Below are positions 1 to 37,051 of a stretch of DNA of 37,051 nucleotides, in pieces. Under the pieces are notes generated by a model. That model searched no databases. It was not told where the DNA came from and worked only from the letters and a program-made list of their open reading frames with translations. Source of the stretch: Leptolyngbyaceae cyanobacterium M33_DOE_097 (lineage in GTDB: Bacteria > Cyanobacteriota > Cyanobacteriia > Leptolyngbyales > Leptolyngbyaceae); contig DVDV01000074.1 in NCBI GenBank assembly GCA_015296075.1, positions 1 to 37,051 on the forward strand. The letters are read 5' to 3'. How positions within the stretch are numbered: the stretch's first letter is position 1; each line of letters opens with the position of its first letter. A program made the position numbers and the translations under genes.

Positions 1-67
1 ATAGTTGAAAGCCTTTTCCATGTCTCACATTTTAACATTTTCTGTGTGAGTTTGGTTCGTTTGTATT

Positions 68-122
68 GGCAGTCAAAGACTGCCGCTCCTATCCCTCCCA
101 CCCCTAAAGAGGTGGGTTTCTC
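68..122. repeat. Two tandem hairpins at left edge
   Basis: Two perfect inverted repeats lie in succession: GGCAGTC/GACTGCC around AAA (68-84), then CCCACC/GGTGGG around eight bases (97-116), followed by TTTCTC. The second could end transcription entering from the left. Paired subterminal hairpins of this kind also resemble the ends of IS200/IS605-type elements, but no transposase sequence is visible inside the window, so the origin is open. Confidence 0.45.
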
Positions 123-134
123 GGAGAATTCTCT

Positions 135-242
135 ATGAAAATCCGGTTTATAATCATTAGCCTTCTAACAGGTGGCAACCTAGTGACATCCCCATACATG
201 GCGGCTGAGACGCTCCCTCTACCACTAACATGGGCTACTTAA
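135..242 (+). CDS. Possible 35-residue peptide with hydrophobic N-terminus
   Basis: An ATG frame starts 8 bases after a GGAG ribosome-binding sequence and encodes 35 residues. It opens MKIRFIIISLLTGGN, a basic then hydrophobic start like a signal or membrane-anchor peptide, and includes a signal-peptidase-like AAE near residue 23. It then stops at TAA. I do not recognise a family. It could be a real small exported peptide, the 5' remnant of a decayed secreted-protein gene, or chance. The good ribosome-binding site is the main support; it lies directly after the left-edge hairpins, so it may need its own promoter. Confidence 0.3.
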   Translation: MKIRFIIISLLTGGNLVTSPYMAAETLPLPLTWAT

Positions 243-386
243 CTGATTGAGGACTGCTACCTATGTTTTGGAGTGTTGACACAGCCGAGGCGATCGCCCA
301 TATTTTGGAACGACAATTCACATTTTGTTGCTTACCATTCCCCTCCATGATGTAAAGTCAAAAGCGGCATTGCTGTGGAACAGACT

Positions 387-1160
387 ATGGAAATCATCCC
401 TGCAATTGATCTACTCGATGGTCGATGCGTGCGCTTGTATCAAGGAGATTATGAACAGGCGCAAACTTTTGATGAAAATCCGGTTGCGGTGGCGCGCCAG
501 TGGGCCGACCAGGGTGCAACGCGGTTGCATGTTGTCGATCTAGATGGGGCAAAGGCAGGGCATCCCGTCAATTTGGGAGCCATTGAGGCGATCGCCCACG
601 CTGTCGATATCCCGATTCAAGTGGGGGGTGGGTTGCGCGATCGCGTCAATGCCGCGCGTCTCCTCAGCCTGGGGGTGCAACGCGTGATTTTGGGAACTGT
701 AGCTGTCGAACAACCAGAACTAGTGCGTCAGCTTTGTAAAGAATTTGCCGGACAAATCATCGTTGGTATCGACGCTCGCGACGGTAAAGTAGCCACTCGT
801 GGTTGGTTAGAAACTTCAGAGGTGATGGCCCCCGATCTCGCGAAAGAAATGGCGAAGGTGGGGGTTGCCTCAATCATCTACACCGATATTCACCGGGATG
901 GTACGTTATCAGGGCCAAACTTAGAGGCTTTGCGTGATCTGGCTGCAAGTATCGATATTCCCGTGATTGCCTCTGGTGGGGTCAGCTCGATTACCGATTT
1001 GTTGAGCTTACTCGCTTTAGAACCCGCTGGGGTCAAGGGTGCCATTGTTGGGCGCGCCCTCTACACCGGTGACATTTCCCTTCAATCAGCTCTGCGAGCC
1101 GTTGGGCAAGGGCGTTGGCAAGACATTCCCCCAGACTTTGGCTCATCAACCATCGCTTAG
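387..1160 (+). CDS. hisA: Phosphoribosylformimino-5-aminoimidazole carboxamide ribotide isomerase HisA
   Basis: This enzyme catalyses the fourth step of histidine biosynthesis, an Amadori isomerisation of ProFAR to PRFAR, in the cytosol. The protein is a (beta/alpha)8 barrel of about 257 residues, the usual length for the family. Visible hallmarks are the N-terminal [12 protein letters not shown] with the catalytic base Asp8, [16 protein letters not shown]-like [25 protein letters not shown] with the second catalytic Asp, and the phosphate-binding IASGGVSS. I prefer the ATG at 387 because it gives the family's canonical MEIIPAID start; an in-frame GTG lies at 375. No convincing ribosome-binding site precedes either. 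No other his genes are adjacent, as is common in cyanobacteria, where histidine genes are scattered. Confidence 0.95.
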
Positions 1161-1244
1161 CATCAAGACAAAATTACTGAATCGGCTGAGAAGCCGCACA
1201 CAAAACACCTGAAACAGATATCGATCGCCTGACTAAAACGCCGA

Positions 1245-1469
1245 CTAATGGTTTGGCACCATGCGGTGTTGGGCTAAATCGCGAATCAGGGGTAAACGGG
1301 AGTTGATGTAGTCATTCATCACACTATCTTCTTCAGGATTCAGCGATCGTCCATCTTGAAGCTGGCGGAGCAACCACTGGACTAAGCTCTTATCGTCTAA
1401 GTCAAGCAATACGTGAGCTTGGGTTGTCTCAATTAGCGACCAGAGTTGACGTAGCATCCGAGGAGTCAT
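1245..1469 (-). CDS. Small conserved-type protein of unknown function (74 aa)
   Basis: The frame encodes 74 residues, starting MTPRMLRQLWSLIETTQ, with no signal peptide or membrane segment. Composition is typical of a small soluble helical protein, with hydrophobic residues spaced as in amphipathic helices (LWSLIE, LVQWLLRQLQ) and an acidic EEDS stretch in the middle. The start ATG is preceded by GAGG at 7 bases, a good ribosome-binding site. It runs convergently with hisA, with about 85 bp between them. Codon use looks like the surrounding genes. I do not recognise a named family; it looks like one of the small cyanobacterial hypothetical proteins, and no function is proposed. Confidence 0.65.
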   Translation of the reverse strand: MTPRMLRQLWSLIETTQAHVLLDLDDKSLVQWLLRQLQDGRSLNPEEDSVMNDYINSRLPLIRDLAQHRMVPNH

Positions 1470-2188
1470 AAATAAACCTCATTCAATAGAACAACACAAG
1501 ATAGAACAACGTAGGTTAGGGACAACTCAGTTACCAATTAAACGCAATTATGAAGTGAATTCGGTTGAGCTGTTTTCCTGTTTAACCATAACGAATTCCA
1601 TCTTGACTTCCGAAGGATCACACAAGATGCAACAAGAGTTACAAAACGTTTATAAAAACGTGTCTAAAGTCCATGAAAAATTGATAACGTCTCCTTTTAA
1701 CCACCGCTTAAACAGAGAAACGGTAACGATAATAACAAAATAAATCAAACATCAAATAGTTGTAATTGTAGATATTTGTTTTATCTATCAAAGTAGTTTG
1801 TTTTATTGAAAAGTCCTCTCCAAAGGCATATTGACGCTATTTATAAGTTTCTCTTGTTGCCAAAGTGATGCACAATCAGACTTAGAAATATTACAAATAT
1901 GTGTCTTTAGAGCTAGCCTTTTAAGGTTTTGACATTTGAAAAAATTAAGACTTAATTATTACGTATTTGAAATTCAGAATTTCAAGCTTTGGCTTAACGA
2001 AAGATCAGCAATTCCTATGGATTAATAGATAAAAGAAATAGTAGTTAAGATTACAAAGTTGAGATGATCGGAAGCTTACAAAAAAGAAAGTATGAACTTC
2101 TGTGGAGAATCGCATCTTTCTAAAAAGAAAGAAGTCGTATCCTCTACTTTCACAAAGATCCTTTGAACAACCAAGCAAAGTCGAGACG
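1470..2188. other. AT-rich intergenic region, no clear gene
   Basis: About 720 bp with visibly lower GC than the flanks and no HIP1 octamer. A 62-codon plus-strand frame (1555-1743, GTG start) has no good ribosome-binding site and no recognisable features. A short CTTTCT/AGAAAG inverted repeat at about 2117-2133 lies just downstream of the caspase-like gene and may help end its transcript. The region may hold promoters or an RNA gene, but I see nothing specific. Confidence 0.4.
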
Positions 2189-3472
2189 TTACTTCTTTAC
2201 CTTCGAACTTGAAGCTGATGGTCTACCACTCAAAGAAGCCAATTCACACTTTTGCAGTCGGTCTAAAGTGGTAAGTCGGTCGGCTTGGTTACTCGTACGA
2301 ATGGTCTGCTCAGCCCCGATCACAAGAATTTCTTGCTCTAACCGCAAGTACAACGCCTCCTCAATTTCTGACTCAACTGCTCGGCGTACTTGTTTCACAG
2401 TCGCCCACGATCGCGCCAGATCCAGTCGCAACCGCTTGGCTAAGCGCGTTACCACCTGCGATCGCTCTGGGCTTGCCGTCTTTAGCACCGCTTGGATTGG
2501 CTGACGCAAAATTTTCTCACGTTGCTGCGATGAAACTTGTTGCTGCAACCAACTTTCAGAAGTTGAAATCGGTACGTCAATTGTTTCGCTATCGATTTTG
2601 GCAAAGGCGTGGGCTTCGGCATAACTCACCTGCCCATCCTGGTTGTAGTCGGGCCGAGTAATTGGCTCACCTGTGCGTTTCCGCCCACTTAACCCTGAAA
2701 AAAAGCTAGAACTATAATCCACATAATCGGCCTCGTCTACCTCTGGGGTACAACCCACTGACGGGCGCGTTTTGATCGTCGCAAAGAAACCACAGCGGTT
2801 GTGAGAAGCCACTGCATTACGCGGATTACCACCCCGATAAATTAGATTGGCAAACCCACCTGAGTAACATTGCGCCATCACTGTCACAACGGGCGTTTGG
2901 GTCGGCAACTGGTCTAACAAAGCCGTGTAACGCCGGACTGTGAATTCTTGATCGCCCCACAGCGCAAAGAAATTATTCTCATAGTTTTCTTCATAGTGGT
3001 AGCCATGCCCCGTGAAGTAAAAAAAGCTTGGCTGGGTCGTTTTTTTAGCTCCCTGTTGGCGTAACCACGTTTCCACGTTACGCAGGGTTGCCGCCCCCTT
3101 CAAATTGGGAATTTGAGGCACCTTATAGCGATTTGTGCCGCGTGCATCCACATAGCGAACCGTTGCTCGACCATCGTTACCATTTGCAAAAAAGATCGTC
3201 GCGATCGCCGGATTAAACCCAAGCACCTTCAACGTCCGCTGAAAGAACAAAACATTTTTCTCTAGCGAGATCTCATTCATTTCACGTCTGCCGCCCCCCG
3301 CAACGACTAAAAAATTTGGCGTTGCTTTCTGGCAAGTTGGGGCGATCTCGTCAGGTAAACGAGTCGGAGTCGGCACCGATTTTTGCACCCCCTTAGATGT
3401 TGCGGTAAAAGCTTGACACGCCGCTGTGAGTAGGGCGATCGCGCCCACTAGCCCAAGGTGCATTCGTCTCAT
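2189..3472 (-). CDS. Caspase-like (clan CD) lipoprotein with EF-hand loop
   Basis: A 427-residue protein predicted to be exported: basic MRR start, hydrophobic segment, then LLTAAC with a candidate lipidation Cys19 (a slightly non-standard lipobox). The core looks like a clan CD cysteine peptidase of the C13/C14 (legumain/caspase) type: FFYFTGHGYHY supplies the catalytic His156, and VVTVMAQCYSGGF supplies the nucleophile Cys202. A full 12-residue EF-hand loop at 275-286 (D-x-N-x-D-G-x-V-x-x-x-E) suggests calcium binding. The C-terminal part (about 310-427) is charged and helical without a recognised domain. The start ATG has GAGG 9 bases upstream. It lies 26 bp after the M28 peptidase gene on the same strand, probably one operon. 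Substrate unknown; peptidase activity is inferred from the His/Cys dyad. Confidence 0.8.
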   Translation of the reverse strand: MRRMHLGLVGAIALLTAACQAFTATSKGVQKSVPTPTRLPDEIAPTCQKATPNFLVVAGGGRREMNEISLEKNVLFFQRTLKVLGFNPAIATIFFANGNDGRATVRYVDARGTNRYKVPQIPNLKGAATLRNVETWLRQQGAKKTTQPSFFYFTGHGYHYEENYENNFFALWGDQEFTVRRYTALLDQLPTQTPVVTVMAQCYSGGFANLIYRGGNPRNAVASHNRCGFFATIKTRPSVGCTPEVDEADYVDYSSSFFSGLSGRKRTGEPITRPDYNQDGQVSYAEAHAFAKIDSETIDVPISTSESWLQQQVSSQQREKILRQPIQAVLKTASPERSQVVTRLAKRLRLDLARSWATVKQVRRAVESEIEEALYLRLEQEILVIGAEQTIRTSNQADRLTTLDRLQKCELASLSGRPSASSSKVKK

Positions 3473-3498
3473 CGGTGATCCTCAAAGCTCCTTCTATG

Positions 3499-4356
3499 CT
3501 ACAAACGCCGCACAGCTTCTGCCAAGCCAACACAAATGCAAACCATAAAGTCAAAATCGAGGGTTTCTACGCGATCGTTCGGCTGATGGTAGTGCGGATT
3601 GCGCAGGTAAGATGTATCCGTCACCATCATGGCGCGATAGCCCAAATCCCAAAAAACAGCATGGTCACTGCGTCGAGTCTCGGGTAAAACAGTGCCCCGC
3701 ATTGGAATTGGTAGCCCTGCGCATGGCACCCCCGCCCACCGAAACCAACGCCGAAAATGCCACATATCCCCTACTGTTGGTAGATTGCCCACCAGGGCAA
3801 CAAAATTACCCCGACTGGGATAAATCGCTTTCATTGCAGCCAGAGGATACTTCTGAGAATTGGGTGACTGGGTACAATACCCCAGCATTTCCAACGACAG
3901 CATCAACCGTAACGGTTCACCCTGCAGCTGCCGCCCATACAGGGTACTGCCCGCATGGTCATAATCCGTCTCTTCAAAGTCGAAGGCAATCAAGCGCACT
4001 GGATGACGCGGCGGTTGGTCATGCAGCGATCGCGCCAACTCAATCAGGACAGCCACACCGGAAGCATTATCATCGGCACCAGGAGAGTTTGGCACTGCAT
4101 CATAGTGGGCACCAATCACAATTGGAGGTAACGACCGCTGCCCAGGTAAGTTGAGCAGCAAATGTTGATGGGTTTGCCCCAAACTGGTGAAATCGTAAGC
4201 CTCGACCTGCCCCCACTCCATCAACTGCTGGCGCACATACTGCCGCACATAAAAGCGCCCTTCGGTTGCAAAGTAAGGGTCGCGATCGCGGGCAATTTCG
4301 GCAACATGCGACTGTAGCCGCTCTTTTAGAGAAATAGACAAGCAGACTTCCTTCAC
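3499..4356 (-). CDS. M28-family zinc aminopeptidase-like protein
   Basis: A 285-residue protein of the M28 di-zinc peptidase family. The metal-ligand pattern is visible in order: His84 and Asp86 in GAHYDAVPN, Asp95 in PGADDNASG (bridging ligand), the Glu128-Glu129 pair in FEETDY (general base and ligand), Glu156 in SLEMLGY, and His257 in NPHYHQPND. The domain fills the protein; no signal peptide is evident, so it is probably cytosolic, though cyanobacterial members vary. Members hydrolyse N-terminal residues from peptides. The start is uncertain: the first codon is GTG without a clear ribosome-binding site, and a TTG lies five codons in. It is the upstream gene of a likely two-gene operon with the caspase-like lipoprotein. 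Confidence 0.87.
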   Translation of the reverse strand: MKEVCLSISLKERLQSHVAEIARDRDPYFATEGRFYVRQYVRQQLMEWGQVEAYDFTSLGQTHQHLLLNLPGQRSLPPIVIGAHYDAVPNSPGADDNASGVAVLIELARSLHDQPPRHPVRLIAFDFEETDYDHAGSTLYGRQLQGEPLRLMLSLEMLGYCTQSPNSQKYPLAAMKAIYPSRGNFVALVGNLPTVGDMWHFRRWFRWAGVPCAGLPIPMRGTVLPETRRSDHAVFWDLGYRAMMVTDTSYLRNPHYHQPNDRVETLDFDFMVCICVGLAEAVRRL

Positions 4357-4492
4357 CTGTTCGCGATCAGGGTAGCACGTTAACTGAGCAGTGAATCAGC
4401 CAATATCTCTCTATGCATAGCAGGCTCAAATCAAATGGAAGAGAGTTATGAAAGTCTCTTCCTGCGGAACATTTGGCACAATTCAAATAGGA

Positions 4493-4520
4493 TTGCTACG
4501 CCCGCCAGTCGTTATAATTA
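4493..4520 (+). promoter_or_regulatory. Sigma70-type promoter
   Basis: TTGCTA (4493-4498) and a perfect TATAAT (4515-4520) are separated by 16 bp. This would start transcription about 100 bp before the membrane-protein gene at 4630. Confidence 0.55.
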
Positions 4521-4629
4521 AGGCCAGAGCCTTTGCTGGCTATCCTTTGGAGTAGGCTGTGATGCTATTTCATGGGTCTTCTAGCCGTTCAATCCCTCAA
4601 AAGAATTAACTCTCGACCGTTTTTTAGGT

Positions 4630-5241
4630 ATGAATCAGTCCTGCCCGGATCTTGCAGAGTCAAAACCTATTCCCGATTACCCGGTGCGTTTAGGAGAAGT
4701 GATTCTTATTGTGCTAGGGGCGATCGCTCTGGTAGGAGCGGGCTGTGTCGGGCTTTATTTGCGAGTCATTAACTACGCTTACAACCCCGGTCGGGCTGAA
4801 GCGGTCGCCAAAGCGATCGTTGACTACAATATCCCCGGAGGGGCTGAAGGCATCTTTGGCATTAATATCGGCAGCGCTAAGCTGGCTCTCGTTCGCAGTC
4901 TTGGCAGCCCACCCAATGTCATCCTATTTGTTGCCAAAAACCCCATCACGCGTGATACCGAAGGGGTACCTGGCAACCTTTTCACATCCGACGATATGGA
5001 TCAGCAATTTACAGTGCAAAGCCGTCGGACTGAGACCAAAACCTTTTGTGGAGCCACAATACCTATTACCGTTGAGGAAGGTGAGCAAACCTTTCCAAAT
5101 CTCGACCTACGCCGCCCTGCGGTTCGTTATACCGCTAGCCTGATTGAAGAAGATGTCGAGCGAACAACGGTTATTGTGGCAAATGGCGATCGCCGTTATG
5201 AGCTGATTGAATCCAGTTTCTCATCCCTTCGTTGCCGCTAA
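4630..5241 (+). CDS. Single-pass membrane protein of unknown function (203 aa)
   Basis: A short N-terminal cytoplasmic stretch is followed by one clear transmembrane helix (about residues 20-45, VILIVLGAIALVGAGCVGLYL). A soluble, probably periplasmic, domain of about 155 residues follows, containing NIPGGAEGIFGINIGSAK, LFVAKNP and an MDQQF element. Two Cys residues (near residue 137 and three from the end) could form a disulfide. I recognise no named family. The start has only a weak ribosome-binding site (TTAGG). A promoter-like sequence lies about 110 bp upstream. It appears to be transcribed alone: the next plus-strand gene is more than 400 bp away. Function unknown. Confidence 0.75.
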   Translation: MNQSCPDLAESKPIPDYPVRLGEVILIVLGAIALVGAGCVGLYLRVINYAYNPGRAEAVAKAIVDYNIPGGAEGIFGINIGSAKLALVRSLGSPPNVILFVAKNPITRDTEGVPGNLFTSDDMDQQFTVQSRRTETKTFCGATIPITVEEGEQTFPNLDLRRPAVRYTASLIEEDVERTTVIVANGDRRYELIESSFSSLRCR

Positions 5242-5674
5242 TTAGATTCTGCTTGGACTCTATTGCCTCCATTTCTTGCTCTTTCGATATATTGACGCTG
5301 GTCACGAATTTATTCATTGTTATTAATTGAAAGAAAATCTTTCGATTAATTGATTTTCTCCCTAGCTAGGGAATACTTTAAAGCGTTCACTCTTTGTGAC
5401 GCCCCTAGAGTTTTGAGTTTATCGTTTTGAACTCAGATCCTATGGTTTGAATTTAAGGTTTGGCTTTTCCCTGTTCTGCCTTTCCCCAAAATTCCCTGCA
5501 AGGGAGGCTAGACTGCTGGCTGGTCGTTGATTTTAGAACCGTTTCATCAGCTCAGGTAATGCTGCTTGCTGGTGAGTTTATTTTTTGATTCGGTGCCTCT
5601 GCCACATATTGACTGGCTTCTGCTCTTTGAGCAGGCGGCACAACAATTTAGCACCAAGCTTAAGGAGAAACACG
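5242..5674. other. Intergenic region with possible terminator and 5' leader
   Basis: About 430 bp. An inverted repeat AGAAAATC...GATTTTCT (about 5331-5358) could form a weak terminator for the gene ending at 5241. A CCCTGCAAGGG palindrome is near 5493. The rest is probably promoter and leader of the secreted-protein gene at 5675; no gene is seen. Confidence 0.35.
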
Positions 5675-6349
5675 ATGTTTAAGTATTTTGCTACCGCCGC
5701 TTTAGTAACTTTGGCGATCGCGCCGATGACGATCGCACAAACCACCCCAACTGAAACTGAGACTCCAACAACCGTGCAGACGGAAGCTCAGACTACGGCT
5801 CCGATGGAAGTTGTCGGGCAAATCGAGTCGATTGACCCTCAAACGGAAACGATGGTGGTGAAGACCAGTGATGGCGCGACTCGTACGGTTCGCTATCTAC
5901 CTGGCTCAGTCGATGCCAGTAAGCTACAGCCTGGTGACACTGTTGTTTTAGGTTACAAAAAAGCCGTTCCCGGCACCGTTGTTAACAAAGTGAGAAACTT
6001 CGTCTACGTCCGCCCTGACTACAGTTCTGACGCTCCCGATCGGATTGTTGTCATACCTCAACCTGTGAACGAATTTCGAGTGGGCGATCGCGTGGTGCTT
6101 CTATCAAAAGACCGTCTAGAGCGGATCTCTGATGACACCATGTATCTCTCTAACGGGGATGTTATAGAGTACGTGCGTTATGAAATACCCACCGTTGCCG
6201 CAGCCGAGAGAAGCACCGTCACGATCGAATCGCTGCCCCGTCGTCAATCAGAAACCGTGGAGCAGCCAGCTGTGGTTGAGCAACCCGTTGTTGAAGAAAC
6301 AGCCCCGGTTGAAAGAAACGTTTCGCAACCTGTTCGAGCTTTGTGGTAA
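5675..6349 (+). CDS. Secreted protein of unknown function (224 aa)
   Basis: The start chosen is the ATG at 5675, preceded by AAGGAG at the right distance; longer in-frame starts upstream lack support. The protein begins MFKYFATAALVTLAIAPMTIAQ, a clean signal peptide with cleavage predicted after AIA/TIA-Q near residue 21. A Thr/Glu/Pro-rich linker (about 22-45) follows, then a beta-rich central domain containing GQIESIDPQTETMVVK, two LQPGDTVVL/FRVGDRVVLL-type repeats that suggest a duplicated small barrel, and a Val/Glu/Pro-rich low-complexity tail. It is expected in the periplasm or cell envelope. A strong terminator lies about 155 bp downstream, so it is probably monocistronic. I do not recognise a named family. 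Confidence 0.78.
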   Translation: MFKYFATAALVTLAIAPMTIAQTTPTETETPTTVQTEAQTTAPMEVVGQIESIDPQTETMVVKTSDGATRTVRYLPGSVDASKLQPGDTVVLGYKKAVPGTVVNKVRNFVYVRPDYSSDAPDRIVVIPQPVNEFRVGDRVVLLSKDRLERISDDTMYLSNGDVIEYVRYEIPTVAAAERSTVTIESLPRRQSETVEQPAVVEQPVVEETAPVERNVSQPVRALW

Positions 6350-6506
6350 GACCCGTTTGAATCCTGATTTTTGTACGGGTAGATCTAGCCAACAAAATCC
6401 AGTCAAAACCAAGACGTAGGGGCAAAACCTAACCCTACATCCTGCAGGAATGATTGATTAACTGGATTTTAAGTCTCGTCTGAGATAGCTCCAAATGACA
6501 TTAGAG

Positions 6507-6530
6507 GGGTGCGTCACTGCACCCTTTTTT
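6507..6530 (+). terminator. Rho-independent terminator
   Basis: GGGTGC and GCACCC form a 6-bp stem around a six-base loop, followed directly by six T residues. It serves the secreted-protein gene ending at 6349 and protects the convergent mnmG. Confidence 0.85.
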
Positions 6531-6551
6531 AATACCTACTCAAAGCAAGCG

Positions 6552-8459
6552 TCAGACAATCACCTTTTCGGTTTGACGAGCTTGCACTTCTAGATAAATC
6601 AGCAGTGCATTGATATCGGCTGGATTCACGCCCCCAATGCGGGTTGCCTGCCCCACGGTTAAAGGTCGCACCTTAGCCAGCTTTTCGCGGGCCTCTTTTG
6701 AAAGCGTTGCGATCGCGTGGTAATCCAGCTCAGCCGGGAGTTTACGCTGTGCCTGACGAGCGATCGCGTCAATCTGGTTTTGTTGCCGTTGAATATAGCC
6801 AGCGTACTTAATGTCAATCTCAGCCCCTTCTTTCTCGGCTTGCGTTAAGCCAGGTTGATCTAAGCCAAACGTCTCTAAATCGGCGTAGTGAAAGCCAGGT
6901 TTACGCAACAAATCAGCCAGGGTGATTGAGCCTTTAATCGGCTGCTGTGTGTGAGCAGCGATCGCTTTGCCCAGCGCATCTTGCTCTTTGACACGCGTTT
7001 CGTGGAGCCGCTCTTTTTCAGCGGCGATGTTTGCCTGCTTTTGCTGAAAGAGTTGCCAACGGCGATCGCAGACTAAGCCGATCTCGCGTCCAAGCGGTGT
7101 CAGGCGTTGATCGGCATTGTCAGACCGCAGGATCAGGCGATATTCAGAACGAGACGTTAGCACCCGATAGGGTTCGCGCAACTCCTTTGTGCAGAGGTCA
7201 TCGATCAGAGTGCCGATGTAGCTCTCCTCGCGGGGAAACGTCACCATTTCTTTGCCTGCCACCAATCGGGCGGCGTTGATACCTGCCACAAGCCCCTGCG
7301 CTGCCGCTTCTTCATAACCCGTTGTGCCGTTAATTTGTCCGGCGCAAAACAAGCCCTCAACCGTTTTCGTCATCAAAGTAGGGTAGCACTGCGTCGCAGG
7401 CAAATAGTCGTACTCCACGGCATAGGCAGGCCGCAACATGGCGCACTTCTCTAAACCGGGGAGCGATCGCAACATTTGCAGCTGAATTGCTTCCGGCAAC
7501 CCGGTCGAAAAGCCCTGCACATAAATTTCGGGAATGTCGCGTCCTTCTGGTTCCAGAAAGATCTGGTGGCTTTCTTTGTCCGCAAACCGAACAATCTTGT
7601 CCTCAATGCTGGGGCAATAGCGTGGCCCTTTCGCATCAACCCAGCCCCCATAAACGGGAGACATATGCAAGTTTTCGCGAATGATGCGGTGCGTTTCAGC
7701 CGTTGTGCGGGTGAGGTAGCAGTTCATCGGTTCACGCTCGACCCACGCTTCGGGGTCAAAGCTAAACCAGCGCACCTCTGGATCGCTAGGTTGCGGCTCT
7801 AAAATGCTGAAGTCAATCGAGCGGCGATCGACTCTGGCAGGCGTCCCAGTTTTGAGGCGATCGGTCTCAAACCCTAAGCGATTCAACGTTTCAGTTAAGC
7901 CGATCGCGGCAAACTCGCCCGCTCGACCCGCAGGCATTGACTTGTCGCCAACCCAAATGCGGCCTCCCAAAAAGGTGCCCGTTGTCAAAATCACAGCTTT
8001 GCAGCGGAACGCCACACCAAAATAGGTTTGCACCCCAACTACGTTGTCATTTGGCCCCAAGATCAGGTCGGTCGCCATCCCCTCACGGACGACCAGATTT
8101 TCTTGATTTTCAACGATGCGTTTCATCACGGCGGCGTACTCACGCTTGTCAGTCTGCGCTCGTAAAGCCCACACCGCAGGCCCCCGCGACGAGTTTAGGA
8201 TACGCTTTTGCAGATAGGTGAGATCGGCCATTTTGCCAATTTCGCCACCCAGAGCATCCACCTCATGCACCAATTGCGATTTAGCAGGCCCACCCACAGC
8301 CGGATTACACGGCTGCCACGCAATTTTGTCGAGGTTGAGCGTCAATAGCAAGGTGCGACACCCCAGCCGAGCCGTTGCCAATGCCGCTTCACAGCCTGCG
8401 TGACCCGCGCCAACAACAACAACATCAAACTCATCTAAAAAATCAATCGGTGCAGTCAT
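6552..8459 (-). CDS. mnmG: tRNA uridine 5-carboxymethylaminomethyl modification enzyme MnmG (GidA)
   Basis: MnmG acts with the GTPase MnmE to install the 5-carboxymethylaminomethyl group on the wobble uridine of tRNAs such as those for Lys, Glu, Gln, Leu and Arg, using FAD, NADH and methylene-tetrahydrofolate. The 635-residue length is typical. Hallmarks: the FAD dinucleotide fold [13 protein letters not shown] (residues 14-26), [13 protein letters not shown] with a conserved Cys51, the family signature [11 protein letters not shown] (278-288), [16 protein letters not shown], and a C-terminal helical domain with [19 protein letters not shown] and IGGVNPADI. The ATG at 8459 matches the family N-terminus. 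mnmE is not in the window, and the gene appears to be transcribed alone. Confidence 0.97.
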
Positions 8460-8809
8460 GGTAAGGCTGGAACGGTAGAAACGGCGAAACGAGAAAATTA
8501 ACCCCGCAGGGCAAAAACGAATGCTTATCCATTCTACAGAAGGCAGCCAGCTTCAACCAATTACCATAGGGCAAAGCAAGATTGATGATGAAGTGAAAGG
8601 GTTAAACCATGTTGCAATCGCCACACTAAATGCATCATTCCTTCATCGATCGCCCACTCCATCTTAAGAATGACGATGAGGTGGCTATATCTCCCTAAGC
8701 TATGTGATATTACATGGGTAGGATTCTACTCGATTAGGAACCGTTTTAGGGTAAAGCAATTATCAGGGTTCAAGCTTGTTATTCATCTAGCTGCCTCATT
8801 GCTTAAGCT
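8460..8809. other. Divergent promoter region, no gene
   Basis: About 350 bp separate mnmG (minus) and the radical SAM gene (plus). It must hold both promoters. No convincing -35/-10 pair or hairpin was found; a plus-strand frame through 8670-8942 runs into the radical SAM gene in a different frame and is not coding. Confidence 0.35.
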
Positions 8810-9658
8810 ATGTCAAACGCGAATCACACTTTTTCTTCTGTTTACGGCCCTGTTAATTCGTGGCGATTTGGTCGATCGCTCGGCATTGACCCCATCGGCC
8901 CGGTTTCGACCTGTTCGTTTAACTGCGTTTATTGCCAACTAGGGGAGATTCAGCGCCAAAGTAGCGATCGCGAATTATTTATCTCCACCGAGCAAATACA
9001 ACGAGACTTGGCAAACTTTATCCTTTGGGATATTGATGTTGTAACGGTGAGTGGCAGTGGTGAGCCAACCCTGGCTTTGAATCTAGGTGAAATCTTGGCC
9101 TTGGCTAAAACCTTCACCCAAAAACCAACAGCCGTTTTAACGAATGGTAGCTTGCTAACTAATGCTCAAGTGCGAGCTGATTTAGCGGTGGCTGACCACG
9201 TTTCAGTTAAGATTGACGCTATTTCACCGAATCGGTTCCAACGCATCAATCGGCCCATGGCAGGGGTAGAGCCGTGGGAAATCTGGACGGGTTTGCAAGA
9301 TCTACGACAAGAATACCGGGGCGTTTTAGCCATTCAAACCATGCTGCTTTCAGCCTGGAATGAACAAGAACAAGCTGATTACATCGCGCTTTTACAAGAA
9401 TTAATGCCCGATGAGGTACAACTCAACACTCCAACCCGACCTAAACCCCTCGCTCCAACAATGGATGCACGTGGCAACCATACCCCAACTGAGCGGCCTT
9501 ACCCGGTGCAATCGTTAAAGCCAGTTGCTCAAGAAGTGTTGCAAGCTTTTGGCGATCGGATTCGGGCAGTGACAGGCATTGCAGTTCGTTATCCCCACGT
9601 ACCACTTATGTCTCAGCAACCGATGGTCGTGCATCGTCGAGTTGAAGTAGAAGTGTAA
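8810..9658 (+). CDS. Radical SAM protein, COG0731 (TYW1/wyosine-related) type
   Basis: A 282-residue radical SAM enzyme. The 4Fe-4S motif CxxxCxxC is at Cys35, Cys39 and Cys42 (STCSFNCVYCQLG), preceded by the family sequence YGPVNSWRFGRSLGIDPIGP. The SAM-contacting GE motif is visible as SGSGEPTL. The C-terminal third (about 200-282) is less conserved. COG0731 proteins are distantly related to TYW1, which makes wyosine bases in archaeal and eukaryal tRNA-Phe, but bacteria do not make wyosine and the substrate of bacterial members is not known to me. The gene ends 22 bp before the T7 repeat that flanks the insertion sequence, so its own terminator may have been altered by that insertion. Confidence 0.88.
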   Translation: MSNANHTFSSVYGPVNSWRFGRSLGIDPIGPVSTCSFNCVYCQLGEIQRQSSDRELFISTEQIQRDLANFILWDIDVVTVSGSGEPTLALNLGEILALAKTFTQKPTAVLTNGSLLTNAQVRADLAVADHVSVKIDAISPNRFQRINRPMAGVEPWEIWTGLQDLRQEYRGVLAIQTMLLSAWNEQEQADYIALLQELMPDEVQLNTPTRPKPLAPTMDARGNHTPTERPYPVQSLKPVAQEVLQAFGDRIRAVTGIAVRYPHVPLMSQQPMVVHRRVEVEV

Positions 9659-9680
9659 CTGCTTTCTGCTGTTCGCCCTA

Positions 9681-9687
9681 TTTTTTT
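9681..9687. repeat. Left T7 direct repeat, candidate target-site duplication
   Basis: Seven T residues directly abut the left inverted repeat, and the same seven-T run abuts the right one at 11378-11384. On the outer side the flanks differ (A on the left, C on the right). This fits a 7-bp target duplication, though a homopolymer is weak evidence for exact length. Confidence 0.5.
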
Positions 9688-9712
9688 CTAGGACGGCAAA
9701 GCTAACTGGTGA
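9688..9712 (+). repeat. IS terminal inverted repeat, left
   Basis: The first bases are CTAGGACGGCAAAGCTA. It differs from the right copy at positions 6, 18 and 23 of 25, and includes the transposase stop codon. Confidence 0.85.
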
Positions 9713-10311
9713 GCCTTCTGCTCCAGGTCAGCTAAATAAGCTGCCGGGGAACGACGAAATAGGCGTTGTCGATTGCGCTTGTGTTGGTAACCCTTGAGTT
9801 CAGTCCGAAGGGATTGCCACTCTGTCGTGGAAACCGTTGCCAGATCGGCTGCGCTGAAGGAACGGGTTTGAGTGGCAAGAGCGGCCACAATCTGAACCGA
9901 ACCTCGCACCACCACCGACGCTGGGGCCACTTTGCGTCCGGTGCAACGACGCTGGTGATGTCGCCAGCGACCAAACAGTTGCTCCAAGTCGTTATTGGTT
10001 CTGGGCAATGCTTCGATGTCATAGCAATGAAACAACCCCGGGGCATAACTGCGGGTGACTTTTAGGAAGTGTTCTACGCCAGAGGCTAAACTGGCGGCCT
10101 GCTGTTTGCAGTTCTCCATCGTTTGCAGTAATTGCTCAAACTGCTGACGCACCTGTCGTCCATCCACCTTCAAGTCATTGTCCAGAATCGTGGCGGCTTG
10201 ATGCACCCAATCGAAGACCGTGGCAACGGGTTCAAACAAGGGTGCGGTTTGCTCCAACGCTTTCGAGAGCGTCTGTTTTAGCTGGTTCAACGGCTTGGCT
10301 AACCCCCTTTT
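9688..10311 (-). CDS. Transposase, C-terminal part (frame B, reached by -1 shift)
   Basis: This frame continues the transposase after the split. It is open from the A6G5 tract (10311) to TAG at 9690-9688; an upstream TAA at 10314-10312 limits it. A -1 shift at the A run joins it smoothly to the N-terminal frame, giving ...RVDKK then RGLAKPLNQLKQTL and a total of about 535 residues. It holds the third catalytic acid of the DDE triad in PRTNNDLEQLFGRWRHHQRR (Glu103 counting from the TTG codon at 10290). The C-terminus is rich in Arg and Gln. Without the shift this part could be made only from the TTG codon at 10290, which has no good ribosome-binding site, so it is probably inactive alone. Confidence 0.75.
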   Translation of the reverse strand, partial: KRGLAKPLNQLKQTLSKALEQTAPLFEPVATVFDWVHQAATILDNDLKVDGRQVRQQFEQLLQTMENCKQQAASLASGVEHFLKVTRSYAPGLFHCYDIEALPRTNNDLEQLFGRWRHHQRRCTGRKVAPASVVVRGSVQIVAALATQTRSFSAADLATVSTTEWQSLRTELKGYQHKRNRQRLFRRSPAAYLADLEQKAHQLALPS

Positions 10312-11288
10312 TTATCCACTCGTTCTAAACTGTGGTCAATCGCACTGAGTCGTTGGTGTAAGGTTAACCCTGCTGCATCCAACGGTGGATAGCCATCATC
10401 GGTGAGAGCAGCACGGACGGCTTGGCAGTAACCTTCCAGCACCTCCTTGCAGGCATCATCCGCTTCCTTGCAGGTCTCTCGTTCCAGTTTCCGTACCCCC
10501 CGCACCCGTTTTTTCAGTTCTTTTTTCGCATGACGGTCGGCCTCATAAATCGGTTTGGCGGCTTCCCGTAAATAGTGAAAATGACACAACCCATGAGCGG
10601 TTTCAGGCAGAGCTGTGTCTACGGCTTTACGAATCGACACTTGTCCATCACTGACCACACCCGCAATCGGCACGTCCAACTTTTGTCTCACCTCCACCAA
10701 CAGGGGAACTAGATCTGCACTACTAGAGGATAACAAGGGCCTTGCCAGCAAAATTTCACCACTGATGACCTCTCGAATCACCCATAACACTTCATGTCCA
10801 ACTTGCGGTTGTAACCCGTCAATCGCTAAAATCACCTGCGATTGTTGCGCGATAATGTTCCCGATTCGCTCGATGTTACCCATCTCGAGCGAGACCAATT
10901 CGTCGTAACGAGCTAGCAGATTACTCACCGTGCGTTCACTCACACTCACACCTCGAGCCTGTAGAACCTGATGGATTTGGGCCACACTCCGATGCTCTTG
11001 GTAGCGCAAACCTCCGACTAAAGCAATTACATCCAAGCCAAACTCATGCTGCGGTAAGGCCCACTTCCCTTCGGCTTCTGGTCGATACGGTTGGCCGTAC
11101 CGCTCACATTCGGGCGTCGCACACCGTCTCACTTTCAGTCGCAACTGCACCACCCCTTCCAGTGTGCGCACCCGACGAACGTTGTCATATTTATTCCACA
11201 TCCATCCTCCACACCAAGGGCACCTTTGCTGGATGCATTCCAAGACTTCCTCCCGGGTAACTTCTGGTTGCGGAGTGCGTCTGACCAT
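10299..11288 (-). CDS. Transposase, N-terminal part (frame A)
   Basis: This 329-residue frame starts at an ATG with GAGG 8 bases upstream. It begins with a zinc-ribbon-like domain (Cys23, Cys26, Cys56, Cys61) and a helix-turn-helix-like segment (about 95-125, RSVAQIHQVLQARGVSVSERTVSNLL). The RNase H-like catalytic core follows, with Asp157 (ILAIDGLQ) and Asp214 (GVVSDGQVSIRKAV), then CHFHYLREAAK as in MULE/ISL3-type transposases. It ends in VDKKGG-stop just after the A6G5 tract, before the third catalytic acid, so the protein from this frame alone should not be able to transpose. Either a recoding event joins it to frame B or a single-base loss in the homopolymer has broken it. Confidence 0.85.
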   Translation of the reverse strand: MVRRTPQPEVTREEVLECIQQRCPWCGGWMWNKYDNVRRVRTLEGVVQLRLKVRRCATPECERYGQPYRPEAEGKWALPQHEFGLDVIALVGGLRYQEHRSVAQIHQVLQARGVSVSERTVSNLLARYDELVSLEMGNIERIGNIIAQQSQVILAIDGLQPQVGHEVLWVIREVISGEILLARPLLSSSSADLVPLLVEVRQKLDVPIAGVVSDGQVSIRKAVDTALPETAHGLCHFHYLREAAKPIYEADRHAKKELKKRVRGVRKLERETCKEADDACKEVLEGYCQAVRAALTDDGYPPLDAAGLTLHQRLSAIDHSLERVDKKGG

Positions 11289-11352
11289 CTTGTTTACCTC
11301 ACCCTGCTCTAATTCATGGCTCTGAGCCTAGCCTATCGAATTTCTCCCTCCT

Positions 11353-11377
11353 TCTCCAGCTAGCTTTGCCGCCCTAG
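11353..11377 (-). repeat. IS terminal inverted repeat, right
   Basis: Reading inward on the minus strand it begins CTAGGGCGGCAAAGCTA; 22 of 25 positions match the left end. It lies about 65 bp upstream of the transposase start. Confidence 0.85.
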
Positions 11378-11384
11378 TTTTTTT
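11378..11384. repeat. Right T7 direct repeat, candidate target-site duplication
   Basis: Seven T residues directly outside the right inverted repeat, matching 9681-9687. Confidence 0.5.
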
Positions 11385-12233
11385 CAATTTTGACAGTCAC
11401 AGCTCAACGACAGCGGCTTAATCACGCCCTTGTGCATAACAAACCTGACACAGCGATCGCTTGCATCCACCTGCGCTTGATGCGCGTAATTATTTAATTC
11501 TCGTTCAAGTGGTCTGTCAAGCCAACTTTGCCAGGTAGAGAAAACGAATGACCAATAACGAATGGCTCAGTCACTACTGACCCTGTAAAGTTCGTTTGGT
11601 GAACTACTAGAAAGGAGAGTTGAACCGAAAACGTCAGCAGATGAAAGTGGGAATGGCGTCTCTACCTATAGTTGCATTACTACTTCCTCAATTCTTCATC
11701 CTTAAGTAAAGACCTTATATCCCTAAAGAAAATTTCCGGGCTTGCTTTATCTAACTTTGGATAGGTCAGAAGTTGCAAATTCTGTATTAACCTCCAGGAA
11801 AGGAGTTGGTCGTGTATCTGGTCACTTGAGCAAATAATTTGAGCAACCAGAAAACCTGTGAAACCTAGAACCGATTTTTGCGTCTAGTCAGATATACAGA
11901 GATTCAAACAATACCTGTTTAGAATTTCAGCAATCCTTACCAGGGTAAAAGAATCAGAGTTTGCGATTTTGGGAATGGAGACCCACCCAGGTGTATTCAA
12001 ACCTGAGAGTGTCGCCCCCACTTGCTTCCCACCTGAGATGTCATTATGCTTGGAAAAATCAAAACCCAATTCCCTGTTTGGCTCTATCTGAATCAGCCCC
12101 TGTTTCAACCCCACTCCAACACAATCCTCAACCCCCGTCGTTTTTGGTATCGCTATCGGGTCAGCCTTCTAGAGCGTTGTCTGTCTAAAGCATGTCCTTC
12201 TAAAGACTATCGTTAGATATTACTGATGTGGGC

Positions 12234-12257
12234 ACAAGAGTTTAATTAAACTCTTGT
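12234..12257. repeat. Perfect 24-bp palindrome
   Basis: Both halves read ACAAGAGTTTAA, centred on TTAATTAA. With no loop bases it is more like a dimeric protein-binding site or cruciform than a terminator, and no T-run follows on either strand. No adjacent gene start explains it. Confidence 0.6.
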
Positions 12258-12340
12258 ATTGATAAATAGGTTGCTTTGTGCGATCGCTTCCATAGACTAA
12301 GAAGCAAGTGCAACTGAGCATCCGCCATATAGATTCAGAG

Positions 12341-12373
12341 TAGAGCTGGTAGATTTATCTTCTGCCAGCTCTA
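12341..12373. ncRNA. Strong stem-loop, possible RNA element
   Basis: TAGAGCTGG (12341-12349) pairs with CCAGCTCTA (12365-12373). The stem continues through a wobble and three further pairs to about 13 bp with a seven-base loop. The sequence after it (TTATCATTTG) is only weakly T-rich. It could be the 3' end of a small RNA or a palindromic repeat; the type call is tentative. Confidence 0.3.
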
Positions 12374-12797
12374 TTATCATTTGAAGACAATTTGATCTTA
12401 TGTAAATAAGTTAATAATTTTGGTTAAGAAGAAAAACTAATTTTTATCAAAGTCTTGCTTAGAGATAATTCTCCACATCGTCATTTTCTTCAAAAAACAT
12501 GGCAAAAAGCCTACTTGTTTTGAATATTTAGTTGATTTAAATACAAATAAGCAGCAAGAAAAGTGATCATTTGGCTATCTGTTGCTGAAAATTTATCAGT
12601 CAGATTAACAACCTCACAAAAATGTCAGATTGATCAAAAAGAGTAGCTCCCAAAGATTTTGCAGACAGATTTTTAAGCGAAGTAGACAGTTTAAATCGCA
12701 GGCTACCAAAAGTTCCAGAAAAGTATTCTAACGAATGTTTCCTGGTAAGCAACGGATGATTCTAAGCGATTACTTGGCAGCCTTGCCACAATAGACG

Positions 12798-12824
12798 AAA
12801 CCTCCCTCGTCTAAACGAGAGAGG
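12798..12824 (-). terminator. Terminator of sigC
   Basis: On the minus strand CCTCTCTCGT and ACGAGGGAGG form a 10-bp stem (one wobble pair) with a TTAG loop, followed by TTT. It lies about 30 bp after the sigC stop codon. Confidence 0.65.
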
Positions 12825-12854
12825 CAACAAGCTAGAGGAGCTTCACAAGTTGAA

Positions 12855-14102
12855 TTAGCTGAGCGACTCCAGATAGTCACGAATACGATTACGACGCTTG
12901 GGCTGACGGAGCTTTTGCAACGCTTTCGCTTCGATCTGCCGCACCCGCTCACGCGAGAGATCAAGAGCGCGTCCAATTTCTGCTAGCGAATAGGGGTGCC
13001 CATCAGAACCCAGACCAAACCGCATTTGAATTACATCTCGCTCGCGGCTGGTAAGGTCAGCCAGCAGTTGCAGCAAGTCACGTCGGAGTGCTTCCCGCAT
13101 CAACGTATCTTCAGGGGATACATCATCAGTCTCCAGCAGATCGCCCAACTCGGTATCCTTCTCTTTCCCAACTTTGGTTTCGAGAGAGACTGATCGCGGC
13201 ACCCGCAACAGGACTTCGCGCACTTGGGGAGCGGTCATTTCCAGCTCTCTTGCAATATCTTCAATCGAGGCCGTACGCCCCTTTTCTTGAGAGATCTTGC
13301 GTTGAGCTTTTTTAATCTTGTTGAGCTTTTCGGTGATGTGAACTGGAAGCCGAATCGTGCGGCTCTGAGTGGCGATCGCGCGGGTAATGCCCTGGCGAAT
13401 CCACCAGTAGGCGTAGGTGCTGAAGCGATAGCCCTTCGTGGGGTCAAACTTCTCGACCGCACGCTCCAAGCCCAGTGTACCTTCTTGAATCAGGTCGAGC
13501 AGTTCTAAACCACGGTTTTGATACTTTTTCGCCACCGACACAACCAGACGCAGGTTCGCCTTAATCATGTGTTCCTTTGCCCGAATCCCTTCATTTTGAA
13601 GGTTTTCTAGCTTTTCGACTGCTAAACCTGCCAACTCGGCCCAGCGGCGTTTACCTTCAGCTAATTTTGGCTTGAGATCAGCGATTTCAACACCCGCATC
13701 ATTTGCCCAACGTTGTAAAGAAGGACGGTGTCCCAAGTGAGAGGTAAGGCGATCGTGAACTTCGATCAAGTGAACATAATCACGCAGAATACCGCCTTCG
13801 GCTTCGGCCGCCTCACTTCTGAGTTGCAGCAAGCTCATGTAACGTTGAACACATTGGGCTTCTGCAACTTCTTCGTCACGCCCCAAAAGACGGACGCGAC
13901 CAATTTCTTGTAAGTAGAGACGAACCAAGTCAGTTGTACGGCGATTTGAACTTTGGGGCTGACCTATTTCATCCGATAAGTCGAGGTCAAGACTGATCAA
14001 ATCACTAACATCTGGCTCGTCGCCATTCATGTCAGGCTGTACGTTTTCGGCGTACAGGGACTGATCAAATTCTACTTCTGCGAAAAATGATTGTGCAGGC
14101 AT
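12855..14102 (-). CDS. sigC: Group 2 RNA polymerase sigma factor SigC
   Basis: A 415-residue sigma70-family protein. It has region 1.2 (about 55-90, RRTTDLVRLYLQEIGRVRLLGRDEEV), region 2 with the -10-recognition helix (about 175-250, IKANLRLVVSVAKKY, GLELLDLIQEGTLGLERAVEKFD, YRFSTYAYWWIRQGITRAI), region 3 (about 255-330) and region 4 with the -35 helix-turn-helix (about 350-405, LTSRERDVIQMRFGLG, SLAEIGRALDLSRERVRQIEAKAL). It lacks the long N-terminal extension of the principal SigA. The N-terminus MPAQSFFAEV, the length and the spacing fit SigC, which in studied cyanobacteria acts in stress and nutrient responses; I judge SigC over SigB/SigD/SigE from memory of family sequences. It is followed by its own terminator. 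The 5' untranslated region contains a GTGCCC/GGGCAC hairpin (14153-14169). Confidence 0.88.
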   Translation of the reverse strand: MPAQSFFAEVEFDQSLYAENVQPDMNGDEPDVSDLISLDLDLSDEIGQPQSSNRRTTDLVRLYLQEIGRVRLLGRDEEVAEAQCVQRYMSLLQLRSEAAEAEGGILRDYVHLIEVHDRLTSHLGHRPSLQRWANDAGVEIADLKPKLAEGKRRWAELAGLAVEKLENLQNEGIRAKEHMIKANLRLVVSVAKKYQNRGLELLDLIQEGTLGLERAVEKFDPTKGYRFSTYAYWWIRQGITRAIATQSRTIRLPVHITEKLNKIKKAQRKISQEKGRTASIEDIARELEMTAPQVREVLLRVPRSVSLETKVGKEKDTELGDLLETDDVSPEDTLMREALRRDLLQLLADLTSRERDVIQMRFGLGSDGHPYSLAEIGRALDLSRERVRQIEAKALQKLRQPKRRNRIRDYLESLS

Positions 14103-14626
14103 AGGGCATCTGTAGTTGCGTGAGTAAGCTTCTGTAGCTGCTTGCTTGTAGTGTGCCCAGAACGGGCACCAAAAAGAACAAGACTTAAATTTTGTCGTTG
14201 CTAATTGCTTTTAAGGCTTTCTAGGTTTCTCAAGCGTTATCAGGACAACATCCCGATCCGGTCATCAAGGATGTGAGCAAGCGTCTTAATTTTTCAGCCG
14301 AATCAAGGGAAATAATCAAACGGGAAACACGTAGCGCAATGTTTTTAGCTGCCGTCAGTATAAAAACAAGTCTTATTACTTGTTGTGACTCGTATCATTA
14401 CGCTGAGTTAATCTACATCACTAATAGTCTGTTTTCCTGATAAGTAGAGAAGTATCTCCCGAACTTCACTGAGTCTTCGCAAATTCTTCTTAAGAATTTT
14501 GATGAACCCTACCGGAATTTGGGAATGAATGAATAGACAATCAAATAGATATCAGGGTTTGCTGGATGTTTTCTTACGTGATTTTGCTTTAAAGCACGCT
14601 TTCGCAAAAATTTTGGAAAAAGGGTT
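14103..14626. other. Divergent control region between sigC and a TPR gene
   Basis: About 520 bp holding the promoters of sigC (minus) and the TPR gene (plus). A hairpin GTGCCC/GGGCAC (14153-14158 and 14164-14169) would lie in the sigC leader, and AACAAG/CTTGTT (about 14366-14385) is a second inverted repeat. No gene is seen. Confidence 0.4.
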
Positions 14627-15406
14627 ATGAAGTTAAGCCATATTGTTGGTTTGGTTGTTAGTTCTGTTCTCATTGGTATCAATCCAACGATCGCCCAAGA
14701 TTTTCGCGACTTGCAAGCGCAGGGGCGAGCAGCGATGACACAACAACAGTACGCTGAGGCTGAAACCATCTGGCGTAAAGTGATTGAACTGGCTCCTCAA
14801 AATGCTGATGCGCAAATAAGTCTGTGCGAAAGCCTCTGGCGACAAATCAAAACAGATGAAGCGATCGCCACCTGTCAACAAGCGATCGCGATTGATCCTC
14901 AATCTGCAGATGCCTACACCAACTTAGGCGTTGCTTTTCGGCAGAAGGGTCAACCCGAAACAGCAACCGAAGCCTTTCACAAAGCGATCGAGCTAGACGA
15001 CAAAGCGGTGCGGGCCTACAACGGTTTAGGCACAGTACTCAACGACCAGGGCAGGCTAGAAGAAGCGATTTTGGTTTACCGCAAAGCGGTGGAAATTGAT
15101 CCAAATTTTTCGCTGGGCTACAACAATTTAGGCAACGCTCTGCGCCAACTCAATCGGTTAGAAGATGCGATTTTGGCTTATAAACGTTGCCTCAAGCTAC
15201 CTGACCAGCCTGCAACGCCTGCGAGTAGTCACGCTTTAGCTTATACGGGGATGGGCATGGCACTACAAACCCAAGGTAAGCTCAAAGAGGCGATCGCCCA
15301 ATACAAAGCGGCATTAGCCATCAGCCCCAACTATAGCGTTGCTCAAGCTCGCCTCAAACAAGCCGAAGAAGCATTGGCAGAAGACCAGGCATCACCTCGC
15401 TCCTAG
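14627..15406 (+). CDS. Secreted TPR-repeat protein (259 aa)
   Basis: The protein starts with a signal peptide (MKLSHIVGLVVSSVLIGINPTIAQ, cleavage predicted after TIA or AQ near residue 24) and is then built almost wholly of tetratricopeptide repeats. At least five 34-residue units are readable, with the typical G-Y-A-A-P pattern: AAMTQQQYAEAETIWRKVIELAP, LGVAFRQKGQPETATEAFHKAIELD, LGTVLNDQGRLEEAILVYRKAVEIDP, LGNALRQLNRLEDAILAYKRCL and MGMALQTQGKLKEAIAQYKAALAISP. TPR arrays are protein-protein interaction scaffolds; partner and process are unknown. It should be periplasmic or membrane-associated. The gene stands alone, divergent from sigC; an inverted repeat about 70 bp downstream may end its transcript. 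Confidence 0.88.
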   Translation: MKLSHIVGLVVSSVLIGINPTIAQDFRDLQAQGRAAMTQQQYAEAETIWRKVIELAPQNADAQISLCESLWRQIKTDEAIATCQQAIAIDPQSADAYTNLGVAFRQKGQPETATEAFHKAIELDDKAVRAYNGLGTVLNDQGRLEEAILVYRKAVEIDPNFSLGYNNLGNALRQLNRLEDAILAYKRCLKLPDQPATPASSHALAYTGMGMALQTQGKLKEAIAQYKAALAISPNYSVAQARLKQAEEALAEDQASPRS

Positions 15407-15474
15407 GTGGTCGAGCGCGACTCACATTCGTCATTTCTCGCGGCAAAAGGAACGGCTTTCAAACAAAATCCTTC

Positions 15475-15517
15475 TAAGTGGCTCAAAAGTCTGTAGTAGA
15501 AGGGGTTGAGCCACTTA
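15475..15517 (+). terminator. Long stem-loop downstream of TPR gene
   Basis: TAAGTGGCTCAA and TTGAGCCACTTA are perfect 12-bp arms around a 19-base loop. No T-run follows, so it may stabilise the 3' end or act as a factor-dependent terminator. Confidence 0.45.
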
Positions 15518-15941
15518 ACGAAACGAATCGACCCGACTTTAGCACGACAAAAGCGTCAAGCGGTTACAGAAAGCACCTAGAATGCTATCTCGGAGAAGAA
15601 AGATAGCGAGAAAGCAGAATGAACTGAAGTTAGACAAGCGCGATCGCGGGGTGTAGCCAAAATCTTTAGGTGCGCTTCACACATTTGCGCTGATTGATCC
15701 CAATCGGCTGCTTGCAAATTGCCATTCTCCTTTGCGATTAGCAGAGAGAAGCAATCCTAGCACCTGCCTAACACAGAGGGCCGCAGGCCAATGGAGGCGA
15801 GTTGTCAACCGCGATCAGTCAGGTACGTGGCATCTAAGTTAAAGGTTTCGCACTTTTTACCTGGTAAATGCGCTGTGTCAAGCTGCGTCGTCAAACTGCT
15901 TGCGCCCTTTCCTTTCCGTGATGTTCTAAAGGAGAAATGTT
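15518..15941. other. Leader/promoter region before ppa
   Basis: About 420 bp without a gene. A frame starting at 15791 overlaps the start of ppa in another frame and is not credible. The last 20 bases carry the ppa ribosome-binding site (AAAGGAG). No clear promoter was identified. Confidence 0.35.
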
Positions 15942-16457
15942 GTGGACTTAACCCGAATTCCGGCTCAACCCAAACCAGGTTTGCTAAACGTCCTGATCGA
16001 AATCCCTGGTGGTAGTAAAAATAAGTATGAGTTCGATAAGGACATCAACGCTTTTGCGCTGGATCGTGTGCTTTACGCCTCAGTCCAATACCCTTTTGAC
16101 TACGGCTTCGTACCCAACACCCTGGCAGATGACGGTGACCCGCTCGATGGCATGGTGATTATGGATCAGCCGACCTTTCCTGGATGCGTGATTACAGCTC
16201 GCCCAATCGGCATGCTAGAAATGATCGACGGGGGCGATCGCGATGAAAAAATCCTTTGTGTTCCTGACAAAGACCCACGTTATGCTCAAGTTAAGTCCCT
16301 TGCAGACATTGCTCCGCACCGCCTAGACGAAGTTGCCGAGTTTTTTAGAACTTACAAAAATTTAGAGAAGAAAGTGACCGAAATTTTAGGCTGGAAAGAT
16401 GTTGATCATGTTATGCCGCTCGTTGAGCAATGCATCAAAGCTGGCAGTGCCAAGTGA
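15942..16457 (+). CDS. ppa: Soluble inorganic pyrophosphatase
   Basis: This enzyme hydrolyses pyrophosphate to phosphate, pulling biosynthetic reactions forward, in the cytosol with Mg2+. The 171-residue length fits the family I (bacterial hexameric) enzyme. Visible signatures: [15 protein letters not shown] with the substrate-binding Lys and Glu, [11 protein letters not shown], and the metal-binding signature DGDPLDG (Asp64, Asp66, Asp69). Further on, [17 protein letters not shown] carries more metal-binding Asp residues. The start is GTG at 15942, chosen because AAAGGAG stands about 10 bases upstream and [10 protein letters not shown] is the usual cyanobacterial N-terminus. A terminator follows within 25 bp, so the gene is monocistronic. 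Confidence 0.97.
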
Positions 16458-16478
16458 TCGATAGCGTAAGTTATCAGC

Positions 16479-16503
16479 GAGGCTCGGAAATTTTCTGAGC
16501 CTC
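16479..16503 (+). terminator. Terminator of ppa
   Basis: GAGGCTC and GAGCCTC form a 7-bp stem around an 11-base loop, followed by ATTTGT. The T-run is short but position and stem are right. Confidence 0.65.
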
Positions 16504-16669
16504 ATTTGTAATTAAAAGCGTTACATTATCTTTCAGTAGGACCCCCTTTTAGGGAAATATATTGACAAAGCGTGTTATTTAGCACAGAGTCAGGAATCAT
16601 CATCTTGGTGCAATCGAGAATGGGTGAAATCTACTGAACTGCTGCTCATTGAGGGAAATTGCTTGACAT

Positions 16670-17077
16670 ATGCAGCGCACACTGCTTTCCGCTAAGATCC
16701 ATAACTGTACCTTAACAGCTGCAAACCTTGACTATGTTGGCAGCATCGGCATTGATGCTACTTTGTTGCGTGCGGCGGGCATTCTACCTTATGAGCAGGT
16801 GCAAGTGGTCAACGTCTCTAATGGAGAGCGGCTCATCACCTACGCAATTTCTTCGCCAGCCAACTCTGGCGTAGTTGAGTTAAATGGGGCCGCCGCTCGC
16901 TTAGGAATGAAGGGCGATCGCGTCATCATCATGACCTATGCCCAACTTACTCCAGAGGAGCTAGAAAATTATTCACCAACCGTCGTGTTTGTTGATGAGC
17001 AAAACCGCTTGACTGAAGTTCGACAGTACACCGATTACCTAGAAGATGCACATCTGATTCGCAATGGCAAACCTTGA
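16670..17077 (+). CDS. panD: Aspartate 1-decarboxylase PanD
   Basis: PanD makes beta-alanine from L-aspartate for pantothenate and coenzyme A synthesis. It is made as a proenzyme that cleaves itself between Gly24 and Ser25 to create the catalytic pyruvoyl group; that site is visible in [10 protein letters not shown]. Other family residues present are Lys9 in LLSAKIH and the NGAAARL and [10 protein letters not shown] segments. Length 135 residues, close to the usual 120-140. The gene overlaps the next gene by 14 bp, so the two are probably translated together. Confidence 0.96.
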
Positions 17078-17963
17078 CCCAATTCCATCTAATCCACCTG
17101 TCGTAACTGGGATAGACGAGCATGTTTCCCCAGACTTTGTTGTGCAATTTTGGGGTGTGCGAGGCAGCATTCCAGCACCAGGTGCTGAAACGGTTCGGTA
17201 TGGTGGCAACACCTCTTGCGTAGAGATGCGCGTTGGCGGTAAACGCTTGATCTTTGATGGCGGCACGGGGTTACGCGTTTTGGGTAAAGCTTTACTCAAA
17301 CACATGCCCGTCGAAGCCTACATGTTTTTTACCCATTCCCACTGGGATCATATTCAAGGCTTCCCGTTTTTTGTGCCCGCTTTTGTCAAAGGTAACTGCT
17401 TCCACATCTATGGGGCGATCGCACCAAATGGTGCCACGATGAAACAACGTCTGCACGACCAAATGTTGCATCCCAACTTTCCGGTACCGATGCAAGTGAT
17501 GCAGAGCGATCTTAAGTTTCACGACCTGCTGCCGGGTGAAGTCATGGATCTCGACGGCATCACGATTGAAACGGGTCCCTTAAATCATCCCAACACCGCG
17601 ATGGGTTACCGCATTACCTGGCAGGGGCGCACCGCTGTGTATGCGACCGATACGGAGCATTTTCCAGATCGGTTGGATGAGAATCTGCTCTATCTTGCCC
17701 GTGATGCCGACGTGTTGATTTACGACGCCTGTTACACGGACGAAGAGTATCACGATCCAAAATCGCCCAAGATTGGCTGGGGGCACTCGACCTGGCAAGA
17801 AGCCGTGAAAATTGCCAAAGCTGCAAACGTCAAGAAAGCGGTGATTTTTCACCACGACCCCAACCACTCGGACGACTTTTTAGATGACGTTGAGGCGCAG
17901 GTTCAATCGGTCTTCCCGAACAGCATTTTGGCGCGTGAAGGAATGATTTTGCCTGTGGTCTAA
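17064..17963 (+). CDS. Metallo-beta-lactamase-fold hydrolase
   Basis: A 299-residue protein of the metallo-beta-lactamase superfamily. The metal-binding motif HSHWDHIQG gives His91, His93, Asp95 and His96. Also readable are [36 protein letters not shown], a His in GPLNHPN, the Asp in VYATDTEH and a final His near [11 protein letters not shown]. The GVRGS and GGNTSC segments are typical of a bacterial group related to tRNase Z and cyclic-nucleotide phosphodiesterases, whose substrates are mostly unknown. The ATG at 17064 lies inside the end of panD (14-bp overlap). The pairing suggests co-expression but not necessarily a shared pathway. Confidence 0.88.
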
Positions 17964-17971
17964 GGGGCGGT

Positions 17972-19570
17972 CTACTGCTTTTGGATTGGCAGGGATGGGG
18001 AAGGCGCACAAAACTCAAGCGATGGGATACCCGGCGGAATAGGGTAGAAAGCAACCGAGCCGGGATACTGACGTTTGTAGTCTTGTAAAGCACGCTGATA
18101 CTGGCGTTGCTCAATTTTGGCTGCTATTTGACGATCTGATTGAGCGGCGGCACAATTTCCAGCTTGATTTTGCAGGCGGCCCCGATTGCGGTAGGCAACC
18201 AGATTCTCAGGATCGCGCTCAATTACCTGCGTATAATCCGCGATCGCCAACTCAGGGAGAGCTAGCACCTCAAAAACTTCAGCCCGATTCAAATATGCCT
18301 CAGCCGGAGTGACTTTCAGTTTCCAGATCAAATCATCAATCCTCTGCTGAGCGGCTTTTGTATCTTTTCGCAGGTGCAAGTAAGCAGCACTCTGCAAAAC
18401 ATACGCTTCTTTAGCCTCTGGCTGCTGGGCAATCAACCGATTCAAATCCTCAAAGGCAAGCGCCGCCGTTGGGTCGGTTTGCAAACGCAGATAAGCAATG
18501 GCGCGGCTGTAATAAGTTGCTGTAAAAGAGGGGTCTAGCTCCAAAGTTTTTGTAAACGATGCGATCGCCCCTTGCGCATCCCCCAAGCGCAACTGAGCCA
18601 ACCCTTTGTAGTACTCAGCGATCGCCATCTCAGGTTCGCGTTGGCTGACCTGGGCAAAATCAGAGAGTGCCCCAGTCCAGTTTTCGCTAAAGACACTGGC
18701 TAAACGACTCAAACCCCGCGCAAAGTAACCACGCGTTGTTGTGGGTTCGGGTTCATTAGATGTGGGATATGGTTGAGCAACCGAGCTTGTGGCTTGAGGT
18801 GGCAAAAACTGGGAATTCCGTCGGCGTGGGGTGAGCTGAATCGGCGGCGGGAGAGGAAGGCGCAAGTCGTTGCGATTCGGTTGAGCTAGAGGCACGCGCT
18901 GACGATACTCACGGTAATCCGCGATCGCCCCTTGCGTATCACCCATCGCTTTGCGAACGGTGCAGCGATCGCGATAGAAAAAACTGGGAACCGATTTACC
19001 ACTGCGGTTAATCAAAAAAGTGAAATCTTCGTTTGCACCCTGCCAATCTTGCAGTTGCATCTTTAACTTTGCCCGCTTTTCTCGCGCAAACGTACCGCTT
19101 TCGGGCGCATATTCCACCGCTTTGTTGTAGTCGGCTAAGGCGGCTTGGCGATCGCCCATTTGAACGAAAGCTTCAGCCCGGTTTTCGTAGAGAGAATTGT
19201 CATAGGGATTCAACCGCAAGGCTTGAGTGTAAGCCCCGATCGCCCCAGCATAATCTTGTTTTTGAGTACGCTCTTGTGCCTGATTCAAATAATCGCTGAC
19301 CGAGAACAGCATCAGTCGCCCAAGAGTACCCGATGGTAGCGTGGTTGGAAACAAAGGTGGAAACAAAGGCGGAAAGCGCTGGGACAAATTGGGGACACGT
19401 GGCACCAAAGTTGTTGGCTGACCACTTGAGAGTTGACAGACCGTGTTGAAATCTGCCTGAGAAATTGAGCTGGTCGGTGGCTTGCTCGTTTGCGCGATCG
19501 CAGGAGCCCCCCCCAACCCACCTTGTAACAAACCTACGAATACAATCAATCTCAAGGTTTTGCATGCCAT
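17972..19570 (-). CDS. Exported TPR-repeat protein (532 aa)
   Basis: I chose the ATG at 19570, which gives the signal peptide MACKTLRLIVFVGLLQGGLGGAPAIAQ; a TTG six codons upstream is less likely. After a Pro/Leu-rich stretch come tetratricopeptide repeats in two groups (about residues 95-215 and 300-500), separated by a Pro/Gln/Ser-rich linker. Readable units include DYAGAIGAYTQALRLNPYD, DRQAALADYNKAVEYAPES, DAQGAIASFTKTLELDPSF and ALPELAIADYTQVIERDPE. The C-terminal tail has the form QRQYQRALQDYKRQYPGSV. It should be periplasmic or envelope-bound and act as an interaction scaffold; partners are unknown. It converges with the metallo-beta-lactamase gene with only 8 bp between stop codons, and lies 150 bp after arsS on the same strand, so weak read-through from the arsenic operon is possible. 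Confidence 0.85.
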   Translation of the reverse strand: MACKTLRLIVFVGLLQGGLGGAPAIAQTSKPPTSSISQADFNTVCQLSSGQPTTLVPRVPNLSQRFPPLFPPLFPTTLPSGTLGRLMLFSVSDYLNQAQERTQKQDYAGAIGAYTQALRLNPYDNSLYENRAEAFVQMGDRQAALADYNKAVEYAPESGTFAREKRAKLKMQLQDWQGANEDFTFLINRSGKSVPSFFYRDRCTVRKAMGDTQGAIADYREYRQRVPLAQPNRNDLRLPLPPPIQLTPRRRNSQFLPPQATSSVAQPYPTSNEPEPTTTRGYFARGLSRLASVFSENWTGALSDFAQVSQREPEMAIAEYYKGLAQLRLGDAQGAIASFTKTLELDPSFTATYYSRAIAYLRLQTDPTAALAFEDLNRLIAQQPEAKEAYVLQSAAYLHLRKDTKAAQQRIDDLIWKLKVTPAEAYLNRAEVFEVLALPELAIADYTQVIERDPENLVAYRNRGRLQNQAGNCAAAQSDRQIAAKIEQRQYQRALQDYKRQYPGSVAFYPIPPGIPSLEFCAPSPSLPIQKQ

Positions 19571-19720
19571 ACCCAACCAACACCACAAACTTTTGAACAG
19601 CCGCCTATTAGTTTAGAAGCAAGCAAGCTATCCAAATTTGTACTTTTCGGCAAAGTTATTGGCTCAAGGGGTAGCGATTCTATCTGGGTTGTGAGAAACA
19701 TTTCCTTTAAGGAAAGAAAG

Positions 19721-20794
19721 CTACGCCAAAGAACCACCACAAGAGCTACCAGACCCCGCTGTACAGCCAAAACAATGGCGTCGCGTCACTATTTGCCGTT
19801 GCAACCATTGCTGCCGATCAAAATCGCGAATGTGAGGCTGCTGCCCGTTTGGCTGTTGCACCTCTAAATCAAGCATTTGGTTAAAGTCGCAATCAAATAA
19901 GCGTCCATCCCACGAGACAGAAATCGTGTTGCGGCACATTAGCCCTGCGACCGTTGCCGGGTTAAACGCATTCACCAACCGCTCCATATACGCTTGCAAA
20001 TTGCCCGATGCTTCGAGCCATTCCAGATAGCGGGAAATCGGCATGTTGTTGAGCGTGATCAGGCGATCGAAGGTGACGCCGTGATTTTGCAGCAAACCAT
20101 TCTTCCATTCCTGCTCTAGTTTGCTCTGACTGGTTGCCAAAAACGCCCCCACCGGATTGCTCATCAACGTCAAGACGCGCTCAGGGTCGGCCTGACCATA
20201 TCCTACTTGATTGAGGCGCTTAAGAGCTGCGATCGACTGCTCATAGGTACCTGCACCTCGTTGTGCGTCAGTGTTGCGTTGACGGTAGTGGGGCAGCGAA
20301 CAAACCACTTCAACCCCCCGTTCAGCCAACCACTCTGGTAAATCAGACAGCGTTGGCAGCAATAAAACCGTGAGGTTGCAGCGATCGATCACATGCTTAC
20401 CGCGTGCGACACACTGATCCACCAAGTAACGAAAGTGGGGATTGAGTTCGGGTGCCCCGCCAGTAATATCGACGGTGTGGGCTTCGGTTTGGTCTAACGC
20501 CTGCAAACAGGCATCAATAGTTTCCCGATCCATAATTTCTTTGCGATCGGGGCCAGCATCAACGTGACAATGACGACAGGCCATATTGCAAAGCTTGCCC
20601 ACATTGATTTGAAAGATTTCTAGCTTTGCGGGGACAAGCACCTGCCAACCTTGCGCGACTAACGCCGCTGAAAAATTGCCCTGATGAGGGTTCCGCGTGA
20701 GATCCAGTGAATCAAGGAGCTTGAGTTGGTAGTGTGGCTCAGCCAGCTCAGAGTGACGTGTAAGGAGCGAGAGAGTAGCTTTTGGACTGGTCAT
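19721..20794 (-). CDS. arsS: Arsenosugar biosynthesis radical SAM protein ArsS
   Basis: ArsS uses radical SAM chemistry to join a 5'-deoxyadenosyl group to methylated arsenic, starting the dimethylarsinoyl-riboside (arsenosugar) pathway. The 357-residue protein has the 4Fe-4S motif at Cys69, Cys73 and Cys76 (GKLCNMACRHCHVDAGP) and the GGAPELNP motif (112-119). Its C-terminal DUF3641-type domain carries Cys287, Cys302 (SVSWDGRLFDCDFNQML) and CFGCTAGSGSSCGGS (Cys341, Cys344, Cys352), the family's most diagnostic segment. It is the last gene of the five-gene operon, 58 bp after the flavoprotein gene, in the same strand and cluster as arsM. Assignment rests on motif pattern and on arsM nearby, which agree. 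Confidence 0.93.
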   Translation of the reverse strand: MTSPKATLSLLTRHSELAEPHYQLKLLDSLDLTRNPHQGNFSAALVAQGWQVLVPAKLEIFQINVGKLCNMACRHCHVDAGPDRKEIMDRETIDACLQALDQTEAHTVDITGGAPELNPHFRYLVDQCVARGKHVIDRCNLTVLLLPTLSDLPEWLAERGVEVVCSLPHYRQRNTDAQRGAGTYEQSIAALKRLNQVGYGQADPERVLTLMSNPVGAFLATSQSKLEQEWKNGLLQNHGVTFDRLITLNNMPISRYLEWLEASGNLQAYMERLVNAFNPATVAGLMCRNTISVSWDGRLFDCDFNQMLDLEVQQPNGQQPHIRDFDRQQWLQRQIVTRRHCFGCTAGSGSSCGGSLA

Positions 20795-20852
20795 TACCTA
20801 CAAATTAGAAACAAAATCCGAGATTCAAACAAATTGAGTCGAACAGCAACCG

Positions 20853-22400
20853 TTAAGGGAGCTTTGCCAGAATACCTAATAGCGCTTTAGTGCGAGAAGT
20901 GAGAAGCGTGCGGCGGTAAGCGTCGGCTGCTTTTTTGATCGCTTCAGCCTGGGTCGGGTAAGGGTGAATTACACTCGAAAGCTTGCTTAACCCAATTTTG
21001 TGAACGATCGCCGTTGTCACTTCGCTAATCATTTCCCCTGCGTGCCGCGCCACAATCGTCGCCCCCACAATTTGATCCGAACCCTTCTTGTGGTGAATTT
21101 TGAGAAAACCTGTTTCTTCACCATCCGCGATCGCGCGATCGACCTTACTAAAAGGAATTTCAATTGTATCTATCTCAATCCCCTGGGCAGTCGCTTCATG
21201 CTGATATAGCCCGACATGGGCCACTTCAGGGTCAGTGTAAGTTACCCAGGGCATGACCAGGCTACTCAGCTTAGAGCGTCCCAACCCAAACGGTGCGAAT
21301 AAGGCATTCTTGATCACAATCCGAGCGGCGGCATCTGCCGCATGGGTAAACTTCCAATTCATGCAGATATCTCCAGCCGCATAAATCTTGGGATTGGTCG
21401 TTTGCAGGTAGTCATTTACCTGCACCCCTTTACGAGCGTCGTAAGCAACACCGACCGCCTCCAGATTCAGCCCCTCCACATTTGGTGCGCGACCCGCCCC
21501 AACCAGAATTTCATCGACCTCAATGCTGTCAGACTGTCCCCCACTAGAGAAATAGAGCCGCTTTCCAGTCGGTGTTGATTCAACTCGCTCAATGCGGCTG
21601 TTCAAAACAAGGCGAATCTGTTCTTGCAGAAACGTTTGCTGCACAATCTCGGCTGCCGTCGCATCCTCGCGATCCAAAAGATGGGCTTTGTTATGAAACA
21701 GCACCACCTGCGAACCCAAACGCTGAAACGCCTGGGCCAACTCGCACCCAATCGGGCCACCGCCAATTACCGCCAGCCGTTGAGGGCGAGCTGTCAATGA
21801 AAAAACGGTTTCGTTGGTTAAGAAACCCGCTTCTGCCAGCCCTGGAATTTTGGGTTGACTGGCTCTTGCTCCTGTCGCAATCACCGCCTTCTTAAAACGC
21901 AAAATTGTATCCCCAACTTGGAGCGAGTCGCTGGAGCGAAACACACCCTGCCCCAAAAACACGTCTACCCCAATCTCCTGAAACCGCTGAGCCGAGTCGT
22001 GATGACTAATCCCTGCCCGTAGCCGACGCATGCGCTCCATCACGGCAGCAAAATCAACTTGCGGGGCAGCAGAAACATGAATTCCGAAGCGATCGCTGTC
22101 GTAAAACTCGCCTACAACCCGCGCCGAACGAATCACACATTTTGAGGGCACACACCCCACATTGAGACAATCACCGCCCATCAAATGCCGTTCGACCAGA
22201 GCCACTTTGAGTCCGATACCCAGTCCTGCAGCACCCGCCGCCACAACCAAGCCTGCCGTACCAGCCCCAATCACAACCAGGTCATACTTCTCAGCCGGAT
22301 GTGGATTGACCCAATCAGCCGGATGCACCTGAGCCACCAATTCTTGATTAAAACGATCGCGGGGATAGACGATACCCGGCTCAAAACTTAACTCAGTCAT
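20853..22400 (-). CDS. Mercuric-reductase-like FAD disulfide oxidoreductase
   Basis: A 515-residue class I pyridine-nucleotide disulfide oxidoreductase. It has the FAD fold VVIGAGTAGL (about 42-51), the redox disulfide GGDCLNVGCVPSK (Cys78 and Cys83), an NAD(P)-binding AVIGGGPIGCELAQAF, the second FAD motif YAAGDICMNWKF, and the dimer-interface HPYPTQAEA with His479 and Glu486. It lacks the N-terminal heavy-metal domain and the C-terminal Cys pair of true MerA, so mercury reduction is unlikely. An N-terminal extension of about 38 residues precedes the fold. The ATG at 22400 overlaps the stop codon of the upstream TVP38 gene by 8 bp, so the two are coupled. Such a flavoprotein often stands beside TVP38 genes in cyanobacteria; here a thiol- or arsenic-linked redox role is inferred from context only. 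Confidence 0.88.
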   Translation of the reverse strand: MTELSFEPGIVYPRDRFNQELVAQVHPADWVNPHPAEKYDLVVIGAGTAGLVVAAGAAGLGIGLKVALVERHLMGGDCLNVGCVPSKCVIRSARVVGEFYDSDRFGIHVSAAPQVDFAAVMERMRRLRAGISHHDSAQRFQEIGVDVFLGQGVFRSSDSLQVGDTILRFKKAVIATGARASQPKIPGLAEAGFLTNETVFSLTARPQRLAVIGGGPIGCELAQAFQRLGSQVVLFHNKAHLLDREDATAAEIVQQTFLQEQIRLVLNSRIERVESTPTGKRLYFSSGGQSDSIEVDEILVGAGRAPNVEGLNLEAVGVAYDARKGVQVNDYLQTTNPKIYAAGDICMNWKFTHAADAAARIVIKNALFAPFGLGRSKLSSLVMPWVTYTDPEVAHVGLYQHEATAQGIEIDTIEIPFSKVDRAIADGEETGFLKIHHKKGSDQIVGATIVARHAGEMISEVTTAIVHKIGLSKLSSVIHPYPTQAEAIKKAADAYRRTLLTSRTKALLGILAKLP

Positions 22401-23151
22401 TGGTAGTTCCCTCGATTCCGACTTTTTCTGTGAGGATGCGACGAGCAACGCGCGTCACGTAAACGACAACCGCGATCGTCGCAATTAAACCAACCCCATA
22501 AATCACCCACCGCAAAGGAGAATTAGCGGATTGGGTATCGCTTCCAATTCGCGCTAAGCTGCCTGCCAAAGAGCCGAAGTAGACATACATGACGGTTCCT
22601 GGCAACATGCCAATGCAGCCCAAAAAGTAGTCCTTTAAGGAAACGCCTGTTACACCAAAGGCATAGTTCAGCAAATTAAAGGGGAAGATGGGCGAAAGAC
22701 GGGTGAGCAAAACAACTTTGAAGCCTTCTTGCGCCACCGCCGCATCGATCGCCTGAAAGTTGCGATTTCCCTCAATCTTTTGGCTGACCCAATTGCGAGC
22801 CAGGTAGCGCCCTACCAAAAACGCCGCCGTTGCGCCCAACGTGGCACCAATAAAGACATACAGGGAACCCAGCAGAACACCAAATAAAACGCCTGCCCCC
22901 AGCGTCAAAATTGAACCGGGCAAAAAGGCGATCGTGGCAAGAATGTAAACGGCAATAAAGACAACGCCACCCACTACCCCAAGATTGTCGATCCAAACTA
23001 AGGCACCGCGCAGCCACTCTTGTGGATTCAGGCTGTTAGCTCCACTCGTTTGAGCCAGCGCTGGAGTCGTCGTCAGCAAAAACGCGATCGCCCCCAAAAC
23101 AATCCCATACAAATACTGCGGTTTGATTAATCCGCGTCGGTGCCTTAGCAT
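22393..23151 (-). CDS. TVP38/TMEM64 (DedA-like) membrane protein, downstream copy
   Basis: A 252-residue polytopic inner-membrane protein with about six hydrophobic segments. The first is signal-like, ending ALAQ. The family core is clear: FLPGSILTLGAGVLFG, GATLGATAAFLVGRYLAR and LTRLSPIFPFNLLNYAFGVTGVSLKDY. The start at 23151 is chosen over an upstream one at 23208 because GGGAG precedes it at 7 bases and it avoids overlap with arsM. Family members may act in lipid scrambling or transport, but no substrate is known here. It follows arsM by 34 bp and overlaps the flavoprotein gene by 8 bp, so it is firmly inside the arsenosugar operon. Confidence 0.92.
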   Translation of the reverse strand: MLRHRRGLIKPQYLYGIVLGAIAFLLTTTPALAQTSGANSLNPQEWLRGALVWIDNLGVVGGVVFIAVYILATIAFLPGSILTLGAGVLFGVLLGSLYVFIGATLGATAAFLVGRYLARNWVSQKIEGNRNFQAIDAAVAQEGFKVVLLTRLSPIFPFNLLNYAFGVTGVSLKDYFLGCIGMLPGTVMYVYFGSLAGSLARIGSDTQSANSPLRWVIYGVGLIATIAVVVYVTRVARRILTEKVGIEGTTND

Positions 23152-23185
23152 GGCAAGCTCCCAGTTTTTTCTAAAGGTCGATGAT

Positions 23186-24154
23186 TTAGCAGCAACCGCC
23201 CCCAACATAGTGCCAGGTTGAGTCGGTCACCATAATCTCTTGGGGGAATTGCAGCGCTAACTTAGCGGCAGTTTTATCACACACCGCCGCCGGAATTCCC
23301 TTTTGGAGTAGGTGCCCGGCCTGATCATCCAGCAACGACTCAGAACCACAATAAATCGCCGTTTTGCCCGTAAAGACACAGGCCCCATCTTCAGGAATCG
23401 CCACCTTAAACGCAACCGAATCCAGACTTTCGAGCAGCAGCGGTTCATCTAACTCATAAGTTTGCGAGTCTAGCAGCCGATAGGGACGCCGCGCCCGAAT
23501 TTCGACTTGCCCAAACCCGGCATGAATCAATTGCTGAATGTACTTCTCATAAGTGAGTGCGCCCGACAAACACATGGCTCGCAACCGTTCATCGTTCTGC
23601 AAATGCAGCGGAATCGGACGAGTCGCGATCGGGTCACTCATAATTAAGCGACCACCGCACTTTAAGACCCGTCGCGCTTCTTGTAGGGCACGCTGCAAAT
23701 CCTCTGGCTCAAAAATATTAAACAAACAGTTCTGAGCCACCACATCTACCGAGTTATCGGGGATAGGGAGATGAAACGCATCGCCCTCTAAGATCTGGAC
23801 AAAATCGGGCGAAAACCAGGAATTTTCTTGAGCTGCCAGCTCTAAGTTACGGGTTGCCGCCGATCGCATCTCAGCCACCGGGTCAACCGCAATCACCCCA
23901 CCCGGACGCCGACAAAAATAAGCGAATTGGAGCGCTTCTAAACCACCGCCGACCCCAATATAGAGAACCGTTGGGTTGTTCCCTAACTCAGCCGGATGCA
24001 CCGTCGTGCCACAGCCATAGTTCATCTGGTGCATGATTTCTGGCACCTTTAAGTCGGGGAACTGGAGTGGTGCCGATTGCACACAGCATAAGCCTGCTTG
24101 TGGCGTTTCAGCGGCTTCTGCATAGAATTTAGCGGTTGTTTCAAGATAAGTCAT
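23186..24154 (-). CDS. arsM: Arsenite methyltransferase ArsM (arsenosugar type)
   Basis: ArsM transfers methyl groups from SAM to arsenite, giving methylated arsenicals that ArsS then uses. The 322-residue protein has a Rossmann methyltransferase domain with motif I LYIGVGGGLEAL (64-75) and Asp91 for SAM ribose. Cysteines at the places expected for arsenite binding are present: GLCC (Cys23, Cys24), NYGCGTTV (Cys48), QNCLFNIF (Cys143) and AMCLSGALTYEKY (Cys195), plus a terminal GGGCC pair. The C-terminal third, after about residue 240, is an extension seen in the arsenosugar-linked group. The start at 24154 gives MTYLETTAKFYAEAAE, the family N-terminus, and overlaps the upstream TVP38 gene by 14 bp. 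A longer in-frame extension upstream is rejected as it lies within that gene. Confidence 0.93.
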   Translation of the reverse strand: MTYLETTAKFYAEAAETPQAGLCCVQSAPLQFPDLKVPEIMHQMNYGCGTTVHPAELGNNPTVLYIGVGGGLEALQFAYFCRRPGGVIAVDPVAEMRSAATRNLELAAQENSWFSPDFVQILEGDAFHLPIPDNSVDVVAQNCLFNIFEPEDLQRALQEARRVLKCGGRLIMSDPIATRPIPLHLQNDERLRAMCLSGALTYEKYIQQLIHAGFGQVEIRARRPYRLLDSQTYELDEPLLLESLDSVAFKVAIPEDGACVFTGKTAIYCGSESLLDDQAGHLLQKGIPAAVCDKTAAKLALQFPQEIMVTDSTWHYVGGGCC

Positions 24155-24926
24155 GAGGATCCTCAACAGGTAGAAAAGTAGATGAAACCGTCGTTGGCAC
24201 AGCAGATAAACCCAACTCTGCCAGATACTTTTTTGCCAAACGAGAAAGATAAAGGGTTGTTGCGATCGCACTCAGCAATCCAATAATCCGAATTCCCCAA
24301 AGCAGTGGGTGCAGTTCAGCCGGAAGGGAGGCCATTACACTACCCGCCCGATCAAGCTGAGCAAAATCGCGCGTGAGAGAACCGAGATAGACATACAACA
24401 ACGTGCCAGGAAAGATGCCAAACGAGCCAAATACATAGTCTTTTAAGGATACCTGGGTCACGCCAAATAGGTAATTAAGCAAATTGAAAGGAAACAGGGG
24501 GGAGAGGCGCGTTAAAAACACAATCTTGCAGCCTTGTTGCGTCACTGCCTGATTTAACCCTTGAAAGTAGCGCAAATGCCCCCACCTCTGACAAACCCAC
24601 TCGCGCGCCACATAACGTCCAACTAGAAAGGCGATCGTCGCTCCCAAGACGGCAGCCAGCAACCCATACACCAAACCCCAAAACCAGCCAAATAGAACAC
24701 CAGCCGCTAATGCCAACAGAGAACCCGGCATAAAGCAAACAGTCGCCAGGTTATAGACCAGGATGTAGGCCACTACGCCCCAATGCTCCATCTGTTGAAT
24801 CACGACTAAGCAACGGTGCAGCGACAGCGACAGCCAACTGTGACCACAAGCGATCGCCAAACCTAGCCCTAGCCCTACCAGGGCAACAACATATCGGCAG
24901 CGCTGTTTGCGAGTGCATTTCATCAC
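24141..24926 (-). CDS. TVP38/TMEM64 (DedA-like) membrane protein, first gene of ars operon
   Basis: A 261-residue inner-membrane protein, clearly a paralogue of the one two genes downstream: MPGSLLALAAGVLFGWFWG, GATIAFLVGRYVAREW and LTRLSPLFPFNLLNYLFGVTQVSLKDY match segment for segment. The N-terminus is hydrophobic but has no signal cleavage site, and the C-terminal tail of about 25 residues is unlike the other copy. As first gene of the operon, its 14-bp overlap with arsM suggests translational coupling. It could move an arsenic intermediate or its conjugate across the membrane, or adjust the membrane; neither is shown by sequence. No ArsR-type regulator gene is next to it, so the control of the operon is not visible here. 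Confidence 0.92.
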   Translation of the reverse strand: MMKCTRKQRCRYVVALVGLGLGLAIACGHSWLSLSLHRCLVVIQQMEHWGVVAYILVYNLATVCFMPGSLLALAAGVLFGWFWGLVYGLLAAVLGATIAFLVGRYVAREWVCQRWGHLRYFQGLNQAVTQQGCKIVFLTRLSPLFPFNLLNYLFGVTQVSLKDYVFGSFGIFPGTLLYVYLGSLTRDFAQLDRAGSVMASLPAELHPLLWGIRIIGLLSAIATTLYLSRLAKKYLAELGLSAVPTTVSSTFLPVEDPHDLS

Positions 24927-25031
24927 AGGTGTTCAACTCCAACCTCTGCAATAGCTACGTAAGCAGACCCCAATTGGATGAAAGAGATAGTTTTACCGAG
25001 CGATCTCGACTCCTGTCCTGGCCACACAGCC

Positions 25032-25063
25032 AAAAAAAGAGAGTAAGTTTTACCCTACTCTCT
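25032..25063 (-). terminator. Strong rho-independent terminator
   Basis: On the minus strand AGAGAGTA and TACTCTCT form an 8-bp stem around ten bases, followed by a run of seven T. It ends the PEP-CTERM gene transcript about 30 bp after the stop and insulates the ars operon from it. Confidence 0.92.
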
Positions 25064-25090
25064 ACTCTTCAAGGAATTTGCAAACTTGAA

Positions 25091-26758
25091 TTAGTTTTTA
25101 GCTTGGTACTTACGTCTCAAGCGCAGAGCTAGCGTGCCAAACACACCTAAACCTAAAACAGTCGTGGGTTCTGGCACAGCCGCCGTGTAAATCGTTGTCG
25201 TACCACTGACCTCATTGGTCAGCACCAGCAGATCTTTCCCGTTGGGACTATCCTTCGCTGAGATAAACAGCAAACCTTCTGGGCCTAGATCGCCAACAGC
25301 AGCCAATTGCTCAGGCGTCGGGGCCGGATCTCCGTCTTCGTTTTCATCAAACAAGACCGAGAAATCACGATTGTTGATGTAGTTGGCAAAGATCGGATTA
25401 GTCGGGTTAGTAATGTCAAACACGGCAACACCGCTCACCCGCTCTAGACCCAAAAAGGCAAAAATTTGATCGCCAAACTGAGCAACGGTAACGCCTTCCG
25501 GTTCAGGGCCTTTGTTATCGCTGCGAGAGTCAAAACCATTCACCGCATTGTCAGCGTTAAAGAATTCAGGAATACGCTCAGCAATGATTTGCTCTAGCAA
25601 ATCGCCACTGTCATACACCAGTTTGCCGTCTTCATCCCAAATCGAGAAAGAGCGCCCACCCAGCGTATACAGCTCATCATAGTCGCCATCCCCATCGGTA
25701 TCGCCCAGCGTGGTGGTCACATTCAAACGGCCCAGCGCACTATTTGCTTGCAACTCTGCCGCATTAGGAAATGCGGTGGGATCAAGCACCAAATCACGAA
25801 CTCGTGCTTCTTCAGCGAAGGTGTCATAATCCCGTGCATCACCCTCATTTGCGCTGATGATAAAGGTCTTGCCACTGGCCTCAAAAGTCGCGATCGCATC
25901 GGGTTGATACATCCCAAACAGGTTGGGGTAGTTGGTGATGTTGATGGCATTATCGCGATCGCTCGCATCTAAAGCATTTCCGGGCTTGCTGTAATCCTTA
26001 AAGCCTAGTGCGACGAGCTTCTCAAATTCACCCGTTTCAAGATTCAAAATTCCCAAAGCATTATTTTCTTGCAGTGCAACCCAAGCTTTCTTTGAATCTG
26101 GTGAAACGGCAATATACTCAGGCTCAAAATCTTGAGCAGGCGTCGCGTTAGGGCCATAGACCCGAATGCCCGGATCAAGCGCCACATTATTGAATTGCGT
26201 AAAGCCCGCAGTTTTAACCGTCGCGTTGAGTACCCCGGCGGCCAAGTCAACGATACTTACCGAACCTTCAGGGTCAATGGTGTAATCGCTGTTTGGCTCA
26301 CCCTCATTGGCAACCAGCACCTTTTTGCCATCGGGTGTAAAGGTAAGCATGTCAGGCAGGGCACCGACTGTAACGGAATTCAAAAACCCACCATCAGCAT
26401 TGAAGAACACAACACTACCAGGGTTTTGAACCACTGTGTTCTCAACAGCAGCAGCCAGAACCCCATTTTTGAAAGCAACACTATTTGCGCCACCCCCATA
26501 AGGAGCCAGAGAAATGCTGGAAATCAGGGTGGGTTTGGTCGGGTCACTAATACTTAAAATATCGATTTGACTTGTGCTGCCGTTTGTAATAAACAGCCGT
26601 TGTGTGACTGGGTCGTAAGCTGAAATTTCAGCGGCACCATCGTCGAAGACACCTGTTGAGTAGGTTCCAATCGGCTTCAGCTCAAATGCAGCCGCAGGAG
26701 AAATCGCCGCCCCTAGAAACAAAGCCGTCTGAATCGTCGTTTTGAGAAATGTCTGCAT
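25091..26758 (-). CDS. Choice-of-anchor I domain protein with PEP-CTERM sorting signal
   Basis: A 555-residue exported protein. It has a signal peptide (MQTFLKTTIQTALFLGAAISPAAAF, cleavage after AAA-F near residue 24) and then a beta-propeller-like body: repeated segments such as ISAYDPVTQRLFITNGSTSQIDILSI, MLTFTPDGKKVLVANEGEP, IAVSPDSKKAWVALQENNALGILNL and GKTFIISANEGDARDYD. These are characteristic of the 'choice-of-anchor I' family. Acidic loops GDTDGDGDYDE and DENEDGDPAPT suggest calcium binding. The C-terminus VPEPTTVLGLGVFGTLALRLRRKYQ is a full PEP-CTERM signal: PEP motif, hydrophobic helix, basic tail. It is expected to be sorted by an exosortase and exposed on or released from the surface. 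Enzymatic function is unknown; some relatives contain phosphatase-like domains. Confidence 0.92.
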   Translation of the reverse strand: MQTFLKTTIQTALFLGAAISPAAAFELKPIGTYSTGVFDDGAAEISAYDPVTQRLFITNGSTSQIDILSISDPTKPTLISSISLAPYGGGANSVAFKNGVLAAAVENTVVQNPGSVVFFNADGGFLNSVTVGALPDMLTFTPDGKKVLVANEGEPNSDYTIDPEGSVSIVDLAAGVLNATVKTAGFTQFNNVALDPGIRVYGPNATPAQDFEPEYIAVSPDSKKAWVALQENNALGILNLETGEFEKLVALGFKDYSKPGNALDASDRDNAINITNYPNLFGMYQPDAIATFEASGKTFIISANEGDARDYDTFAEEARVRDLVLDPTAFPNAAELQANSALGRLNVTTTLGDTDGDGDYDELYTLGGRSFSIWDEDGKLVYDSGDLLEQIIAERIPEFFNADNAVNGFDSRSDNKGPEPEGVTVAQFGDQIFAFLGLERVSGVAVFDITNPTNPIFANYINNRDFSVLFDENEDGDPAPTPEQLAAVGDLGPEGLLFISAKDSPNGKDLLVLTNEVSGTTTIYTAAVPEPTTVLGLGVFGTLALRLRRKYQAKN

Positions 26759-27194
26759 TCTGCTAAAACTCCGTACTTTCCCGTCGTTACCGAGAGGAAT
26801 CTACCAACGGAGATACTTTTAATACCAGTATTTGTACGTAAGCTTTATAGAAACAATAACGGGCTACTCCACTTAACAAATACTCTCCCCAGAGGAATAC
26901 GGACAGCCTTGACAGACAGCCCTCATGTTGTGTGGATCACATGTAAAGACTCAATAAATGTATTGCTAGATACCTGCCCAAAAGCCTGGTTTACCCTTTG
27001 ACTGCAAAGGCTGATCGTCTGGTTGGGATATCACTTTAACGTGCGATCGCAACAGAGTATATCTCCCTTACCTCTAGCTCTCATGAAGGGGACTGGGGGG
27101 GATATCTGTTGTTCTATAGCAACAACCGCCAGTTTAAAACCTGAACTCAAGAGCATCTTTTAGGTCACCAGCTCAAGCAAAACAGGTCGAGGCT
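26759..27194. other. Intergenic region with palindromic GC-rich/AT-rich segment
   Basis: About 435 bp upstream of the PEP-CTERM gene and downstream of the small secreted-protein gene. It contains a HIP1-like GTGCGATCGC site and a long imperfect inverted repeat: TATATCTCCC (about 27058) and GGGGGGATATC (about 27095-27106), with G-rich sequence inside. It may be a repeat or structured RNA; no gene is seen. Confidence 0.35.
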
Positions 27195-27506
27195 CTACAA
27201 CGGGCAACGGTTGTCGTTTGACCCAAACGGACTTTCTTGTCGAGCAAAGCCAATTGTTCTCTTATTTAGCTCAACCAGTACGCCCCCATTTGCCCAGCCC
27301 CAGGTGCCTTTGCCATATTGGGGAGAATAAGCATCACAACCTTTTCCGAGATAAATGGTGGCCTTGCGCGATTTCAGCACAACGCCATGCTGATTTTTAG
27401 TGGTTGTATATTTCACGCCATTGCCATCAACCAGAGTGGCTCCACCAATCATCACTCCAACCAGCATCAGACTCATAGCCGTGAGAAGCTTGATAGACGC
27501 TTTCAT
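27195..27506 (-). CDS. Small secreted protein of unknown function (103 aa)
   Basis: The ATG at 27506 is chosen because AAGGAATT stands upstream; an alternative start lies seven codons earlier. The protein begins MKASIKLLTAMSLMLVGVMIGGATL, a signal peptide, leaving a mature domain of about 80 residues with two Cys residues (KGCDAYSP and a final NDNRCPL) that could be bridged. A Gly/Trp-rich stretch YGKGTWGWANGG and basic segments (KSRKATIYLGKG) are present. It should be periplasmic or secreted. No family is recognised and the neighbours give no hint; it may be transcribed alone. Confidence 0.7.
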   Translation of the reverse strand: MKASIKLLTAMSLMLVGVMIGGATLVDGNGVKYTTTKNQHGVVLKSRKATIYLGKGCDAYSPQYGKGTWGWANGGVLVELNKRTIGFARQESPFGSNDNRCPL

Positions 27507-27722
27507 AGTAGCCAATTCCTTTGTCAAACCTAAACGATGGTTTCAGACAGTTTGCCATCTGACCGAAAGAGTGTGTTGCGGTTACTCTTGCGATCGCATT
27601 CCTTCAAACCAAGAGACTGAAACGACTCAATTATGACTCAGCCTGATCGGGCATTCGGGTATTCAAAACAAAATGACACCGTAGATACTTTCGTAAAACC
27701 ACGGTGCCACTGTAGTGATTAA

Positions 27723-27794
27723 CTGGGGCGCTAGGATTCGAACCTAGGAATGGCGGGACCAAAACCCGCTGCCTTACCACTTGGCGACGCCCCA
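27723..27794 (-). tRNA. trnQ: tRNA-Gln (TTG)
   Basis: The minus strand folds into a full cloverleaf: acceptor stem TGGGGCG/CGCCCCA, D-arm with AAGTGGTAAGG, anticodon stem GCGGG/CCCGC around the loop TTTTGGT (anticodon TTG), T-arm CCTAG-GTTCGAAT-CCTAG and discriminator G. CCA is not encoded. It reads CAA and CAG. Length 72 nt. Confidence 0.97.
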
Positions 27795-28154
27795 TTGGTC
27801 GCGCATGAACCATAATAGCAGGAGTAACCCTGGTTATGTCAACAAAATTTAAGTGGTTTCTAGATTTTGGCCTTAAAGTCCGATGGTTTCGACGTTTGAG
27901 CAACTGTTGTGAACCGCGATCGCGTAGCAAACCTATTCTTTTCACCCAACAGCCCTAACTGAAATCGTTAAGAAATATCGAAAAAGTTTGAGAATCAATG
28001 CAACTCGTTCACCACAAACCATCCTTGGGGAAATCTGACAGGGAGAGAAAAGGGTACAAGTTATCCAAAACAGACCTTAAATGCAAAATTTTTGACGGCG
28101 GTTAAAGGTTTGTTGCCCCTCAGTAATGTAACGAAACGTTGGGTTAAACAAATT
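27795..28154. other. Region between tRNA-Gln and the phycobiliprotein-like gene
   Basis: About 360 bp. It holds the tRNA promoter on the minus strand and the promoter of the plus-strand gene at 28155. A TTG-started extension of that gene from 28092 is possible but not supported by a ribosome-binding site. Nothing else is evident. Confidence 0.35.
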
Positions 28155-28628
28155 ATGGGAATTCTCAACCATGTCCTCGAACGGGCGATCGCCGAAGCAG
28201 ACGGGCGCTATCTCAATACCCAAGAGCTAATGCCTTTAGAACATTACGTTCAAGGTTATTCGCACCGCCTCGAAGTGTATCAATACCTACGGGATAACAG
28301 CGACAAACTGGTGTTGTTTTCCCTGCGAAAACTTGCCCAAGCGCACCCTGACCTCGTTCAAAAGCACGGGCCGCGCTGCAAATATGACATGACCGAAGTG
28401 TTGCGCTACATTGCGCTATCGGTTCTCAGAGATGACGAAACCTTCTTCCGGGAGCAGATGATGTCTTGGTTAGACACCATTTTAGTGGCGCACAAACGTC
28501 ATTCTGCCTGTGTTGTTGCTTACAAAGCCCTACAAGAAGCTGTCAATTCAACCTTTCCGGCTCAAGCGACGACCTTGATTCGTCCCTATCTTGAATTAGT
28601 GATTCAAACCTTGCAATCACACGTTTAG
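28155..28628 (+). CDS. Phycobilisome-family (phycobiliprotein-like) protein
   Basis: A 157-residue all-helical protein of the phycobiliprotein globin family, slightly shorter than allophycocyanin or phycocyanin subunits (about 160-172). The bilin-attachment region is recognisable: RCKYDMTEVLRYIALSVL places Cys75 where subunits have Cys84, with Asp78 in place of Asp87. The Arg that normally precedes that Asp is replaced by Tyr77. The C-terminal helices (EQMMSWLDTILVAHKRH, ACVVAYKALQEAV) also follow the family order, but overall similarity is low. It could bind a bilin atypically, be a structural subunit, or be a factor acting on phycobilisomes. The ATG at 28155 is preferred. A linker-domain gene follows 297 bp downstream on the same strand, and the pair is unlikely to be accidental. 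Confidence 0.8.
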   Translation: MGILNHVLERAIAEADGRYLNTQELMPLEHYVQGYSHRLEVYQYLRDNSDKLVLFSLRKLAQAHPDLVQKHGPRCKYDMTEVLRYIALSVLRDDETFFREQMMSWLDTILVAHKRHSACVVAYKALQEAVNSTFPAQATTLIRPYLELVIQTLQSHV

Positions 28629-28925
28629 AGCAAGTAAAGCCATTCCAACTCTAAAAACAGCAAAATCAGTCGATTTTTGCCCAATCTCTAGACCTTGCTG
28701 TACTTTTTGTCGTTTGACCAAGTCACCAGCTTGATAGCTCAAGCAAAAAACGCTACCCCTCTCTATTCGCTTTTTTCGTTCGATTTACTCAGTTACAAGT
28801 CACGCGATTTTGTAGTACCACTCAAAACATGCTTTAGAGTTCTCATGCCCCACGTAGCCCTCTAAGGTGCGATCGCTTTCCCCAATCCTTCTCAGATGTT
28901 TGGATTCAACCTTTGGGGAACCACT

Positions 28926-29630
28926 ATGACGACAATCTCATCATCATCGATTACTGTTAGCCGACATTCTAGCGTTGAGGAGCGGCAAACCGCCCTATAC
29001 GCTATCTACCAGCAGGTTTTAGAGCGACAACCCTACGCCCACGAACGCAAGAAACTTGCTAAAGCAGAAAAAGATTTTTTGTCTGACAAGATTGGTGTCC
29101 GGCGATTTCTCAAAGAATTAGGCCATTCGCAGGTCTATCTCGATTTGTTCTACCACAACGCCTCAAACATGAAGTTTCTAGAATGCTGCTTCAAGCACTT
29201 TTTAGGACGCGCCCCAATCGACCAGACTGAAATTCAATACTACTGCGACATTTTGATGCATAAGGGCGTCGCAGAGATGATCACAGCCATCCTCGACTCT
29301 GAAGAATATCGCAAGGTATTTGGGTGTTTCACAGTTCCTTACCCACAAACTCCAAGTTGCTACGCTTCACCCAAAGCCTACCTTGAGTCCAGCCTGTTAA
29401 ATCACGAGTTACACGGTCGCCGGGGCCACTCGATTCCAACTATCTACTGGCACCAGCTTGGCCTGGATTGTGAAGCCGGGGTTTGCCGTCATCCTGAAGC
29501 GGGTGAGCCAATCGAATCAAACGTGACCGAAGCGGCGATCGCCGAATTGCTCAAGCTACTTGGCAACGACACATTAGCCGAAAAACTCTCAACCCAACAA
29601 AAAGAGGTACTGCGGCGAGCAATTCACTAA
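28926..29630 (+). CDS. Phycobilisome linker-domain protein (234 aa)
   Basis: After a Ser/Thr-rich start (MTTISSSSITVSRHSS) the protein holds a phycobilisome linker domain (about residues 18-140): AIYQQVLERQPYAHERKKLAKAEKDFLSDKIGVRRFLKELGHSQVYLDLFYHN, then KFLECCFKHFLGRAPIDQTEI and ITAILDSEEYRKVFG. Rod, rod-core and core-membrane linkers use this domain to sit inside phycobiliprotein trimers or hexamers. The remaining 90 residues (CYASPKAYLESSLL, LDCEAGVCRHPEAGEP, a helical tail) do not match the usual C-terminal CpcD-type domain and I do not recognise them. The ATG at 28926 is chosen over one ten codons upstream. It is followed by a palindromic repeat and a strong terminator, so it closes the unit begun by the phycobiliprotein-like gene. 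Confidence 0.87.
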   Translation: MTTISSSSITVSRHSSVEERQTALYAIYQQVLERQPYAHERKKLAKAEKDFLSDKIGVRRFLKELGHSQVYLDLFYHNASNMKFLECCFKHFLGRAPIDQTEIQYYCDILMHKGVAEMITAILDSEEYRKVFGCFTVPYPQTPSCYASPKAYLESSLLNHELHGRRGHSIPTIYWHQLGLDCEAGVCRHPEAGEPIESNVTEAAIAELLKLLGNDTLAEKLSTQQKEVLRRAIH

Positions 29631-29683
29631 CAAATTGGACTTTAGACTAAACGCGATTTTCCACTATATGTAAGGGCGAACAG

Positions 29684-29753
29684 CCGTATAGCCTTGCGGC
29701 AATAGCCTTTGGCATGGCTTCGCTAGGGCTGCGCTAGCCCCTCCTAAATACGG
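29684..29753. repeat. Compound palindromic repeat
   Basis: Outer arms CCGTAT/ATACGG (29684-29689, 29748-29753) enclose AGCC-containing short repeats, and GGGCT-GCGCT-AGCCC forms an inner hairpin (29726-29740). It has the look of the short interspersed palindromic repeats found in many copies in cyanobacterial genomes. It lies just after the linker gene's stop. Confidence 0.55.
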
Positions 29754-29824
29754 TGTCTTTTTTGAATTAGTCCAAACTCCAGTAACAAATCTGGTTTCAG
29801 TTACTTCCAGAAGATCACCCTTTA

Positions 29825-29852
29825 CCCCTCTTCAAATTGAAGGGGGTTTTTT
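29825..29852 (+). terminator. Rho-independent terminator
   Basis: CCCCTCTTCA and TGAAGGGGG form a stem of about 9 bp with one wobble pair and a tiny AT loop, followed by six T. It ends transcription from the linker gene before the convergent PBP gene. Confidence 0.85.
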
Positions 29853-29909
29853 GATGAAAAGTAAGCCTGCGCGAGGTTAGGCAGCTATTGACCCAGCCAA
29901 AGCCAAGGT

Positions 29910-32183
29910 CTAACGTGCTACTCGTGCCATGTAACGCCCCCACAGGTCAGCGGCCATCGCACTGGTACCACTCGTGGCTGAGTACTGGTCATTCCCCAAC
30001 CAGACCCCAGTCACAAGCCCCCCCGGAATGTAACCAACAAACCACAAGTCAACGTTGTCGTTATTCGTGCCCGTCTTGCCAACCTCGCCCATGCCGATCG
30101 CCGCCGCTCGACCCGTACCGCTTTGCACCACTCCGCGCAATAACTCGGTCATCGTGTCAGCAACTGCTGGTTCTAAAACCTGGCGATCGCGCTCTGAGTC
30201 TTCATCCCGTGAGTAGATCAACCGACAGGTTTGAGGACTGTTGCGATCTTTGCAGTCACTTCCGTCATAGATGCGGCGAATCATCCGGGGTGGATTGTAG
30301 ACACCGCGATTAGCCAGCACCGAGTAGGCACCCGTCAACTCCAGCAACGTCACCTCACTTTGTCCCAGAACTAAACCGGGGTTCGCGGCCAGCTTCGATT
30401 GAATCCCCATGCTACGAGCAGTATCCACCACCCGATTTAGCCCAACATCCTGAGCCACACGCAAGGCCACCACATTCTCAGACTGGGCAACCCCTTGATA
30501 CATATCAGTGCTGCCTCCGCCACTGCGACAACCCGCGTAGCTCTGACCTTCCCAGTTCAACGGCGCACAGGAAAAGGTTGTACCAGGCGAAATGCCTTCC
30601 TTGAGTGCCGCAACGTAGGCAAACACCTTAAAGGTCGAGCCGGGCTGACGGTAAGCCTGAGTTGCTCGGTTAAACTCACTTTTGCTGTAGTCTACTCCCC
30701 CAGCCAACGCCACAATTTCGCCATTGTTAGAGTCAATCGTGGCGATCGCCCCCTGCGAAAAACCCGCATTGGCCCCCGTCGAGTTGACCGTGTCTCGCAA
30801 AGCCGCCTCAGCTCGTTGCTGCGCTCTTAAATCGACACTGGTTTCGACAAAAAAGTTACCCTCCTTTGCCAGGTCTTCGCCTAAAAGCTGCGCCAACTCA
30901 TCAAACACATAGCCGTAAGCGTAGGGTGCCCGAATGCTGCTGACTTCCTCTTTGGCTTTGGGGTTGACCTCAATCCGCGATCGCCGCGCCCGACTCGCTT
31001 CCTCAGGAGAAACCAGGCCCAACTCAACCAACCGTTGCAACACCCCATCGCGTTGCTTAATCGCCCGTTCCTTATCGCGAATCGGGTTAAACAGGTTTGG
31101 CCCAGGCAACATACCCACGAGGGTAGCCGCTTCAGATAAGCTCAACTCTTTGGCTGATTTACCAAAGTAAAACTGAGCCGCATCCTCAAAGCCGTAAATG
31201 CCATTGCCCAGATAAATCCGGTTCATGTAGAGCAACAGCAACTCATCTTTGCTGTAAAACGTCTCTAACTTGAGCGCGGCAGCTGCTTCGCGTAACTTAC
31301 GGGCAGCGGTGTCATCCGTGCCAACATACTCACGAAAGAGGCTACGGGCAAGTTGTTGTGTCAAGCCACTGCCCCCTTCACGGAGTTCCCCACCGCGCAG
31401 GTTTACCACCAACGCCCGCAGGGTGCCAATCGGGTCAACCCCCAAGTGCCAGTAAAAGCGCGAATCTTCGGAGGCAATGACCGCGTTTTGCAGGTCTTTG
31501 GGATACTCGACCAGGCGGCGAAATTCCGTATGAGGACGCGTCACCGTTGAATTGAGTGCTTCACCATCACGCGCATAAACCACAATCGGGCCTTGGGTAG
31601 ACGGTGGCAACGGCTTCACTGAAAACTTTTGCCATTCAACCAGGACACCCAGGACTGTTAAGGCTGTGATCCCGCCAAGACCGTACATGCCATATTGCAG
31701 CGATCGCACATACCACGGTGGCGGATCCACATATTTCACCCGCACCGACGCTGCCAACTCAGACGGCCCCAGCGTGTAAACCACTCCATGCTTTAGCACT
31801 TCCTGCTGCACACGCCGTTTGCCGCGATAAATTCCATTTGTAGAATTTTCATCGCGCAACACAAACGGTGCCCGGTAGAGATGTGAGAGCTTACCCTTGG
31901 GGCGACTATCACGGTTCAGCGAAAGGTGGACCTGACTCACAACCGGGTTACGCACCACAATGTCACACGACTGAGAGCTGCGCCCTAACAAATAGCGATC
32001 GCCCAATAACGGGTAGACATCCGCTTTAGTCTCTTCAGCCGTTTGCACCCATAACTCTGGGACACGCGCATTCGGCTTCAGCTTCAATTTAGAAAAATTA
32101 ATCTTTGCCTGTACGGTGCGTACAGCTTGGGTCACGCTCCCTAACAGGGTTTGCGGTTTTTGCGGTGGCGGGGTTGGGGTCAT
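29910..32183 (-). CDS. FHA domain-containing bifunctional penicillin-binding protein (class A)
   Basis: A 757-residue class A penicillin-binding protein that both polymerises glycan strands and cross-links peptides in peptidoglycan. N-terminal cytoplasmic part: an FHA domain (about 45-150) with the phosphothreonine-binding residues Gly67-Arg68-Ser69, SQVH (His86) and STNG (Asn116). One transmembrane helix follows (about 162-182). The glycosyltransferase (GT51) domain has its catalytic Glu239 in EDSRFYWHLGVDP and GGSGLTQQLAR. The transpeptidase domain has Ser516-x-x-Lys519 (GSTFKV), Ser568-Glu-Asn570 and Lys703-Thr-Gly (GKTGTNN). All motifs are intact. The FHA domain suggests control by Ser/Thr phosphorylation of a partner, an inference from the domain alone. 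No downstream gene shares its transcript. Confidence 0.96.
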   Translation of the reverse strand: MTPTPPPQKPQTLLGSVTQAVRTVQAKINFSKLKLKPNARVPELWVQTAEETKADVYPLLGDRYLLGRSSQSCDIVVRNPVVSQVHLSLNRDSRPKGKLSHLYRAPFVLRDENSTNGIYRGKRRVQQEVLKHGVVYTLGPSELAASVRVKYVDPPPWYVRSLQYGMYGLGGITALTVLGVLVEWQKFSVKPLPPSTQGPIVVYARDGEALNSTVTRPHTEFRRLVEYPKDLQNAVIASEDSRFYWHLGVDPIGTLRALVVNLRGGELREGGSGLTQQLARSLFREYVGTDDTAARKLREAAAALKLETFYSKDELLLLYMNRIYLGNGIYGFEDAAQFYFGKSAKELSLSEAATLVGMLPGPNLFNPIRDKERAIKQRDGVLQRLVELGLVSPEEASRARRSRIEVNPKAKEEVSSIRAPYAYGYVFDELAQLLGEDLAKEGNFFVETSVDLRAQQRAEAALRDTVNSTGANAGFSQGAIATIDSNNGEIVALAGGVDYSKSEFNRATQAYRQPGSTFKVFAYVAALKEGISPGTTFSCAPLNWEGQSYAGCRSGGGSTDMYQGVAQSENVVALRVAQDVGLNRVVDTARSMGIQSKLAANPGLVLGQSEVTLLELTGAYSVLANRGVYNPPRMIRRIYDGSDCKDRNSPQTCRLIYSRDEDSERDRQVLEPAVADTMTELLRGVVQSGTGRAAAIGMGEVGKTGTNNDNVDLWFVGYIPGGLVTGVWLGNDQYSATSGTSAMAADLWGRYMARVAR

Positions 32184-32504
32184 CGGCAGTGTCCAACGTC
32201 CAAAGCGAAAGCGTTCAAATATCCTAGCCTGTTCATCAGGTTATGCAGCCATTCTAAACAACCAACGGGCGATCGCGACGAATCGTCAAGACCAGCTAGC
32301 GTCCCAGATAGATTTGTCACACCAGCCCTAATTGACAAATCCCAGAGCAGCAAAATGCGACTCCGTCTCAGCGATTTCGCCAGCCAGGAAATAGGCACCT
32401 CGACAAAACGGCAATCCCTTATAAGCTTCCACTTTTATTCAAAAATTTCCGTAAAAACTCCTGTTATAATCCATGCGACTGCGATAAAAAGGACTTTTTG
32501 TGAT
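32184..32504. other. Divergent promoter region (PBP and Nif11-like genes)
   Basis: About 320 bp. A perfect TATAAT (32465-32470) lies 35 bp before the Nif11-like start, but no matching -35 hexamer was found. The PBP promoter should be near 32200-32300. No gene is seen; a longer in-frame extension of the Nif11-like gene upstream of 32505 lacks support. Confidence 0.4.
32465..32470 (+). promoter_or_regulatory. -10 hexamer TATAAT
   Basis: A perfect -10 element 35 bp before the start of the Nif11-like gene. A -35 box is not evident, as is common for cyanobacterial promoters. Confidence 0.4.
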
Positions 32505-32870
32505 ATGGCAACTGCAACAGTTCTTAAGTTTATGCAGAAGACGGCAGAAGACGAAGCCCTTCGCCGCCAGTTAGAAGGTCTGCTTGGGGTTGGTGACGGC
32601 AATATCAGTAGTGAAGCAGAGCTTGACCCGGAAGAGACAGAAGCCCTAAAGGGTGAACGAGCGCCCATTGTGGCTGATTTTGCCACTCAAAACGGCTACC
32701 CCTTCTCGGTCGAAGAGTTAGTAACCGTTGTCGATGCATTTCAAAAGCACCAGGTCGGTGAATTATCAGATAGCGATTTTGCCGAAATTATTGGGATCTC
32801 AGTTGATGCGGCGGGATCACCCCTGAAGCGGTTAGCCCGTTACCTCAGCAGAACATATTTGGGGATTTAG
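32505..32870 (+). CDS. Nif11-like domain protein (121 aa)
   Basis: A 121-residue soluble protein. Its opening ATVLKFMQKTAEDEALRRQLEGLLG and the later IVADFATQNGYPFSVEELVTVV follow the two helical elements of the Nif11 family, with an acidic insertion of about 25 residues between them. Family members are small cyanobacterial and nitrogen-fixer proteins, some of which serve as leader peptides for ribosomally made natural products. This one has no Gly-Gly cleavage site followed by a core peptide, and no modifying enzyme is nearby, so a leader role is unlikely. The last 35 residues (DSDFAEIIGISVDAAGSPLKRLARYL) are an added helical tail. The start was chosen on family N-terminus and the nearby -10 box. 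Function unknown. Confidence 0.72.
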   Translation: MATATVLKFMQKTAEDEALRRQLEGLLGVGDGNISSEAELDPEETEALKGERAPIVADFATQNGYPFSVEELVTVVDAFQKHQVGELSDSDFAEIIGISVDAAGSPLKRLARYLSRTYLGI

Positions 32871-32906
32871 TCAATCTTTGTGGCTTGAAAAACGTTGCTT
32901 AGTTTG

Positions 32907-32932
32907 GCCCGCCACCTGATGAGTGGTAGGGC
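32907..32932. terminator. Imperfect stem-loop in convergent gap
   Basis: GCCC-CCAC and GTGG-GGGC arms surround CTGATGA. The T-run after it is only three bases, so this is a weak terminator candidate for the Nif11-like gene. Confidence 0.35.
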
Positions 32933-32983
32933 TTTAGGCTGAGTCAACAATTTTTGCTTTTCTGGGGTTAGCAAAATCGTAAA

Positions 32984-33037
32984 CACACTTCAAACGAAAG
33001 CTTTACTCGCGTAGCAAAGCCCAGAATGAAGCGTGTG
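32984..33037. repeat. Nested palindromic repeat
   Basis: Outer arms CACACTTCA and TGAAGCGTGTG (nearly complementary) and inner arms GCTTT/AAAGC (33000-33004, 33016-33020) around a GCG centre. It lies in the gap between two convergent genes and resembles a short interspersed cyanobacterial repeat. Confidence 0.45.
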
Positions 33038-33054
33038 AGTGAACCGCTTGTGAC

Positions 33055-33672
33055 TTAACGCAAGAAAATGCTTAAGAACCAGAGGAGAAACATCACCAAA
33101 CTTGTATCTAGCAGGCTGGCAGGCAAGTAAGCAGCCAGTTGATTGCTAAACACAGTCCAGATGATGCCGCCGATTAGAAAGCCCCCCAATAAGCCACCCA
33201 GACTAATCAGAATGGACTTGCCCATTTGGCGCTCACGGCGGTAAATCAGGTAACTGGCAGCAATCACCCCAGCAATTAAAACTAACTGCTGTAACGCCGG
33301 GTAGAAAAATGCAGCCACAACCAAACCGCCGAAAATCAGAGTGGGCAGCCCAAACTCTTGAGCGGTTGGCAGCACAAACAAACGGCTGAGCCAATTGGGT
33401 GACTTGGGTGGCGGCACAGGCACAAAGCTGGGTGTTTGCTGTGTCGTTTTCTCTGGAAAGCGAATCCGATCTGGAACTTTAATTTTGCCTTCTTGGCGTA
33501 ACCGCAACCGATCCATTAAGACGGCATCGTAGGCAGCCTCGATTTGCTCGCGCTGTTTGCGATCTTCTCCCGAATCGGCCTCTGCTAACAGGCGATCGCG
33601 GGCTTCTAAGATTTCTTCTGTACTGGCATCTTCCTTAATGCCTAATTGCTCGTAAGGACTTAACTGACTCAT
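33055..33672 (-). CDS. CPP1-like (J-like domain) membrane protein
   Basis: A 205-residue protein of the CPP1-like family (DUF3353), found in cyanobacteria and chloroplasts. The N-terminal 60 residues form a J-like helical domain (MSQLSPYEQLGIKEDASTEEILEARDRLLAE...IEAAYDAVLMDRLRLRQEGKI) without the HPD tripeptide needed to stimulate Hsp70. A Pro-rich linker (about 70-92) leads to three or four hydrophobic segments (about 108-205). In plants, CPP1 stabilises protochlorophyllide oxidoreductase at the membrane; whether this copy does so is inference. The gene ends 185 bp from the convergent Nif11-like gene and lies 138 bp after the ABC ATPase gene on the same strand, so it may or may not share that transcript. 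Confidence 0.9.
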   Translation of the reverse strand: MSQLSPYEQLGIKEDASTEEILEARDRLLAEADSGEDRKQREQIEAAYDAVLMDRLRLRQEGKIKVPDRIRFPEKTTQQTPSFVPVPPPKSPNWLSRLFVLPTAQEFGLPTLIFGGLVVAAFFYPALQQLVLIAGVIAASYLIYRRERQMGKSILISLGGLLGGFLIGGIIWTVFSNQLAAYLPASLLDTSLVMFLLWFLSIFLR

Positions 33673-33810
33673 TATTCGTCCGAAGTTGCTTCCTTAAAAA
33701 CTAACCTAGCCCGTTAACGCACACAAGATTCAATTTGAAACGATTTGAGAATTTTTGTCGCATTGACGCTCAAAGCTTAACAAACTAAACCAATCTCCCC
33801 TCACTCTATT

Positions 33811-34587
33811 CTAAAAACTCATTGCTCTTTCATCTGATTCTAATCGGTATAAATCAGCAAATAGCTCAGAAGTCACCGAGCCAGTCGGTAAATCAAACAA
33901 AATCCGGCCTTTTCGTAGACCAATTAGGCGCTGGCAAAACATTTGAGCCAGTTCTACAGTATGTAAACTAACGATCAGGGTATGGTTCTTTTGGGTACTC
34001 AAATCTTTTAGCAAAGTCATCATCTCACGACTCCGCTCTGGGTCAAGACTTGCCACAGGTTCATCTGCCAAAATCACCGCTGGATCCTGAACGAGAACTC
34101 GTGCCAGCGCCACTCGCTGTTGTTGTCCACCAGAAAGTTGGTCAGTTCGGGCGTAGAGCTTTTCGGGGATGCCAACCTGGGTTAGCGCCGCCGCCGCTTT
34201 GTCGCGCTCAGCCGGGTAAACCAGCGAAAGACAAGCTTTTGCAAACGACCACCGTCCTAAATTTCCGGCATTGACATTGTGGATCACTCGCAAGTTATCA
34301 ACTAAGTGAAATTGTTGGTAAATCGTACCAATTTGGCGTTGAACCCGTCGCAATTGTCGCGGTTTCAAGTGATTCAGATTTTGCCCCAAGACACTGATTT
34401 CCCCAGAAGTGGGCAAAAGTGTGCCATTTAACAGGCGAATCAGGGTACTTTTGCCAGCCCCACTCGCCCCCAAAAGCGCAACGCGCTCACCTGGCTCAAC
34501 CCGCAAACTGATATTGTGCAGAGCAGCCGTTGAGCCAAAACGGTGAGACACGTTGGTTAATTCAAAAATGGGAGCCGCGATCGCCAT
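33811..34587 (-). CDS. ABC transporter ATPase, phosphonate (PhnC)/selenate type
   Basis: A 258-residue ABC ATPase. Walker A is GASGAGKST (40-48), the Q-loop lies in IGTIYQQFHLVDNL, the signature is LSGGQQQRVALARVL, Walker B is VILADEPVASLDP, and the switch His is in VSLHTVELAQ. The sequence resembles PhnC, the ATPase of phosphonate/phosphite importers. The substrate-binding protein gene is directly upstream (27 bp gap). A permease gene would be expected next, but none is there: the following gene is CPP1-like. The permease must be elsewhere in the genome or lost. Confidence 0.9.
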   Translation of the reverse strand: MAIAAPIFELTNVSHRFGSTAALHNISLRVEPGERVALLGASGAGKSTLIRLLNGTLLPTSGEISVLGQNLNHLKPRQLRRVQRQIGTIYQQFHLVDNLRVIHNVNAGNLGRWSFAKACLSLVYPAERDKAAAALTQVGIPEKLYARTDQLSGGQQQRVALARVLVQDPAVILADEPVASLDPERSREMMTLLKDLSTQKNHTLIVSLHTVELAQMFCQRLIGLRKGRILFDLPTGSVTSELFADLYRLESDERAMSF

Positions 34588-34614
34588 GCCTTTGACGTGA
34601 TTTAGAGGAATGCA

Positions 34615-35538
34615 CTACTTAATCTTGCCAATTTGACGACCAATCTCCTCGATTTTGGCGTAGTTGCCGTCTTTCGTCTCGATAAACTTCTCAGCGCCAA
34701 ATAATTCCAAAATTTCTTTTTGCTCTGGCACAGTCGGGTCAAGCTTTAGCAAAGCCGCCTGCACCTTTTGGGAAAAATCTTCGCCGTAGCGCTCTTTGAC
34801 AGCCGGATTGATCACCCAGTGATAGTCAAAATATTCCGGTGTCCGCCAGATCACCCCCACCTTATTGGGATCAACCTTGCCCTCTTTGACCCGCTTTTGC
34901 CAGACTTGCTCATTCAGCGCACCCGCCTCATACGTACCCGCCTGCACCAGCTCAAGCGTTGCATCGTGGTTTTTAGAGAATCCGGGTTGACCTTTAAAAT
35001 CTTCTAGCTTGACCCCAGCTTGCTGCAAAAAATATTGGGGCATCAGCCGACCCGACGTTGAGGACTCACTCCCAAATGTGAATGTACGGCCCTTCAAATT
35101 TGCCAGGTCCTTAATATCCTGAGCGGCTGGGATACCCGACTTTTTGTTGGCAATGAAAACGCTGTGAAACCGGGCATCAATATCACGCTGGGCGATCGCG
35201 GCAGCTCCCGGCACCTGGAGCCGTGCTTGCACCCCCGTCAACCCACCAAACCAAACCAGATCGAGATCTCCTACCTGAAAGGCTGTCACAGCAGCGGTGT
35301 AGTCCGTTACAGGCTTGTACACAACCGGGACTTTCAGCTCAGATTCTAAATACTTGGCCAATTTATCGTAGAGCCGCTGCAGCTTTTCAGGGTCTTGATC
35401 TGGGATTGCTCCTGTCACCAGGGGTTTTGGTGGTGTAGCAGGGGGCGACCCAGTTGAGGTGTTGTTACTAGGAGTTGGGGCACACCCTGCAAAACTGAGA
35501 GATAGCAGCAGCAAACCAGACAGAAAGAAACTTTTCAT
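34615..35538 (-). CDS. Substrate-binding lipoprotein of a phosphonate/selenate-type ABC importer
   Basis: A 307-residue exported lipoprotein. The signal MKSFFLSGLLLLSLSFAGC carries lipobox Cys19, followed by a Thr/Pro/Ser-rich linker. The body is a PhnD-like two-lobe binding protein: GAIPDQDPEKLQRLYDKLAKYLESEL, KPVTDYTAAVTAFQVGDLDLVWFGGLTG, then QRDIDARFHSVFIANKKSGI and RTFTFGSESSTSGRLMPQYFL. The IPDQDPEKL and LVWFGGLTGVQAR segments fit the group annotated as putative selenate-binding proteins; the oxyanion cannot be proved from sequence, and phosphite or phosphonate remain possible. It precedes the ATPase gene by 27 bp. The permease gene is not next to the pair. It is expected in the periplasm, anchored to the inner membrane. 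Confidence 0.85.
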   Translation of the reverse strand: MKSFFLSGLLLLSLSFAGCAPTPSNNTSTGSPPATPPKPLVTGAIPDQDPEKLQRLYDKLAKYLESELKVPVVYKPVTDYTAAVTAFQVGDLDLVWFGGLTGVQARLQVPGAAAIAQRDIDARFHSVFIANKKSGIPAAQDIKDLANLKGRTFTFGSESSTSGRLMPQYFLQQAGVKLEDFKGQPGFSKNHDATLELVQAGTYEAGALNEQVWQKRVKEGKVDPNKVGVIWRTPEYFDYHWVINPAVKERYGEDFSQKVQAALLKLDPTVPEQKEILELFGAEKFIETKDGNYAKIEEIGRQIGKIK

Positions 35539-35654
35539 TCAAACCTTTGGCGATCGCAATTCCAACCATGCAGCTTATCATCTCTCCAAAGAATTGCTAA
35601 ACCAATTCGGAAACCTCAGCCCAGCGACATCTTAAAAGAGGCATTTTTGGCAGT

Positions 35655-36434
35655 CTACTGTATCTCGACCGAAAAACCGTAGGAATAACCCTTGTAATTT
35701 GAGTCCAGTTGAATTGTGTACTCCCCGGCAGCAGGCAACTGCCCCGACCATTGTGGCCGATTTTCATCACTCCCATCCACCACCAACTTACCATTTGGCG
35801 CTGTGATAAATGGAAAGGGGCCTTCAGTCCGCTTGACGGTCAGCTTTTGTCCTTGCTTGGCTGCAATCACATAGCGGTGAGAACCTGTGCCAACAAAGCG
35901 ATCGTCAATTTGAATTGTTTGCCCTGCATTCAGTTGAATGCGCTCAACCTTCTCATTACAGCCTTTCTTTGTCCGGTTTGCTGAGATCCAACCTTGCACC
36001 GGGTTAGAAACTTGGAGCCAGCCATCTTTTTCGGCTTCCACGCTGACGTAGGTGCCATTTGTCAAAGTGCCAACTACCTGCGTACTAACCGTGCCTGGAG
36101 CCGATCGCACATTCAACGGCGACTCCGGATCATTTACCTGCACCATTGTCACCTTACACGACTCCACTTTGCGTGACGGAGATTCGCTGGTGCTCGGTTT
36201 GGCAGGCGGTTTAGCAGGTTGTTGGGGAACGGGTTGAGTCGGCTTCGAGGTTGGGGTTGAAACCACGGGTGGAGGTGTCTCAAGGCCGGAAGCCGTTACC
36301 GTGGGACTAACAGTGCTACTGGGTGCGGTAGCGAGTGGATCAGTAGTCGGTTTAATCAGGGCATAGGTGATACCCCCAGCCGCCGCAACTGCGATCGCGC
36401 CTGCCAAAATCAATGCTGAAGTTTTGTCTTGCAT
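35655..36434 (-). CDS. Membrane-anchored SH3b-domain protein (259 aa)
   Basis: An N-terminal hydrophobic helix (about 6-26, SALILAGAIAVAAAGGITYALI) anchors or exports the protein. A long Thr/Pro/Ser-rich linker (about 30-90) leads to a bacterial SH3 domain (about 95-160): VNDPESPLNVRSAPGTVSTQVVGTLTNGTYVSVEAEKDGWLQV...GWISANRTKKGC. Such domains often bind peptidoglycan. A beta-rich C-terminal domain (about 165-259) with RFVGTGSHRYVIAAKQGQKL, PPAAGEYTIQL-like AAGEYTIQLDS and YSYGFSVEIQ resembles the domains added to envelope proteins to bind sugars or inhibit lysozyme; I name no activity. It should face the periplasm. The gene appears to be transcribed alone; the next minus-strand gene begins 116 bp on. 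Confidence 0.82.
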   Translation of the reverse strand: MQDKTSALILAGAIAVAAAGGITYALIKPTTDPLATAPSSTVSPTVTASGLETPPPVVSTPTSKPTQPVPQQPAKPPAKPSTSESPSRKVESCKVTMVQVNDPESPLNVRSAPGTVSTQVVGTLTNGTYVSVEAEKDGWLQVSNPVQGWISANRTKKGCNEKVERIQLNAGQTIQIDDRFVGTGSHRYVIAAKQGQKLTVKRTEGPFPFITAPNGKLVVDGSDENRPQWSGQLPAAGEYTIQLDSNYKGYSYGFSVEIQ

Positions 36435-36788
36435 ACGGCTGCCCCCGAATCAATCGTTTCTATTCTCCTCATTCAATAGAGGTTCAGGTGAACCCTGAAG
36501 AAAAGATTGATGTTTTGTCAAATTGGTAACAATTCACCCGAAAGCGTGAGTCAATTTTGTCACTTTCAAAAAGCACTCAAACTCCTTCTCTATAAGATTT
36601 TCAGCACTATTTGAAAAGCACATTGCAGCAGCGCGAAATAGAACCGTCAGGGAAACACACGCATTTCTTTTCCTTTTATTTCGCCTTTATAAAATATTGC
36701 CTCTCCACCGGGGAACTCCAACTAAAGATAAAGGGACAAAGCGCAAACGCCAAGCTTACAATCTGAAAACAGATTGCTTGGGTGATTA
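36435..36788. other. Divergent intergenic region, AT-rich
   Basis: About 350 bp between the SH3b gene (minus) and the partial gene at the right edge (plus). It is AT-rich in its middle and should hold both promoters. No clear -35/-10 pair, hairpin or small gene was found. Confidence 0.35.
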
Positions 36789-37051
36789 ATGATGGTGAGA
36801 CGCTTCCTTGTGCTGCTTAGCTTGATCTTGATTCCGCAGCCACAAGTTGCCGCCTTTCCCTATAGCGATCGCGCCCGAAATGGCATGGTTGTGTCAGCTC
36901 ATCCCTTAGCTAGCAGCAATTCTCAGTATGAGAATAATTCTCACAAAAATATTCATTTTGAACAGCTATCAATGGCTGGAATACCCATTCTGCCGTTCAT
37001 AAAATTGAGCGCACAAGCCTTTAGAGGCTCTGACTTCAGTACAAATGTTTC
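36789..37051 (+). pseudogene. Gamma-glutamyltransferase N-terminal fragment, partial or interrupted
   Basis: The frame opens with a signal peptide (MMVRRFLVLLSLILIPQPQVAAFPY) and then reads YSDRARNGMVVSAHPLASS, matching the start of the mature gamma-glutamyltransferase (Ggt) precursor. After residue 43 the expected AG-x-x-x-L-x-x-GGNAVDAAVA sequence is missing. Instead the frame reads SNSQYENNSHKNIHFEQLS and on to the window edge with no resemblance and no stop. The change point coincides with a Fur-box-like palindrome and a rise in AT content. Most likely the gene is broken here by insertion or recombination and this is a remnant; a divergent intact protein cannot be excluded because the window ends at 37051. 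Confidence 0.55.
36919..36943. promoter_or_regulatory. Fur-box-like triple hexamer
   Basis: Three alternating copies of ATTCTCA/TGAGAAT lie in a row. The core TGAGAATAATTCTCA (36929-36943) fits the 7-1-7 Fur consensus TGATAATNATTATCA at all but two symmetric positions. It overlaps the break in the Ggt-like frame, so it may be the iron-responsive promoter of a gene beyond the right edge. Confidence 0.55.

Follow-up and report, generated by a model that had tools for sequence, protein, structure and literature searches.

Five genes on the minus strand of a Leptolyngbyaceae contig are, judged by their sequences, an arsenosugar operon in which arsM and arsS are combined with a block of two TVP38 genes and a disulfide-redox flavoprotein gene. 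The TVP38 and flavoprotein partners are probably an overlooked part of the arsenosugar pathway, since the same partners, often fused, stand beside arsenosugar genes in unrelated bacteria, and we consider their link to this pathway highly likely. Arsenosugars and arsenolipids are major organic forms of arsenic, and to our knowledge the steps surrounding ArsS have been assigned only poorly. The TVP38 and flavoprotein families, for which the literature text searched gives no arsenosugar role, are now likely pathway members, and a widespread DedA-oxidoreductase fusion gains a functional context.

Layout of the operon and its arsenosugar enzymes

The window (the whole 37,051-nucleotide stretch analysed) contains the five genes in the order TVP38(b)-arsM-TVP38(a)-flavoprotein-arsS on the minus strand. 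Open reading frames and sequence confirmed the arrangement described in the initial annotation, with successive junctions of -14, +34, -8, and +58 bp, that is, two overlaps and two gaps. The features are as follows:

24926-24141, minus strand: TVP38b, first gene, start GTG at 24926 or ATG at 24923; VTT-domain membrane protein of the 'type B' group
24154-23186, minus strand: arsM, ATG start, 322 aa; arsenosugar-type arsenite methyltransferase, 14-bp overlap with TVP38b
23151-22393, minus strand: TVP38a, ATG start; VTT-domain membrane protein of the 'type A' clade, 34-bp gap after arsM
22400-20853, minus strand: flavoprotein, ATG start, 515 aa; FAD pyridine nucleotide-disulfide oxidoreductase, 8-bp overlap with TVP38a
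20794-19721, minus strand: arsS, 357 aa; radical SAM arsenosugar enzyme, 58-bp gap after the flavoprotein
25038-25063, minus strand: terminator-like hairpin with a 10-pair stem and a T run, separating the operon from its upstream neighbour; consensus match only

The terminator-like sites in the scan numbered 7 in total against 8.3 expected, i.e. not above chance.

Both ArsM and ArsS pass the curated NCBI cut-offs, which upholds their earlier assignment as arsenosugar enzymes. ArsM scores 569.9 bits across the whole of NF038099 (cut-off 400), and ArsS scores 431.6 bits on TIGR04167 (cut-off 300), with a C-terminal DUF3641 region of 183 bits on PF12345. The radical SAM motif CxxxCxxC of ArsS is present as CNMACRHC, and its cysteines C69, C73, and C76 together with C341, C344, and C352 of the C-terminal region are invariant among the 16 sequences aligned. 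The window copy shares 37-45% identity with the majority of cyanobacterial ArsS proteins examined and 72-77% with a small group formed by L062, L083, L102, and the copy on a Pseudanabaena plasmid.

A classical ars resistance operon, with arsR and an efflux pump inside the operon, was considered and rejected. A profile search gave no ArsR (HTH_5) match on the window contig, in agreement with the initial annotation, which had noted no arsR; 10 HTH_5/ArsR matches and an Acr3 gene (contig C316) lie elsewhere in the genome. No match named ArsB or ArsC was found among the 28 window ORFs scanned, of which 8 were compared with two libraries, 10 with NCBIfam only, and 10 with Pfam only. The genome also encodes, outside the operon, a TIGR04282-TIGR04283 fusion above both cut-offs.

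Identity of the flavoprotein and the TVP38 proteins

The flavoprotein is, from its profile scores and motifs, an LPD/MerA-like disulfide oxidoreductase and not MerA itself. It reaches 863.9 bits on NF004991 (FAD-containing oxidoreductase), above the curated cut-off of 620, and stays below those of dihydrolipoyl dehydrogenase (TIGR01350, 362.6 bits against 408.8) and MerA (TIGR02053, 392.5 bits against 454.45). Its redox pair C78-x4-C83 is kept in all 104 flavoprotein rows, and an LPD-type HPYPTQAE lies near the C-terminus; the LPD-type His/Glu motif, as the pattern was used, was missed in 47 of 49 flavoproteins from the proteobacterial order of G195 and in both Pseudanabaena copies. The initial annotation's term 'mercuric-reductase-like' therefore holds in the broad sense of fold family and C-x4-C redox pair, and fails in the strict one. 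A C-terminal vicinal cysteine pair is the MerA motif; it occurs in 0 of 104 rows, the window copy included, and no HMA domain was found among the flavoprotein's Pfam matches.

These features weigh on an alternative reading, in which the locus would be a plain resistance operon, for arsenic or mercury, that includes a mercuric reductase. By sequence, the closest solved structure is indeed a MerA (5x1y, 285.6 bits), and the Pseudanabaena plasmid record labels the homologue 'mercuric reductase'. However, the missed MerA cut-off, the absent cysteine pair, and the absent HMA domain were grounds for rejecting a mercury operon, while arsM and arsS of arsenosugar types, the lack of ArsR on the contig, and the location of Acr3 elsewhere leave a plain resistance operon with hardly any credibility.

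The cyanobacterial flavoproteins cluster with proteins of Variovorax and Acidiphilium, whose gene neighbours are sugar-metabolism genes, and not with the TVP38-fused ones. The family is thus not arsenic-specific, and its association with ArsS may have originated on two occasions. The Acidiphilium relative is without both redox cysteines.

TVP38a and TVP38b score 103.5 and 101.2 bits on PF09335 (TVP38/VTT), both above the gathering score of 33.9. In the tree, TVP38a falls in a starred 32-row 'type A' clade (96/83), which contains most TVP38 copies immediately 5' of the flavoprotein gene at the cyanobacterial loci examined. TVP38b falls in an 18-row 'type B' group (90/82) that is not starred, on a long branch whose exact place is unsure. 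The AlphaFold model of TVP38a, built with 4 sequences and meant to check for a DedA fold with two re-entrant helices, had a mean pLDDT of 45.7 and was set aside. According to the searched text of a DedA survey, COG0398 proteins differ from COG0586 DedA proteins in being without the acidic and basic residues of UndP flippases (PMC10127716).

Recurrence beside ArsS in cyanobacteria and Proteobacteria

The gene order TVP38-arsM-TVP38-flavoprotein-arsS, considered as a conserved arrangement, was found in no other locus examined; it is the five-gene content that recurs, in varying order. On the Pseudanabaena galeata plasmid pPg_02 the order is TVP38-flavoprotein-arsM-TVP38-arsS; arsR and pst genes lie close by. 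Other orders are found in a Pseudanabaena metagenome-assembled genome (L161) and at L061, L073, and L108. At L083, TVP38-flavoprotein-TVP38 and arsS are arranged head to head.

In 19 of 82 ArsS genomes, spread over 11 of 25 families, a TVP38 gene is found no more than 5 kb from ArsS. About 1 genome would be expected by chance (our estimate, assuming the window genome's own 8 TVP38 genes per 7 Mb), so the proximity exceeds chance. In the same 82 genomes, 26 of the 28 nearby TVP38 copies are on the ArsS strand, and 16 genomes have TVP38 directly 3' of ArsS. TVP38 also lies upstream of the flavoprotein on the same strand at 26 of 30 cyanobacterial flavoprotein loci examined.

In cyanobacteria the flavoprotein mostly stands apart from ArsS: the two are within 6 kb of each other in 5 of the 50 cyanobacterial genomes having both, and this was not seen in the other 45, a number in which contig ends may hide a few cases. 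The flavoprotein search covered 70 ArsS genomes, of which 10 lack a flavoprotein above the cut-off and also have no TVP38 near ArsS; in none of the other 12 ArsS genomes, those of family-19, is TVP38 near ArsS. Among the 80 named ArsS loci nearest to that of the window, many on short contigs, TVP38 and the flavoprotein are nearby in 2 (L161 and L227), and in the class of G194 the unit is within 1.5 kb at 0 of 30 ArsS loci. These two counts indicate that ArsS in general does not need the unit alongside, and they rule out TVP38-flavoprotein as a universal ArsS neighbour.

The strongest support for the pathway link comes from the proteobacterial order of G195, in which TVP38 and the flavoprotein are fused into one protein beside ArsS at 45 of 60 loci (a count leaving out L349, whose match to the query was confined to the flavoprotein portion). 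The full-length fusion is present in 16 of 20 genomes with ArsS versus 1 of 20 without, and all 49 flavoprotein genes are on the ArsS strand. The same loci carry relatives of arsenosugar glycosyltransferases (TIGR04283-like at 43 of 60, TIGR04282-like at 36 of 60) and, at 3 of 60, a sterol-desaturase-like gene. The same surroundings occur on plasmids of Acinetobacter and Cupriavidus, with TVP38 and flavoprotein both fused and as separate genes. On NF004991, two of the fused proteins reach 483 and 478 bits, under the cut-off of 620. This fusion is the commonest in the COG0398 DedA subfamily, and the survey reporting it draws no arsenic link in its searched text (PMC10127716). The initial annotation's proposal of a part for the TVP38s and the flavoprotein in the arsenosugar pathway thus gains from the fusion and from recurrence in several cyanobacterial families, but the 45 cyanobacterial genomes in which the flavoprotein was not seen near ArsS count against it, and the absence of linkage in most genomes, which it had named as evidence to the contrary, was partly found. 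The particular roles it put forward, movement of an arsenolipid precursor and thiol-arsenic redox, are hypothetical.

That separation, together with the occurrence of flavoprotein family members in other contexts and a DedA protein linked to indium extrusion in the text searched (PMC8679861), would fit a general thiol-redox or metal-stress module, drawn to arsenic genes by shared use under metal(loid) stress and not by action on arsenosugars. We regard this as quite unlikely, because the fusion frequency and the co-occurrence with ArsS look too specific and the neighbours at the fusion loci are arsenosugar-type genes.

Proposed role and comparison with known systems

TVP38 and the flavoprotein may act together as a single dithiol redox unit of the arsenosugar/arsenolipid pathway, tethered to the membrane and driven by NAD(P)H. 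TVP38 would place the redox reaction at the membrane, and the unit would keep dimethylated arsenic trivalent, directly or via a small thiol, allowing ArsS to adenosylate it. On balance we lean towards the overall explanation, an arsenosugar operon with the TVP38-flavoprotein block as a membrane-tethered redox unit; the particular redox step is proposed only tentatively and is rather more doubtful.

Alternatively, the TVP38s might act in a scramblase-like manner, transferring an arsenosugar lipid or a precursor of it across or between membranes, with the flavoprotein secondary. Similarity of COG0398 DedA proteins to phospholipid scramblases of eukaryotes has been noted, although in the searched text scramblase activity of the bacterial proteins is only a proposal (PMC10127716). 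Synechocystis makes arsenolipids, according to the literature text searched, and the glycosyltransferase relatives and sterol-desaturase-like genes of the proteobacterial loci also fit lipid movement. This alternative leaves a disulfide oxidoreductase as the fusion partner of TVP38 unexplained, and we consider it unlikely, though less so than the general-stress explanation.

In the broadest form of the redox-unit explanation, which is plausible but falls somewhat short of an even chance, a membrane redox machine dedicated to arsenosugar/arsenolipid biosynthesis would have been assembled separately in cyanobacteria, as separate genes, and in Proteobacteria, mostly as one fused protein. It would account for the commonest COG0398 DedA fusion and would make Slr0305, discussed as a thylakoid-emergence factor, an arsenolipid-pathway protein.

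The window operon resembles the cyanobacterial arsenosugar pathway in having ArsM and ArsS above their curated cut-offs in one operon, and differs in the interleaved two TVP38 genes and flavoprotein. It shares both protein types, near ArsS, with the proteobacterial 'Bifunctional TVP38/TMEM64 family protein/FAD-dependent oxidoreductase' (COG0398 DedA with PF07992/PF02852), whereas the latter is one chain, the window has separate genes, and the flavoproteins belong to separate but related clades. With Synechocystis Slr0305 (TVP38/DedA) the operon has a TVP38 protein in common. Two thylakoid papers discussing Slr0305 do not mention arsenic ('arsen') in the text searched, and a term search of an arsenic-response proteomics paper found nothing on these genes (PMC10138600). 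The locus number slr0305 is next but one to slr0303, which is ArsM, and this numbering fits the ArsM-ArsS-TVP38 order at L067 and L093, with slr0304 presumably being ArsS.

Layout and gene families of the operon

The initial annotation had described five minus-strand genes (24926-19721) in the order TVP38b, arsM, TVP38a, flavoprotein and arsS, with overlaps of 14 and 8 bp and gaps of 34 and 58 bp, and this layout was borne out by the ORF and sequence check. The spacing of the genes suggests their putative co-transcription. In profile searches, ArsS (431.6 bits, cut-off 300) and ArsM (569.9 bits, cut-off 400) lie above the curated arsenosugar models, and both TVP38 genes contain the VTT domain. 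The flavoprotein matches NF004991 (863.9 bits, cut-off 620) and falls below the cut-offs for MerA and dihydrolipoyl dehydrogenase. Between the operon and the upstream PEP-CTERM gene there is a terminator-like site whose stem has 10 pairs; in a scan of the region, such sites were no more frequent than expected by chance.

The window ArsS shares 37-45% identity with most other cyanobacterial ArsS proteins, 45-51% with a small number, most of them from other classes, and 72-77% with those of loci L062, L083 and L102 and of a Pseudanabaena plasmid. The copies in MAGs labelled Deltaproteobacteria and Betaproteobacteria reach 67% and 66%, respectively. Judged by sequence, it is a minority type among cyanobacteria, and the identity pattern suggests horizontal transfer.

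TVP38 and the flavoprotein in cyanobacterial genomes

Of 194 genomes sampled from the phylum, 82 have an ArsS above the cut-off (83 loci, own genome counted), and the 82 loci outside the window, plus one relic, were searched with the window proteins. With the window counted, 19 of the 82 genomes, from 11 of 25 families, have a TVP38 gene no more than 5 kb from ArsS; 26 of the 28 copies in this range share the ArsS strand, and TVP38 is directly 3' of ArsS in 16 genomes. TVP38 was near ArsS in none of the 12 genomes of family 19. The five-gene set recurs in orders unlike that of the window, namely TVP38-arsM-arsS-TVP38-flavoprotein at L061 and L073 and arsM-arsS followed by two TVP38 genes and the flavoprotein at L108; a differing order is also seen on a Pseudanabaena galeata plasmid and in a Pseudanabaena MAG.

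The flavoprotein search took in 80 genomes, leaving out the 12 of family 19, and 53 exceeded the cut-off: 50 of the 70 ArsS-positive genomes and 3 of the 10 ArsS-negative ones (Fisher p 0.026, uncorrected for kinship). Neither a flavoprotein nor a TVP38 partner was detected, by the criteria used, in 10 of the 70 ArsS-positive genomes. The flavoprotein lies within 6 kb of ArsS in 5 of the 50 genomes with both, about 0.1 being expected by chance in 5.5-Mb genomes, and draft contig ends may conceal a few more such neighbours. In a set of 30 flavoprotein loci that includes the best-scoring ones and that of the window, a TVP38 gene precedes the flavoprotein on its strand at 26 loci and two do so at 6, within a flank of only 1.5 kb.

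In the TVP38 tree, TVP38a falls within a starred 32-row clade (96/83) of mostly flavoprotein-adjacent copies. TVP38b, whose long branch makes its exact placement unsure, falls within an 18-row group (90/82, not starred) holding many further-upstream paralogues, and another starred clade (13 rows, 96/94) comprises mostly TVP38s directly 3' of arsS. The two types are swapped in position around the flavoprotein at the Pseudanabaena loci. The TVP38-flavoprotein block leads a life of its own. Given its loci and the tree groupings, an older TVP38-TVP38-flavoprotein block seems to have been joined with arsM and arsS to make the operon.

Several further features of the cyanobacterial loci were observed. 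L121 (genome G167) carries relics of arsM and arsS, the latter with stop codons, and its genome keeps the flavoprotein. Many arsS genes (L053, L067, L070, L076, L084, L089 and others) follow a different ArsM, which scores about 74-100 bits against the window ArsM and lies under the arsenosugar ArsM model cut-off. A gene resembling PiT phosphate transporters, judged by eye, is near arsS on the same strand at 5 of 83 loci (e.g. L065:7279-8238).

Fused proteins in Proteobacteria and possible origins of the ArsS link

Plasmid searches showed that plasmids with ArsS also bear a 'bifunctional TVP38/TMEM64 family protein/FAD-dependent oxidoreductase'. We surveyed the order of the Betaproteobacteria-labelled MAG at L163, presumably Burkholderiales, where ArsS occurs in 80 of 250 genomes, and examined 60 of the 83 ArsS loci. 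A fused TVP38~flavoprotein, aligned across both parts, is present at 45 of the 60; L349, matching the flavoprotein part of the query only, was not counted. Fused or not, a flavoprotein of this kind occurs at 49 loci, always on the ArsS strand and within 400 bp of ArsS in 26, and some loci without it stop at a contig edge. TIGR04283-like and TIGR04282-like genes were found at 43 and 36 of the 60 loci. Among the first 20 ArsS-positive and first 20 ArsS-negative genomes listed, 16 versus 1 carry the full-length fusion (Fisher p 2e-6, not corrected for kinship), and three further ArsS-positive genomes hold a separate flavoprotein (365-378 bits).

Of the 80 named loci whose ArsS is closest to that of the window, most come from Bacteroidota, Planctomycetota and Nitrospira MAGs and many are on short contigs; TVP38 and the flavoprotein are nearby only at L161 and L227, and at none of 30 loci from the class of G194 do both lie within 1.5 kb of ArsS. 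Fused and cyanobacterial flavoproteins form separate, well-supported clades. The latter cluster with proteins of Variovorax and Acidiphilium that are encoded beside sugar-metabolism genes, and the Acidiphilium protein has neither redox cysteine. Given this separation, the flavoprotein-ArsS link may have had more than one origin, which would speak for a functional pull and against a single dedicated family.

Putative role and pathway context

All 104 flavoprotein rows have the redox cysteine pair and none has the MerA terminal cysteines, window duplicates and a few outgroup oxidoreductases being counted. A pattern search found the LPD-type His/Glu motif in the window flavoprotein; the pattern was unmatched in 47 of 49 flavoproteins from the surveyed proteobacterial order, which is that of G195, and in both Pseudanabaena copies. 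Because the substrate of ArsS is trivalent dimethylarsenic, the favoured step would be a putative membrane-tethered dithiol reductant that holds arsenic in the trivalent state. The proteobacterial fusion argues for joint action of TVP38 and the flavoprotein. The main rival would have TVP38 move an arsenosugar lipid. Section 7 of PMC10127716 presents a scramblase role of COG0398 DedA proteins as a proposal only, and names PF07992/PF02852 as their commonest fusion partner.

Two further arsenic-related genes lie elsewhere in the own genome:
Contig C128, L369:742-2172, one TIGR04282-TIGR04283 fusion of 476 aa, joining two families of arsenosugar glycosyltransferases, above both cut-offs
Contig C316, L377, Acr3 arsenite efflux gene (417 bits, cut-off 282.8)

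A 134-aa ORF adjoining the Acr3 gene shows a weak likeness to SO_0444/SaoE efflux transporters. HTH_5 has no match on the window contig and ten elsewhere in the own genome. Searches of open-access literature turned up no paper that connects TVP38 with arsenosugars, and such a link may be published elsewhere; among the papers listed in one search, only PMC8679861 mentions TVP38, in an indium context. About 9 kb from the operon, ABC transporter genes (33811-36434) encode a substrate-binding protein matching TIGR04553, 'putative selenate ABC transporter' (355.6 bits, cut-off 250), a PhnC-like ATPase and an unmatched ORF of 259 aa.

In Synechocystis, we take slr0304 to be ArsS. Passages of the literature identify ArsM as slr0303 and discuss Slr0305, two locus numbers later, as a DedA protein of thylakoid emergence. 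The slr0303-slr0305 numbering fits the ArsM-ArsS-TVP38 order of the cyanobacterial loci L067 and L093.
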